From the NCBI RefSeq assembly GCF_900112415.1, contig NZ_FOLV01000001.1, forward strand, positions 186,001 to 250,000: 64,000 bases of DNA. The letters are read 5' to 3'. The translations under genes and the position numbers were made by a program. The notes below the pieces were generated by a model. The model was not told the origin of the DNA, made no database searches, and worked only from the letters and a program-made list of their open reading frames with translations. Of this stretch, positions 1 to 64,000 are shown in pieces (the stretch's first letter is position 1; each line of letters starts with the position of its first letter). The stretch comes from Bacillus sp. 491mf (lineage in GTDB: Bacteria; Bacillota; Bacilli; Bacillales; Bacillaceae_G).

Positions 1-384
1 CTTTCAGATATAGCAGAGCAATACCGCAAGTGCTACCGCATATTGCAACAAGATTCGGAAGTACAAATGCTAATAGGGCAATTTTCAGCAATGAAAGAGC
101 GTTATGAAGAAGTGCAGCGTTTTGGAAAATATCATCCTGACTATACAACCGTATCGAAACAAATGCGGGAGTTAAAACGAGCAGTAGATTTGCATGAAAA
201 AATAGCTGCTTTTAAAAAAGCAGAAAATGATTTGCAAAAGTTATTGGATGAGATAAGTGTAATTATGGGAGCTGAAATCTCTCCTGCTATTAAGGTTCCG
301 ACAGGCAATCCGTTTTTTGATGCAGGTGGTTGTGGAGGCGGTTGTGGCTCTGGAGGTAGTTGTGGGTGTAAAAAAACGGGGTAA
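1..384 (+). CDS. ylbF: YlbF family regulator (5' end outside window)
   Basis: The reading frame is open from base 1, so the gene starts upstream of the window; an internal TTG at 43 should not be taken as the start. The visible 127 residues are a charged helical protein followed by a Gly/Cys tail with five cysteines (CGGGCGSGGSCGC). YlbF forms a complex with YmcA and YaaT that assists RNase Y mRNA processing and promotes competence and sporulation; Fe-S binding has been reported for that complex, which fits the Cys-rich end. The stop codon lies in the loop of a terminator hairpin. The identity is supported by the following ylbG. Confidence 0.85.
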   Translation, partial: LSDIAEQYRKCYRILQQDSEVQMLIGQFSAMKERYEEVQRFGKYHPDYTTVSKQMRELKRAVDLHEKIAAFKKAENDLQKLLDEISVIMGAEISPAIKVPTGNPFFDAGGCGGGCGSGGSCGCKKTG

Positions 385-400
385 TCTGCCCCGTTTTTTA
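371..400 (+). terminator. Rho-independent terminator of ylbF
   Basis: AAAAAACGGGG pairs with CCCCGTTTTTT around a short loop that holds the TAA stop of ylbF; the 3' arm is the U-run. Confidence 0.85.
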
Positions 401-565
401 GAATATAGAAGAAAAAGGACTACAAGAAATGGCTTCCGTTTTTTAAATATTTGAAAAATGATAACGAAATCTTTGTATGTGGAGGCCTAATACCCGTTAA
501 TACGGGATGAATTTCTGTGGCTTATTGTAAAATAAATGAATGATATTAAATAAAAGGAGAACATT

Positions 566-841
566 ATGTTTGGGCAACGACAAAGTATGATTGTCTATCT
601 AAATTCCTTAAAGAATGCTAAAATTTTAAGGAAATATGGAAACATTCATTACATATCGAAACGGTTTAAATATGCTGTTGTATATTGTGATATGGAGCAA
701 TTAGAACATCTGATGCAAAAATTAAATAAACTTCCGTTTGTAAAAAAAATCGAGCCATCTTATCGGCCGTTTTTAAAAACGGAGTTCGAAAATTCCAGAC
801 CAGATCGTGCAAAAGAGTATGATTACAATAAGATGGATTAA
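566..841 (+). CDS. ylbG: YlbG family protein (DUF2129)
   Basis: A 91-residue protein that opens [12 protein letters not shown] and contains the [15 protein letters not shown] segment typical of the small UPF0298/YlbG family. Function is not established; in Bacillus it always follows ylbF. The start has a good AAGGAGA ribosome site 8 bases upstream. It is followed directly by a terminator, so it seems to be a single-gene unit. No signal peptide or membrane segment is visible. Confidence 0.85.
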
Positions 842-872
842 AAGCCCGCCAAAATTTTGGTGGGCTTTTTGT
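840..872 (+). terminator. Terminator of ylbG
   Basis: AAGCCCGCCAAAA pairs with TTTTGGTGGGCTT, followed by T residues, starting at the last base of the ylbG stop codon. Confidence 0.85.
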
Positions 873-881
873 ATTTTTTAC

Positions 882-1149
882 TTTATCCCGCTATTCGTGG
901 GCAGTAATACTCCCGCCTCAAAATTCAGCAAAAGCATTGTTCTAGGATCTCCGGCCGTTTCACTCCCTCGGACGAGGCAAAAAAGCGCCTCGTCCGAGGG
1001 GCGTGGGCGTCCTGCGATTCTGGGCGAGCCACTTCCGCTTTTCTTAAGAAGTTAGGCGGGAGATAAACTGCTCATCAAAGCCCGATTTGTGAGGGCTAAT
1101 AATCAGTGGGGGATGAAGAAAATCCCCACTGATTAAAGTTTCACTTTAT
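882..1149. repeat. Long TTTAT-bounded intergenic repeat (bcr1-like ends)
   Basis: The left end TTTATCCCGCTATTCGTGGG and the right end AGTTTCACTTTAT are the same as those of the short elements at 6351-6404 and 59324-59381. TTTAT at both edges looks like a target duplication, as described for bcr1 repeats of the B. cereus group; family assignment is from memory. This copy is about 268 bp because its middle carries extra GC-rich sequence, including a strong hairpin at about 966-1000 (CCTCGGACGAGG / CCTCGTCCGAGG). The right TTTAT contains the stop codon of the reverse-strand gene ending at 1146. No ORF inside looks real. Confidence 0.7.
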
Positions 1150-1535
1150 TGCATCGGTGGAATAAAATGATTCATTCGTAAAATACCGATGAGATGATTA
1201 AAGTATAGTTCGGTTTCTGGAAATATAGTAGATGGTTTTACAGTAAAAGACACTACTTTTTTTCCGATTTGTTCAGCCGTTTCTTCAAATAAAGTAATTC
1301 GTTTGCTTTTTTTATCTGTTAATACAGGGATCCCTTCTCGACATATGTATAAAGGTTGGAAATCGCCTACTGTCGTGGGTTGAAGAACAACGACGAGAGA
1401 GCATACAGCTTTGTCGCTTTTCGAAGTATTAAATTGTAGCATATGCGCTACGCGATGTTTGTTTACTTTTGCAATTTCGAGTAGTTCGTATAAATCGGAG
1501 TATCCCTCTCCTAGTTCAATAAAACGTTGAATCAT
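1146..1535 (-). CDS. Conserved hypothetical protein
   Basis: A 129-residue soluble protein beginning MIQRFIELGEGYSDLYELLE. It has alternating beta-rich segments (SLVVVLQPTT, FQPLYICREGIPV) and no membrane segment or catalytic motif I can name. Proteins like this occur between ylbG and rsmD in the B. cereus group, and I believe they are sometimes mislabelled methylthioribose kinase; at this size that cannot be right. A ribosome site (GAGGAGGAAAAGAC on the reverse strand) supports the start. Its TAA stop is formed by the edge of the adjacent repeat. Confidence 0.7.
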   Translation of the reverse strand: MIQRFIELGEGYSDLYELLEIAKVNKHRVAHMLQFNTSKSDKAVCSLVVVLQPTTVGDFQPLYICREGIPVLTDKKSKRITLFEETAEQIGKKVVSFTVKPSTIFPETELYFNHLIGILRMNHFIPPMQ

Positions 1536-1592
1536 GTCTTTTCCTCCTCTTTCTTTTACTGTATCATTTCATTTTCAAAATGAAAAGAAGAC

Positions 1593-1620
1593 AAAGAAAA
1601 AACCCTGCCGAAGCAGGGCC
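1593..1620 (-). terminator. Reverse-strand terminator without an obvious gene
   Basis: Read on the reverse strand, CCCTGC TTCG GCAGGG is followed by TTTTTTCTTT, a textbook intrinsic terminator. The forward reading has only a weak T-run. No convincing reverse gene ends just before it, though a reverse frame open from about 1957 to 1625 ends in a hydrophobic stretch (SPFAFLLVILV). Confidence 0.75.
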
Positions 1621-1852
1621 CTTCTTATACTAGTATGACTAGCAAGAAGGCAAAGGGAGAGGAGAAACCGGAGGAAGAACTTATGGGGAAACGTAAGTCT
1701 TCTCCGCGGTTGGCAACAACATCGAAGGTGATGTTGTTATATTTATTTATCCCCAAACTGTATGAAGATATACATTGCAAAATTAAATTTTCTCTTTTCC
1801 TTTTTATTTTTCTTTCGAATGTTTTATGATAGGATAAAAAAGGTGCATATAC

Positions 1853-1907
1853 ATAAAGTGAAACTTTCATCAGTGGAGGTATTACTGCCCACGAGTAGCG
1901 GGGTATA
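1853..1907. repeat. Short TTTAT-type repeat, inverted copy
   Basis: Reads ATAAAGTGAAACTTTCATCAG, then GCCCACGAGTAGCGGGGTATA: the reverse complement of the elements at 6351 and 59324 with a few substitutions. Confidence 0.7.
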
Positions 1908-1949
1908 GTTGTACTTACACAAAATGATTTATATGAACATTTGTTATAT

Positions 1950-1980
1950 GAATCCATTTTGATTTTTCGACATATAGATT
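1950..1980 (-). repeat. Fragment of the longer intergenic repeat
   Basis: CCATTTTGATTTTTCGACAT is the reverse complement of the conserved end of the repeats at 9828-10089 and 18690-18970. It carries TTCGACA, the inverse of the Spo0A box TGTCGAA, at 1966-1972. Confidence 0.5.
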
Positions 1981-2072
1981 GCAGTCAGATGCTCTTACCC
2001 ACCTGAAAAGAATGGTTTTATGTCGTTTTTTAATTTGGATTGATATAGAAAGAGATAAGGTAGTGAAAAATT

Positions 2073-4351
<2,279 letters not shown>

Positions 4352-4460
4352 TTTATATCCCCCCCTTTGTCCCAAATGTTCATTTCAGTATACGAGGATA
4401 CATAGTGAAATTAGACCATAAGTATAAAAAGAGAGTGAAAAATTTTTGAGGGTGAAGAAG

Positions 4461-5252
4461 ATGAATGAACCGAAAATTGGATTAGCGCTTGGGTCAGGTG
4501 GTGCAAAAGGATTTGCACATGTTGGTGTTATTAAAGTACTACGAGAAGCCAATATACCTATTCATATGATTGCAGGAAGCAGTATGGGGGCACTAATAGG
4601 TACGTTTTATGCAGCAGGATGTAATGTGGACCGTTTGTATCGTTTAGCAACAGTATTTAAGCGGAAGTACTATTTGGACTTTACTGTACCCAAAATGGGA
4701 TTTATTACTGGAAAACGTGTAAAAGATATGATTAAAATGTTTACATATAATAAAAAATTAGAAGAGTTAGACATTCCAACAGCGGTTGTAGCAACTGATA
4801 TTTTAAATGGTGAAAAGGTTGTCTTTACAAAAGGTTCTATTGCAGATGCTGTTAGGGCAAGTATATCTGTGCCCGGTATATTTGTTCCTGAGAAAATAAA
4901 TGGAAGGCTGCTCGTTGATGGAGGAGTGATTGATCGTATTCCAGTATCAGTAGTAAGAACATTAGGGGCTGATATTGTGATTGCTGTTGATGTATCCCCT
5001 ATTAAGGTCAATGGGGAAGTTACATCCATTTATGATGTCATTATGCAAAGTATCGAAATTATGCAACATGAGCTTGTAGTAAATAGACAAATTGCATCAG
5101 ATCTTATGATGCATCCAGCTGTAGAACAGTTTAGTTCGCGATCCTTTACGAATATAGAAGATATCATTCGTGTCGGTGAAGAAGAAGCAAAGCAGCACAT
5201 TCAAACAATTTACACATTGATTGAGCAGTGGAAGGAGAAAAAAGATGTTTAA
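4461..5252 (+). CDS. ylbK: Patatin-like phospholipase YlbK (RssA family)
   Basis: 263 residues from ATG 4461, with an AGGGTG site 8 bases before it; an upstream in-frame TTG at 4446 lacks one. Contains the patatin oxyanion loop GSGGAKG (11-17), nucleophile elbow GSSMG (39-43, Ser 41) and the DGG motif of the catalytic Asp (153-155), so a Ser-Asp lipid acyl hydrolase is expected. Physiological substrate unknown. The stop overlaps the ylbL start by 8 bases. Confidence 0.9.
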   Translation: MNEPKIGLALGSGGAKGFAHVGVIKVLREANIPIHMIAGSSMGALIGTFYAAGCNVDRLYRLATVFKRKYYLDFTVPKMGFITGKRVKDMIKMFTYNKKLEELDIPTAVVATDILNGEKVVFTKGSIADAVRASISVPGIFVPEKINGRLLVDGGVIDRIPVSVVRTLGADIVIAVDVSPIKVNGEVTSIYDVIMQSIEIMQHELVVNRQIASDLMMHPAVEQFSSRSFTNIEDIIRVGEEEAKQHIQTIYTLIEQWKEKKDV

Positions 5253-6270
5253 AAAGTTTCGGTATTTATATGCACTACTTATTGGAGTAATTATCGCGAT
5301 GCTAATCGTGTTTGTCCCTCTGCCATACTATATTACAAAACCAGGCATGGCAGAGAAATTAGAGCCGTATGTAAAAGTTGAGGGAGGAAATAAAGAGAAA
5401 GGGGATTTTATGCTCGTAACAGTTTCGATGGGGCGAGCAAATGTTGTGAATTATCTTTCTGCTAAATTTAACAAATATAACGAAATATTTAAGAAGGAAG
5501 AAATTTTAAGAAAAGGTGAAAGTGATGAAGAATATCAATTTCGCCAAGTATATGCAATGAAAGAGTCACAAGATGCGGCTATTTATAATGCGTATAAAAA
5601 AGCAAATGCCTCTGTTACGTTTGAAAATCAAGGTGTGCTTGTAGTTGGAATTGCAAATGATATGCCAGCTGCTGGAAAATTAAAACTTGGCGATCGGATT
5701 CTTGCTGTTGATGGTCAATCATTGCAAACGGCAGAGCAGTTTATTGCCTATATGAAAACAAAAAAACAAAATGATGAAGTAAGCGTTAAATATGTGCGTG
5801 AAAATAAAGAACAGGAAGACAAATTTGTACTAAAGCCAATTCCAGAAGATAAAAACCGCGCTGGTATGGGAGTTTCTATTATTTCAGATAAGAAGCTTAC
5901 AGTAAGTCCTAATGTGAAAATTGATGCGCATAAGATTGGAGGACCTTCTGCTGGTCTTATGTTTACGTTAGAAATTTATAATCAGCTCGTGAAAGAAGAT
6001 ACAACAAAAGGTCACGAAATAGCTGGAACTGGAACGATCAATGAAAAAGGAGAAGTCGGTCCAATTGGAGGTATTTCTCTAAAAGTAGTTGCAGCACATA
6101 ATGCGGGTGCAGAAGTATTCTTCGCACCAAATGAGAATGGAAAAGAGAATTCAAACTATAAAGAGGCAGTGAAAACAGCTAAAGATATAAACACAAAAAT
6201 GAAAATTATACCTGTAGATACGTTAGATGATGCCTTAATGTATTTAGATAAAATGTCAGAAAAAAAGTAA
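5245..6270 (+). CDS. ylbL: PDZ-Lon type membrane-anchored serine protease YlbL
   Basis: 341 residues from ATG 5245, preceded by GGAAGGAG. One N-terminal membrane anchor (residues 8-28), a PDZ domain (about 125-200) and a Lon-type protease domain with catalytic Ser 235 in GGPSAG and Lys 280 in GGISLKVVAA. In B. subtilis YlbL takes part in degrading the DNA-damage cell-division inhibitor YneA; this is knowledge of the family, not seen here. Translationally coupled to ylbK. Confidence 0.92.
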   Translation: MFKKFRYLYALLIGVIIAMLIVFVPLPYYITKPGMAEKLEPYVKVEGGNKEKGDFMLVTVSMGRANVVNYLSAKFNKYNEIFKKEEILRKGESDEEYQFRQVYAMKESQDAAIYNAYKKANASVTFENQGVLVVGIANDMPAAGKLKLGDRILAVDGQSLQTAEQFIAYMKTKKQNDEVSVKYVRENKEQEDKFVLKPIPEDKNRAGMGVSIISDKKLTVSPNVKIDAHKIGGPSAGLMFTLEIYNQLVKEDTTKGHEIAGTGTINEKGEVGPIGGISLKVVAAHNAGAEVFFAPNENGKENSNYKEAVKTAKDINTKMKIIPVDTLDDALMYLDKMSEKK

Positions 6271-6298
6271 TCCTCTCGTTTAAGAGAGGATTTTTTTT
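6269..6298 (+). terminator. Terminator of ylbK-ylbL
   Basis: TCCTCTC GTTTA GAGAGGA followed by eight T residues, right after the ylbL stop. Confidence 0.9.
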
Positions 6299-6350
6299 CG
6301 TGCTATTTTCAGACAGTGAAAGATTAAACACGGAAAGCTGAGAGATTCAC

Positions 6351-6404
6351 TTTATCCCGCTATTCGTGGGCAATAAGCCCCCACTTATGGAAGTTTCACT
6401 TTAT
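6351..6404. repeat. Short TTTAT-bounded repeat (bcr1-like)
   Basis: 54 bp from TTTATCCCGCTATTCGTGGG to GGAAGTTTCACTTTAT, with TTTAT at both ends. The right TTTAT supplies the stop codon of the reverse-strand tmcAL gene. A further TTCACTTTAT just before the left edge suggests a second element abutted here. Confidence 0.75.
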
Positions 6405-7642
6405 AAAAATACGTGTTGCACTTCGTCATATCGGATAGGGTGCTGCGTTATATCTCGTTTTATCATTTCACCGCAAAGGGTTCCTTGTAAAATAGAGAAA
6501 TAAGTAGCGCTTGCTTTTCGGTCTAAATCTAAAAGAGGATGCTGAAACGTTTTTGTATGAGAAAGCAATGGAAGTGTTATTTGCTTTTTCTTTGCTGATA
6601 TATACGCTTGTCCTTTTTGGGACATGCCGAGCAAACGAATATATTGTGCGTGTTGTTCTACACGGACTTTGTGCATCTCTTCTTTTGTTGTGTTGGTTAA
6701 AATATGTGTGCAAATGCGCTGTAATCGTGTCCATGTGTAACGTTTTGTTTTTAATATTTCCATAAACTTTGCGAATGAAGTAGCTTCTTGAATAGATGAT
6801 AAAATCCGATGTTCCAACCCTTCCTCTACTTCATATATATTTTGTAATTGCGATGGTGACATTGTTAGGAGTTTATATTTTAGCAAGTGAAAATAATGCT
6901 CCCAATTATGTAATAGGTGATAGGAATGTGTATATTGCTCTAAAAGTAATTTTGTCACTTTTGGAACAAAGGGAATAATTGCTGGAAAAGTTTCTGGATC
7001 ATTAAATAATTGCTTGCGAATGCTCGTTGCGCTAGCGATTCGTTCATCTTGAAATGTTTCGTCATGATAATGCGAAGCAAAGCGCTTAATTGTACTCGCT
7101 TTCATTGAACTCTTTTGCCCGATAATTGCTTCTATGTAATGCATTCCTAAAATATTATTAGGCTCTGAAATGTCGATAGTATCTATGTTTTTTTGTAAGG
7201 ATGCAAATGCCTCAGAAGTTGCTTTCGCATAGCTCATTCCTGTTTTTAAGTATTGTTGTACGAGGGAATGAAATGCGTCTTGCTCAGCTTGACGTAAAGT
7301 GATCGTATTGTAGAAATGATCAATATTACCACTTTCACTCCCAAAGCAAACCTCAGAGACGCAAAGAGCATCTAATATTGAAATAGCACCGTTTGCAAAT
7401 GTTTCAGCTTTTTGCGTTGCGAAGGCATATGGAAGTTCGACAATAATGTCCGCGCCATTTGCTAAGGCCATTTGTGTTCGCGCCCATTTTGAAATGAGAG
7501 CCGGTTCCCCGCGCTGCAAAAAAGGTCCGCTCATAACAGCGATGATAATATCTGTCTTTGTTAACTTTTTGGTTTGTTGCATATGATAAGCATGACCATT
7601 GTGAAATGGATTATATTCAACAACAATGCCGCTAGCTTTTAT
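6401..7642 (-). CDS. tmcAL: tRNA(Met) cytidine acetate ligase (TmcAL), apparent AUA start
   Basis: Makes N4-acetylcytidine at the wobble base of elongator tRNA-Met from acetate and ATP (ylbM in B. subtilis). The first in-frame ATG is at 7582 (MQQTKKL), but translation upstream of it reads [19 protein letters not shown], which is the family N-terminus with the nucleotidyltransferase motif HNGH. That segment begins at an ATA codon (7642) 6 bases after AAAGGGGAG; no ATG, GTG or TTG lies between the ribosome site and the motif. I therefore start at ATA, giving 413 residues with HNGH at 14-17. The stop is formed by the adjoining repeat. Confidence 0.8.
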
Positions 7643-7738
7643 AATAATCTCCCCTTTCGGTGTAGCATCTTTTTCTAAAACATGATAATCTATATATTAT
7701 TTCCTATAATGACTTCATTATAGTGTAAAGAAAAAATA

Positions 7739-7767
7739 TTGACAAATATACAATGGCTAGCTATAAT
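7739..7767 (+). promoter_or_regulatory. Consensus sigma-A promoter for ylbN-rpmF
   Basis: TTGACA (7739-7744), 17-bp spacer, TATAAT (7762-7767): both hexamers perfect, 28 bases before the ylbN start. Confidence 0.9.
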
Positions 7768-7795
7768 TTTGTTTGTTGCCTTGAGGTGATATGAT

Positions 7796-8296
7796 ATGAA
7801 ATGGTCGATTCATCAATTGAACAAATATCGACAAAAAGGACTAACGTTAGATGAGATGGTAGATGTAAGTGAGCTGAAAAATGTTGAGAACGATGTTCGA
7901 GATGTTACTCCTGTTCATGTGACAGGTAGAGTTGATTTTAGTTCTAACAAATATACGTTTCATCTACATATAACAGGAAGCATGGTATTACCATGTTCTA
8001 GAACGTTAGTAGATGTAACATTACCATTTGAAATTGAAACAACTGAGGTGTTCTTAGTTTCGAAAGAAGATTATGAAACTGAAGCAGATTTTCATTACTT
8101 AGAAGGAGAAGTACTTGACTTACTCCCTGTAATTAAGGAAAATATACTATTGGAGATTCCAATGCAAATTTTCAGTGAGGATGTTTCAGAAGGAACACCG
8201 ATGCAAGGTCGAGACTGGCAAGTGATTTCGGAAAAAAGCGAAGAAAAGCCTGTTGATCCAAGATTAGCAGGACTTGCGAAGTTTTTTGACAAATAA
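7796..8296 (+). CDS. ylbN: YlbN family protein (DUF177)
   Basis: 166 residues. DUF177/YceD family protein, nearly always encoded just upstream of rpmF; a role linked to rRNA or ribosome assembly has been proposed but is not settled for Bacillus. A central [18 protein letters not shown] segment matches the conserved core with its single Cys. The GAGGTGAT site fits the ATG at 7796; the ATG at 7791 is out of frame and ends at once. Confidence 0.88.
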
Positions 8297-8357
8297 TCAG
8301 AAGACCATTTCAGGCCTTCGTATGAAAATAACTTTCTCTTTTAAGGAGGTGGGAAGA

Positions 8358-8531
8358 ATGGCTGTACCTTTTAGAAGAACTTCTAAAACAGTAAAAAGAA
8401 AGCGTCGCACGCATTTCAAATTATCAGTACCTGGTATGGTAGAGTGCCCAAGCTGTGGTGAAGCGAAATTAGCTCACCGTGTATGTAAAGCATGCGGTAC
8501 TTACAAAGGTAAAGAAGTAATCAGCAAGTAA
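8358..8531 (+). CDS. rpmF: 50S ribosomal protein L32
   Basis: 57 residues from ATG 8358, preceded by [28 protein letters not shown] start and two CxxC pairs (CPSC, CKAC) forming a zinc ribbon, so this is the zinc-binding form of L32. Transcribed with ylbN from the strong promoter at 7739. Followed by a very stable terminator. Confidence 0.97.
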
Positions 8532-8537
8532 TTGCAA

Positions 8538-8577
8538 AAATAAACGCAGGAGGGAAACCTCCTGCGTTTATTTTTTC
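8538..8577 (+). terminator. Terminator of rpmF
   Basis: AAATAAACGCAGGAGG, loop GAAA, CCTCCTGCGTTTATTT with a T-run. Confidence 0.93.
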
Positions 8578-8658
8578 GCTTTTCTTTACATGTTATTCTT
8601 CTATCTTTTCTAGTAACTGCATATGTTTAATAAAAAATGCATAAGGAGGACTAGAGAG

Positions 8659-9180
8659 ATGGCAACAACAAGACAAGATGCATGGACTGATGAAGAAGAT
8701 TTACTTCTGGCGGAAGTAGTGCTCCGGCATATACGTGAAGGAGGAACGCAACTTTCTGCCTTCAAAGAAGTAGGAAGACATTTATCGCGAACACCTGCCG
8801 CTTGTGGATTTCGTTGGAATTCTTACGTACGTAAACAATATAAAGAACGCATTGAAGAAGCAAAGCAAATAAGGAAAGCTGATAATTATGAAGTGCGAGA
8901 ACAAAAGAAAGAGAAAGTGACTTCTCTTTCAATAACGTTAGAAGATGTAATTGTCTTTTTACAAAGCTATAAAAAAGAAGAAGAAAAAACGGAATTATAT
9001 AAGAAGATTGAGGCATTGCAAAGGGAAAAAGAAGGACTTTTGCAGCAATTGTCTTTGTATGAAGAAGAATACCGTACTTTATTCGATTATATTGACCGAA
9101 AAAGAAACTCGATGGTATTAGAACCTTCTGAAAGAGAGAGAAACCGAGAAAAAGGAATACTTGAAAAAACATCAAAATAA
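8659..9180 (+). CDS. ylbO: RsfA family transcription regulator (ylbO)
   Basis: 173 residues from ATG 8659 ([14 protein letters not shown]), preceded by AAGGAGG. The N-terminal 50 residues form a Myb/SANT-like DNA-binding domain ([16 protein letters not shown] ... GFRWNSYVR) and the C-terminal half is a Lys/Glu-rich coiled coil. The family is named for RsfA, a prespore regulator acting in the sigma-F/sigma-G programme; B. subtilis YlbO is its paralogue in this locus. An exact target is unknown. Confidence 0.85.
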
Positions 9181-9206
9181 AAACAGCTGTTATGCAGCTG
9201 TTTTTA
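9180..9206. terminator. Bidirectional terminator between ylbO and ylbP
   Basis: AAAACAGCTG TTATG CAGCTGTTTTT between two convergent genes; A-run and T-run flank both arms. Confidence 0.85.
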
Positions 9207-9209
9207 TTT

Positions 9210-9680
9210 TTAAGCAGATTCACTTTTTGTAACCGCATTCAAATTTACGTTTGGATGCCAAATGTAAAAATCGCTATCATCGATGGTTACTTTTTCGAAG
9301 TGTAATTTTTCCCAAAAATCAGCAGATTGGACGCGAGCAATCGTTTTGATAGGAAGGTTTAATTGTTTTACATAATTGACAAGCATCTTACCGAATCCTT
9401 GTTTTTGGAATGTTGGTAACACTTCGAGTTTAAAAAGTTCTACATAAGGGCTAGTTAACGAATTGTTGCTGGCCTGTTGTTTCGTATACAAGCTCATGCG
9501 AGCGATAAGAGAACCACCGTAATAAATTCCGTAAAAAGGGGATTCACTATCGTTTTCGATAATATTTGCTTGTAGATCTTCCAGCATAGATAATTCTTCA
9601 GCGCCACAACCCTTGAATTTTTTAAACTCTTCTAACGTTTTATAATTGATGAGCAAGCGCTCAACTTTTGGGAAATGCAT
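9210..9680 (-). CDS. ylbP: GNAT family N-acetyltransferase YlbP
   Basis: 156 residues from ATG 9680 (MHFPKVERLLINY), preceded on the reverse strand by AAAGGATG. The acetyl-CoA loop is seen as VLPTFQKQGFGKMLVNYV, the R/QxxGxG/A type P-loop of GNAT enzymes. The acceptor is unknown. Converges with ylbO, as in B. subtilis. The upstream in-frame extension to 9749 has no ribosome site and is not included. Confidence 0.88.
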   Translation of the reverse strand: MHFPKVERLLINYKTLEEFKKFKGCGAEELSMLEDLQANIIENDSESPFYGIYYGGSLIARMSLYTKQQASNNSLTSPYVELFKLEVLPTFQKQGFGKMLVNYVKQLNLPIKTIARVQSADFWEKLHFEKVTIDDSDFYIWHPNVNLNAVTKSESA

Positions 9681-9827
9681 AGAATCACATCCTTTTCTTG
9701 TTGTAAAATAAAGAAAAGTATAAATATTTACAATAATATTATAACGCATTTTTTTATTTTTATGAAGAAAAGAGATGATTCTTTCGATATTTTTTTTAGA
9801 AGTTTGCTAAACTAATTTTATAAACTA

Positions 9828-10089
9828 TATAAATACAAATTAAAAATCCGACATATAAGCCCTCTTTTTTGAGGAGAGCGAGAGCATCTGGCTATGTATA
9901 ATAGCGGTCAGGGCTTATTTCTGCCACCTGCAAGGTTTAAAAACAAAAAGAGTAAGTAGCGATTATGTTATATTCTGCATTGAAGCGACTTATGGATGTT
10001 CAGGCCCGTTGGTAAGGTTCTTAAATATGAGGGCTTAGGAGAAAGAGCTAGACAAAGATGTCGAAAAATTAAAATGGATTTATATATAG
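9828..10089 (+). repeat. Longer intergenic repeat, copy A
   Basis: About 262 bp closely related to 18690-18970 and 55896-56080. Shared blocks include GAGAGCATCTGGC, AGCGGTCAGGGC, CTGCCAC, GCGACTTAT, AAGGTTCTTA and AGACAAAGATGTC-AAAAATYAAAATGG. AAGCCCT and AGGGCTT can pair and the pairing is kept with different bases in other copies, so a structured RNA is possible. A perfect Spo0A box TGTCGAA is at 10059-10065. It resembles bcr-type repeats of the B. cereus group; exact class unverified. The rest of the 9681-10176 gap is AT-rich with nothing recognisable. Confidence 0.75.
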
Positions 10090-10176
10090 TAAAGCTTTCG
10101 TTAGTAGAAATTCTTTTTTTGTTTGCGGAAAGTTATTCATAATGTATAGCATGATGAAAATGGGGGCTTTGTAAAG

Positions 10177-11055
10177 ATGAGGATTGGAATTGTTGGGCCA
10201 GGAGCAATTGGACTTCTTTTTGCGTTTTATTTACAAAAAAATGAGCAGGATGTCACACTGTACACACGAACAGCGGAGCAATCTGAGCGTTTGAAAGAGT
10301 CCGGAATTACATGTGTGCAAAATGGTATGCGGGAAACTGTATTTCCTCGTGTAAATCATTTAGAGAATATAAAAAATGAAACACATGATTATATATTTAT
10401 TGCTGTAAAGCAATATCATTTAGAAGAGGTATTACCGTGTTTGCAAGCGGAAAAGCGACTTATCTTCTTACAAAATGGAATGGGACACCTTCATTTATTA
10501 CAACAAATTCAAGGTGCTAGCGTTGCAGTAGGAATTGTAGAGCACGGAGCGAAAAAGGAAAATGGGAGTATCGTTCATCATACTGGAGTTGGTAGTACGA
10601 AATTTGGAATCATACATGGAGAGAGGAAGGACTTAGAGCTTCTGTTCACTGCATTTTCTTCGAGTCTATTCCCGGCAGTGGTTGAAAGTGATTGGAAGCG
10701 AATCATGATAAATAAGCTTGTCGTAAATGCGTGTATTAACCCATTAACCGCGTTGTTCGGTGTACAAAATGGAGAATTGTTGACAAATCCTTCGTTTCAC
10801 AAAGTGATGAAGCAAGTATTTTCAGAAGTAATGGGAATAGTAGGTGACGTACAATGTAAAGAGTATTGGGATCGTGTATGCACAGTGTGTGAAAATACAG
10901 CTCATAACACTTCCTCTATGTTAACGGATGTACGCAATAATAGAAAAACAGAAATTGATGCAATTGTCGGTTATTTACTTGAAGAAGCAGAGAAACAACA
11001 AAAATCAGTTCCAACGCTGTCTTTTTTGTATCATTCTATAAAAGGATTAGAATGA
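10177..11055 (+). CDS. panE: 2-dehydropantoate 2-reductase
   Basis: 292 residues; reduces ketopantoate to pantoate with NADPH in pantothenate synthesis (ylbQ in B. subtilis). The N-terminal Rossmann motif is GPGAIGLLFA (residues 7-16). The C-terminal domain has INKLVVNACINPLTAL, with the catalytic Lys and substrate Asn of KPR enzymes. Length is normal. It stands between the repeat and bshC; pantoate feeds the same CoA route as coaD at 2636. Confidence 0.92.
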   Translation: MRIGIVGPGAIGLLFAFYLQKNEQDVTLYTRTAEQSERLKESGITCVQNGMRETVFPRVNHLENIKNETHDYIFIAVKQYHLEEVLPCLQAEKRLIFLQNGMGHLHLLQQIQGASVAVGIVEHGAKKENGSIVHHTGVGSTKFGIIHGERKDLELLFTAFSSSLFPAVVESDWKRIMINKLVVNACINPLTALFGVQNGELLTNPSFHKVMKQVFSEVMGIVGDVQCKEYWDRVCTVCENTAHNTSSMLTDVRNNRKTEIDAIVGYLLEEAEKQQKSVPTLSFLYHSIKGLE

Positions 11056-11136
11056 TAAGAGTTATTCTTTGCTTTTGCAACGAACATTGACTACAATTTG
11101 GTTGGTGAGAGATTCGGAGATGAAAGGAAGAAGTAT

Positions 11137-12753
11137 ATGGAGATAAAAGAAATCTCTGTCCCGCTTCAAGGAGTTGTTGCGGACTATTTGAAACATAAAA
11201 AAGAAATTCAAGAATGCTTTGATTATCCAGTAACGGAAGAGAGTTTTGTAAGACGTATACAAGATTTACGAAATAGACAGTATCCAAGACAAGAGTTAGT
11301 ATCACATTTATTACAATATAATCAAGAATTAAATGCAGGAGAAAAAACGTTTCAAAATATCAATGCTTTGTTAGAAGAAGATACATACGTTGTTATAGGA
11401 GGGCAACAAGCTGGATTGCTAACGGGTCCTCTTTATACGATCCATAAAATTATATCTATTTTACAACTTGCAAAGGAAAAAGAAGCTTCGCTTGGCGTAC
11501 GAGTGGTTCCTGTTTTTTGGATTGCTGGTGAAGATCATGACATTGATGAAATTAACCATGTGTTCGTTACGAAAAACGGAAAAGTAAAAAAGACAATTTT
11601 TCACGGACGTAACCTAAATAAAGCGAGTGCATCTGAAACGGAGATTTCCATCGAGGATTGTCAACATTGGATCGAAGAAATATTTAAAACATATCCAGAA
11701 ACAAAACATACAAAGGATCTACTTCGTTTGGTAGAAGAATGTTTACAGCAATCACGTACATACGTTGATTTTTTTGCGCGTTTTATTACAAAGCTATTTA
11801 TGCATTCGGGTTTAATTCTTGTAGATTCTCATCATCCTATCCTGCGGAATATTGAAGTTCCTTTTTTAAAAGAATTATTAGCACGCTATAAAAATGTGCA
11901 AGTAGCACTTAACGATCAGCAACGTATATTACGTGATTTGGACTATAAAACAATTATTGAAACAAAGCCGAATGTAGTGCATATCTTTATGGAGATTAAT
12001 GGGGAACGTCTTTTGTTAGAGGAAGAAGAAGGGCGTTTTATTTGTAAAGAAGGGATGTATTCGTTTTCCTACGAGGAGATTATAAAAAGTATGGAAGATC
12101 ATCCAAAACGATTTAGTAACAATGTTGTTACAAGACCGCTTATGCAAGAATATATTTTTCCTACACTTGCATTTATTGGTGGACCAGGAGAAATTGCGTA
12201 TTGGAGTGAACTCCAACAAGTATTTCATGCGGTGGACTTCCAAATGCCGCCAGTTGTGCCTCGCTTGACAATTAGTTATATAGAACGCGATATTGAAACT
12301 GATTTACAGGATTTGCAGATTCAGGAGAGCGAAGTGTTCAGTACTGGTATTCCTGCACTGCGAGAAAAGTGGCTATCTAAGCAAGTTGAAGAGCCGATAG
12401 ACAGTCACTTTATGAATGCGTCGGAGCAAATTGGAGCAATTCATACATCATTACAACAATTTGTTCAGAAAGTAAGTCCAGGTCTTCGAGATTTTGCGAA
12501 GAAAAATGAGTTGAAAATTATGCAACAACTTGAACTGTTAGAGCGGACAATTCAATCTGACTTAGAAAGAAAACATGAAGTGCAGCTTAATAAATTCAGA
12601 AGAATTGAGTGCTCATTACAACCGTTAGGTGCACCGCAAGAACGAATATGGAACATTTGTTATTATTTAAATGTCTATGGGCTTGATTTTGTAGAACGAG
12701 TAATGAAGCAAACTTATCGTTGGAATGGAAAACAGCATATTATAAAATTATAA
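11137..12753 (+). CDS. bshC: Bacillithiol synthase BshC
   Basis: 538 residues from ATG 11137 (MEIKEISVPLQG), with GAAAGGAAG before it; the frame extends upstream to a TTG at 11098 with no site. BshC is thought to add cysteine to glucosaminyl-malate in the last step of bacillithiol synthesis. Family marks include GGQQAGLLTGPLYTIHK, WIAGEDHDIDEINH and FIGGPGEIAYWSEL. A C-terminal coiled coil (about 440-500) is visible. Single-gene unit with its own terminator. Confidence 0.93.
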   Translation: MEIKEISVPLQGVVADYLKHKKEIQECFDYPVTEESFVRRIQDLRNRQYPRQELVSHLLQYNQELNAGEKTFQNINALLEEDTYVVIGGQQAGLLTGPLYTIHKIISILQLAKEKEASLGVRVVPVFWIAGEDHDIDEINHVFVTKNGKVKKTIFHGRNLNKASASETEISIEDCQHWIEEIFKTYPETKHTKDLLRLVEECLQQSRTYVDFFARFITKLFMHSGLILVDSHHPILRNIEVPFLKELLARYKNVQVALNDQQRILRDLDYKTIIETKPNVVHIFMEINGERLLLEEEEGRFICKEGMYSFSYEEIIKSMEDHPKRFSNNVVTRPLMQEYIFPTLAFIGGPGEIAYWSELQQVFHAVDFQMPPVVPRLTISYIERDIETDLQDLQIQESEVFSTGIPALREKWLSKQVEEPIDSHFMNASEQIGAIHTSLQQFVQKVSPGLRDFAKKNELKIMQQLELLERTIQSDLERKHEVQLNKFRRIECSLQPLGAPQERIWNICYYLNVYGLDFVERVMKQTYRWNGKQHIIKL

Positions 12754-12789
12754 AATCTTGCTCTTAAGAGCAGGATTTTATTTTATTTT
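12753..12789 (+). terminator. Terminator of bshC
   Basis: AAAATCTTGCTCTT pairs with AAGAGCAGGATTTT, followed by a T-rich run, right after the stop. Confidence 0.85.
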
Positions 12790-13137
12790 GTGGAATTACC
12801 TGTAAAATAAATTGGTTTATTGATTATATGTATTGTAAAGTATATTGGTTGAAAATACACAACTTTTGAAGAATGGTTCTTTTTTGACAAAATGGAACAA
12901 AAAGAAAGTGAATTATCATCATTTTCGACATGTTTTTGTGAAATTTCCCGAAAAAGATGATAAGATTTAGTATATAATAAGATAAAACTTTAATTTAGTA
13001 GGAAGTGGAATTCTTACTAATTACTGACCACGCCAATCGGAATTTTATGGACAATTATCTTGATTCCTTTTCATTTTTGGAATTGGGGATAAAAAGATGA
13101 CTTCAAAAGATTATTTTGTAAAAAAGTAGGTGCAACA
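12790..13137 (+). promoter_or_regulatory. Leader region of the division/cell-wall cluster; mraZ absent
   Basis: No gene in 350 bp where mraZ is usually found. Visible signals: TTCGACA, an inverted perfect Spo0A box, at 12924-12930; TATAAT at 12973-12978 with no good -35; and an inverted repeat TTAGTAGGAA / TTCTTACTAA (12995-13004 and 13011-13020) around GTGGAA, which would lie near the 5' end of a transcript from that -10. Confidence 0.5.
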
Positions 13138-14070
13138 ATGTTTAAACATGTAACAGTGTTATTAAAAGAAACAGTAGATGGATTGGAAATTAAACCTAAT
13201 GGTACATATGTAGATTGTACGCTAGGAGGTGGAGGACATAGTGCTTATTTACTATCTCAACTTTCTGAAGAAGGAAGATTAATTGCATTTGATCAAGATG
13301 AGGTTGCAATTCAAAATGCAAAAGAAAAATTCTCTTCTTATGACGGTCAATTTATAACTGTAAAAAGTAACTTTCGTTATTTAAAAGAAAAATTAAATGA
13401 ATTAGGAATAACGGAAGTAGACGGTATTTTATTCGATTTAGGTGTTTCTTCCCCACAATTAGATACGCCAGAACGTGGATTTAGTTACCACCACGATGCT
13501 CCGCTTGATATGCGCATGGATCAAGATGCCCCGCTAACAGCATATGACGTTGTAAATAGTTGGTCATATGAACAACTTGTAAGAATCTTTTTTCAATATG
13601 GTGAAGAAAAGTTTTCAAAGCAAATTGCAAGAAAAATTGAAGCATACCGTGAAAATAAATCAATTGAAACAACTGGAGAACTAGTGGAGTTAATTAAAGA
13701 AGGGATTCCTGCCCCGGCTAGGCGAACGGGAGGACATCCTGCGAAGCGAGTATTCCAGGCAATTCGTATTGCAGTTAATGATGAATTGAAAGTATTTGAG
13801 TACGCGTTAGAAGCGGCGATCGATATGACGAAAACAGGTGGTCGAATTAGTGTGATTACATTCCATTCGCTAGAAGATCGGATTTGTAAAACGACATTTA
13901 AAAGACATAGTACAACACCACAGCTTCCACCAGGATTACCAATTATTCCGGATGAATACAAGCCGAAGTTGAAGTTAATTACAAGAAAGCCGATTTTGCC
14001 TTCTGATGTAGAATTAGAAGAAAATAAACGAGCACGTTCTTCGAAGTTACGAATTGCTGAAAAACTATAA
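13138..14070 (+). CDS. rsmH: 16S rRNA (cytosine1402-N4)-methyltransferase RsmH
   Basis: 310 residues (mraW). Methylates N4 of C1402 in the 16S rRNA P-site with SAM. Opens [19 protein letters not shown] motif [14 protein letters not shown] (26-39); [14 protein letters not shown] (about 98-111) and the FHSLEDR motif near the end are all family signatures. First gene of the dcw cluster here because mraZ is missing. Runs into ftsL after 15 bases. Confidence 0.96.
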
Positions 14071-14085
14071 AAAGGAGAGAGAGGT

Positions 14086-14448
14086 ATGTCAAATTTAGCC
14101 GTTAAGTACAAAAAGCAACAAGTGGAAATAGAAGTACAATCTCAAGCTCCGCAGCAAGTAGTACAGCCAACTGTCAAAACAAAAATTACAAGAATTGAAA
14201 AATTATTGTATGTTGCATTTATTGGCTTTTTATTATATACATGCGTAGCTGTTATTGGGAATAAAGCGGCGCTATATGAAGCTGATGCTAAAGTGACAGA
14301 GATGGAAAGCACCCTTATAAAACACCAAAAAGAAAATCAAGAATTACAAGCTGAAAAGGAAAAGCTAACACGTTATGATCGCATTGCAGAAATTGCAAAA
14401 AAACATGGACTTGAAATTAATGCGAATCATGTAAAAGGCTTAAATTAA
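14086..14448 (+). CDS. ftsL: Cell division protein FtsL
   Basis: 120 residues, AAAGGAGAGAGG site. Short cytoplasmic N-terminus, one membrane segment (about 43-61, LLYVAFIGFLLYTCVAVIG) and a C-terminal extracytoplasmic leucine-zipper coiled coil. FtsL pairs with DivIC and DivIB in the septal complex that activates PBP2B and FtsW. The AEIAKKHGLEIN end is typical. Position between rsmH and pbpB confirms it. Confidence 0.93.
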   Translation: MSNLAVKYKKQQVEIEVQSQAPQQVVQPTVKTKITRIEKLLYVAFIGFLLYTCVAVIGNKAALYEADAKVTEMESTLIKHQKENQELQAEKEKLTRYDRIAEIAKKHGLEINANHVKGLN

Positions 14449-14467
14449 TAATAGGTGTGAAGAAAAG

Positions 14468-16645
14468 ATGAATATACGTAAATTTCATACTAACAAAGGA
14501 GCAGGATTCTTCATTAAGGTGTTTCTCCTGCTCTTTTTTCTGTTGTTAGCGCGCTTTCTTTATATTCAAGCAACGAAAACAGTGCATGGAGTAGATTTAG
14601 AGACAATTGCACAGCAAAAGCATAATAAAAAAGGGGTACTTGAAGCAAATCGAGGAACGATTTACGATCAAAATGGTTACGTGCTTGCTCAGGATGCAAA
14701 TTCGTATAAGATGGTTGCCGCACTAAAAGGACAAAAGTATGTGAAAGACAAAGATGATGCGGCAGAGAAAATATCAAAAGTACTTGAGGTTGATAAAAAT
14801 GAAATTTTACAGTACTTAAATAAAAATGCTACACAAGTAGAGTTCGGAAAGATTGGAAAAGACTTAACGAAAGAAAAGAAAATTCAAATTGATAATCTGA
14901 AAATAGATGGAATATCGTTTGTTACAGAAAAGGCAAGAATATATCCGAATGGAAATTTTGCTTCTTACATACTTGGATTTGCAAAACCAAATGATGAAGG
15001 AATTGCAGAAGGGAAATTTGGACTGGAACAAAGCTTAGATAAATATTTAAGAGCTTCTAACGGAAGCATGAAGTATACAGGAGATACGAAAGGTATTGCG
15101 TTAGATGGTGGTAAACAGTCTGTGAAGCCTCCTAAAAACGGGGATAATGTATATTTAACACTTGACCAACGGATTCAAGGCTATCTAGAAGATGCGATGG
15201 AAGAGGCAGAAAAACATTATGATCCGTCTATGTTAATTGGAGTCGTAGCAGATCCGAAAACAGGAAAAATTTTAGCGATGTCTAGCAGACCGAGTTTTGA
15301 TCCGAATCCGAATAATCGAGATATTCAATACTTTTTAAATGATACGATTGCAAACGCGTATGAACCAGGTTCAACGATGAAAATCTTTACGTTAGCAGCT
15401 GCTATTAATGAGGGCGTATATAAAGGACAAGATTATTATCAATCTGGTAGATACAAAGTGGGGAATGAGGAAATTAGAGATCATAATGGCGGATCAGGTT
15501 GGGGTTCTATTACGTTTGACGAGGGAGTAGAGCGCTCATCAAACGTTGCTTTTGCTATTTTAGGAAATGAAAAGCTAGGCCCTGATCGTTTTCGTCAATA
15601 TATTCATAAGTTTGGTCTGGATGAAAAGACTGGTATTGATTTACCTGGAGAAGGCGAAAATACAATTTTATTTGATAAGAAAATCCAGCAAGTAACAACA
15701 GCATTTGGACAAGGTTCAACTGTAACTCCAATTCAGCTTGTACAAGCAGCTACTGCAATTGCTAACGATGGGAAAATGATGAAACCCTACATGATTGATC
15801 AAATTGTAGATCCGATGGATAATAAAGTTGTCTTGCAACACCGTCCAGAGGAAGTAGGGAAACCAGTTACAAAAGAGACTGCAACGCAAGTAAGGCAACT
15901 GTTAGAACGAGTTGTAACGTCACCGAAAGGGACTGGAACGATGTATAAACTTGATGGATATTCCGTTGGTGGTAAAACAGGAACAGCACAAATTCCGGAT
16001 GGAAAAGGCGGTTATATGATAGGGAAAAATAATTATATATTCTCCTTCCTTGGTATGGCACCAATGGATGACCCACAGCTTGTCATATATTTAGCAGTTA
16101 AGCAACCTAAATTGAAAGACACTGAAAATGGTGCACAGCCGTTATCCGAAATGTTTAAATCTGTTACGAAAAATAGTTTGGAGTATTTGAAAATTAAGCC
16201 AAATGAAATAAAAGATGTGAAAAAACAAGGAAACCAGCAGCAAGCTACTGTTCCAAATGTAACGGGTAAAACAATGGAAGAAGCAAAAGGCATATTGGAA
16301 AAGGCGAAGTTCCGACCTGTTATTTTAGGAGAGGGAAAAATCGGACAACAAGTGCCAAAAGCGAATGAAAAAACGTTAACGGGTGATCGTGTATTCTTAG
16401 TAGGAAATCAACCGAAAATGCCGAATGTTAATGGTTGGGCCCTTCGTGATGTGATGAATTTAGCGAAAATATTAAATCTTGATGTGAAGCTTTCTGGTAC
16501 AGGTTATGTAACTGAGCAAAGTGTCGCTGAAGGTACTCCTTTACAAGAAAGAACACAGGTAGAAGTAAAACTTGAACCACCTCTTGAACCGCAACAAGAA
16601 GCAGAGCGGGAACCAAATAAGAAGGAAAAGAAAGAGGACACGTAA
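14468..16645 (+). CDS. pbpB: Penicillin-binding protein 2B, septal transpeptidase
   Basis: 725 residues. Membrane anchor at about 13-33, a dimerisation domain, then the transpeptidase domain with STMK (active Ser 302), SSN (357-359) and KTGT (Lys 503). Two PASTA domains follow (VPNVTGKTMEEA and MPNVNGWALRDV). The C-terminus is a charged tail. Essential septal class B PBP (FtsI-like) working with FtsW, FtsL and DivIB. Only 19 bases from ftsL. Confidence 0.95.
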   Translation: MNIRKFHTNKGAGFFIKVFLLLFFLLLARFLYIQATKTVHGVDLETIAQQKHNKKGVLEANRGTIYDQNGYVLAQDANSYKMVAALKGQKYVKDKDDAAEKISKVLEVDKNEILQYLNKNATQVEFGKIGKDLTKEKKIQIDNLKIDGISFVTEKARIYPNGNFASYILGFAKPNDEGIAEGKFGLEQSLDKYLRASNGSMKYTGDTKGIALDGGKQSVKPPKNGDNVYLTLDQRIQGYLEDAMEEAEKHYDPSMLIGVVADPKTGKILAMSSRPSFDPNPNNRDIQYFLNDTIANAYEPGSTMKIFTLAAAINEGVYKGQDYYQSGRYKVGNEEIRDHNGGSGWGSITFDEGVERSSNVAFAILGNEKLGPDRFRQYIHKFGLDEKTGIDLPGEGENTILFDKKIQQVTTAFGQGSTVTPIQLVQAATAIANDGKMMKPYMIDQIVDPMDNKVVLQHRPEEVGKPVTKETATQVRQLLERVVTSPKGTGTMYKLDGYSVGGKTGTAQIPDGKGGYMIGKNNYIFSFLGMAPMDDPQLVIYLAVKQPKLKDTENGAQPLSEMFKSVTKNSLEYLKIKPNEIKDVKKQGNQQQATVPNVTGKTMEEAKGILEKAKFRPVILGEGKIGQQVPKANEKTLTGDRVFLVGNQPKMPNVNGWALRDVMNLAKILNLDVKLSGTGYVTEQSVAEGTPLQERTQVEVKLEPPLEPQQEAEREPNKKEKKEDT

Positions 16646-16664
16646 CATAGGAGAAATGAACGTG

Positions 16665-16693
16665 TTCTAATGAAACAAGTACAAGCATATATT
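16665..16693 (+). promoter_or_regulatory. Candidate sigma-E promoter of spoVD
   Basis: TTCTAAT (16665-16671), 14-bp spacer, CATATATT (16686-16693): 5 of 7 and 7 of 8 matches to the sigma-E consensus as I remember it. spoVD is a known sigma-E gene in B. subtilis. The predicted start near 16700 would fall at the end of the left arm of the hairpin described next. Confidence 0.45.
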
Positions 16694-16730
16694 GGAACAA
16701 GCTAGGCGTAAAGGAGGCTTGTTCCAATAT
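16689..16730 (+). promoter_or_regulatory. Hairpin enclosing the spoVD ribosome site and start codon
   Basis: A perfect 14-bp inverted repeat, ATATTGGAACAAGC (16689-16702) and GCTTGTTCCAATAT (16717-16730). The 14-base loop holds the ribosome site AAGGAGG, and the right arm runs into the first two bases of the spoVD ATG. Too long to be chance; no T-run, so not a terminator. Confidence 0.85.
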
Positions 16731-18645
16731 GCGTGTATCAAATGTAACGGTAAGAAAAAGACTTATTTTTGTGCTGATTTTTGGTATACTTATTTTTACA
16801 ATTATTGATATTCGTCTTGGATATGTGCAGTTTTTTCTTGGTAATCTGTTAACAGATCGTGCGAAAGATTCATGGAGTCGTAATATTACATTTGAACCTG
16901 AACGGGGAAAAATTGTAGATCGTAATGGTGTGGAACTTGCAACAAATAAAAGTGCACCAACTGTCTTTGTGGTACCAAGGCAAATTGAAAAACCGGCAGA
17001 GACTGCAGAGAAGTTAGCTGCAGTTTTAGGTGTGTCGAAAGAAGATATTTATCAACGCCTTACGAAAAAAGAGTCTATAGTCAGATTAGATAAAGGTGGA
17101 CGAAAAATTTCTCATGATAAGGCGAAAGAAGTTAGAGCTTTAAGTTTAAAGGGTGTATATATTGCTGAAGATTCAATTCGATACTATCCGTTTGGTAAGT
17201 ATTTATCACATGTGCTTGGCTTTGCTGGGAGTGATAATCAAGGGCTTATGGGGCTGGAGTCATATTATGACAAAGAATTAAATGGTGACAAAGGATATGT
17301 CCGTTTCTTTGCTGATGCGAAAGGACAACGCATGCCGAACATAGGCGATGATTATAAGGAGCCAGGCGACGGCTTGAATTTGAAGTTGACAATTGATTCG
17401 CGTATTCAGACAATTATGGAGAGAGAATTAAATATAACAGAGTCTACGTATCATCCAGATGGAATCGTCGCGATTGCAATGAATCCAAATAACGGTGAAA
17501 TATTAGGTATGTCTAGTCGTCCGAGTTTTGACCCAGCGGATTTCAAAAGTGTTTCACCAGAAGTCTTTAACCGAAATCTTCCGGTTTGGAGTACATATGA
17601 ACCAGGATCCACATTTAAAATTATTACACTTGCAGCTGCTTTAAATGAAAAATTAGTAGACTTGGAGAAAGATACGTTTTATGATGATGGAGCGGCAGAA
17701 GTTGGCGGTGCAAGATTGCGTTGCTGGAAAGCGGGGGGGCATGGCAGCCAAACGTTTTTAGAGGTTGTTCAAAACTCTTGTAACCCGGGTTTTATAGAAC
17801 TTGGAGACCGTTTAGGAAAAGAAAAGTTGTTTCAATATATCCGTGATTTTGGATTTGGACAAAAAACAGGTATTGATCTACAAGGAGAAGGTAGAGGGAT
17901 TTTATTTGATCTAAAAAAAGTAGGACCTGTTGAACAAGCGACTACAGCGTTTGGTCAAGGAGTCTCTGTTACCCCGATTCAACAAGTAGCAGCAGTAGCG
18001 GCTGCTGTAAATGGAGGCAAGTTATATCAGCCTTATATAGCGAAAGAATTCATAGACCCAACTACGAACAAAGTAATTAGTAAAAAAACACCTATTGCAA
18101 AGAAACAAGTGATTTCCAAGGAAACATCTGAAAAGGTTCGGTATGCACTTGAGAATGTTGTTGCGAAAGGTTCAGGTAACAAAGCATATATTGATGGATA
18201 TCGTGTTGGAGGGAAAACAGGTACAGCACAAAAAGTAAAAGATGGTAAGTATTTGGATAACAACTATATCGTATCATTTATTGGATTTGCACCAGCGGAT
18301 AATCCGCAAATTGTTGTATATGTCGCTGTAGATAATCCAAAGGGAGTTACACAATTTGGCGGAGTGGTTGCTGCACCAATCGTTGGGAATATTCTTCGTG
18401 ATGTCTTACCGGTTATGGGAGTAGAGCCTAGAAAAGAGCAAATTGAAAAGAAATTAACTTGGGATGAGACGCCATTAGTAGAAGTCCCTAATATAGTAGG
18501 CTTGGATCGAAAGGAATTACAAAGTCAACTTGTTGATTTACAAATTGATGCCAGCGGTGATGGAAACAAAGTGGTTGAACAGTCTCCAAAGCCAGGTACG
18601 AAAGTAAAAGCAGGATCCAAGGTTCGAATATATTTTAATAAGTAA
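16729..18645 (+). CDS. spoVD: Stage V sporulation protein D, spore cortex transpeptidase
   Basis: 638 residues. Class B PBP with a membrane anchor (about 13-33) and transpeptidase motifs STFK (Ser 294), SCN (350-352) and KTGT (Lys 496), then one PASTA domain (VPNIVGLDRKELQ ...) at the C-terminus. SpoVD makes cortex peptidoglycan together with SpoVE. Slightly shorter than pbpB and with a single PASTA domain, as expected. Its ribosome site sits in a strong hairpin. Confidence 0.95.
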   Translation: MRVSNVTVRKRLIFVLIFGILIFTIIDIRLGYVQFFLGNLLTDRAKDSWSRNITFEPERGKIVDRNGVELATNKSAPTVFVVPRQIEKPAETAEKLAAVLGVSKEDIYQRLTKKESIVRLDKGGRKISHDKAKEVRALSLKGVYIAEDSIRYYPFGKYLSHVLGFAGSDNQGLMGLESYYDKELNGDKGYVRFFADAKGQRMPNIGDDYKEPGDGLNLKLTIDSRIQTIMERELNITESTYHPDGIVAIAMNPNNGEILGMSSRPSFDPADFKSVSPEVFNRNLPVWSTYEPGSTFKIITLAAALNEKLVDLEKDTFYDDGAAEVGGARLRCWKAGGHGSQTFLEVVQNSCNPGFIELGDRLGKEKLFQYIRDFGFGQKTGIDLQGEGRGILFDLKKVGPVEQATTAFGQGVSVTPIQQVAAVAAAVNGGKLYQPYIAKEFIDPTTNKVISKKTPIAKKQVISKETSEKVRYALENVVAKGSGNKAYIDGYRVGGKTGTAQKVKDGKYLDNNYIVSFIGFAPADNPQIVVYVAVDNPKGVTQFGGVVAAPIVGNILRDVLPVMGVEPRKEQIEKKLTWDETPLVEVPNIVGLDRKELQSQLVDLQIDASGDGNKVVEQSPKPGTKVKAGSKVRIYFNK

Positions 18646-18689
18646 GTATCAAGGCATGTGTGTACGATATAGTAACACTCAACTAACAA

Positions 18690-18970
18690 TATAAATACAA
18701 ATTGAAAGACTGGCATAAAAACCCTTTTTCTTTTAGGAGGATGAGAGCATCTGGCCGTGCATTGGAGCGGTCAGGGCCTTTTCCTGCCACATACGGGGTT
18801 TAGAACAAAGAGAGCAAGCAAGTAGCGGTTATGTTTTAATCTGCATAGCAGCGACTTATAAAGAAAAGCGGAGCCGCCTGTTTAGGCCATTGGCTAAGGT
18901 TCTTATACATAAGGGCCTAGGAGGCAGAGTTAGACAAAGATGTCAAAAAATCAAAATGGTTTTTATAGTA
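18690..18970 (+). repeat. Longer intergenic repeat, copy B
   Basis: 281 bp, colinear with copy A at 9828-10089 with one variable insert (AAGAAAAGCGGAGCCGCC near 18860). The Spo0A-like box is degenerate here (TGTCAAA at 18941). It fills most of the 437-bp gap between spoVD and murE; the remaining 110 bases before murE hold only AT-rich sequence. Confidence 0.75.
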
Positions 18971-19082
18971 GTGAGATGTTTGATTCACATTGCATGTTGG
19001 GTAAATATATGACATTCTTATTAATGGAGTGCTTTGATAGCATTAATAAGAGGTAAATAAAGAGTAGAGAGGATTTAAAGAA

Positions 19083-20558
19083 ATGAAGTTGCATACACTC
19101 GTATCAAATTTGCATGATTTTCCAGTCATTCCAATAGAAAATCCAGAAATTACATCAATTGAAGCAGATTCACGTAAAGTGACAACTGGAAGTTTATTTG
19201 TATGTATAAAAGGTTATACGGTTGATAGTCATGAATTTGCTATGCAAGCAGCCGCGCAAGGTGCGGCTGCTATTGTTGCGGAAAGACCTATTGATGTTGA
19301 CGTTCCAGTTGTACTTGTTAAAGATACAGTACGTTCTTTAGCAGTGTTAGCTGACTCTTTTTATGGACAGCCGACGCAAAAGTTACACTTAATTGGAATT
19401 ACAGGTACAAATGGAAAGACAACAACATCGCATATAATGAACGAAATTATGCGCGCACATGGACATAAAACAGGGCTAATTGGGACGATTAATATGAAAA
19501 TAGGTGATGAAACGTATGAGGTGAAAAATACAACACCTGATGCATTAACATTACAAAATACGTTCGCTAAAATGGTCGAACAAAATGTAAATAGCGCTGT
19601 TATGGAAGTATCTTCACATGCGTTGCGTCTCGGAAGAGTACATGGATGTGACTATGATGTAGCGGTGTTTACAAACTTAACGCAAGATCATTTAGATTAT
19701 CATAAAACGATGGAAGAGTATAAATATGCAAAAGCCTTGCTATTTGCACAGCTTGGTAATAGTTATCATCATAATCGTGTAAAGTACGCTGTATTAAATA
19801 ATGACGACGCTGCAACAATAGACTTTATGGAAAGTACAGCAGCAACAGTGATTACGTATGGGATTGATACAAAAAGTGATATTATGGCGAAAAACATTGA
19901 GATGACAAGTGCTGGTACGACGTTTACACTCGTAACTCCAAATGAAAGTTTTGACATCACGATGAAATTAATTGGGAAGTTTAATGTGTATAATGTATTA
20001 GCTGCAACAGCTGCATGTTTTGTTTCTGGTGTAGCGCTGCAAACAATTATCGACGTTGTGAAAGAATTAAAAGGTGTTCCTGGCCGCTTTGAAGTTGTTG
20101 ATAGAGGACAAGATTTTACTGTCATTGTTGATTATGCGCATACACCAGATAGTTTAGAAAATGTATTGTTGACAACGAAACAATTTGCAAAAGGTAATGT
20201 GTATTGTATTGTTGGATGCGGCGGAGATCGAGATCGTACGAAACGACCAATTATGGCCAATGTTGCAATGAAATACGCAACGCATGCGATTTATACATCA
20301 GATAATCCGCGTAGCGAACACCCACAAGCAATTCTTGATGATATGATTGAAGGTATAGAGGGAAATAATTATGAAGTAATTGTTGATCGAAAAGAAGCGA
20401 TATTTCATGCTGTATCAGAGGCAAAAGCTGGAGATATTATTGTAATTGCAGGTAAAGGTCATGAGACATATCAAATTATTGGTACAGAGGTACACCATTT
20501 TGACGATCGTGAGGTTGCTGGGGAGGCAATTGCACAACGTTTAAGCATGAAAGAATGA
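19083..20558 (+). CDS. murE: UDP-MurNAc-tripeptide synthetase (meso-DAP adding)
   Basis: 491 residues. Adds meso-diaminopimelate to UDP-MurNAc-L-Ala-D-Glu. ATP loop [13 protein letters not shown] at about 108-120; carbamylated-Lys region and the DNPRSE motif (near residue 406) that selects meso-DAP rather than lysine. Cytoplasmic Mur ligase of normal length. Followed by mraY after 22 bases; same operon as the downstream wall genes. Confidence 0.96.
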
Positions 20559-20580
20559 CAACAAGAGAGGGGGACTAAAT

Positions 20581-21552
20581 ATGCTTGAACAAGGATTATT
20601 AATTACAGTTGGGGTGTCATTTTTAATTTCGGTTGCGTTGTCACCAATTTTTATTCCATTTTTACGTCGTTTAAAATTTGGGCAGAGCATTCGAGATGAA
20701 GGACCAAAATCACATCAAAAGAAATCGGGAACACCGACTATGGGCGGAATTGTTATTTTTATTTCAATTATGATTACGTCTATTATTATGATGTTTAAAT
20801 TTCAAAAAAGTGCTGAGACGTACTTATTGCTTCTTGTTACATTTGGCTACGGTTTAATCGGATTTTTAGATGATTACATTAAAGTTGTAAAAAAACGAAA
20901 TCTTGGTTTAACATCAAAGCAAAAATTGGTAGGACAATTTATTATTGCAGTAGCATTCTTTATCATTGCAAAAGGACAAGGATTTGATACACATTTAATG
21001 ATTCCAGGTACGGAAATTAAGTTTGACTTACACTGGGCGTACTTTATTCTCGTGCTCTTTATGCTGATAGGAGCTTCAAATGCAGTTAACTTAACAGATG
21101 GTTTAGATGGATTATTAGCAGGAACAGCTGCTATTGCATTTGGTGCATATAGTATTATTGCATTTGCTCAGGAACAGTATACAATTGCTATTTTTTGTAT
21201 GGCAGTTGTGGGAGCTGTATTAGGATTTTTAGTATTTAATGCCCATCCCGCAAAAGTGTTTATGGGGGATACAGGATCTTTAGCTCTTGGCGGTGCTTTA
21301 GCTGCTGTTTCCATTTTAACGAAAACAGAATTATTATTAGTTATCATTGGTGGAATGTTTGTTATTGAGACACTCTCTGTTATTATTCAAGTTGTGTCGT
21401 TTAAAACGAGAGGAAAGCGTGTATTCAAAATGAGTCCGCTTCATCACCACTATGAATTATGTGGTTGGTCAGAATGGCGAGTAGTTGTAACGTTCTGGTC
21501 AGTCGGACTTTTATTTGCCGTGTTAGGAATTTATATCGGAGTGTGGATGTAA
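20581..21552 (+). CDS. mraY: Phospho-MurNAc-pentapeptide transferase MraY
   Basis: 323 residues with about ten membrane segments. Makes lipid I from UDP-MurNAc-pentapeptide and undecaprenyl phosphate. Visible motifs: GTPTMGG (47-53), LDDYIKV (about 96-102), [24 protein letters not shown] and the PLHHHYE loop. Complete. Its last codons carry the ribosome site of murD, which starts immediately. Confidence 0.96.
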
Positions 21553-22905
21553 TTGAAAACGATAACTGACTATCAAAATAAAAATATTCTTGTATTAGGT
21601 ATGGCAAAAAGCGGTTATGCTGCAGCTGTCTTATTAAAGAAACTTGGAGCAAATGTGATTGTAAATGATGGCAAGCCGCTTGCTGAAAACCCATTAGCGA
21701 CAGAGTTACAAAGTCAAGGTATAGAAGTTGTATGTGGCGGCCATCCTTTAGAATTATTAGAAAAAAATATTTCTGTCGTTGTAAAAAATCCAGGGATTCC
21801 GTATTCTAATCCGTTACTAGTAGCGGCAAAGAAAAAAAACATTCCGATTATAACAGAAGTAGAACTAGCGTATCGCATTTCGGATGCTCCATTAATTGGG
21901 ATTACAGGATCGAACGGAAAAACAACGACAACAACATTAACATTTGAAATGTTAAAAGAAGGAGAAAAACATCCTGTTATTGCTGGAAATATCGGCATGG
22001 TAGCGTGTGAAGTTGCACAAGGTGTAACGGAACAAGAAGTGGTTGTAACAGAACTTTCTTCTTTTCAATTAATGGGGATTGATACATTTCAACCGAAGAT
22101 TGCGGTGTTGTTAAATTTATTTGAAGCACATTTAGATTATCATGGTACGAAAGAAGAATACGGTTTAGCAAAAGCGAATATCTTTAAAAATCAAAATGAA
22201 AATGACTATAGCATCATTAACGCTGACGATGAAGAGGTAATAATGTTGTCTGAGCAAAGTAAAGGACAAAAAGTGTACTTTTCTACGACGAAAGTCATTG
22301 AAGACGGTGCGTGTGTAAAGGACGGCGCTCTTTACTTCAAAGGTGAAAAAGTGATTGATGTTCAAGATATCGTATTGCCAGGGAAACATAATTTAGAAAA
22401 TATCCTAGCTGCTATGAGCATTGCAAAGCTTATGGGTGCTGCAAATGAAGCGATTATAGCAGTCTTAAAACGGTTTACAGGTGTAAAGCATCGTTTAGAA
22501 TATGTAACGACAATTCAAAACCGTAAGTTTTATAATGATTCGAAAGCAACAAATATGCTGGCGACAGAAAAAGCATTGTCTGCATTTACGAAACCAGTCA
22601 TTTTATTAGCTGGCGGACTAGATCGCGGGAATGAATTTGACGAATTAATTCCATACTTTGAGAATGTAAAGGCATTATTTACATTCGGACAAACTGCACC
22701 GAAGCTTGTTGAAGTGGCAGAAAAGGCTGGAATGAAAGGTATTAAATGTGTCGATAATGTGGAACAAGCGGTACAAGAAGCGTTTGCTCTGTCTGAAGAA
22801 GGAGATATAATTCTTTTATCTCCAGCATGTGCAAGCTGGGATCAATTTAAAACATTTGAAGAAAGAGGAGACATGTTTATACAAGCTGTGCATAAGCTAG
22901 TATAA
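21553..22905 (+). CDS. murD: UDP-MurNAc-L-alanine:D-glutamate ligase
   Basis: 450 residues, TTG start directly after the mraY stop with GGAGTGTGG inside mraY as ribosome site. Adds D-glutamate to UDP-MurNAc-L-Ala. N-terminal Rossmann-like [12 protein letters not shown] loop [11 protein letters not shown] (about 116-126), and the EAHLDYHGT and [12 protein letters not shown] motifs. The TAA stop is part of an ATAAAGTGAAA sequence that resembles one end of the short repeat. Confidence 0.95.
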
Positions 22906-22950
22906 AGTGAAAGAATCATCAGTGGATTATTTCTGCTGATGATTCTTTTA
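22902..22950 (+). terminator. Terminator after murD with repeat-like start
   Basis: AAAGAATCATCAG (22910-22922) pairs perfectly with CTGATGATTCTTT (22936-22948) then T residues. The preceding ATAAAGTGAAA is shared with the TTTAT-type repeats, so the terminator may be a modified repeat. Confidence 0.8.
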
Positions 22951-23161
22951 TAGATAAAATAATGTGAAATTTCTATCGGTGAGAGAGCTCATCTTCTACT
23001 GATGAGAAATCTTCACCAGGTTCTTACAGGCAGTTATTCACACATATCTTCTTTGATTTTGCGGTGGAATTAGGCTGCTTGCCTCTTGCCTAAATAAATG
23101 AGACTTCGGTTGTAAAAAAAGTATGGTTAACGAAAAGCTACATTCAAAGAGGTGATACTCA

Positions 23162-24259
23162 TTGCCAACAAAAAAGACGCCTGACTTTATTCTTATAATT
23201 GTAACCTTGTTACTTTTGACGGTAGGAATGGTGATGGTATACAGCGCTAGTGCTGTATGGGCTTCGTATAAAATGGGAGATTCGTTCTTTTTTGCAAAAC
23301 GTCAATTGTTATTTGCTGGGCTTGGTGTCGTTGCTATGTTTTTTATTATGAAGATTGATTATTGGGTGTGGCGTACATATTCTAAAGTGATTTTACTCAT
23401 TTGTTTTGTTCTCCTTATATTAGTTTTAATTCCAGGTATTGGACTGGTGCGCGGCGGCGCTCGAAGTTGGATTGGGATAGGGGCATTCTCAATTCAGCCT
23501 TCGGAGTTTATGAAGTTTGCGATGATTATTTTTTTAGCGAAATTTTTATCGGAAAAACAAAAAATGATTACATCTTTTAAACGAGGATTGCTTCCTTCGC
23601 TTAGTTTTGTATTTGTTGCATTTGGCATGATTATGCTGCAACCAGATTTGGGAACGGGAACCGTAATGGTTGGCACTTGTATTGTTATGATTTTTGTTTC
23701 GGGAGCACGGATTTTTCACTTTTCCATGTTAGGACTAATAGGAGTAGCAGGATTTGTAGGGCTGATTGTATCAGCACCATATCGAATGAAACGGATTACA
23801 TCTTATTTAGATCCATGGTCGGATCCGCTTGGAAGTGGATTTCAAATTATTCAATCGTTACTTGCAATCGGACCGGGTGGATTATTTGGTCTTGGTCTTG
23901 GGCAAAGCAGACAGAAATTTCTTTACTTACCAGAGCCGCAAACAGACTTTATTTTTGCGATTCTTTCTGAAGAATTAGGTTTTATTGGTGGTTCGTTTGT
24001 GTTATTATTATTTAGTCTGTTGTTATGGCGTGGGATTCGAGTAGCATTAGGAGCGCCAGACTTATATGGAACTTTTTTAGCAGTCGGGATTGTGGCGATG
24101 ATTGCGATTCAAGTAATGATTAACATCGGTGTTGTAACTGGTTTAATGCCAGTTACAGGAATTACCTTACCATTTTTAAGTTATGGTGGGTCTAGCTTGA
24201 CCCTTATGTTAATGGCGGTTGGAGTATTACTAAATATAAGTCGCCATTCTCGCTACTAA
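23162..24259 (+). CDS. spoVE: Stage V sporulation protein E, FtsW/RodA-type glycosyltransferase
   Basis: 365 residues, TTG start with AAAGAGGTGAT upstream. SEDS-family membrane protein with about ten membrane segments; signatures GGARSWIGIGAFSIQPSE and PVTGITLPFLSYGGSS. SEDS proteins polymerise lipid II; SpoVE works with SpoVD in cortex synthesis. Because a separate vegetative ftsW usually exists elsewhere in Bacillus, I assign spoVE by position. Unit closed by a terminator. Confidence 0.93.
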   Translation: MPTKKTPDFILIIVTLLLLTVGMVMVYSASAVWASYKMGDSFFFAKRQLLFAGLGVVAMFFIMKIDYWVWRTYSKVILLICFVLLILVLIPGIGLVRGGARSWIGIGAFSIQPSEFMKFAMIIFLAKFLSEKQKMITSFKRGLLPSLSFVFVAFGMIMLQPDLGTGTVMVGTCIVMIFVSGARIFHFSMLGLIGVAGFVGLIVSAPYRMKRITSYLDPWSDPLGSGFQIIQSLLAIGPGGLFGLGLGQSRQKFLYLPEPQTDFIFAILSEELGFIGGSFVLLLFSLLLWRGIRVALGAPDLYGTFLAVGIVAMIAIQVMINIGVVTGLMPVTGITLPFLSYGGSSLTLMLMAVGVLLNISRHSRY

Positions 24260-24285
24260 ACCCTGTTTTTATGACAGGGTTTTTC
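24258..24285 (+). terminator. Terminator of spoVE
   Basis: AAACCCTG, loop TTTTTATGA, CAGGGTTTTT, overlapping the spoVE stop codon. Confidence 0.85.
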
Positions 24286-24426
24286 GTATGTAAAAATAGA
24301 AACTAAGCGATTGACATATGAATAGCATACAGTGAAATTTATGAACAGTAAGGTTAGTTAAACAAATCGGACTTTTATGATCTGGCAGTAGTGGGATAAT
24401 AGAAAAAAGAAGCGGAGGAATAAGCA

Positions 24427-25530
24427 GTGCGAGTATTAGTCAGTGGTGGCGGAACAGGTGGGCACATTTATCCAGCTCTTGCGTTAATTCGAGAAATCAA
24501 AAAAATTCATCCGGAAGCGAGATTTTTATATATTGGTACTGAAAATGGTTTGGAGAGTAAAATTGTTCGCAAAGCGGGGATACCTTTTCAATCCATTGTT
24601 ATTAGTGGGTTCAAGCGTAAATTATCAGTTGACAATGTGAAAACGGTGATGCGTTTTGTGAAAGGTGTACAGGATAGTAAACGGTACATACGTCGTTTTA
24701 ATCCAGATGTTGTTATTGGAACAGGTGGTTATGTATGTGGTCCGGTTGTATACGCAGCAGCTAAACTGGGTATTCCAACAGTTGTACACGAACAAAATAG
24801 TGTACCTGGTGTAACAAATAAATTTTTGAGCCGTTACGTGAATAATGTAGCGGTTTGTTTTGAAGCGGCAGTAGAACATTTCCCGCAAAATAAAGTTGTG
24901 ATGACAGGGAATCCTCGGGCTTCAGAAGTGTTGAATCAAAATGGTATGAAAGGCAAGCGTTCGGTCGGTTTATCTCTTTCAAAAAAATCAGTGTTAATTT
25001 TTGGAGGAAGCCGAGGCGCTAGACCAATTAATGATGCGTTTTTAGAAGCAATTGAACAATTTGGTAATAAAGCTTACGAAGTATTGTACGTTACAGGTGA
25101 AGTGCATTATGATAAAGTGATAGAATTGGTGAAACAAAAAGGGAATCCACACAATGTTATAATTAAGCCGTTCATTGATAATATGCCAGAAGTACTTACT
25201 GGGGTAGATCTTGTTGTTTCGCGTGCAGGTGCCACAACGTTAGCTGAATTGACAGCTTTAGGGAAACCAAGTATTTTAATTCCAAGTCCATATGTTACAA
25301 ACAATCATCAAGAGAAAAACGCTCTTTCTGTTGTTGAAAAGGGGGCAGCAAAAATGCTTCTTGAAAAAGATTTAACAGGTGAAACGCTTCTTGGTGATAT
25401 CGATGAAATTTTATTGGATACACAAAAATTACAAAATATGAAACTTGCTGCAAAGCAGTTAGGAATTCCAGATGCAGCAAATAAGTTATTTGAAGTGATG
25501 AAAAAACTTGTAGAAAATAACGTTAGGTGA
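24427..25530 (+). CDS. murG: UDP-GlcNAc--lipid I transferase MurG
   Basis: 367 residues, GTG start with GGAGGAATAAGCA upstream. Makes lipid II on the inner membrane face. N-terminal [14 protein letters not shown] (residues 7-20), central HEQNSVPG and C-terminal [11 protein letters not shown] with [14 protein letters not shown], all MurG signatures. The 166-bp gap after spoVE probably holds its promoter, which I could not pin down. Confidence 0.96.
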
Positions 25531-25580
25531 ATACCCTGCATACTACTGTAGTACAGAGATTTAATATGGGGGAGATCATC

Positions 25581-26486
25581 ATGAAACAATTAGCAAAAGA
25601 ACTTATGGAAGCACATGTAGGAAAAGTATTAGAAAATGAACCATTAGCTCGTTATACAACAATGAAAATAGGTGGTCCAGCAGATATTTTAGTCATTCCA
25701 AGTAGCATGCAAGGTGTAGAAAAAGCGCTAGAATGTGTGAAAAAGTATAGAACAAAATGGACTACGATTGGTCGCGGTTCTAATCTGCTTGTATCCGATA
25801 AAGGAATTGAAGGTGTTGTCATTCGACTAGGAGAGGGTTTGGATCATTTAGAAGTGACTGGAACGAATGTCCGCGCGGGCGGAGGATATCCTCTTATTAA
25901 GCTTTCAACTCTACTAAGCCGTCAAGGACTCGCAGGATTAGAGTTTGCAAGTGGAATCCCAGGAAGTGTAGGCGGGGCTGTGTATATGAATGCAGGCGCT
26001 CATAAATCGGATATGTCTAAAATTGTGAAGCGCGCTCGTGTGATGTTTGAAGACGGAAAGTTTGAATGGTTAACGAAAGAAGAGCTAGAATTTTCTTATC
26101 GTACATCTGTGTTACAAAAGAAGCGCCCTGGTATTGTACTAGAAGTAGAATTGCAATTAAAAGAAGGAAATCGTGACGAAATTATCGGGATCATGCAAAA
26201 AAATAAAGATTATCGTCGTGATACTCAACCTTGGAACCATCCGTGTGCAGGGAGCATTTTTAGAAACCCGCTCCCAAACTATGCTGGTGATCTAGTGGAA
26301 AAAGCTGGGCTGCGCGGTTATCAAATTGGTGGTGCGAAAATTTCAGAAATGCATGGAAACTTCATTGTAAACACGGGGACAGCATCAGCACAAGATGTTC
26401 TTGATTTAATCTCTTTTGTAAAGAAGACAATACTAGAACAGTTTGGTTTAGATATGCACACTGAAGTAGAAATCATTGGAAGATAA
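25581..26486 (+). CDS. murB: UDP-N-acetylenolpyruvoylglucosamine reductase
   Basis: 301 residues from ATG 25581 ([12 protein letters not shown]), GGGGGAG site. FAD enzyme making UDP-MurNAc. Contains [19 protein letters not shown], the flavin [13 protein letters not shown] loop, catalytic Ser in GSIFRNP and the terminal Glu in HTEVEIIG, hence the type IIa short form. Upstream in-frame residues from 25527 lack a ribosome site. Confidence 0.95.
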
Positions 26487-26518
26487 TAGTTGTCTGTCCT
26501 GCCTTGTATCATTTATGA

Positions 26519-26562
26519 TATAATGAGAAGAAGAACGGCATGCATAACATGCCGTTCTTTAT
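26519..26562 (+). promoter_or_regulatory. Extended -10 and 5' hairpin before divIB
   Basis: TGATATAAT (TATAAT 26519-26524) is an extended -10; a -35 is not clear. Seven bases later a perfect 12-bp stem AAGAACGGCATG / CATGCCGTTCTT (26531-26542, 26548-26559) with a CATAA loop begins. A transcript from this promoter would start with the hairpin. It might also attenuate read-through from murB, but the T-run is weak. Confidence 0.5.
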
Positions 26563-26582
26563 GTTACATAGGGGGAGCGTAC

Positions 26583-27329
26583 ATGAAGAATAGTAAAGTT
26601 ATTAAGTTACAAGATCGTGTACCAAAATTAAAAAATCAAAAGAAGAAAAAACAAGTAAATAAACGATTAATTTTATATGTATCGATTTTATTTTTATTGG
26701 TACTTTTTTTAATTTATTTTCGATCTCCGATGAGCAATATAAAAGAGATTACAATTCATGGTAATCATTATATGACGGATAAACAAATAATGGAGCAGTC
26801 TGGGATTACGAATAATATGAGCTATTTTAGTCTAATTGGACATCAAGCGGAAGCGAAATTAAAGAAGCAAAAGGAAATAAAAAATGTCCATGTGAAAAAA
26901 CAATTTCCAAACAAGATTGTTATCGATGTTGAGGAATATGTGACAATTGGCTACATTAATAAAGATGACAAATTATATCCTCTTTTACAAAATGGAAAAT
27001 CATTAGATGCCCTTCCAAATGGGAAGTTACCAGTTGCTGCACCAATTTTTGTTCCTTTTGAAGAAAAGAAAATGAAAGAATTGATTGCTGAACTAGAAAC
27101 GTTAACACCAGCTGTTCTTCGCTCCATATCAGAAATCCAGTATAAACCAACAGAATTGTATGCAGATCATCTTACACTATATATGAATGAGGGATACGAA
27201 GTAAGTACAGTTATTCAAGATTTTGCAAAACGAATGGAAGCTTATCCACTTATTGTTAAGAATTTGTCGCCAGATAAAAAAGCAATTATCCACCTAGAGG
27301 TAGGTGCTTACACTGAATATCTAAATTAA
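26583..27329 (+). CDS. divIB: Cell division protein DivIB/FtsQ
   Basis: 248 residues from ATG 26583, AGGGGGAG site. Lysine-rich cytoplasmic tail (1-28), one membrane segment (about 30-48), then a POTRA domain (ISNIKEITIHGNHYMT-like region) and the FtsQ beta domain. Part of the FtsL-DivIC-DivIB complex regulating septal synthesis. The C-terminal tail is short. Downstream ylxW/ylxX/sbp of B. subtilis are absent. Confidence 0.93.
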   Translation: MKNSKVIKLQDRVPKLKNQKKKKQVNKRLILYVSILFLLVLFLIYFRSPMSNIKEITIHGNHYMTDKQIMEQSGITNNMSYFSLIGHQAEAKLKKQKEIKNVHVKKQFPNKIVIDVEEYVTIGYINKDDKLYPLLQNGKSLDALPNGKLPVAAPIFVPFEEKKMKELIAELETLTPAVLRSISEIQYKPTELYADHLTLYMNEGYEVSTVIQDFAKRMEAYPLIVKNLSPDKKAIIHLEVGAYTEYLN

Positions 27330-27735
27330 CGAATAACAGCTTAGCAAAGTGGATGCTTTAGTTGTAAAATTTGTTTTGTTAAGAAAAATAGAAATGTATT
27401 CTTGAAAATTATGTAATTAAGTCATATTTTCCTCTTTTTTCTTTTTTTAATATAATCTTAGGAGTAAGTTTCACTTTTCTAGAAGTACATCTTAGTGTAG
27501 ACTTATAATTGGCGGTAATCTTTGTAGAGAGATAAGGTTGTTTCAAAAAATAACAGTGATTTATATTTTGCTGTTAAAAAAATGAATAAATACCAAACGA
27601 AAATAAGAAAAATATAGTGTTAAAAAAGGGAAACGCATAAATACGTTGAATATTTTTCTTATAACATAGTAAAGCAACGATTGTTGTTCCATATATTGAA
27701 TCTTATGGTATAAATAAAGAAGGAGGTGCCAAAGA
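27330..27735 (+). promoter_or_regulatory. Intergenic region before ftsA with a candidate promoter
   Basis: 406 bp, AT-rich, no gene on either strand that I believe. An extended -10 TGGTATAAA (27706-27714) lies 22 bases before the ftsA start; its -35 is weak (TTGTTC, 19-bp spacer). ftsA-ftsZ in B. subtilis have several promoters including a sigma-H one; I cannot resolve those here. Confidence 0.4.
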
Positions 27736-29037
27736 ATGAACAGCAATGAAATATATGTTAGTCTTGACATCGGTACATCCAATGTTAAAGTCATAATTGG
27801 CGAGATGGTCAATGACGCTTTAAACATTATTGGTGTTGGAAATGTAAAGTCGAATGGTTTGAAAAAAGGCTCCATTGTTGACATAGATGAGACTGTACAA
27901 TCGATTAAAAAGGCTATTGAACAAGCTGAACGCATGGTAGGAATTCACATTGAACGCGTTGTTGTAGGTGTAAATTCTAATCAAGTACAGCTTCTTCCTT
28001 GTCATGGAGTAGTCGCTGTTTCAAATGAAGATCGTGAAATCGGAAACGAAGATGTGCTTCGGGTACTTGATGCAGCACAAGTTGTGTCAATTTCACCAGA
28101 GCGTGAGTTTATTGATGTGGTGCCTCGACAGTTTATCGTAGACGGCCTTGATGGAATTAATGATCCGCGTGGAATGATTGGTGTACGTTTAGAAATGGAA
28201 GGTACATTAATTACAGGCTCGAGAACATTGTTACATAATTTACTTCGATGTGTAGAAAAAGCGGGTCTTGAAATAATTGATATTTGCCTTCAGCCATTAG
28301 CAGCAGCATCAGTTGCATTATCGAACGATGAAAAAAATCGTGGTGTTGCTCTTATTGACATCGGTGGAGGTTCGACAACATTATCCATTTTCCAAGATGG
28401 GGAATTACAAACGACAAGTATATTACCGATTGGTGGAGATCATATTACAAAAGATATCGCCATCGGATTGAAAACATCAACTGAAAATGCCGACCAAATT
28501 AAACTAAAATATGGACATGCTTTTTATGATACAGCATCTGAGGAAGAAATGTTTACTGTTTCAATGATGGGCAGTGATCAAACGGAGCAATATTCTCAAT
28601 TAGAGTTAGCTGATATCATTGAAGCTCGTGTAGAGGAAATTTTTATGCTAGTACAAGATGAGGTGCAAAAACTTGGCTTGAAACAGTTACCAGCTGGCTA
28701 TGTACTTACTGGTGGTGTTGTTTCTATGTCTGGTATTCTTGATCTTGCAAATGACATTCTACAACAAAATGTTCGTATTGCAACGCCAGATTATATTGGT
28801 GTACGTGAACCACAATATACAATTGGGGTTGGACTTATAAAAAATGCATACCAAAAAGCTAAATTGCGAGGAAAGAGCGTGCAGGAAAAGCAGGAAAATT
28901 ATGAAACACAGCATACACATGCACCAGTACCTGCTGCAGCGCAACAACCAGTAAAACAAAAGCCTCGTAAAAACAATGATAACAATGAACGAATGATGTC
29001 AAAAGTGAAGCGTGTATTCCGATATTTATGGGATTAG
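27736..29037 (+). CDS. ftsA: Cell division protein FtsA
   Basis: 433 residues, perfect AAGGAGGTG site. Actin-like ATPase that anchors FtsZ to the membrane. Phosphate loops VSLDIGTSNVKV (8-19) and ALIDIGGGSTTL (about 211-222), adenosine motif VLTGGVVSMSG, and a C-terminal amphipathic helix KVKRVFRYLWD for membrane binding, preceded by a Gln/Lys-rich linker. 39 bases before ftsZ. Confidence 0.97.
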   Translation: MNSNEIYVSLDIGTSNVKVIIGEMVNDALNIIGVGNVKSNGLKKGSIVDIDETVQSIKKAIEQAERMVGIHIERVVVGVNSNQVQLLPCHGVVAVSNEDREIGNEDVLRVLDAAQVVSISPEREFIDVVPRQFIVDGLDGINDPRGMIGVRLEMEGTLITGSRTLLHNLLRCVEKAGLEIIDICLQPLAAASVALSNDEKNRGVALIDIGGGSTTLSIFQDGELQTTSILPIGGDHITKDIAIGLKTSTENADQIKLKYGHAFYDTASEEEMFTVSMMGSDQTEQYSQLELADIIEARVEEIFMLVQDEVQKLGLKQLPAGYVLTGGVVSMSGILDLANDILQQNVRIATPDYIGVREPQYTIGVGLIKNAYQKAKLRGKSVQEKQENYETQHTHAPVPAAAQQPVKQKPRKNNDNNERMMSKVKRVFRYLWD

Positions 29038-29076
29038 ATTTAAACGCGAAAAATGAGGTTCTAGGGGGATTTCGAC

Positions 29077-30225
29077 ATGTTAGAGTTTGATACTACACAA
29101 GATCAATTAGCAAATATAAAAGTTATTGGTGTTGGCGGCGGCGGAAACAATGCTGTCAATCGTATGATTGAAAATGGCGTACAGGGCGTAGATTTTATTG
29201 CTGTAAACACAGATGCCCAAGCACTAAACTTATCAAAAGCTGAAACAAGAATGCAAATCGGTGGTAAATTAACGCGCGGACTTGGTGCGGGCGCAAATCC
29301 GGAAGTAGGAAAAAAAGCTGCTGAGGAAAGTAAAGAACAAATTCAAGAAGCACTTCGCGGTGCGGATATGGTCTTTGTCACAGCTGGTATGGGCGGTGGA
29401 ACTGGGACTGGAGCAGCTCCTGTTATTGCACAAATTGCAAAAGAACTAGGGGCATTAACAGTTGGGGTTGTAACTCGCCCATTTACATTTGAAGGTCGTA
29501 AGCGTGCAACGCAAGCTACATCTGGGATTGCTGCGTTTAAAGAAAATGTAGATACAATCATTGTTATTCCAAATGATCGTATTTTAGAAATCGTTGATAA
29601 AAATACACCAATGCTTGAGGCATTCCGTGAAGCAGATAACGTATTACGTCAAGGTGTTCAAGGTATTTCTGACTTAATTGCAACGCCTGGTCTTATTAAC
29701 TTAGACTTTGCAGACGTAAAAACAATTATGTCTAACAAAGGTTCTGCATTAATGGGGATTGGTATTGGAACTGGTGAAAACCGTGCGACAGAAGCAGCAA
29801 AACGTGCGATTTCTAGTCCGTTGCTAGAAACATCTATTGATGGTGCACAAGGTGTTATTATGAACATTACAGGTGGCACGAATTTAAGTTTATACGAAGT
29901 TCAAGAAGCGGCGGATATTGTAGCTTCAGCTTCTGATCCAGAAGTAAATATGATTTTCGGTTCAGTAATTAATGAAAACTTAAAAGATGAAATTGTTGTT
30001 ACAGTAATTGCAACAGGTTTTGATGATAGTATCTCAATGCAACCACCTAAACCAATTACTCGTTCCTCAGTAACTACTACTAAAAGTGCGCAGCAACCAG
30101 TACAACCAGTTAAACAACGCGAAGTAAAGCGTGAAGTAAAGCGTGAAGAGCCAGTTAGCGAGCGTCATACAGATGTAGATGATATCGATATTCCAGCATT
30201 TTTACGTAATCGTCGCAGACGCTAA
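29077..30225 (+). CDS. ftsZ: Cell division protein FtsZ
   Basis: 382 residues. Tubulin-like GTPase of the Z ring. Tubulin signature [10 protein letters not shown] (about 107-116), N-terminal [12 protein letters not shown]7 synergy loop [11 protein letters not shown], variable linker with a small [10 protein letters not shown] duplication, and the conserved C-terminal peptide [15 protein letters not shown] that binds FtsA, SepF and others. Confidence 0.98.
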
Positions 30226-30233
30226 TGGAGCGT

Positions 30234-30275
30234 TTATAAAGTGAAACTTTAAGTTGTAGGGTATACCCGCTGCTT
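30234..30275. repeat. Remnant of the short TTTAT-type repeat after ftsZ
   Basis: TTATAAAGTGAAACTTTAAG followed by GGGTATACCCGCTGC, matching the ATAAAGTGAAACTT end of the short repeats, 9 bases after the ftsZ stop. The other end is not clear. Confidence 0.45.
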
Positions 30276-30349
30276 ATTAGTTGAACCAATTAAGTTTTTA
30301 CTGTCCATAAGTTGCGAGATGAATTTTCGTATTTCATGGAAAAATAAAG

Positions 30350-30392
30350 AAGAAAACTCTCTTTAAATGCAAAGAGGGTTTTCTTTTTTTTA
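30350..30392 (+). terminator. Terminator of ftsA-ftsZ
   Basis: AAGAAAACTCTCTTT pairs with AAAGAGGGTTTTCTT (one G-U pair), followed by a T-run. Confidence 0.88.
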
Positions 30393-30555
30393 TTCTCTTT
30401 CCTTTGTTATTCACGGACAGAAAAATAATAATCTTTATATTGATACAAATTTCGTTACTTACTCAAAGATAGTGCCTTCTCGGTAGTTTTATAAGAGTCC
30501 TCTTTTTCTACATGACAAATTATTCCTTAAAGTTTCAAAATAACAAAAAATCCCT

Positions 30556-30597
30556 TCCGTCAATTGACACACTTTTCCATTGGATATGCATTATACT
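30556..30597 (+). promoter_or_regulatory. spoIIG-type promoter with 22-bp spacer and Spo0A-like box
   Basis: TTGACA (30564-30569) and TATACT (30592-30597) are separated by 22 bp, the same abnormal spacing known for the Spo0A-activated sigma-A promoter of B. subtilis spoIIG. TCCGTCA (30556-30562), a 6 of 7 match to the inverted 0A box, abuts the -35. A weaker TGACAAA lies farther upstream. Confidence 0.8.
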
Positions 30598-30629
30598 AGT
30601 CTCAACTTTATAAAAAAGAGGTGAACCGT

Positions 30630-31547
30630 TTGGTTGTATACGCCGACATTATATGGTTATTAAATGTCTGCATTGATTTTCTTTTACTTTTATTAACAGC
30701 AGTTGTTTTAAAACGGAAAGTGAAAAGATGGAGACTTATACTTGGGGCATGTATCGGTTCAACAATTGTTATTTTTGCATTCACGCCGTTAGCATTCTTG
30801 ATGACACATCCTGTAATGAAATTAATATATTCATTTCTTATTGTTTATACTGCATTTGGCTTCATTCGTTTTCGGACATTTCTCCAGAGTGTTTTAACGT
30901 TTTATTTTGTGACGTTTATGGTAGGAGGTGGCCTTGTCGGCACTCACTTTTTTCTTCAAACAAGCGACATGATGAATGGGCTAATTTCAACAAAATCTAT
31001 TTCGTATGGTGATCCTGTAAGTTGGTTGTTTGTAATAATCGGGTTTCCTGTTATCTACTATTTTTCAAAAAAGAGAATTGCAGATGTAGAAGTAACAAAG
31101 ATTCATTATGAGCAAATTGTGAAAGTAGATATCAAAATAGGTATAAATGATATTCAACTAGATGGATTGATTGATAGTGGAAATCAATTGCATGATCCGC
31201 TTACCAAAACACCAGTTATGATTATCCATGTTTCTTCTTTGGACAATGTGCTACCGAGTTGGCTAATAGAACAAGTTCAACGAAAAACAGCAATTCCTTA
31301 TATACCAGATGAAGAATCGGGGTGGGCAACACGTTTGCGCTTAATTCCTTACCGCGCTGTAGGGGTTAACCAACAATTTTTATGGGCGTTTAAACCTGAC
31401 TATGTACAAATTTATCATGAATCTGCGAAAGTTACTGTAAATAAAGTATTAATTGGTTTGAATGCACAGCAGCTATCAGCGAACGGTGAGTATCAGTGTA
31501 TTTTACATCCAAAAATGTTATTGTCACAAAAAATAACAATTGCTTAA
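30630..31547 (+). CDS. spoIIGA: Sigma-E processing peptidase SpoIIGA
   Basis: 305 residues from TTG 30630 (VVYADIIWLLN), 5 bases after AAAGAGGTGA; an in-frame GTG at 30621 is itself part of that ribosome site, so I prefer the TTG. Five N-terminal membrane segments, then a retropepsin-like domain with the catalytic Asp in LIDSGN at residue 182. Cleaves pro-sigma-E in the mother cell on signal from SpoIIR. First gene of the spoIIG operon. Confidence 0.92.
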   Translation: MVVYADIIWLLNVCIDFLLLLLTAVVLKRKVKRWRLILGACIGSTIVIFAFTPLAFLMTHPVMKLIYSFLIVYTAFGFIRFRTFLQSVLTFYFVTFMVGGGLVGTHFFLQTSDMMNGLISTKSISYGDPVSWLFVIIGFPVIYYFSKKRIADVEVTKIHYEQIVKVDIKIGINDIQLDGLIDSGNQLHDPLTKTPVMIIHVSSLDNVLPSWLIEQVQRKTAIPYIPDEESGWATRLRLIPYRAVGVNQQFLWAFKPDYVQIYHESAKVTVNKVLIGLNAQQLSANGEYQCILHPKMLLSQKITIA

Positions 31548-31568
31548 TAGAGAAATGGAGGGATTGAA

Positions 31569-32285
31569 TTGAAGTTGAAGTTTCGGTTAACGTATCTTTG
31601 GTATAAGTTATTGTTAAAACTTGGAATTAAGACCGATGAAATATACTATATTGGTGGGAGTGAAGCGTTGCCACCACCATTAACAAAAGAAGAAGAAGAA
31701 ATTTTGTTAAAAAAACTACCAAATGGAGACGAAACAGCAAGGTCACTTTTAATAGAGCGCAATTTGCGTCTTGTTGTATATATTGCTAGAAAGTTTGAAA
31801 ATACAGGGATTAATATTGAAGATCTTATTAGTATTGGAACCATTGGCTTAATAAAAGCGGTTAATACATTTAATCCAGAAAAGAAAATTAAACTTGCAAC
31901 GTACGCTTCAAGGTGTATTGAGAATGAAATATTGATGCATTTACGGAGAAATAATAAAAATCGTTCAGAAGTGTCTTTTGATGAGCCTCTTAATATTGAT
32001 TGGGATGGAAATGAACTATTGTTATCAGATGTTTTAGGAACAGATGAAGACATTATTACAAAAGATTTGGAAGCAACTGTTGACCGCCATTTACTTATGA
32101 AGGCATTGCATCAATTAAATGATCGAGAGAAACAAATTATGGAACTTCGTTTTGGATTAGATGGTGGAGAAGAAAAAACACAAAAGGATGTTGCTGATAT
32201 GCTCGGCATTTCCCAGTCGTATATTTCACGTTTAGAAAAACGAATTATTAAAAGGCTTCGTAAAGAATTTAATAAAATGGTATAG
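31569..32285 (+). CDS. sigE: RNA polymerase sigma-E factor precursor
   Basis: 238 residues, TTG start after GGAGGGATTGAA. Mother-cell sigma factor made as a precursor; the basic, amphipathic N-terminal segment (about 27 residues up to YYIGGSEAL) is removed by SpoIIGA. Region 2 ([16 protein letters not shown] ... [12 protein letters not shown]-like [12 protein letters not shown]) and region 4 helix-turn-helix ([22 protein letters not shown]) are clear. 21 bases after spoIIGA. Confidence 0.96.
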
Positions 32286-32360
32286 ATGAAGCTAAGCAGA
32301 CAATTGTCTCGTTATAAAGAATGTAGGTTTCATTTGATAAAGTGAGACAAATGAATTAAT

Positions 32361-32389
32361 GCATAAAATTCCCTCCAAAGGAGATACTT
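32361..32389 (+). promoter_or_regulatory. Candidate sigma-F/sigma-G promoter of sigG
   Basis: GCATA (32361-32365), 17-bp spacer, GATACTT (32383-32389), close to the sigma-G pattern GHATR - CATWMTA. The gene is known to be autoregulated and sigma-F-started in B. subtilis. Predicted start near 32396. Confidence 0.5.
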
Positions 32390-32421
32390 TACACTGTACA
32401 GCAACTCCCGTTAGGAGGGAA
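32369..32421 (+). promoter_or_regulatory. Inverted repeat that can hide the sigG ribosome site
   Basis: TTCCCTCC (32369-32376) is exactly complementary to GGAGGGAA (32414-32421), which contains the sigG ribosome site. The left arm lies between the -35 and -10 of the candidate sigG promoter, so only mRNA reading through from spoIIGA-sigE would contain both arms. Confidence 0.6.
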
Positions 32422-32425
32422 CACT

Positions 32426-33205
32426 TTGACGAGAAACAAAGTAGAAATTTGCGGTGTTGATACATCAAAACTTTCAGTACTAAAAAATGAAGAAATGCGA
32501 CAGCTATTTCGAGAAATGCAAAGCGGCGATATAAGCGCAAGGGAGAAACTAGTAAACGGAAACTTACGTCTTGTACTGAGCGTCATCCAAAGATTTAACA
32601 ACAGAGGGGAGTTTGTTGATGATTTATTTCAAGTGGGCTGTATTGGACTTATGAAATCCATTGATAATTTTGATTTAGGTCAAAATGTTAAATTTTCAAC
32701 ATATGCTGTACCAATGATTATCGGAGAGATTCGAAGATATTTACGTGATAATAATCCAATACGAGTATCACGTTCTTTGCGAGATATTGCGTATAAAGCA
32801 TTACAAGTACGCGAAAAACTCATTGCTGAAAATTCGAAGGAGCCAACAGCAATGGATATAGCAAAAGTACTTGATGTGACGCACGAAGAAATTGTGTTTG
32901 CACTTGATGCGATTCAAGACCCAGTTTCATTATTTGAGCCAATATACAATGATGGTGGAGATCCGATTTTTGTTATGGATCAATTAAGTGATGATAAACA
33001 AAGGGACGAGCAATGGGTCGAAGAGCTAGCGTTAAAAGAAGGAATGAAGAGATTAAATGAACGAGAAAAGATGATTATTCGCAAGCGTTTCTTTCAAGGA
33101 AAAACACAAATGGAAGTGGCTGAGGAAATTGGAATTTCTCAAGCACAAGTGTCGCGTCTTGAAAAATCAGCAATTAAACAAATGAATAAAACAATTCAAG
33201 GCTAA
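32426..33205 (+). CDS. sigG: RNA polymerase sigma-G factor
   Basis: 259 residues, TTG start 5 bases after GGAGGGAA. Forespore sigma factor for late genes. Starts MTRNKVEICGVDTSKLSVL; region 2 (NGNLRLVLSVIQRFNNRGE, FSTYAVPMIIGEIRRYLRD), region 3 and region 4 (TQMEVAEEIGISQAQVSRLEK) are complete. No pro-sequence, as expected. The leader may limit translation from read-through mRNA. Confidence 0.96.
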   Translation: MTRNKVEICGVDTSKLSVLKNEEMRQLFREMQSGDISAREKLVNGNLRLVLSVIQRFNNRGEFVDDLFQVGCIGLMKSIDNFDLGQNVKFSTYAVPMIIGEIRRYLRDNNPIRVSRSLRDIAYKALQVREKLIAENSKEPTAMDIAKVLDVTHEEIVFALDAIQDPVSLFEPIYNDGGDPIFVMDQLSDDKQRDEQWVEELALKEGMKRLNEREKMIIRKRFFQGKTQMEVAEEIGISQAQVSRLEKSAIKQMNKTIQG

Positions 33206-33207
33206 GA

Positions 33208-33258
33208 AACTGACTTCAAAAGGCGCATAAGTGCCTTTTGAAGTCAGTTCTTTTTTCG
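33208..33258 (+). terminator. Terminator of spoIIGA-sigE-sigG
   Basis: AACTGACTTCAAAAGGC pairs with GCCTTTTGAAGTCAGTT (about 17 bp), followed by CTTTTTT. Confidence 0.93.
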
Positions 33259-33648
33259 TTATCGACCACTCTTTAGAATATATCGGCGTTTCGGCACAAT
33301 ATAAAGACCGTTCGACGATATTCGACATACAAGTAGTCAATTCGCTGAGCTGAATCATACCGAAAAGTGAATTTTTTAGTCAGCCACTTTCATGTAAGAA
33401 TTAAGAGGGGAGATTCTGTTCATAGGAAAGGTTTCATATTCATATAATGGCTATAAAGAAAAGATTTTGTACGTGAAGGGACGGATTCTCTACTAATGAT
33501 TATACTAACAGGCCTCATCTCAAGAGGCGGAGAGAGCCAAAGAAGTTAGGTAGGAAGGAAAAAACTTATTTATGGAAGTTTTACTTCATTTTTTAATTGA
33601 GGTGAATTTGCGATTGTCAGTTAAATATGTGACAAGGAGTGGATTGTA
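33259..33648. other. Intergenic region with tandem Spo0A-type boxes
   Basis: TTCGACG (33311-33317) and TTCGACA (33321-33327) lie 10 bp apart in the same orientation, like paired 0A boxes. A TATAAT at 33443-33448 has no clear -35. Near 33570-33600 a TTATGGAAGTTTTACTTCATT resembles the end of the short repeats. No gene seen. Confidence 0.4.
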
Positions 33649-33927
33649 ATGATACGTATTTCAGAATTTCAAATGAAAGATGTTGTCAATGTATCCGACG
33701 GAAAAAGGCTTGGAAACATTGGAGATATCGATATTGATATGAGAACAGGGAAGATTCAGGCAGTTATCATTACAAAGCAAGGGAAAATGTTAGGGTTATT
33801 TGGAAAAGAAGAGGAATTAGTAATCCCTTGGAAACAAATTGTGAAAATAGGGGAAGATGTAATATTAGTTCGAGCGGATCATGTTCCTACTGTTACAGAA
33901 ACAATACAAACACCGACAACTTTTTAA
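33649..33927 (+). CDS. ylmC: YlmC/YmxH family PRC-barrel sporulation protein
   Basis: 92 residues, AAGGAGTG site. A single PRC-barrel domain (MIRISEFQMKDVVNVSDGKRLG ... VIPWKQIVKIGEDVILVRA), typical of the YlmC/YmxH family, which is tied to sporulation by occurrence; molecular role unknown. B. subtilis ylmA, usually between sigG and ylmC, is absent. Followed by its own terminator. Confidence 0.88.
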   Translation: MIRISEFQMKDVVNVSDGKRLGNIGDIDIDMRTGKIQAVIITKQGKMLGLFGKEEELVIPWKQIVKIGEDVILVRADHVPTVTETIQTPTTF

Positions 33928-33975
33928 AGAATATTACAATTTTCTCTTTTTTTTTAGTTGTCATTATGGAAAAAT

Positions 33976-34017
33976 AAAAGTATGGTAAAATAGACAGGAA
34001 GTACCATACTTTTTATG
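33976..34017 (+). terminator. Terminator of ylmC
   Basis: Perfect 12-bp stem AAAAGTATGGTA (33976-33987) / TACCATACTTTT (34002-34013) followed by T residues. Confidence 0.8.
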
Positions 34018-34042
34018 TTATTTTATTATAAGGAGCCTTTTT

Positions 34043-34861
34043 ATGAGAGAACCATTTACATATAAGGACGATATGTTGTATTTACAAATATGGGAAGAAC
34101 TGGGTCCTATCATAGCTGGATTTACCACAAAAGAAGGTGGAGTGAGTACTGGGGCGTTTCATTCAATGAATCTAGGACTGCACGTTCATGACAAAGTGGA
34201 AAATGTTCATGAAAATCGCCGTCTTTTAGCAGAAAAATTACAAGTTCCATTAGAAAATTGGATTTGTTCTGAACAAGTTCATGATCACCATGTTGCAAAA
34301 GTGGGCAAACAAGAGAAAGGAAAAGGTGTCTTTTCCTATGAAGACGGTATCCCAAATACCGATGGCATATATACAAATGATACAGATGTGTTATTAACAT
34401 CTTGTTATGCGGATTGTGTACCACTCTATTTTTATGCACCATCTTATAGAATGATTGGACTTGCACATGCTGGCTGGAAAGGAACCGTAAAAGGAATTGC
34501 GAGTGAAATGATCGGTAAGTGGAAAAATGAAGGCATACCGCTTGATGATATACACGTTGCTATCGGTCCATCTATTGGAGCGTGTTGTTATGTTGTAGAT
34601 GAGCGTGTATTATCTGCTGCTAAGCAGGTGCTTCATGGCTCCGTACCGTATGACATGATTTCTACTGGACAATATGCACTAGATTTAAAAGAAATAAATC
34701 GTTTGCTATGTTTACAAGCTGGGATTAAAGAAGAGAACATTGTTATGTCTTCTCTTTGTACAAGCTGTGAAACGCAATTATTTTTCTCACATCGCCGCGA
34801 CCATGGAAAGACAGGAAGAATGCTTAGTTTTATTGGTTTTAAGGAGGATGGAAAACAGTGA
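34043..34861 (+). CDS. pgeF: Peptidoglycan editing factor PgeF (YlmD, YfiH/LACC1 family)
   Basis: 272 residues, TAAGGAGCC site. Multicopper-oxidoreductase-like fold with metal-site residues in EQVHDHHV, SCYADCVPLYF and GLAHAGWKGTV (His, Cys, His). The family has been linked to purine nucleoside processing and, in E. coli, to removing wrong amino acids from wall precursors. The end overlaps ylmE by 4 bases. Confidence 0.9.
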   Translation: MREPFTYKDDMLYLQIWEELGPIIAGFTTKEGGVSTGAFHSMNLGLHVHDKVENVHENRRLLAEKLQVPLENWICSEQVHDHHVAKVGKQEKGKGVFSYEDGIPNTDGIYTNDTDVLLTSCYADCVPLYFYAPSYRMIGLAHAGWKGTVKGIASEMIGKWKNEGIPLDDIHVAIGPSIGACCYVVDERVLSAAKQVLHGSVPYDMISTGQYALDLKEINRLLCLQAGIKEENIVMSSLCTSCETQLFFSHRRDHGKTGRMLSFIGFKEDGKQ

Positions 34862-35532
34862 CAGTACAAGAGAATTTAGCATACATTCAACAAGAAGTTG
34901 AAAGAGCATGCCAACGAGTGAATCGATCTTTAGACGAAATTACACTTGTTGCTGTTACAAAAACAGTAGGGATTGAAAAAACGAATGAAGTGTTACAAGC
35001 CGGGCTTGTACATCTTGGAGAAAATCGTAATGAAGGTTTTTTACAGAAGTATGAGTATTTTGGAGACAAAGCGACGTGGCATTTTATCGGTTCATTGCAA
35101 TCTAGAAAAGTAAAAGAGGTTGTAAATGAGATTGATTATTTACATTCACTTGATCGTCTTTCCCTTGCAAAAGAAATTCAAAAACGAAGAGCGAAACCTA
35201 TTCGCTGCTTTGTGCAGGTAAAAACCTCAGCAGAAGAGTCTAAACAAGGGTTAGATATAGAGGAGACCATTGAGTTTATTTACAACTTACAACAATTTGA
35301 TAAAATTGAAGTTGTTGGACTGATGACAATGGCACCTTACATAGACGATGAAATGCAAATTCGTAGTTGTTTTCAGATGTTGCGTAAACTGCAAAAGCAA
35401 GTACAAGATTTAAACCTATCGTATGCTCCGTGTACGGAGTTATCAATGGGAATGTCGAATGATTATACAATTGCAATTGAAGAGGGCGCTACTTTTATTC
35501 GTTTGGGAACGATTTTAGTGGGAAAAGAATAA
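34858..35532 (+). CDS. ylmE: PLP homeostasis protein (YggS family, YlmE)
   Basis: 224 residues, GTG start overlapping the pgeF stop (GTGA), ribosome site AAGGAGGATGG. Type III fold PLP-binding protein; pyridoxal phosphate Lys in [10 protein letters not shown] (about residue 37), substrate loop [19 protein letters not shown], and [20 protein letters not shown]. Controls free PLP and amino-acid balance; in Bacillus it lies beside sepF. Confidence 0.92.
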
Positions 35533-35551
35533 AAGGAAGGAGAATTTGATT

Positions 35552-36013
35552 ATGAGTTGGTCAAAAGTAAAGTATTTCTTTTTTGACACACCAGAAGAGC
35601 GGGAAGCGCACTATGCTTACGAAAAGGAGCAAAATGAAATGAAAAAACAGCAGGACCCAGAGCAGGATATTCCTCTTGCAAAGATACAAACGAAACAAAA
35701 CGTAGTAAGCATTGAAACAGCAAAACAATCTTCAAAAGTTGTTTTATTAGAACCTCGTACTTACTCAGAAGCACAGGGGATTGCCGATCATTTGAAAGGC
35801 CGTCGTGCAGTTGTAATTAATTTGCAACGTATGTCTACAGATCAAGCGGTGCGTATCGTTGACTTTTTAAGTGGAACTGTATATGCAGTAGGCGGGGATA
35901 TTCAAAAGTTAGGCCCAAAAACATTTATATGTACGCCAGATAATGTAGATATTGTTGGGGCAATTTCTGAATTGTTTGGTGAAGATGAAGAAACAAATAT
36001 AAAAAGGTGGTAG
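35552..36013 (+). CDS. sepF: Cell division protein SepF
   Basis: 153 residues from ATG 35552 ([13 protein letters not shown]), with GGAAGGAG upstream; an in-frame TTG at 35546 is too close. N-terminal amphipathic membrane-binding helix, a charged linker, and a C-terminal dimer-forming domain ([29 protein letters not shown]). Membrane anchor of FtsZ, overlapping with FtsA. 6 bases before ylmG. Confidence 0.95.
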
Positions 36014-36019
36014 TGCACT

Positions 36020-36286
36020 ATGATGGTAATTTTTCAAATTTTGTACTATCTATTCGAAATTTATTCATTTGCGCTTATTGTTTATATCCTTTTATCCTGG
36101 GTTCCGGGAGCTAGAGAGTCAACATTTGGTGATTTCCTAGCCCGTATTTGTGAGCCGTATTTAGAACCGTTTCGGAGGTTTATTCCACCATTAGGTGTAA
36201 TTGATATTTCTCCAATTGTGGCGATTCTTGTACTACGTTTTGCAAAATCAGGATTGGTACGTGTATTTGAATTCTTTTTGATATAG
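36020..36286 (+). CDS. ylmG: YggT family membrane protein (YlmG)
   Basis: 88 residues with two membrane segments (about 5-25 and 62-84) joined by the family loop [32 protein letters not shown]-like segment. Function uncertain; linked to division and membrane organisation in other bacteria and plastids. Ribosome site AAAGGTGG lies in the end of sepF. Same operon as sepF and ylmH. Confidence 0.9.
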
Positions 36287-36296
36287 GGAAATATAG

Positions 36297-37070
36297 ATGA
36301 GCATCTATGAACATTTTAGACCTGAAGAAACAGTTTTCGTTGATAAAGTATTAGAATGGAAGCAAGCAGCAGAAGAATACCATCAAGTAAAACTTACTGA
36401 TTTTCTTGATCCGCGAGAACAACAAATTGTTTCTATGATTGTTGGACATCAAGGTGATGCTGCATTTCAGTTATACGGGGCTACCCCGAGTGCAGAAAGA
36501 AAACGGGCGTTAATTTATCCCGATTACTTTCTGCCGAATGCAGAAGAGTTTCAAATAGAAATATTAGAAATTGACTATCCTTCTAAATTTTATACGCTAG
36601 AGCATCGTCAAATATTAGGAGCATTTATGTCTCTTGGCTTAAAGCGGGAGAAATGCGGAGATATTTGGCTTCAGAACAATCGTGCCCAAATTGTAGTTGC
36701 AAAAGAAGTTGTGTCGTATATAGAAATGAATTTACAATCAATTGGAAAAACAAAAGTATCATTATCACCTGTGTCAATTGATCGTGCATTACATATAGAA
36801 GATCAGTGGGATGAAAAGTCAGGTACCGTCCCGTCACTTCGATTAGATGTACTGCTATCAGAAATGTTTCATCTATCTCGACAAAAGGTACAGCCATTCA
36901 TTAAAAATGGTCTTGTGAAAGTAAACTGGAAAGTCGTTGATCGATCTGCTTATGAATGTTTTCCGGGAGATGTATTTTCTGTAAGAGGTCATGGTAGAGG
37001 TAAATTACTCGCTGCTGAGGGAAAAACAAAGCGCGATAAATGGAGAATTTTGTATGGGACTTTAAAATGA
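36297..37070 (+). CDS. ylmH: S4-domain RNA-binding protein YlmH
   Basis: 257 residues. N-terminal domain of the YlmH type (FLDPREQQIVSMI) and a C-terminal S4 domain (RLDVLLSEMFHLSRQKVQPFIKNGLVKVNWK, about 183-213). YlmH has been implicated in rescuing ribosome-associated peptidyl-tRNA in B. subtilis; that is family knowledge. Last gene of the ylm group before divIVA. Confidence 0.9.
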   Translation: MSIYEHFRPEETVFVDKVLEWKQAAEEYHQVKLTDFLDPREQQIVSMIVGHQGDAAFQLYGATPSAERKRALIYPDYFLPNAEEFQIEILEIDYPSKFYTLEHRQILGAFMSLGLKREKCGDIWLQNNRAQIVVAKEVVSYIEMNLQSIGKTKVSLSPVSIDRALHIEDQWDEKSGTVPSLRLDVLLSEMFHLSRQKVQPFIKNGLVKVNWKVVDRSAYECFPGDVFSVRGHGRGKLLAAEGKTKRDKWRILYGTLK

Positions 37071-37162
37071 TTTCTTTTTTTAGAAGGAAAATCTCCCATT
37101 TTGTCGAAGAAAAGATATAATTAAAAAAGAAAATTTAGATAACCTACTTGGAGGTGGCGTTT

Positions 37163-37669
37163 GTGCCGTTAACACCGTTAGATATTCATAATAAAGAATT
37201 TAGTCGTGGTTTTCGTGGCTATGATGAGGATCAAGTAAATGAATTCCTTGATCAAATCATTAAAGATTATGAATTAGTAATTCGTGAGAAAAAATCATTA
37301 GAAGAAAAAGTTGCACAACTAGAAGGGAAATTAGATCATTTCTCCAATATTGAAGATACATTAAACAAATCTATCGTTGTAGCACAAGAAGCAGCAGAAG
37401 AAGTAAAGCGTAATGCACAAAAAGAAGCAAAGTTAATTGTTCGTGAAGCAGAAAAAAATGCAGACCGTATTGTTAACGAAGCGTTAGTAAAATCAAGAAA
37501 AGTGGCATTTGATATTGAAGAGCTGAAAAAGCAAGCAAAAGTGTTCCGTACGCGTTTCCGTATGCTAATAGAAGCGCAGCTTGAAATGTTAAACAATGAC
37601 GATTGGGACAAGTTAATCGAGTTAGAAGAAGAAGTAGATGAGCTTCTTAAAAAAGAAGAAACTGTGTAA
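37163..37669 (+). CDS. divIVA: Cell division initiation/pole protein DivIVA
   Basis: 168 residues from GTG 37163, just after GGAGGTGGCGTTT; starting there gives the classical PLTPLDIHNKEF N-terminus with the membrane-inserting start. The N-terminal FRGYDEDQVNEFLDQI motif is followed by long coiled coils to residue about 155 and an acidic tail. Binds curved membrane, recruits MinJ, and anchors the chromosome at the pole during sporulation. Confidence 0.95.
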   Translation: MPLTPLDIHNKEFSRGFRGYDEDQVNEFLDQIIKDYELVIREKKSLEEKVAQLEGKLDHFSNIEDTLNKSIVVAQEAAEEVKRNAQKEAKLIVREAEKNADRIVNEALVKSRKVAFDIEELKKQAKVFRTRFRMLIEAQLEMLNNDDWDKLIELEEEVDELLKKEETV

Positions 37670-37671
37670 AC

Positions 37672-37700
37672 TTGACGTTTTTCTCATTATTACATATAAT
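37672..37700 (+). promoter_or_regulatory. Sigma-A promoter of the ileS T-box leader
   Basis: TTGACG (37672-37677), 17-bp spacer, TATAAT (37695-37700), starting 3 bases after the divIVA stop. Confidence 0.88.
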
Positions 37701-37706
37701 TCTATA

Positions 37707-37965
37707 CAACATAATTTTTTAGAAAAACGAAGATAGGGATAAGTACTTTTTTCATACCTTATATAGCGAACTGAGGGCGGTGGAAGCTCAGGATAAGGAG
37801 AGAATGGGAATATCACCCTGGAGTTCCTCGCTGAACAACAAAGTAAGCAGAGGCGTGTATTCGCGTTAAGAATATAAAGAGGATTACTATATGTAGTAGT
37901 CTACTAGGGTGGTACCGCGGGAGACCTTCTCGTCCCTTTTTGGGGATGAGAAGGTCTCTTTTTTA
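37707..37965 (+). promoter_or_regulatory. T-box riboswitch (Ile) of ileS
   Basis: A T-box leader: stem I with AGTA-type bulge, specifier loop GAATATCACC with codon ATC (Ile) at 37812-37814, the conserved AGGGTGGTACCGCG at 37906-37919, and a terminator (37919-37964, GAGACCTTCTCGTCCC paired with GGGGATGAGAAGGTCTC, T-run). Uncharged tRNA-Ile should prevent termination and raise ileS expression. Confidence 0.95.
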
Positions 37966-38020
37966 TTCCATTTATTTAGAAAAAGTGTCAATCTTTTATA
38001 TATTCAAGGAGGAATTAAGT

Positions 38021-40786
38021 ATGGAGTATAAAGATACATTATTAATGCCAAAAACAGAATTTCCAATGCGTGGGAATTTACCGAAACGTGAGCCTGTTAT
38101 GCAAGAAAAATGGGCTGAAGTGAACATTTATGAAAAAGTACAAGAACGTACAAAAGAACGTCCGCTGTTTGTACTGCATGATGGACCGCCATATGCGAAT
38201 GGTGACATTCATATGGGACATGCGTTAAATAAAGTATTAAAAGACTTTATTGTTCGTTTTAAATCAATGACGGGATACTGTGCACCATATGTACCAGGTT
38301 GGGATACACACGGACTACCAATTGAGCAAGCCTTAACAAATAAAGGTGTTAAGCGTAAAGAAATGACAGTTGCTGAATTCCGTAAACTTTGTGAAGAATA
38401 CGCATACGAGCAAGTAAATCGTCAGCGCGAGCAATTTAAACGTTTAGGTGTACGCGGTGATTGGGATAATCCATACATTACATTAGAGCCAGCATATGAA
38501 GCACAGCAAATTAAGGTATTCGGCGAAATGGCGAAAAAAGGTTATATCTATAAAGGACAAAAACCTGTTTACTGGTCTCCAACAAGTGAATCTGCATTAG
38601 CAGAAGCAGAAATTGAATATAAAGATAAAAAATCTGCATCTATTTATGTAGCATTCCCTGTAAAAGATGGAAAGAATGTTTTAGAGGGTGATGAGAAGTT
38701 CATCATTTGGACAACAACACCTTGGACGTTACCAGCTAACTTAGGTATTTCTGTTCATCCAGAACTTGAATATAGTGTTGTGAAAGTAAATAATGAAAAA
38801 TATATTATCGCTTCTGAACTATTTGAAACAGTTACGAAAACATTAGAGTGGGAAAATGCTGAAGTTGTGAAAACAGTAAAAGGTAGCGAGCTTGAATATA
38901 CAACGGCGAAACATCCATTCTACGACCGTGATTCTCTTGTGATGCTTGGTGAACATGTCACGACAGATGCTGGTACAGGTTGTGTACATACAGCACCTGG
39001 GCACGGGGAAGATGACTTCCTTGTTGGAAAGAAATACGGTTTAGAAGTTCTTTGTCCAGTTGATGATAAAGGTGTATTAACAAGTGAAGCTCCAGGGTTT
39101 GAAGGACTATTCTATGATAAGGCAAATAAACCAATTACAGAAAAATTAGAAGAGGTTGGTGCGTTATTAAAGTTAACATTTATTACGCATTCTTATCCAC
39201 ATGACTGGAGAACGAAACAACCAATTATTTTCCGAGCAACTGCACAATGGTTTGCGTCTATTGAAGCGTTCCGCAGTGAATTATTACAAGCTGTAGAGGA
39301 AACAAAATGGGTGCCAGCTTGGGGAGAAACACGTCTTCATAACATGGTTCGTGATCGCGGTGACTGGTGTATTTCTCGTCAACGTGCATGGGGTGTTCCG
39401 ATTCCTGTATTCTATGCAGAAAATGGTGAACCAATTATTACAGATGAGACAATTAATCATGTAGCAGCGTTATTCCGTGAACATGGTTCGAATGTATGGT
39501 TTGAACGTGAAGCGAATGATTTATTACCAGAAGGATTTACACATCCATCTAGTCCAAATGGTGAGTTCCGTAAAGAAACAGATATTATGGACGTATGGTT
39601 TGATTCAGGTTCTTCTCATCAAGCTGTCCTAGAAGAGCGCGAAGACTTACAACGTCCAGCTGATTTGTACTTAGAAGGATCTGACCAATATCGTGGCTGG
39701 TTTAACTCTTCGTTATCAACAGCAGTTGCGGTAACAGGTAAAGCACCATATAAAGGCGTTTTAAGTCATGGCTTCGTACTAGACGGTGAAGGTCGTAAAA
39801 TGAGTAAATCTATCGGGAATATTGTTGTACCGAAGAAAATCATGGATCAATTAGGTGGAGATATTTTACGCCTATGGGTATCTTCTGTTGATTATCAATC
39901 TGATGTACGTATTTCAGATGATATTTTAAAACAAGTAGCAGAAGTATATCGTAAAATCCGTAATACATTCCGTTTCTTATTAGGAAACTTAGCTGACTTT
40001 AATCCAAGTCAAGATGCAGTAGCAAAAGCTGAACTACGTGAAGTAGATCGTTACATGCTAGTGAAATTAAATGACTTAATTGCAAAAGTAAAAGATGCTT
40101 ATGAAACATATGAATTTGCTGCTGTATATCATGCGATTCATAACTTCTGTACAATTGATTTAAGTTCATTCTATTTAGATTTTGCAAAAGATATTTTATA
40201 TATCGAAGCAGAAAATAATCATGATCGTCGTGCAATTCAAACGGTACTATATGATGTACTTGTTTCATTAACAAAACTTGTAACGCCAATTTTACCGCAT
40301 ACAGCAGATGAAGTATGGCCGTATATCCCTGAAGTAGTAGAAGAGAGCGTCCAATTAACTGATATGCCGGAAGTTGTAGAAGTAGAGGATGCTGAAGAGT
40401 TAAAAGGAAAATGGGATGCATTTATGACACTTCGCGATGACGTACTAAAAGCGTTAGAAGATGCACGTAATGCAAAAGTAATTGGTAAATCATTAAATGC
40501 AAGTATCACACTTTATCCAACAGCAGAAATGAAAGAATTGTTACAATCCATTACAGAAGATGTGAAACAATTATTTATCGTTTCTGAGTACCATCTTGGT
40601 GGAACGATGGAAGAAGCACCAGCTGATGCACCGAAATATGAACATACAGCTGTTGTTGTAGCGCAAGCAACTGGTGAAACATGTGAACGTTGCTGGGTTG
40701 TCTCTGAAACAGTAGGAAGTAATGCGGACCATCCAACATTATGTAAGCGTTGCGGAGAAGTTGTAACTGAACATTATGTAAAATAA
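38021..40786 (+). CDS. ileS: Isoleucyl-tRNA synthetase
   Basis: 921 residues from ATG 38021 ([10 protein letters not shown]) with AAGGAGGAATTAAGT. Class I synthetase: HMGH (64-67) as the HIGH motif, KMSKS (593-597), an editing CP1 domain with the [10 protein letters not shown] region, and a C-terminal zinc site of four cysteines (888, 891, 908, 911). The in-frame extension into the T-box terminator is not translated. Expressed under T-box control. Confidence 0.97.
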
Positions 40787-40796
40787 TGCAATGAGG

Positions 40797-40832
40797 AAAA
40801 TCGACTGCATACAAGGCAGTCGATTTTTTTCT
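40797..40832 (+). terminator. Terminator of ileS
   Basis: AAAATCGACTGC, loop, GCAGTCGATTTTTTT, 10 bases after the stop. Confidence 0.9.
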
Positions 40833-40916
40833 TCCTTGGAAGGAAAAATGTGTGTGCGGTAATCGAGTGTGTTTCGGATAAACTAACGATACATTCCAGC
40901 CGGGAGGGACGCACTT

Positions 40917-41249
40917 GTGACTGACACATACATGGAAATTCAAGCAGAACTACAATTAATGAAGCGAGAATTACAGGAGAGATTAGCTAAAGAAGAGTTG
41001 TATGCGTATGATGTGGAATTTGGTCAGGAATTGCTATTTATAGCGAAAACAGATATGAAAAATAAATTATTATTGCATGATATGAGGGAAGATTTAAAAG
41101 ATGTAGAGCGAGCGCTTTGGAAAATGGAAATAGGGATGTATGGAATTTGTGAGGAAACCGGACAACAAATGACACTTAGACAATTAAAGGGGATGCCGAC
41201 AGCACGTACAATTTATGAGTGCTTTTATGAAAAAGTAAAAACACTTTAA
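40917..41249 (+). CDS. ylyA: DksA/TraR-type protein YlyA
   Basis: 110 residues, GTG start with GGGAGGG upstream. N-terminal helical hairpin like YteA/DksA and a short C-terminal part (YGICEETGQQM) where only one cysteine is left of the usual zinc finger, so it probably binds no zinc. B. subtilis YlyA is reported to bind RNA polymerase and modulate sigma-G genes; position between ileS and lspA supports the name. Confidence 0.82.
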   Translation: MTDTYMEIQAELQLMKRELQERLAKEELYAYDVEFGQELLFIAKTDMKNKLLLHDMREDLKDVERALWKMEIGMYGICEETGQQMTLRQLKGMPTARTIYECFYEKVKTL

Positions 41250-41307
41250 AGACAACAATATTATATTACCTAGTTCATTTTATTTTATGCTCCAATGCGA
41301 TGCTTCA

Positions 41308-41336
41308 TTGTGAAAACATAGCAGCTATGCTAAAAT
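41308..41336 (+). promoter_or_regulatory. Candidate sigma-A promoter of lspA
   Basis: TTGTGA (41308-41313), 17-bp spacer, TAAAAT (41331-41336) with an extended TGC before the -10; 34 bases ahead of the lspA ATG. Confidence 0.6.
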
Positions 41337-41370
41337 TTTGAGGTATACTGTCATTGTGGGGGAAACGAAA

Positions 41371-41829
41371 ATGATATATTATTTAATAGCATTATTTGTG
41401 ATTGCCATTGATCAAGTATCAAAATGGATTATCGTGAAGGAAATGGAGTTAGGTGAGAGCATTCCGATTATTGATAATGTGCTGTATATAACGTCTCACC
41501 GCAACCGCGGAGCTGCATGGGGTATTCTAGAAAATAAAATGTGGTTCTTTTACGTTATTACGGTTATCTTTGTAATCTTTATTCTGTTTTATATGAAGAA
41601 ATATGCAAAGACAGACAAGCTTCTCGGTATTTCGCTGGGGCTTATTTTAGGCGGGGCAATTGGTAATTTTATTGATCGTGTCGTACGAAAAGAGGTTGTT
41701 GATTTTATTCATACGTATATTTTTTCGTATAACTTCCCAGTGTTTAACGTTGCGGACTCGGCATTATGTGTAGGAGTGGCGTTAATTATTATTCAAACAT
41801 TACTAGAAGGAAAGAACATAAAGGAGTAA
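41371..41829 (+). CDS. lspA: Lipoprotein signal peptidase (signal peptidase II)
   Basis: 152 residues from ATG 41371 ([15 protein letters not shown]). Four membrane segments; catalytic aspartates in GNFIDRVVR and FNVADSAL. Cleaves the signal peptide of diacylated prolipoproteins. An in-frame TTG-started extension from 41338 overlaps the promoter -10 and is rejected. Runs into the next gene after 3 bases. Confidence 0.95.
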
Positions 41830-41832
41830 ATA

Positions 41833-42741
41833 ATGAGCGAAGTAGTACAAGTAACAGTTTCAGAAGAGCAAAAGAATGAACGGATTGATAAATTTGTTGC
41901 TGGAGTGAATAATGAATGGTCTCGTTCACAAGTACAGCAATGGATTAAAGATGGTGTTGTAACGGTAAATGGAAAAGACGTTAAAGGGAATTATAAAGTA
42001 AAAACAAATGATGAAATTATAGTTACCATTCCAGAACCAGAAGAACTTGATATCCAGGCCGAAGATATGAATTTGGAAATTCATTATGAGGATGCTGATG
42101 TATTGGTTGTAAATAAGCCGCGTGGCATGGTTGTACATCCAGCCCCGGGACACACAAGTGGTACACTTGTAAATGGTCTTATGTATCATTGCACAGATTT
42201 ATCAGGTATAAATGGTGTAATGCGCCCAGGGATTGTGCATCGCATTGATAAAGATACATCTGGGTTATTGATGGTGGCAAAAAATGATATGGCACATGAG
42301 GCGCTTGTTAACCAGCTTGTAGCAAAGACGGTAACAAGACGTTATCAAGCAATTGTTCATGGTGTTATTCCACATGATAAAGGAACGATTGATGCGCCAA
42401 TTGGTCGTCATAAACAAGATCGTCAAAGTATGACCGTTGATGAAAATGGAAAACATGCTGTGACTCATTTCCGAGTATTAGAACGTTTTAATAACTTCAC
42501 TCATGTGGAGTGTCAATTAGAAACAGGCCGCACGCATCAAATTCGTGTACATATGAAATATATTGGTTATCCACTTGCAGGTGATCCGAAATATGGTCCG
42601 AAGAAAACATTTGATATAAATGGTCAAGCTTTGCATGCAGGTATTTTAGGTTTTATTCACCCGCGTACAGGTGAATATTTAGAATTTGAAGCACCAGTTC
42701 CACAAGTTTTTGTAGAGCTTCTAAATGATTTACGAAAATAA
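41833..42741 (+). CDS. ylyB: RluA/RluD family pseudouridine synthase (YlyB)
   Basis: 302 residues, AAAGGAG site inside the end of lspA. N-terminal S4 domain (NERIDKFVAGVNNEWSR) and the pseudouridine synthase domain with catalytic Asp in HRIDKDTSGLLM (about residue 138) and the C-terminal RTHQIRVHM motif. Modifies uridines in 23S rRNA; exact sites unknown. The pyr promoter begins 3 bases after its stop. Confidence 0.92.
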   Translation: MSEVVQVTVSEEQKNERIDKFVAGVNNEWSRSQVQQWIKDGVVTVNGKDVKGNYKVKTNDEIIVTIPEPEELDIQAEDMNLEIHYEDADVLVVNKPRGMVVHPAPGHTSGTLVNGLMYHCTDLSGINGVMRPGIVHRIDKDTSGLLMVAKNDMAHEALVNQLVAKTVTRRYQAIVHGVIPHDKGTIDAPIGRHKQDRQSMTVDENGKHAVTHFRVLERFNNFTHVECQLETGRTHQIRVHMKYIGYPLAGDPKYGPKKTFDINGQALHAGILGFIHPRTGEYLEFEAPVPQVFVELLNDLRK

Positions 42742-42743
42742 TA

Positions 42744-42772
42744 TTGACAATCGTTATAAAAACTGACATAAT
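42744..42772 (+). promoter_or_regulatory. Promoter of the pyr operon
   Basis: TTGACA (42744-42749), 17-bp spacer, CATAAT (42767-42772), immediately after ylyB. Confidence 0.85.
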
Positions 42773-42794
42773 AACATCAGTTGAATAAGTCCTT

Positions 42795-43493
<699 letters not shown>

Positions 43494-43496
43494 AGC

Positions 43497-43607
43497 CCTT
43501 TTAAATGTAGTCCCGTGAGGCTGCCAAAGGGTCTTGACTTTCATATGTCTAATTTGACATACGTAAGTATAGGACTCTTTGTGCATAGTCACAAAGAGTT
43601 TTTTTAT
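43497..43607 (+). promoter_or_regulatory. PyrR attenuator 2 (pyrR-pyrP)
   Basis: AGTCCCGTGAGGCT at 43509-43522 is the textbook PyrR loop; terminator ACTCTTTGTG (43574-43583) / CACAAAGAGT (43590-43599) plus seven T. Confidence 0.93.
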
Positions 43608-43640
43608 TGCAAGTTTTCAACATTGGAGGAGGAGATAACA

Positions 43641-44924
43641 ATGGAACAAAAGCCAGTGTTAGATATTCATGAAGTACCAAAGCCAGGAAAATGGTTATTG
43701 TTAAGTATACAGCATTTATTCGCTATGTTCGGGGCAACGGTGCTTGTTCCATTTTTAACAGGATTAAATCCAGCAGTTGCTTTAATTTCAAGTGGACTCG
43801 GAACGTTAGCATTCTTGCTTGTGACGAAAGGGCAAGTACCTGCTTACCTCGGATCATCGTTTGCATTCATTGCACCAATTATTACAGCAAAAGCAGCAGG
43901 CGGTCCAGGAGCAGCTATGCTTGGCGGAATGATGGCAGGACTTGTTTACATGTTGATTGCACTTGGCATTAAAAAGTCTGGATCGAACTGGATTATGAAT
44001 CTCTTACCACCAATTGTAGTTGGTCCAGTTGTTATGGTAATTGGACTTGGGCTTGCGCACACAGCGGTAAATATGGCAATGAATAATGCAGATGGAAAAT
44101 ATAGCTTTACACACTTTTCAGTTGCGCTCGTAACATTAGCAATTACAATCATCTGCTCGATTTTTGGAAGAGGCTTCTTTAGCATCATACCAGTATTAAT
44201 TGGAATCATAGGTGGTTATATCTTTGCCTACTTCCAAGGCTTAGTCGACTTGAAACCAGTGGTAGAAGCAAAGTGGTTCGACGTGCCAGACTTCATCGTA
44301 CCATTTGTCACATATACACCAGAGTTTTCGTGGAAAATCGTCCTAGTCATGGTACCAGTTGCGATTGTAACGATTTCAGAACATATCGGACATCAAATTG
44401 TACTTGGAAATGTTGTAAATAGAGACTTGATTGAAACCCCTGGTTTGCATCGCTCTATTATGGGAGACGGCATTGCAACATTTATCGCGTCCACAATTGG
44501 AGGACCGCCAAATACAACGTATGGTGAAAATATTGGAGTACTTGCGATTACTAGAGCATATAGCGTGTACTTGTTCGTCGGATCAGCAGTATTTGCGATT
44601 ATCTTCGGGTTTATTGGGAAAATCTCAGCACTTATCCATTCGATTCCAACGCCGGTAATGGGTGGTGTATCAATCTTACTCTTCGGTGTGATTGCATCAA
44701 GTGGTTTACGCATGTTAGTAGATGAGAAAATAGATTTAGGAGATAAGCGCAATCTAATGATTGCATCTGTCATACTAGTCATTGGAATCGGCGGTGCAGT
44801 GCTTCATATCGGCCAGTCTTTCCAGGTAGAAGGTATGGCTCTTGCAGCAATGGTGGGAGTACTGTTAAATCTAGTTTTACCTAAAATGAAAACGAAAAAA
44901 CAATCAAAGCGAATTGCTTCATAA
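43641..44924 (+). CDS. pyrP: Uracil permease
   Basis: 427 residues from ATG 43641 (MEQKPVLDIHEVPKPGKW), GGAGGAGGAG site. Nucleobase:cation symporter-2 family with about 12-14 membrane segments; LFAMFGATVLVPFLTGLNP start and the FIASTIGGPPNTTYGENIG motif. Imports uracil for salvage. Enclosed by attenuators 2 and 3. Confidence 0.95.
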   Translation: MEQKPVLDIHEVPKPGKWLLLSIQHLFAMFGATVLVPFLTGLNPAVALISSGLGTLAFLLVTKGQVPAYLGSSFAFIAPIITAKAAGGPGAAMLGGMMAGLVYMLIALGIKKSGSNWIMNLLPPIVVGPVVMVIGLGLAHTAVNMAMNNADGKYSFTHFSVALVTLAITIICSIFGRGFFSIIPVLIGIIGGYIFAYFQGLVDLKPVVEAKWFDVPDFIVPFVTYTPEFSWKIVLVMVPVAIVTISEHIGHQIVLGNVVNRDLIETPGLHRSIMGDGIATFIASTIGGPPNTTYGENIGVLAITRAYSVYLFVGSAVFAIIFGFIGKISALIHSIPTPVMGGVSILLFGVIASSGLRMLVDEKIDLGDKRNLMIASVILVIGIGGAVLHIGQSFQVEGMALAAMVGVLLNLVLPKMKTKKQSKRIAS

Positions 44925-44934
44925 AGACAGCCTT

Positions 44935-45008
44935 TTAATTCAGTCCTGTGAGACGGAAAAGGGTGTGTAGTTTGTTACACCCTAGTCTCACATGGCTAGG
45001 GTGTTTTT
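44935..45008 (+). promoter_or_regulatory. PyrR attenuator 3 (pyrP-pyrB)
   Basis: AGTCCTGTGAGAC at 44942-44954, then terminator ACACCCTAG (44977-44985) / CTAGGGTGT (44996-45004) and T-run. Confidence 0.9.
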
Positions 45009-45063
45009 ATGCGGTTAATATAATAAAAATTCATATGTACTATTATAAAAATTAGAAAGATGA

Positions 45064-47253
<2,190 letters not shown>

Positions 47254-47257
<4 letters not shown>

Positions 47258-48351
47258 AAAGACAGCTTATCTTAGAAGATGGAACAGTATTAATTGGAAA
47301 AGGTTTCGGAGGAGAAATCGAGAAGTCAGGTGAAGTTGTATTTACAACTGGAATGACTGGATATCAAGAAACACTATCTGATCCATCATACTGCGGTCAA
47401 ATTGTAACATTTACGTACCCATTAATCGGAAACTACGGCATTAACCGTGATGATTTCGAATCAATTCATCCATCTGTAGATGGTTTAATAGTAAACGAAA
47501 TTTGTGATCACCCATCTAACTTCCGTAATGAAATTTCGTTAGATGATTATTTAAAAGAAAGAAACATTCCAGGATTAGCAGGAATTGATACAAGAAAATT
47601 AACACGAAAAATTCGTCAATATGGAACATTACGCGGACGTCTTTGCAACATGGATGCGGATGTAGAGTACATCGTTAGCCAATTAAAAGAGACAGTCTTT
47701 ACAGATCATGTGAAACGCGTATCAACAAAAGATCCATATCCAAGTCCAGGCCGTGGCCATCGCGTTGTACTTGTAGACTTCGGTATGAAGCATGGTATTT
47801 TACGAGAACTAAATAAACGTGATTGTGACGTAATCGTTGTACCATACAATACAACTGCCGAAGAAATTTTACGCCTTAGCCCAGATGGAATTATGTTAAG
47901 TAATGGACCTGGGGATCCAAAAGATGTACCAGAAGCAATTGAAATGCTAAAAGACATTATCGGAAAAGTACCATTATTTGGAATTTGCCTTGGGCATCAA
48001 TTGTTCGCTCTAGCATCTGGTGCAAATACAAGCAAGTTAAAATTCGGTCACCGTGGTTTAAATCATCCAGTAAAGCATCTTGCAACTGGAAAAGTAGCCA
48101 TTACTTCTCAAAACCATGGTTACGCAGTAGAAGAAGAATCAGTTAAAAGTACAGATCTTGAAATTACACATGTAGCTTTAAATGATGGAACAGTAGAAGG
48201 TCTTCGTCATACGAAGTTCCCAGCATTTACAGTACAATACCATCCAGAAGCTTCAGCAGGACCAGAAGATGCAAATGATTTATTCGAAGATTTCTTAACA
48301 ATGATTGAAAACTTCAAGAAAGAAGGGGAAGAGTTATGCCAAAACGCCTAG
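47254..48351 (+). CDS. carA: Carbamoyl-phosphate synthase small (glutaminase) subunit
   Basis: 365 residues from ATG 47254 ([13 protein letters not shown]), AAAGGAGAG in the end of pyrC. C-terminal class I glutamine amidotransferase with nucleophile Cys in FGICLGHQL (about residue 245) and His-Glu in [10 protein letters not shown]. This is the pyrimidine-regulated pyrAA copy. Overlaps carB by 16 bases. Confidence 0.96.
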
Positions 48352-51300
48352 ACATTAACACAATTTTAGTAATCGGATCAGGACCTATTGTAATCGGGCA
48401 AGCAGCGGAGTTTGACTACTCTGGAACGCAAGCTTGTCAATCTCTTAAAGAAGAAGGTTACAAAGTAATCCTTGTAAACTCTAACCCAGCAACAATTATG
48501 ACAGATACTGCAACAGCAGATAAAGTATACATTGAGCCATTAACATTAGAATTTGTAAGCCGTATTATTCGTAAAGAACGTCCAGATGCAATCTTACCAA
48601 CATTAGGTGGCCAAACAGGCTTAAATATGGCGGTTGAACTTGCAAAATCAGGCGTACTTGACGAGTGCGGAGTTGAAATTTTAGGAACAAAATTATCAGC
48701 AATTGAGCAAGCGGAAGATCGTGATTTATTCCGTACATTAATGCAAGACTTAAACGAACCAGTACCACCAAGTGAAATTATTCATACGCTTGATGAAGCA
48801 TATGAATTTGTAAAAGTAATTGATTATCCAGTTATCGTTCGCCCTGCATTTACGCTAGGCGGAACTGGCGGTGGTATTTGCCATAATGAAGAAGAGTTAA
48901 TTGAAATTGTAACAAGCGGTTTAAAACATAGCCCAGTAACGCAGTGCTTATTAGAAAAAAGTATCGCAGGGTTTAAAGAAATCGAATACGAAGTAATGCG
49001 CGATGCAAGCGATAATGCGATTGTAGTATGTAATATGGAAAACATTGACCCAGTTGGTGTTCATACAGGAGATTCAATCGTTATTGCGCCTAGCCAAACA
49101 TTAAGTGACCGTGAATATCAAATGTTACGTAATACTTCATTAAGAATTATTCGTGCATTAGGAATTGAAGGTGGATGTAACGTTCAGCTTGCACTTGATC
49201 CGCATAGTTTCCAATACTATGTAATCGAAGTAAATCCACGTGTAAGTCGTTCATCTGCATTAGCATCAAAAGCAACAGGATATCCAATTGCAAAATTGGC
49301 AGCAAAAATTGCAGTCGGCTTAACACTTGATGAAATTGTAAACCCGGTTACACAAAAAACATATGCATGCTTTGAACCAGCTTTAGACTATGTTGTTTCT
49401 AAAATTCCACGTTGGCCATTTGATAAGTTTGAGTCAGCAAACAGAACGCTTGGCACACAAATGAAAGCGACTGGGGAAGTCATGTCAATCGGTCGTAATT
49501 TAGAAGAATCATTATTAAAAGCAGTTCGTTCTTTAGAGCTTGGTATTTATCATTTAGAGCTTGATTACTTAAAAGAGCTTGATAAAGAAACAATGAAAAA
49601 ACGTATTATAAAAGCAGATGATGAGCGTCTATTCGTTGTAGCAGAAGCAATTCGTCAAGGTGTAACGAAAGAAGAAATTAATGCATGGTGTGAAATGGAC
49701 TTCTTCTTCTTACAAAAAGTTGAAAACATCGTAACTATGGAGCTTAACGTTAAAAACAATGTAGGCAATATGGAAGTATTACAAGAAGCAAAAGCAATGG
49801 GATTCAGTGATCATTACATCGCAGCTGCTTGGGGTAAAACAGAGCGTGAAGTTTACGATATGCGTAAAGAAAACGGCATGACACCAGTATTCAAAATGGT
49901 AGATACATGTGCGGCAGAATTTGAATCGGCAACGCCTTACTACTACAGCACATATGGTGATGAAAACGAATCAATCGTTACAGAGCGTAAAAGTGTAGTC
50001 GTTCTTGGCTCTGGTCCAATTCGCATCGGTCAAGGTGTCGAGTTTGACTATGCAACAGTTCATTCTGTATGGGCAATTAAAGAAGCTGGTTACGAAGCGA
50101 TTATTATAAATAACAACCCAGAAACAGTTTCAACAGACTTTAGTATTTCAGATAAATTATATTTTGAACCACTTACAATTGAAGATGTAATGCACATCAT
50201 CGATTTAGAACAACCAGAAGGTGTAATCGTTCAGTTTGGTGGACAAACAGCGATTAACTTAGCGGCAAAATTACAAGAGCGCGGCGTGAAAATTTTAGGT
50301 ACATCACTAGAAGATTTAGACCGTGCAGAAGACCGTGATAAATTTGAAGCAGCTTTAACAGAGCTAGGTATCCCGCAACCAGTTGGTAAAACAGCAACGA
50401 CTGTAGAACAAGCGGTAGCAATCGCTGAAGAAATTGGTTACCCAGTATTAGTAAGACCATCTTACGTACTTGGCGGACGTGCAATGGAAATTGTATATCG
50501 TCAAGAAGAACTACTGCACTATATGAAAAACGCAGTAAAAGTTCATGCAGATCATCCAGTATTAATTGACCGCTACATGGTTGGGAAAGAAATTGAAGTA
50601 GATGCAATTTCAGACGGTGAAAATGTATTCATTCCAGGTATTATGGAACATATTGAACGCGCTGGAGTTCACTCTGGTGACTCAATTGGAGTATACCCAC
50701 CGCAAAGCTTATCTGCAAAACTGAAAGAACAAATTATCGAAAATACAATTGCACTTGGAAGAGGATTAAACATTGTTGGATTACTGAATATCCAGTTTGT
50801 AGTATTCAAAGATGAAGTGTATGTAATTGAAGTAAACCCACGTGCGAGCCGTACAGTACCATTCTTAAGTAAGATTACAGGTGTACCGATGGCGAATATC
50901 GCAACAAAAGTTATTTTAGGTCAAAATCTTGTAGAACAAGGTTATGAAACGGGATATCGCCCAGAAGAGAAAGAAGTATATGTAAAAGCTCCAGTATTCT
51001 CTTTTGCAAAATTACGTTCTGTTGATACAACATTAGGACCTGAAATGAAATCAACAGGGGAAGTAATGGGTAAAGATTTAACGCTTGAAAAAGCATTATA
51101 TAAAGGACTTGTTGCTGCTGGAATCAATATTCCAACGCACGGATCTGTAATCATCACAGTAGCAGATAAAGATAAAGAAGAAGCACTAGAAATCGCTAAA
51201 CGATTCCATGAAATTGGCTATAACTTATTAGCGACAGCAGGAACTGCGAAATCATTAACAGACCAAGGCGTTCCAGTCCAAGTTGTAAACAAAATTGATT

Positions 51301-51550
51301 CTGAAGACTACAACTTACTTGATATTATTCGCCAAGGAAAAGCGCAATTTGTTATTAACACATTAACAAAAGGAAAACAACCAGCGCGTGATGGCTTCCG
51401 TATTCGCCGTGAGTCTGTAGAAAATGGTGTAGCATGCTTAACATCATTAGATACAACAAGAGCAATTTTACGAGTACTAGAGTCTATGACATTTTCAGCT
51501 CACGCAATGAAAGAATTTGCAGGGTCTGAGCGTCAAGAGGTGGTACATGC

Positions 51551-51554
<4 letters not shown>
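48336..51554 (+). CDS. carB: Carbamoyl-phosphate synthase large subunit
   Basis: 1072 residues. Two homologous ATP-grasp halves (each opening with a [20 protein letters not shown] or [19 protein letters not shown] motif at about 10 and 555), an oligomerisation domain between, and a C-terminal MGS-like allosteric domain. Pairs with carA to make carbamoyl phosphate for pyrB (pyrAB). Complete length. Confidence 0.97.
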
Positions 51555-53238
<1,684 letters not shown>

Positions 53239-53240
53239 GC

Positions 53241-53957
53241 ATGTCACAATCTTTAATAGTTGCACTAGATTTTCCAGGTAAGGCAGAGGTAGAACAGTTT
53301 TTAAGTCACTTTGAAGGAGAACAATTATTTGTCAAAGTTGGTATGGAACTGTTTTATAAAGAGGGACCTGCTATTATCACGTATTTAAAAGAAAAAGGAC
53401 ATCAAATTTTTCTGGATTTGAAACTTCATGATATTCCGAACACAGTAAAAAGTGCAATGCGCAATATAGCTAGTTTAGAAGTTGATATGGTAAACGTTCA
53501 TGCTGCTGGGGGAAGCAGTATGATGAAATATGCGCTTGAGGGATTAGAGGAAGGTAAGAAAGAAGGAAAAGAGAGACCGATTTGTATTGCAGTTACACAA
53601 CTAACAAGCACATCGGAAGAAGTAATGAAAAAAGAGATCGGCATTGAGAAAACTTTAGAAGAAGCGGTTGCTCACTATGCGAAATTAACAAAAGAAAGCG
53701 GTTTGGACGGCGTTGTTTGTTCAACGCTTGAAGTACCAAAATTACGTGAAGTATGCGGAGACGCTTTCGTAACAGTAACACCGGGGATTCGTCTTGCAAG
53801 CGACGATGTAAATGACCAAGTGCGTGTAGCAACGCCAAAACGTGCGCGTGAACTCGGCTCTAGTTATATCGTAGTAGGACGTAGTATTACAAAAGCAGAA
53901 AATCCGCGCGAGGCGTATCAAATTGTAAAAGAACAGTGGGAGGGTGTAACAGTATGA
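53241..53957 (+). CDS. pyrF: Orotidine 5'-phosphate decarboxylase
   Basis: 238 residues from ATG 53241 ([13 protein letters not shown]), GGAAGGAGC in the end of pyrD. TIM-barrel with the catalytic [11 protein letters not shown] tetrad (about 60-70) and phosphate loop TPGIRL, VGRSIT. Produces UMP. Overlaps pyrE by 4 bases. Confidence 0.96.
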
Positions 53958-54586
53958 AAAAACAAATTGCATCTCATTTATTAGATATCGGAGCAGTATT
54001 TTTACAACCAAATGATCCATTTACATGGTCTTCTGGCATGAAATCACCAATTTATTGTGATAACCGTTTAACGTTATCATACCCAGAAGTACGCCAAGCG
54101 ATTGCAGCAGGATTAGAAGAATTAATTCAAACACACTTCGGAGATGTAGAAGTTATTGCAGGTACAGCAACAGCAGGTATTGCGCACGCTGCTTGGGTAA
54201 GCGACCGTATGAACTTACCAATGTGCTATGTACGCAGCAAGGCAAAAGGTCATGGTAAAGGTAACCAGATCGAAGGTAAAGCAGAAAAAGGCCAAAAAGT
54301 TGTCGTAGTAGAAGATTTAATCTCAACTGGCGGCAGTGCAATCACTTGTGTAGAGGCACTTCGCGAAGCTGGTTGTGAAGTACTAGGAATCGTATCAATC
54401 TTCACATACGAACTAGAATCAGGAAAAGAAAAATTAGCAGCAGCAAACGTTGCATCATACTCTTTAAGTGACTACAGTGCACTTACAGAAGTAGCAGCAG
54501 AAAAAGGTATCATTGGCGAAGCAGAAACGAAGAAACTGCAAGAATGGCGTAAAAATCCAGCTGACGAGGCTTGGGTTACAGCGTAA
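53954..54586 (+). CDS. pyrE: Orotate phosphoribosyltransferase
   Basis: 210 residues from ATG 53954 ([13 protein letters not shown]) overlapping the pyrF stop. PRPP motif [13 protein letters not shown] at about 117-129; [10 protein letters not shown] and [13 protein letters not shown] loops. Last pyr gene. Contains a direct repeat GCAGAAAAAGG (54281-54291 and 54497-54507) and its 3' third is present again, in decayed form, at 56086 and 57646. Confidence 0.97.
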
Positions 54587-54594
54587 TAATATAG

Positions 54595-54631
54595 AAAACA
54601 CGACCGTGGGGGAACGCGGTCGTGTTTTTTT
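54595..54631 (+). terminator. Terminator of the pyr operon
   Basis: AAAACACGACCG, loop TGGGGGAACG, CGGTCGTGTTTT plus T-run. Two further copies lie at 56223 and 57690. Confidence 0.93.
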
Positions 54632-54964
54632 GCAATTATATGTATTCATTCATGTAAGGAGTATATATGAATAGTATCTGATAGACAGTGTAATAAGAAA
54701 GAATCTTAAGAACGAAAGGATTTAAAAGAAGACTTCGGTATTGGCGGAGTCTTCTTTCTCATGTTCATGAATTTATATATTACAAGAAAAAGGAAAAAAA
54801 TACTATGTGTCGAAAATAAGATGATGAAGGATGTCGTATCAAAAAGATAATAAAGTGAAACGCCTTTATTAGTTTTTATTATTACATTTTTTAATTAGGG
54901 GTAAGCGTTTGGAAAAATATAAGTAGATTGTAACAGAAATAACGAAGGACTTGGGAGGGAAAAA
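54632..54964. other. Intergenic region after pyrE
   Basis: Holds a second hairpin, AAAGAAGACT / AGTCTTCTTT (54725-54734, 54748-54757), with a weak T-run, and ATAAAGTGAAAC at 54850, the end motif of the short repeats. A TTGGGAGGG ribosome site precedes the next gene. No other gene seen. Confidence 0.5.
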
Positions 54965-55870
54965 ATGAATAATGATCGATTTAAAACAATAGAAGCAGTA
55001 CGAGAAGGAAAAAAGAAAGTACATCCAATTTTAGCGGTGATATTAACAATTTTATTTTTAGTTTTAGGTGAATTGTTTATGCTCTTTATGTTGTTTTTAC
55101 CGAAGGCAAGAACGACCTTTATGGAGGGGATATATCTTGATTTAGAAATGGTATTAACATTTGGAGGAACAATTTTAATTGTATTTTTATGGGTTCGATT
55201 TGTGGAGAAAAGACCATTTTCATCCATTGGTCTTTGGAAAGGACAATGGATAAAAAAGTATTTGCGCGGAGCTTTGCTAGGATTTATATTCATATCAATA
55301 CCAGTTGTATTTCTTGTTATAACAGGAGCTGTACAGTTGCAAATACAACATATTACAACGACAGGTATATTTAGTATATTCGGATCTTTAGTTGCATTTT
55401 TAATACAAGGAGCCGCAGAAGAGGTTGTAGTACGAGGGTGGTTGTTTCCTGTTATATCTGTAAGAAGCCGCATATGGATTGGGGTGGTTGTAACTTCAAT
55501 TCTATTTGGTTTTCTTCATTTATTTAACCCTGATATTACAATTCTTTCAATATTAAATATCATATTAGTTGGTGTATTTGCGGCATTTTATGTATTAAAA
55601 GAGGGTAGTCTTTGGGGGATTTGTGCTTGGCATTCTATATGGAACTGGGCTCAATATAATGTATATGGTTTTGCGGTGAGTGGAACAACGGCATATTCTA
55701 CACCATTATTTAAATCGGTTACGAGTGGTCCCAACCTATTACATGGTGGAGCATTCGGAATCGAAGGAAGTATGATTACGACAATTATGCTTGCAGTTGT
55801 TTCGTTCGGACTATGGAGACAACTATGGGGAAGAAAGGGAAACAGCATAATGCTAGATCATAATAGGTGA
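54965..55870 (+). CDS. CPBP family intramembrane metalloprotease
   Basis: 301 residues with about eight membrane segments. CAAX/bacteriocin-processing (ABI) family: motif 1 EEVVVRGW at residues 152-159, motif 2 FGFLHLFN with His 185, and motif 3 WHSIWNW with His 223 and Asn 227. Function in Bacillus is generally unknown; relatives serve in self-immunity to bacteriocins or prenyl-protein processing. Lies between the pyrE terminator and a repeat in an accessory patch. Confidence 0.88.
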   Translation: MNNDRFKTIEAVREGKKKVHPILAVILTILFLVLGELFMLFMLFLPKARTTFMEGIYLDLEMVLTFGGTILIVFLWVRFVEKRPFSSIGLWKGQWIKKYLRGALLGFIFISIPVVFLVITGAVQLQIQHITTTGIFSIFGSLVAFLIQGAAEEVVVRGWLFPVISVRSRIWIGVVVTSILFGFLHLFNPDITILSILNIILVGVFAAFYVLKEGSLWGICAWHSIWNWAQYNVYGFAVSGTTAYSTPLFKSVTSGPNLLHGGAFGIEGSMITTIMLAVVSFGLWRQLWGRKGNSIMLDHNR

Positions 55871-55895
55871 GAAATGGATGATGCGATCATCTGTC

Positions 55896-56080
55896 TATAT
55901 AAATATCAATTGAAAAACCAATAGAAAACCATTCTATTTAGGAGGGAGAGGGGATCCGGCCATGCAGAGAAGCGGATCCTCCCATATGCAAGTGTTAAAG
56001 TGAGTGCAGGTTAGTTTTCGTTGTACATAATAGGGATTTATATATCGAATGTCGAAAAAATTAAAATAAACTTATATATC
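55896..56080 (+). repeat. Longer intergenic repeat, copy C (shortened)
   Basis: 185 bp related to copies A and B with an internal deletion. GGATCC ... GGATCC replaces the paired arms seen in the others, and the 3' block ATGTCGAAAAAATTAAAATA includes a perfect Spo0A box (56050-56056). It ends a few bases before the partial pyrE copy. Confidence 0.65.
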
Positions 56081-56085
56081 CAAAA

Positions 56086-56215
56086 GCAAAAGGTCATAGT
56101 AAAGGAAACCAGATTGAAGGTAAAGTAGAAAAAGAGATGATTGGCGAAGCAGAAACGAAGAAACTACAAAAATGGCGTAAAAATCCAGCTGACGAGGCTT
56201 GGATTACAGCGTAAT
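56086..56215 (+). pseudogene. Partial pyrE copy with in-frame internal deletion
   Basis: Starts at the pyr[15 protein letters not shown] region and then jumps to [22 protein letters not shown] and the stop. Relative to pyrE it lacks 216 bp (72 codons) exactly between two GCAGAAAAAGG direct repeats, so the loss probably arose by recombination between them. The remaining 43 codons stay in frame. Followed by a copy of the pyrE terminator. Confidence 0.88.
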
Positions 56216-56220
56216 GATAA

Positions 56221-56262
56221 AGAAAACACGACCGTGGGGGGGAACGCGGTCGTGTTTTTTTA
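56221..56262 (+). terminator. Second copy of the pyrE terminator
   Basis: AAAACACGACCG / CGGTCGTGTTTT stem with two extra G in the loop and a T-run; nearly identical to 54595-54631. Confidence 0.88.
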
Positions 56263-56324
56263 TACATAATAGTAGAGGGGGAGTTATATTTGTGCGGTTA
56301 TGTTATTTCTAACATGTTGTTTTT

Positions 56325-57249
56325 TATAATGGAAGAAATCATAATGTATTTGATATTGGAAACGTTGTTCGTTATCAAGTCGGCAATAGCGCGGCGGGCC
56401 AATTTACGTATGACCACACAAAGAAACTGACAAACTTACAAATAGGCACAAAAGATTCACAGCGTATTTTAGAAGAATCCTATACGTATGACGCAACAAG
56501 TAACCGCACCGCAATCGAACGCAAAAACGGTGACAAAACAGAAAAAACAACATATGCATATGATTCTATTAATCAACTAACAAAAGAAGCATTACAAAAT
56601 GGTACAATGAAAGAATACAGCTATGACGGCTTTGGAAACCGCACAAACGCACAAGTAACAGAAGCAGGACAGCTGTATCAACAACTGTATTTAACGACGG
56701 CAACCAGATAACGAAATTTGGCAACGAATCCCTAACATATGACGCAAAAGGCATCGCCGCAGAGAATCCATTTGGCTATGCGGGATATATGTATGATGAA
56801 GAAATTGGGATGTATTATTTAATTGCGAGATATTACAATCCAACTCATGGTGTGTTCTTGTCTGTGGATCCAGATCCGGGTGATGAGGATGATCCGATTA
56901 CGCAGAATGGGTATACGTATGGGAATAACAATCCGGTGATGATGGTGGATCCGTAATGGCTAGTTCAAAATTTTTGCAACCATAATGGGAAGCAACGAAA
57001 TCGTATGGCAAATATCAAAATAAATCCAAATGGCTAGTTCAGCAAAGTGCAAATTTAAAATCTAAAAAAGGAAAAATATTGTCTAGAGTACAAAGTAAAG
57101 CAAATGCTAGGCAATTTCAAAAAGTGAGTATTCGATTGGCTGGAAAAGTAGGAAGGAAAACCTTATTAGGTCCGATTGGTTGGGCATCGGATGCTTATGT
57201 ATTTTATAAAGATTTTAGGAAAGGACGGAAATCTTATAGGAAAAGGTGA
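56325..57249 (+). pseudogene. Broken Rhs/WapA-type gene with toxin-like C-terminal tail
   Basis: Translates in three pieces. Piece 1 (frame open 56313-56707) shows YD repeats such as ESYTYDATSNRTA and KEYSYDGFGNRT. A frameshift near 56670 moves to piece 2, with the Rhs core end GYAGYMYDEEIGMYYLIARYYN and YGNNNPVMMVDP, ending in TAA at 56954. Piece 3 (third frame, 56986-57249, after another stop) is a basic 87-residue tail (TKSYGKYQNKSKWLVQQ ... DFRKGRKSYRKR), where a polymorphic toxin would sit. The 5' part of the gene is missing, and an internal deletion joins YDAKG directly to IAAENPFG. TGGCTAGTTCA occurs on both sides of the tail junction. Confidence 0.85.
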
Positions 57250-57253
57250 TTAA

Positions 57254-57505
57254 ATGATAGATAGCGATGAAACAATAATTTGGATATATGGGATTATTAT
57301 AGGAGTTATTTTTGGTGGAGGTTGCATACTAACAATAGTTAAAAATAAAACATATATACTATTTTTATTTTTTATTCCTTTTATAATTCTATATTTACTA
57401 TACTTCACATCATTATCTTTTATCCCCATATTATTTCGTTTGTTGATATTTGGAGGATCCTTTATCTTAGTTTACATTGTCGTATACTGGTTTGAAACAC
57501 GTTAA
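57254..57505 (+). CDS. Small membrane protein, candidate immunity protein
   Basis: 83 residues with three hydrophobic segments (about 8-27, 31-50, 55-78) and an acidic start MIDSDETI. Ribosome site AAAGGTGAT in the end of the Rhs tail, 4 bases after its stop. Position directly behind an Rhs toxin tail is where an immunity gene belongs, and it is intact while the toxin gene is broken. I recognise no family; immunity role is inference. Confidence 0.6.
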   Translation: MIDSDETIIWIYGIIIGVIFGGGCILTIVKNKTYILFLFFIPFIILYLLYFTSLSFIPILFRLLIFGGSFILVYIVVYWFETR

Positions 57506-57645
57506 GTATATAGAAAAATAACCAAAATAAAGAAATTTGAAACGACAATAAATCAAAGTGGTAGCGAGGACGCATAGAATAATTTCTTAAAGTGTGATAC
57601 GGAAAGGTATTGCAGCAGAGAACCATAATAGTAGGGGAATCGATA

Positions 57646-57684
57646 CATTTAAATCTAGCTGATAAAGCTTGGATTACAGCATAA
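57646..57684 (+). pseudogene. Third, decayed copy of the pyrE 3' end
   Basis: AAATCTAGCTGATAAAGCTT then GGATTACAGCATAATAA matches the last 13 codons of pyrE (AAATCCAGCTGACGAGGCTT ...) with substitutions, including an in-frame stop. Closer to the 56161 copy (GGATTACAGC) than to pyrE (GGGTTACAGC). Confidence 0.75.
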
Positions 57685-57686
57685 TA

Positions 57687-57728
57687 AGAAAAAACACGAC
57701 TGTGTGGGGGAAATCAGTCGTGTTTTTT
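57687..57728 (+). terminator. Third copy of the pyrE terminator
   Basis: AAAAACACGACTG pairs with CAGTCGTGTTTTTT; one compensatory base pair has changed relative to the other two copies. Confidence 0.82.
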
Positions 57729-57816
57729 ATATTGCATTCATGAACAATAAAATTATTTGTTTTAAAATTCAGAGAAAATAAAAGAGAGGTGCAGTGATCA
57801 TTATCAATTAATCTTA

Positions 57817-58269
57817 TTATAAAAAATAAGGCAGGTAATAAAATATGCCAATGCCAATACTTGCAGTTGATAAAATAATCGTACCAAATACAAGAGGATT
57901 TAAAGAAAGGCGGAATACTGTTACTGATCCTAAATCTACACCACCGCTATAATATTTATCTGCAATTTTAGCATTATTTCTTTGAATCGTAACGAAATAG
58001 GGAATAAGCCAAACGCAACATAATAATAAAATACTTCCCATAACTAAACTTTCTAAGACAGATACTTTGAAAAAAATTGAGAAGCGCCATATCACAAGTA
58101 ATTCGAATAAGATGGTTATGGCTGTTAAGAGTATCTTTCTCCACTTTGCACTAAACTTTTTAAAAATAGTTGCATTAAGAAATTGCTCGGTTTTATCCCA
58201 TGCAAATGCTAACAAGAAGAGGCAACAAACAAAAATGAGAGTGACTAGAAATTTTAATAATGAGACCAT
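57817..58269 (-). CDS. Membrane protein of unknown function
   Basis: 150 residues with four hydrophobic segments (about 4-24, 45-64, 72-95, 122-147) and a loop with RNNAKIADKYYSGGVDLG. Ribosome site AAAGGAAT precedes the ATG at 58269. No family recognised and no catalytic motif. Reverse strand to the pyr side, perhaps the edge of the accessory patch. Confidence 0.65.
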   Translation of the reverse strand: MVSLLKFLVTLIFVCCLFLLAFAWDKTEQFLNATIFKKFSAKWRKILLTAITILFELLVIWRFSIFFKVSVLESLVMGSILLLCCVWLIPYFVTIQRNNAKIADKYYSGGVDLGSVTVFRLSLNPLVFGTIILSTASIGIGIFYYLPYFL

Positions 58270-58329
58270 ATGTTATTCCTTTCTTTTACGGTTTTATAAT
58301 AGGTAGTCTAAATATTCGTACTAGAGCGT

Positions 58330-59010
58330 TTATGTAAGTATATGAATTAATTCATACAACGATTGTATGGTAAGAACACTACATTGTTGTTTTTTATTAC
58401 TTCGATCTAGCCATATTCCATGCATACCAGCTTTTTTACTGCTGAGGGCATCTGTTTCTAAGCGATCACCAATGTAATAGCAATCTTGAATTTGACATTT
58501 GGCTTTCATACTAGCTGTTTGAAAGATAGCTATATTAGGTTTTGCCACACCTATTTCACTAGAAGTGATAACGGGATCGAAATAATGTAAGATATGTAAA
58601 CGATGTAGTTTTTCAATTTGTTGTTCATAATTCCCATTACTAATAATTCCTAATGGATAACCTTTTTGTTTTAAGCTATCTAGTACATAGACTACATCTT
58701 TATACACTGTCCAGTTTTCTATATATAAGGATAAATATAGGCTGAATTTCTCATCAGCTTCTTCATTCGTTAAGAGAACGCCATACTTTTGAAAAAGGTG
58801 TAGCATTCGCAATCTTTGTTGTTCTTGAAACGATAATGTATTGGATAAAAATTGATTAAAGTATTGTTCAGAGAGTTGGTTCCATAGTTTGCTAGCTTCA
58901 AATTCTTTACCAGAAAAAATAGGATTATGCTCGCGAAAGAAGTCAAGAATACCATTTTTTTCAGCGAGCTCATAATCAAGTAAAGTACCATCAATATCAA
59001 AGAAAATCAT
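58330..59010 (-). CDS. HAD family hydrolase
   Basis: 226 residues from ATG 59010 (MIFFDIDGTLLDY), preceded by GAAGGAG. Motif I DIDGT (5-9, nucleophile Asp 5), helical cap, motif II ISNGN (Ser), Lys in GVAKPN and motif IV YIGDRLETD. Subfamily IA phosphatase like YjjG/YfnB; substrate unknown. Lies 35 bases downstream of the small membrane gene, possibly one transcript. Confidence 0.88.
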   Translation of the reverse strand: MIFFDIDGTLLDYELAEKNGILDFFREHNPIFSGKEFEASKLWNQLSEQYFNQFLSNTLSFQEQQRLRMLHLFQKYGVLLTNEEADEKFSLYLSLYIENWTVYKDVVYVLDSLKQKGYPLGIISNGNYEQQIEKLHRLHILHYFDPVITSSEIGVAKPNIAIFQTASMKAKCQIQDCYYIGDRLETDALSSKKAGMHGIWLDRSNKKQQCSVLTIQSLYELIHILT

Positions 59011-59045
59011 GAATAATGCTCCTTCAGTAACATGTAATGACATAG

Positions 59046-59300
59046 TTAATGCTTTTTATCTACTTCTTTTTTCTCTTTTTCAAATAATAGTGTTATATAA
59101 GAAACAAGAAATGAAAAAATACTATACATCCCGACCCAAAAGAAAAATGATCGATTAAATAAGGTTACTGCCAAAATAAGAAAAATCGCAAACGTAATAA
59201 TAGGCATTACATAATATGTTTTTGTAACCCGTGTACCAATAACAGAAAAAATAAAGACAAGCAATGGACAAACAAGTAATACGAATGCAAATTCACTCAT
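59046..59300 (-). CDS. Small membrane protein (possibly DUF2651)
   Basis: 84 residues, three hydrophobic segments and a charged KEKKEVDKKH tail. Pattern and size recall the DUF2651/YbeF group of Bacillus membrane proteins, but I am not certain. Ribosome site AAGAGGACAGCAC before the ATG. No known function. Confidence 0.6.
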   Translation of the reverse strand: MSEFAFVLLVCPLLVFIFSVIGTRVTKTYYVMPIITFAIFLILAVTLFNRSFFFWVGMYSIFSFLVSYITLLFEKEKKEVDKKH

Positions 59301-59323
59301 GTGCTGTCCTCTTTTCTATCAAA

Positions 59324-59381
59324 TTATTCCGCTATTCGTGGGCAGTAAATAAGACCCCCACTGATGGAAGTTTCACTTTAT
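59324..59381. repeat. Short TTTAT-type repeat
   Basis: From ATTATTCCGCTATTCGTGGG to GGAAGTTTCACTTTAT (TTTAT 59377-59381). The right edge touches the stop of the reverse MOSC gene, as at 1146 and 6401. Confidence 0.75.
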
Positions 59382-60055
59382 TATTTTCCTGTTAAACGTT
59401 TTTCTGTACTCGTTTCTTTTCCTTCTAATCGCTTCGTAAATGTGTTACGCCAGCTTTCTGATAAAGAATCAACTGCTAATATGCGTTGTATACCTTCAAT
59501 ATTTTGTTTATCGCGGTGCATGATTTCATTTGCGAAGGCTATTGTGATGTGGTGTTTATTATGTTCTATTAATATTATTTCATCAGAAGGGGAAACAGTT
59601 CCTTCTGTTAGCACTCTTACATAAAAGCCAGTAAATCCTGTATTTTGCACAAGAAGCGGGAAGTCTTTTCGATTGTAGCGATAAGATAGTTTATAGCAAG
59701 GTTGTCTCGGCTGTGTTACTTGAACGAGCGCTTCTCCTATTTTATATATATCACCAATGCATACATCTGATTCCAGTAATCCTGTTACTGTTAAATTTTC
59801 TCCGAATGCTCCGTATGGAAGTTGCTGCGTTAGCTCTTGTTCCCAATATGGATAATGTTCAAAGGCATATATACAAACAGCTTTATCTTTTCCGCCGTGA
59901 TGCTTTAAATCAGCCTGACCGTCGCCTTCGAAGTTAAGTGTCGATAAATATAATGGTTTATTAATACTTTCTTTAAACAAACCAGTTTCAATTTCTTTCC
60001 CTTGAAACTGGAATTTTTGCGGTGTCCCGATATTGAGGGAAATGATGTGTGGCAT
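59381..60055 (-). CDS. MOSC domain protein (YiiM-like)
   Basis: 224 residues, AAAGGAG site. MOSC domain with DLKHHGGKDKAV (49-60), GAFGENLTV (82-90) and the conserved Cys 120 in QPRQPCYKL, which binds molybdenum cofactor sulfur in relatives. A C-terminal 3-alpha domain (SLSESWRNTFTKRLEG) makes it YiiM-like; YiiM-type enzymes detoxify N-hydroxylated base analogues. Physiological substrate here unknown. Confidence 0.9.
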   Translation of the reverse strand: MPHIISLNIGTPQKFQFQGKEIETGLFKESINKPLYLSTLNFEGDGQADLKHHGGKDKAVCIYAFEHYPYWEQELTQQLPYGAFGENLTVTGLLESDVCIGDIYKIGEALVQVTQPRQPCYKLSYRYNRKDFPLLVQNTGFTGFYVRVLTEGTVSPSDEIILIEHNKHHITIAFANEIMHRDKQNIEGIQRILAVDSLSESWRNTFTKRLEGKETSTEKRLTGK

Positions 60056-60330
60056 AATAATAACTCCTTTCTATCTTTATATATGGTTTATATTACCATG
60101 AAATGAGATAAGGATTACATGCTTTGTAGGAAAATTCATACATTTTTGAATGGATTAAAGCAGAGGTCATAAGTGGTATGAAGAAGTATGAATCCCCCAG
60201 TAGGGTCAACTGTTTAAAATAGGAGAACAATTTCACTCACCGTAATGGAATAAGTACGACATACAAAAAACATAATGAATGAATGTTATAATGAAAGTAA
60301 TTCTATAAATAGAAAATAAAGGAGGTTTTT
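60056..60330 (+). promoter_or_regulatory. Intergenic region; extended -10 before 60331
   Basis: TGTTATAAT (TATAAT 60287-60292) is an extended -10 about 38 bases before the next gene; the -35 is weak. Nothing else recognised. Confidence 0.4.
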
Positions 60331-60711
60331 ATGGCAAAAAAAATAGGTTTTTACGGTTTAATGGCTAGTTTAATTTTATCTATTATTTTAACTCATCTAA
60401 TTGCAGATAATTGGATAAACATTGTTTTTATTGCTGGAATTATTTTTGCTTTGCTATACAGGTGGGAGGATATTCGAAATTTAAGTAAGAAAAAGAAACT
60501 AATTTTTACGATTGAATTTATTATTTTGGTACCGACTGTAGCATTTCTATTAATAGCAGGTCAGAAAAAAATGGCTGCTATGTCACTTTTTCAAGAGTGG
60601 TTATTTTTAGCGAAATTCATTTATATATTTGTAATTTTAATTGTTTCTGGAATGATTGTTTCCAAAGTAAATAGAAAGTTATTATTACATGATGATACAT
60701 TTCGTGTATAA
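60331..60711 (+). CDS. Membrane protein of unknown function
   Basis: 126 residues, strong AAAGGAGG site. Four hydrophobic segments (about 5-22, 28-44, 58-77, 88-108) and a short cytoplasmic tail with basic residues. No motif or family recognised. Stands alone before the T-box array. Confidence 0.7.
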   Translation: MAKKIGFYGLMASLILSIILTHLIADNWINIVFIAGIIFALLYRWEDIRNLSKKKKLIFTIEFIILVPTVAFLLIAGQKKMAAMSLFQEWLFLAKFIYIFVILIVSGMIVSKVNRKLLLHDDTFRV

Positions 60712-60763
60712 AAAATATTGCTTTTTTACCTTATTTATTATAGGATAATCATTAAGTAAATAA

Positions 60764-61012
60764 GATAAGCGATGAATGGAATAAAGTAGTGTATGTTCTC
60801 CCTGTTAAAGAGAGCTGGCGGTTGGTGTAAGTCAGTACATAGAACAACATGAATTACAATCCAGGAGCATCTTCTTCGAGCGAATAGTAAGGGGAAGACG
60901 GTGAAGAGCCGTTATAGAGAATGAAGAGATTGACATATAAAGTTTGTCAATAATTAGGGTGGTACCGCGAATAAAATCGTCCCTACTGATTAATTTCAGT
61001 AGGGGTTTTTTG
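60764..61012 (+). promoter_or_regulatory. Tyr-type T-box 1 of 3
   Basis: Full T-box: stem I, specifier loop GAATTACAATCC with codon TAC (Tyr) at 60855-60857, AGGGTGGTACCGCG at 60956-60969, terminator CCCTACTGA / TCAGTAGGG with T-run (60981-61012). The TAC assignment uses the same register as the ATC of the ileS T-box. Confidence 0.92.
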
Positions 61013-61036
61013 TATTTTCATAACAACTAAATAATA

Positions 61037-61287
61037 GATAAGCGATGAATGGAATAGAGTAGTGTATGTTCTCCCTGTTAAAGAGAGCTGGCGGTTGGTG
61101 TAAGTCAGTACATAGAACAACATGAATTACAATCCAGGAGCATCTTCTTCGAGCGAATAGTAAGGGGAAGACGGTGAAGAGCCGTTATAGAGAATGAAGA
61201 GATTGACATATAAAGTTTGTCAATAATTAGGGTGGTACCGCGAATAAAATCGTCCCTACTGATTAATTTTCAGTAGGGATTTTTTGT
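61037..61287 (+). promoter_or_regulatory. Tyr-type T-box 2 of 3
   Basis: Nearly identical to copy 1 (273 bp downstream). TAC at 61128-61130, T-box sequence at 61229-61242, terminator at 61254-61286. Confidence 0.92.
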
Positions 61288-61310
61288 ATTTTCATAACAA
61301 CTAAATAATA

Positions 61311-61560
61311 GATAAGCGATGAATGGAATAGAGTAGTGTATGTTTTCCCTGTTAAAGAGAGCTGGCGGTTGGTGTAAGTCAGTACATAGAACAACATGAA
61401 TTACAATCCAGGAGCATCTTCTTCGAGCGAATAGTAAGGGGAAGACGGTGAAGAGCCGTTATAGAGAATGAAGAGATTGACATATAAAGTTTGTCAATAA
61501 CTAGGGTGGTACCGCGAATAAAATCGTCCCTACTGATTAATTTCAGTAGGGATTTTTTAT
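61311..61560 (+). promoter_or_regulatory. Tyr-type T-box 3 of 3
   Basis: 274 bp after copy 2, differing at only a few bases (for example GTTTTCC for GTTCTCC). TAC at 61402-61404, T-box sequence at 61503-61516, terminator 61528-61559. Confidence 0.92.
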
Positions 61561-61721
61561 TTACTTTTTAAATAGAAGTACTTAAATGTATGAATGATGA
61601 TGCTTTTAAGAGGCCTAATTGTGGATAAGACTGACAGGCCGTTATTTAAAAAATGAATTTAGCTAGTATAAATCAATTCATTCACCAAGTACCAATAGAA
61701 ATGTAAAGGAGGTGAATAGCT

Positions 61722-61835
61722 ATGGAAGATGGCTATTACTATGTAAAATCACTTGCAAAACAACTTGGGAAATTAAGAACAGAAAGAGGAGAACAGAATG
61801 AAGAAAGATGGTTTAAAGAAAGAGTTATTACCTAG
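61722..61835 (+). CDS. Possible 37-residue Tyr-rich leader peptide
   Basis: A near-perfect ribosome site (AAAGGAGGTGAA) precedes an ATG and the sequence MEDGYYYVKSLAKQLGKLR, with three consecutive Tyr codons (TAT TAC TAT). The frame differs from that of the permease and overlaps its first 38 bases, so permease translation could be coupled to it. Too short to classify; may be a regulator peptide for tyrosine supply, or chance. Confidence 0.5.
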   Translation: MEDGYYYVKSLAKQLGKLRTERGEQNEERWFKERVIT

Positions 61836-63162
61836 ACATGTGCAATTTTTAGCGTTAGCGGGAATGATTGGTACGGGTATTTTTAAAGGTAGTGGAGATA
61901 CTTTAGGGATTGCTGGGCCTGGCGTAATTATTTCGTACTTACTTGGTGGATTATTAATGATGATTGTTATGGTGGCTTTAGCAGAAATGGCTGTTGTTTA
62001 TCCAAATCAAAATGTTCAACATTTAGTTCATAAGGCTTTTGGATTTCACGTATCATTTGTAGTGGGATGGCTATACTGGATTAACTGGACGCTTGTTACA
62101 ATTGTAGAAATATTAGCTGCAGGATCTTTTTTACAATTTTGGTTTCCGAATGTACCTCTTTGGTTACTAAGTGCTATTTGTGCACTATTAGTTGTGGGGA
62201 TTAACAGCTTTCAAGTGAAATTTTATGGCGAAATGGAATTTTGGTTTGCTAGTATAAAAATTTTGGCACTTGTATTATTCATCCTTTTAGGAGGAGCAGT
62301 CTTATTTGGACTAACGAGTTTTGCTCCGTCAACACCAACGGAACATTTACTTGGGCATGGTGGATTCTTTCCAAATGGTATTAAAGGGGTATTTAGTGCT
62401 TGTTTTATTGTAATGTTTTCGTTCGGAGGATCTGAGTTAATAGGGGTAGCAATTTCTGAGACAAAAGACGTTGAAAAGGTGTTACCTAAAGTGATAAAGG
62501 GTGTTGTTTGGCGCGTAATCATATTTTATATCTTGCCCATTACAATTATTGCGGGATTAATACCTTGGAATGAAGTTGCAGGAAATGAAAGTCCATTTAT
62601 ACAAGTAATGAATGCCATTGGTATCCCAGGTGTTGCACATATTATGAATTTTGTTTTATTAACTGCAGTTCTTTCAGCGGCGAATTCAGGAGTTTTTGCT
62701 ACTTCCAGAACAATGGTTGCGTTAGCTGAAAAAGGAGAAGCACCAAAAATATTGAAACAGACTGCGAAATCAGGTGCACCAATCATTGCAATTTCTTTGA
62801 ATGGCTTATTACTATTGATCGGGGCAGGCCTAGCATTCTTTGCTCCAAATAGTATTATCGGAACAATGATGACAATTCCAGGGTTTACAATGTTATTGCT
62901 TTGGTTAAGTATTTGCTTTGCGCAACTTAAATTACGTCCTAACTATGCAACGATGCCTAATTTTAAAATGAAGTTATTTCCAACTACAACTATTATTGGA
63001 ATCGTGGGATTATGTATTATCTTCATAGGCTCAACGTTTAGTAATGGAATTTCAGTTGGAACAGTGGTTTGTTTTACAACTTTAGCAATTTTAATTGGTT
63101 TTGCTTTATTTAAAGGGCGGAATAGAAAGAAAGAAGAAACACAATTAAAGCATATAAGCTAA
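61798..63162 (+). CDS. Amino-acid permease (APC family), probably tyrosine-linked
   Basis: 454 residues, AGAGGAG site. About 12 membrane segments; N-terminal LALAGMIGTGIFKGSGDTL with the unwound GxG substrate motif of the amino acid/polyamine/cation family (AAT type). Family members import one or few amino acids with H+. Tyrosine specificity is inferred only from the three Tyr T-boxes upstream; other aromatic substrates are possible. No downstream gene in the same direction. Confidence 0.85.
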   Translation: MKKDGLKKELLPRHVQFLALAGMIGTGIFKGSGDTLGIAGPGVIISYLLGGLLMMIVMVALAEMAVVYPNQNVQHLVHKAFGFHVSFVVGWLYWINWTLVTIVEILAAGSFLQFWFPNVPLWLLSAICALLVVGINSFQVKFYGEMEFWFASIKILALVLFILLGGAVLFGLTSFAPSTPTEHLLGHGGFFPNGIKGVFSACFIVMFSFGGSELIGVAISETKDVEKVLPKVIKGVVWRVIIFYILPITIIAGLIPWNEVAGNESPFIQVMNAIGIPGVAHIMNFVLLTAVLSAANSGVFATSRTMVALAEKGEAPKILKQTAKSGAPIIAISLNGLLLLIGAGLAFFAPNSIIGTMMTIPGFTMLLLWLSICFAQLKLRPNYATMPNFKMKLFPTTTIIGIVGLCIIFIGSTFSNGISVGTVVCFTTLAILIGFALFKGRNRKKEETQLKHIS

Positions 63163-63284
63163 ATTTATGAGCGGAATAATGAAGTATATTATTAAATTTG
63201 ATAGAGTAGGGACATTCATCTAATAATCATTAGAGCATGCTTTTACTGAAATAAGAGTTTAATAAAATAAATTAAAGTCATAAC

Positions 63285-63327
63285 AAAAAGCTGTATTACT
63301 TCACGTATAAAGTAATACAGCTTTTTT
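63285..63327. terminator. Bidirectional terminator between permease and DinB gene
   Basis: AAAAAGCTGTATTACTT (63285-63301) pairs with AAGTAATACAGCTTTTT (63310-63326), with A- and T-runs on both sides, between convergent genes. Confidence 0.88.
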
Positions 63328-63332
63328 ACATA

Positions 63333-63863
63333 TTATTTTACGGATTGAGCCTGTTGCATTTTTTTAATCATGCGAATTTGTCCACGGTGATTTAGTTCGT
63401 CTTCAAACACATGAAACCATTTGAAATAATTGTTTGCTGGCTTGCCCTCCCAAAATGGAGTTGTTTTAAATAACCATTCGTTTGGAAGTGATTGAAATGT
63501 AGCGATTGTTTTCTCGCGCACTTCTTGTAATGTGTTGATGTAGAAATCTAGCGGTTGGTTTTTGATTTTCTCCCGTCCAAGACTACCGAGTTCAACACCT
63601 GGTAACCAGCGTTCTAGTTCTTCTTCCGTCGGCTCTCTGTCTTCAAAGGTATGAATTTGATAATAAAATTCGATAGCTGCCATGTGATACAGAAGCATAC
63701 CGATTGAATTTGCATTTTCATCATTTAAGTAATCTAATTCTTCAATTGTTAAATCTTGAACTGCATGTAGTGTTGAGAAACGTGCATAATTCATCATCGA
63801 AACAAGTTTAGAAAAATCGTCGCTTAATCCGTCGATTTTATCAATTAAAAATAAATTCTCCAT
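63333..63863 (-). CDS. DinB family protein
   Basis: 176 residues, AGGGGGATTACA site. Four-helix-bundle DinB/DUF664 protein; potential metal histidines in LLYHMAAIEFYY, and in HVFEDELNHRGQI near the end. Members are metal-dependent; several are bacillithiol transferases, of interest because bshC lies at 11137, but the substrate here is unknown. Confidence 0.85.
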   Translation of the reverse strand: MENLFLIDKIDGLSDDFSKLVSMMNYARFSTLHAVQDLTIEELDYLNDENANSIGMLLYHMAAIEFYYQIHTFEDREPTEEELERWLPGVELGSLGREKIKNQPLDFYINTLQEVREKTIATFQSLPNEWLFKTTPFWEGKPANNYFKWFHVFEDELNHRGQIRMIKKMQQAQSVK

Positions 63864-64000
63864 TGTAATCCCCCTGTTATGAAATGTAGACCTTTATTTC
63901 ATTTCTCCAAATAGGAAGAGAATCCTTTTTTATGTATAGGAATAAAGCGGAAAATAATCTTTAAAATTTCAATTTTTTTGGAATCAACTTCCTTTGCCGC
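63864..64000. other. Window end, upstream of the DinB gene
   Basis: AT-rich, presumably the promoter side of the DinB gene; no confident promoter or gene. Confidence 0.3.

What the first reader, a model, noticed from the sequence alone, without database searches (positions are those of the whole stretch)
16665..16731. spoVD ribosome site is locked in a 14-bp hairpin that only read-through mRNA would contain
Seen: perfect inverted repeat 16689-16702 / 16717-16730 with AAGGAGG in the loop and the ATG at the stem base. A candidate sigma-E promoter (16665-16693) would start transcription near 16700, inside or after the left arm. Inference: vegetative read-through from pbpB folds the hairpin and blocks spoVD translation, whereas the sporulation transcript lacks the left arm and is translated.
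Basis: partly seen in the sequence, partly recalled or inferred. Interest (0 to 1): 0.75.

Follow-up and report, generated by a model that had tools for sequence, protein, structure and literature searches.

The report
Read-through hairpin that silences spoVD
A hairpin hides the start site of a spore-wall gene in any RNA that runs in from the growth gene next door, while the gene's own spore-time RNA should begin inside the hairpin and escape it; relatives seem to have rebuilt the same lock with different letters, but nobody has yet measured it here.

Summary
The hairpin is real: 14 of 14 pairs (16689-16702/16717-16730), Shine-Dalgarno in the loop, start codon at the stem base. Exposing the start site costs about 20-23 kcal/mol in read-through RNA but 8.7-8.9 once the 5' end lies at 16697-16703, where the predicted sigma-E start falls. 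The promoter is conserved: 140 of 211 unique spoVD upstream regions carry TTCTA-N14-16-GCATA. Upstream sequence hides the spoVD start more than shuffled sequence does in 38 of 90 junctions and 30 of 97 in a second set, against 9 of 269 starts of four neighbouring genes. Arms fit their own partners better than swapped ones (16.69 against 14.70; best of 200 permutations 15.78). The window is the most extreme of set 1. Most single junctions are not significant; ten subtilis/pumilus/licheniformis-type junctions lack the effect and all have terminator calls, but a general trade-off failed a phylogeny-aware test. The design is known from T4 gene e and B. subtilis sigG; the window's own sigG shows it too. 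I read spoVD as a new, repeatedly rebuilt member of that kind. Transcription start, read-through RNA and translation block are inferred. A SpoIIID operator role is not excluded.

The parts
14468..16645 (+). pbpB-like gene, proposed source of read-through RNA
   Evidence: ORF; best NCBIfam hits are class B penicillin-binding protein models below their cut-offs; name pbpB from position and recall
16665..16671 (+). -35 element TTCTAAT of the predicted sigma-E promoter
   Evidence: 140 of 211 unique upstream regions have TTCTA-N14-16-GCATA; sigma-E control of spoVD in B. subtilis from PMC517825 passages
16686..16693 (+). -10 element CATATATT, overlapping the left arm
   Evidence: conserved GCATA
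16689..16702 (+). left arm of the hairpin, mostly upstream of the predicted start of the spoVD RNA
   Evidence: fold
16698..16702 (+). predicted transcription start, about 16700 (inferred, not mapped)
   Evidence: seven bases after the -10 element (spacing recalled); opening cost falls to 8.9 by 16697
16710..16717 (+). Shine-Dalgarno AAAGGAGG, in the loop and first base of the right arm
   Evidence: sequence
16717..16730 (+). right arm of the hairpin, between Shine-Dalgarno and start codon
16729..18645 (+). spoVD, sporulation-specific penicillin-binding protein
   Evidence: TIGR02214 967.8 bits, cut-off 688
32369..32421 (+). same layout at sigG: TTCCCTCC 32369-32376 against GGAGGGAA 32414-32421 over the ribosome site of sigG (start 32426)
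   Evidence: sigG by TIGR02850

Best explanation
Read-through silencing by a blocking arm that is part of the promoter. RNA that runs on from pbpB during growth contains the left arm, folds, and buries the spoVD Shine-Dalgarno and start codon, so little SpoVD is made. In the mother cell during sporulation, sigma-E polymerase starts at about 16700, past most of the left arm; that RNA cannot form the stem and is translated. Shown by computation: the hairpin, its restriction to the longer RNA, the conserved promoter, and species-specific fit of the arms in relatives. Inferred: the exact start, the existence of read-through RNA, and the translation block. The left arm is probably also held by its promoter or operator role, so it is mainly the right arm that is fitted to it.
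For: Hairpin and its loss in the short RNA. No terminator-like site called between pbpB and spoVD on the + strand. Conserved promoter. Opening cost above shuffles in 38 of 90 and 30 of 97, against 9 of 269 for ftsL, pbpB, murE and mraY starts. Native arms beat swapped ones: above the cross mean in 70 of 88 and 71 of 97; helix score 16.69 against 14.70 +- 0.30, best of 200 permutations 15.78, in 86 dissimilar representatives. G.U exceeds A.C inside helices: 24 to 7, 12 to 3. In hairpin-positive junctions the partners of the start region lie at least half upstream of the predicted start in 38 of 38 and 24 of 30. Same layout at sigG in this window. Published precedents: PMC5942855, PMC3014915.
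Against: No measured 5' end, read-through RNA or translation. 52 of 90 and 67 of 97 junctions not significant. Subtilis/pumilus/licheniformis-type junctions (10 in set 1) have z 0.9 or less. Several Metabacillus keep the left-arm letters without a matching right arm (by eye), so the left arm has another reason to be conserved. In some species the short RNA is as hard or harder to open (for example L032, L040). In the swap test the window is only z 1.5, 4 of 40 foreign segments doing as well. The margin is small: a start at 16694 or before would keep the cost at 15.4 or more. A short frame 16670-16705 crosses the left arm. The short RNA still costs 8.8, above the set-1 mean of 6.3 (printout).
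Confidence: 0.72

Rival explanations
1. DNA-level operator: the arms are inverted binding sites for SpoIIID, which represses spoVD after sigma-E activation, and the RNA hairpin is a by-product.
For: SpoIIID represses spoVD and has reported binding sites there in B. subtilis (PMC517825 passages). The window's arms resemble the recalled consensus WWRRACARNY on both strands by eye. Right-arm matches of at least 9/10 are commoner in hairpin-positive junctions: 13 of 38 against 7 of 52, and 4 of 30 against 1 of 67. In set 2 left-arm matches are also commoner: 16 of 30 against 21 of 67.
Against: In set 1 left-arm matches are not commoner in hairpin-positive junctions: 11 of 38 against 25 of 52. Right-arm excess is expected if the right arm is simply the complement of the left. 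G.U exceeds A.C, though clades repeat and 30 other mismatches occur. Stems such as L162 pair the -10 box with the start codon in letters without the ACA core (by eye).
Confidence: 0.15
2. The complementarity is a by-product of two separately conserved pieces, the promoter and the MRVS start codons, with the window an extreme by chance.
For: Promoter and start codons are both conserved; many foreign promoter segments also pair with the window's right arm.
Against: Permuted partners lose fit in 86 dissimilar representatives, none of 200 permutations reaching the native mean; neighbours show nothing like it; the set-2 result repeats set 1.
Confidence: 0.06
3. Leader-peptide control: translation of the short frame 16670-16705 opens the left arm in read-through RNA and couples spoVD to upstream translation.
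For: The frame ends at TAG 16703-16705, just before the Shine-Dalgarno, and overlaps a shorter frame as TAATG (by eye).
Against: Such a frame with a Shine-Dalgarno of at least 5/6 occurs in 9 of 187 junctions and the window is not among them.
Confidence: 0.04
4. The stem ends or protects pbpB RNA (terminator or processing site).
For: A stable stem lies shortly after the pbpB stop codon.
Against: No T run follows and no terminator-like site was called there; no Rfam match.
Confidence: 0.03

Closest known systems
Bacillus subtilis sigG (spoIIIG) read-through hairpin
   Same: Sporulation gene behind a transcribed operon; a large hairpin proposed to block translation of read-through RNA that cannot form in the gene's own RNA (PMC5942855, passages). 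The window's own sigG shows the layout.
   Different: Other gene, sigma factors and letters. sigG also has a second, small hairpin in its own RNA that lowers translation (same paper).
Phage T4 gene e (lysozyme), soc, 49, I-TevI
   Same: Long early RNA hides the ribosome site in a helix; late promoters lie in the sequence of the 5' strand, so late RNA lacks it; about 100-fold effect for gene e (PMC3014915, passages).
   Different: Phage timing rather than bacterial development; measured there, predicted here.
IS10 transposase protection from outside transcription (recalled)
   Same: Outside RNA folds an inverted repeat over the ribosome site.
   Different: Guards a mobile element; recalled only, no paper read (one search gave a listing of two other papers).

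Membership tests
Read-through-specific ribosome-site occlusion (T4 gene e / sigG type) | Shine-Dalgarno and/or start codon held in a helix in the longer RNA | tested here: met
   predicted fold
Read-through-specific ribosome-site occlusion (T4 gene e / sigG type) | A gene-specific promoter overlaps the 5' strand so the own RNA lacks it | tested here: inconclusive
   promoter conserved and cost lost by 16697, but the start is predicted, not mapped
Read-through-specific ribosome-site occlusion (T4 gene e / sigG type) | Longer RNA is really made when the gene should be silent | not testable with these tools
   only absence of a called terminator
Read-through-specific ribosome-site occlusion (T4 gene e / sigG type) | Longer RNA is poorly translated, own RNA well | not testable with these tools
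   needs reporters or ribosome profiling
SpoIIID operator pair | SpoIIID sites on both arms | tested here: inconclusive
   weak recalled consensus; mixed counts
Intrinsic terminator | G+C-rich stem followed by a T run | tested here: not met
Known riboswitch or Rfam RNA family | match to a covariance model | tested here: not met
   0 matches at E<=1 in 10000-26000

The most novel reading that the evidence does not exclude
Promoter-embedded anti-start arms are a general insulation device of endospore formers: where a sporulation gene sits behind a transcribed gene, its own promoter sequence is used as the blocking arm, and the fitted right arm is rebuilt again and again with unrelated letters (window, L076, L087 group, L162/L181, L222). 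The -10 element then does two jobs: start site for sigma E in DNA, lock on the start codon in RNA.
Probability: 0.35. Interest if true: 0.7.

Novelty: new member of a known kind. Interest (0 to 1): 0.52.

Why it matters
Many spore genes sit inside growth operons and should stay silent in growing cells. This gives a simple way to do that without a terminator: the promoter itself supplies the blocking strand. It also warns that RNA level from long operon transcripts need not predict protein, and it offers a natural series of differently built locks for testing how strong such hairpins must be.

Tried and rejected
Terminator-or-hairpin trade-off: a plain test looked good (terminator call, n=50, mean z 1.21; no call, n=36, mean z 2.82; Mann-Whitney p 0.002; 4 of 90 without a found pbpB stop), but independent pairs on a tree of 88 SpoVD rows gave no support (median p 1), and my terminator caller is permissive. 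Kept only as a remark on the subtilis-type groups.

Leader-peptide role: weak. The L222 fold used the wrong stretch and is not evidence. My notebook entry miscounts the dropped rows of set 2; one search shows 6 duplicates, 3 without a clear start, 21 with a weak promoter score. Literature searches for a report of this structure at spoVD gave none in their listings; the one paper is about another subject (passages). Passages of PMC3906833 and PMC12700454 held nothing on it. Older papers on spoVD and SpoIIID (1994) are recalled, not read. A search for IS10 papers gave only a listing.

Full report
WHAT IS THERE. The inverted repeat 16689-16702 / 16717-16730 is perfect over 14 pairs with a 14-nt loop. 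The loop holds AAAGGAG of the Shine-Dalgarno AAAGGAGG, and the start codon (16729-16731) is at the base of the stem. The 81-nt RNA folds at -25.2 kcal/mol (z -5.4, 0 of 200 shuffles as good); RNA starting at 16699 or 16700 is ordinary (z -0.35, -0.19). The gene is spoVD. The pbpB-like gene ends at 16645; no terminator-like site was called between it and spoVD on the + strand; no Rfam family matches in 10000-26000. No whole genome is held for the window.

HOW THE STRUCTURE DEPENDS ON THE 5' END. The cost of opening GGAGG to start codon is 19.8-22.8 kcal/mol for the 5' ends tried between 16640 and 16676, 15.4 at 16694, 11.8 at 16695, 9.2 at 16696 and 8.7-8.9 from 16697 to 16703. The predicted promoter (TTCTAAT 16665-16671, CATATATT 16686-16693) would start at about 16700, a few bases past the loss point. 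The -10-to-start distance is recalled; the start is not mapped.

THE PROMOTER IS CONSERVED. Of 211 unique 130-nt upstream regions, 140 hold TTCTA-N14-16-GCATA (126 with 15), against a mean of 0.07 in shuffles; 132 hold TACAAGCATA. PMC517825 (passages) places spoVD among the sigma-E genes repressed by SpoIIID in B. subtilis and cites SpoIIID sites there.

RELATIVES, SET 1. One genome scan found 537 relatives of SpoVD and kept the best 80; genomes of the family of the nearest one added 19 (a 20th match, L102, dropped as off-target). With the window that is 100 junctions, 90 unique. No title names a B. cereus-group species and the genomes are unnamed, so I could not compare the hairpin inside the window's own group. 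RNA starting 60 nt before the -10 box was compared with 150 shuffles of the part upstream of the predicted start: mean z 1.92, 38 of 90 at p<=0.05, window highest (z 8.9; 22.6 kcal/mol against 8.8 in the short RNA); the longer RNA is more than 3 kcal/mol harder to open in 69 of 90.

SET 2, TAKEN AFTERWARDS. A search of 150 genomes of the order gave matches in 147, 148 places. I used 127 of the 148 (27 loci and 100 fetched), leaving out 5 from genomes already used and the 16 most distant. Thirty were dropped: 6 duplicates, 3 without a clear start, 21 with a weak promoter score; 97 remain. Mean z 1.40; 30 of 97 at p<=0.05 (80 shuffles each); 53 of 97 more than 3 kcal/mol harder in the long form. 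Dropping weak promoters favours my reading somewhat.

CONTROLS. The same measure with a fixed split 29 nt before the start, on 269 starts of ftsL (51), pbpB (66), murE (73) and mraY (79) in the 80 loci, gives mean z -0.40, 0.23, -0.50 and 0.09, and 9 of 269 at p<=0.05. Among 30 mechanically called genes of the window, spoVD ranks first (z 9.1) and sigG third (z 5.7); the mean is 1.02 and five genes besides spoVD exceed 2.5, so the window as a whole is not at zero.

CO-VARIATION. Swapping upstream segments between dissimilar species keeps promoter and start context yet lowers the cost: native above the cross mean in 70 of 88 (mean z 1.05; 17 of 88 in the top 5%, L073 and L079 left out for weak promoters) and 71 of 97 (mean z 1.22). 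The window itself is not extreme here (z 1.5; 4 of 40 foreign segments do as well). For 86 representatives less than 75% alike, the best helix scores 16.69 native and 14.70 +- 0.30 permuted, best of 200 permutations 15.78; 7 of 86 exceed the 99th and 15 of 86 reach the 95th percentile. Mismatches inside helices are G.U more often than A.C: 24 to 7 (10 other) over 88 junctions, 12 to 3 (30 other) in 30 representatives; this leans to RNA but clades repeat. Different letters with similar geometry include L076, L087, L162 and L222; L162 folds with z -4.0. On a tree of 88 SpoVD rows the hairpin state needs at least 24 changes, 16 with a strict threshold, some of which will be threshold noise.

WHAT GOES AGAINST IT. 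52 of 90 and 67 of 97 junctions show no significant effect. The 10 subtilis-, pumilus- and licheniformis-type junctions of set 1 have z 0.9 or less and all 10 have terminator calls. Several Metabacillus keep the left-arm letters without a matching right arm (by eye), so the left arm is conserved for another reason too. In L032 and L040 the short RNA is the harder one to open. In set 2, 6 of 30 hairpin-positive junctions have most pairing partners downstream of the predicted start. Terminators and hairpins replacing each other did not survive a phylogeny-aware test.

RIVALS. The main one is a pair of SpoIIID sites. With a recalled consensus, left-arm matches of at least 9/10 are 11 of 38 in hairpin-positive and 25 of 52 in other junctions of set 1, and 16 of 30 against 21 of 67 in set 2; right-arm matches are 13 of 38 against 7 of 52, and 4 of 30 against 1 of 67. 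This is not settled, and both roles may coexist. A short frame (16670-16705) crosses the left arm and could open it if translated; support is weak.

COMPARISON WITH WHAT IS KNOWN. The logic matches phage T4 gene e, where long early RNAs hide the ribosome site and late RNAs start past the 5' strand, about a 100-fold effect (PMC3014915, passages), and B. subtilis sigG, whose read-through RNA is proposed to be blocked by a hairpin that its own RNA cannot form (PMC5942855, passages). The window's own sigG shows this layout: TTCCCTCC 32369-32376 against GGAGGGAA 32414-32421; cost 13.4-14.3 with the 5' ends tried from 32290 to 32360 and 7.0-9.9 from 32372 on. Hence: a new member of a known kind, with comparative evidence that it is selected and repeatedly rebuilt. 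Searches for a report at spoVD gave none in their listings; the library lacks most subscription papers.

VERDICT. What remains is experimental: the 5' end, the read-through RNA and the translation difference.

Noticed in passing
window 32369-32421 (sigG, start 32426): The known kind of sigG read-through hairpin is present in this window, with its left arm in the promoter region of sigG.
   Followed up: partly
window 9681-9782, - strand (acetyltransferase gene, start 9680): Second-ranked gene (z 6.6): arms at about 9782-9765 and 9699-9681 flank a TATAAT-like box, so its own RNA might also lack the left arm (by eye).
   Followed up: partly
window 18685-18970 and 9823-10091: The spoVD-murE gap holds a stretch about 74% identical over 290 bases to one beside another gene; probably a dispersed repeat.
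   Followed up: no
window 22910-22948: A 13-bp perfect inverted repeat, terminator-like by eye, lies between murD and spoVE, so spoVE may be insulated in the other way.
   Followed up: no
L015, L018, L019, L034, L061: Mesobacillus junctions have 75-94 nt from the -10 box to the start, a long loop, and yet right arms complementary to the left arm in several.
   Followed up: partly
just after the -10 box in many relatives: GAACGAGCC-like letters around the predicted start recur even where nothing pairs with them; the reason is unknown.
   Followed up: partly
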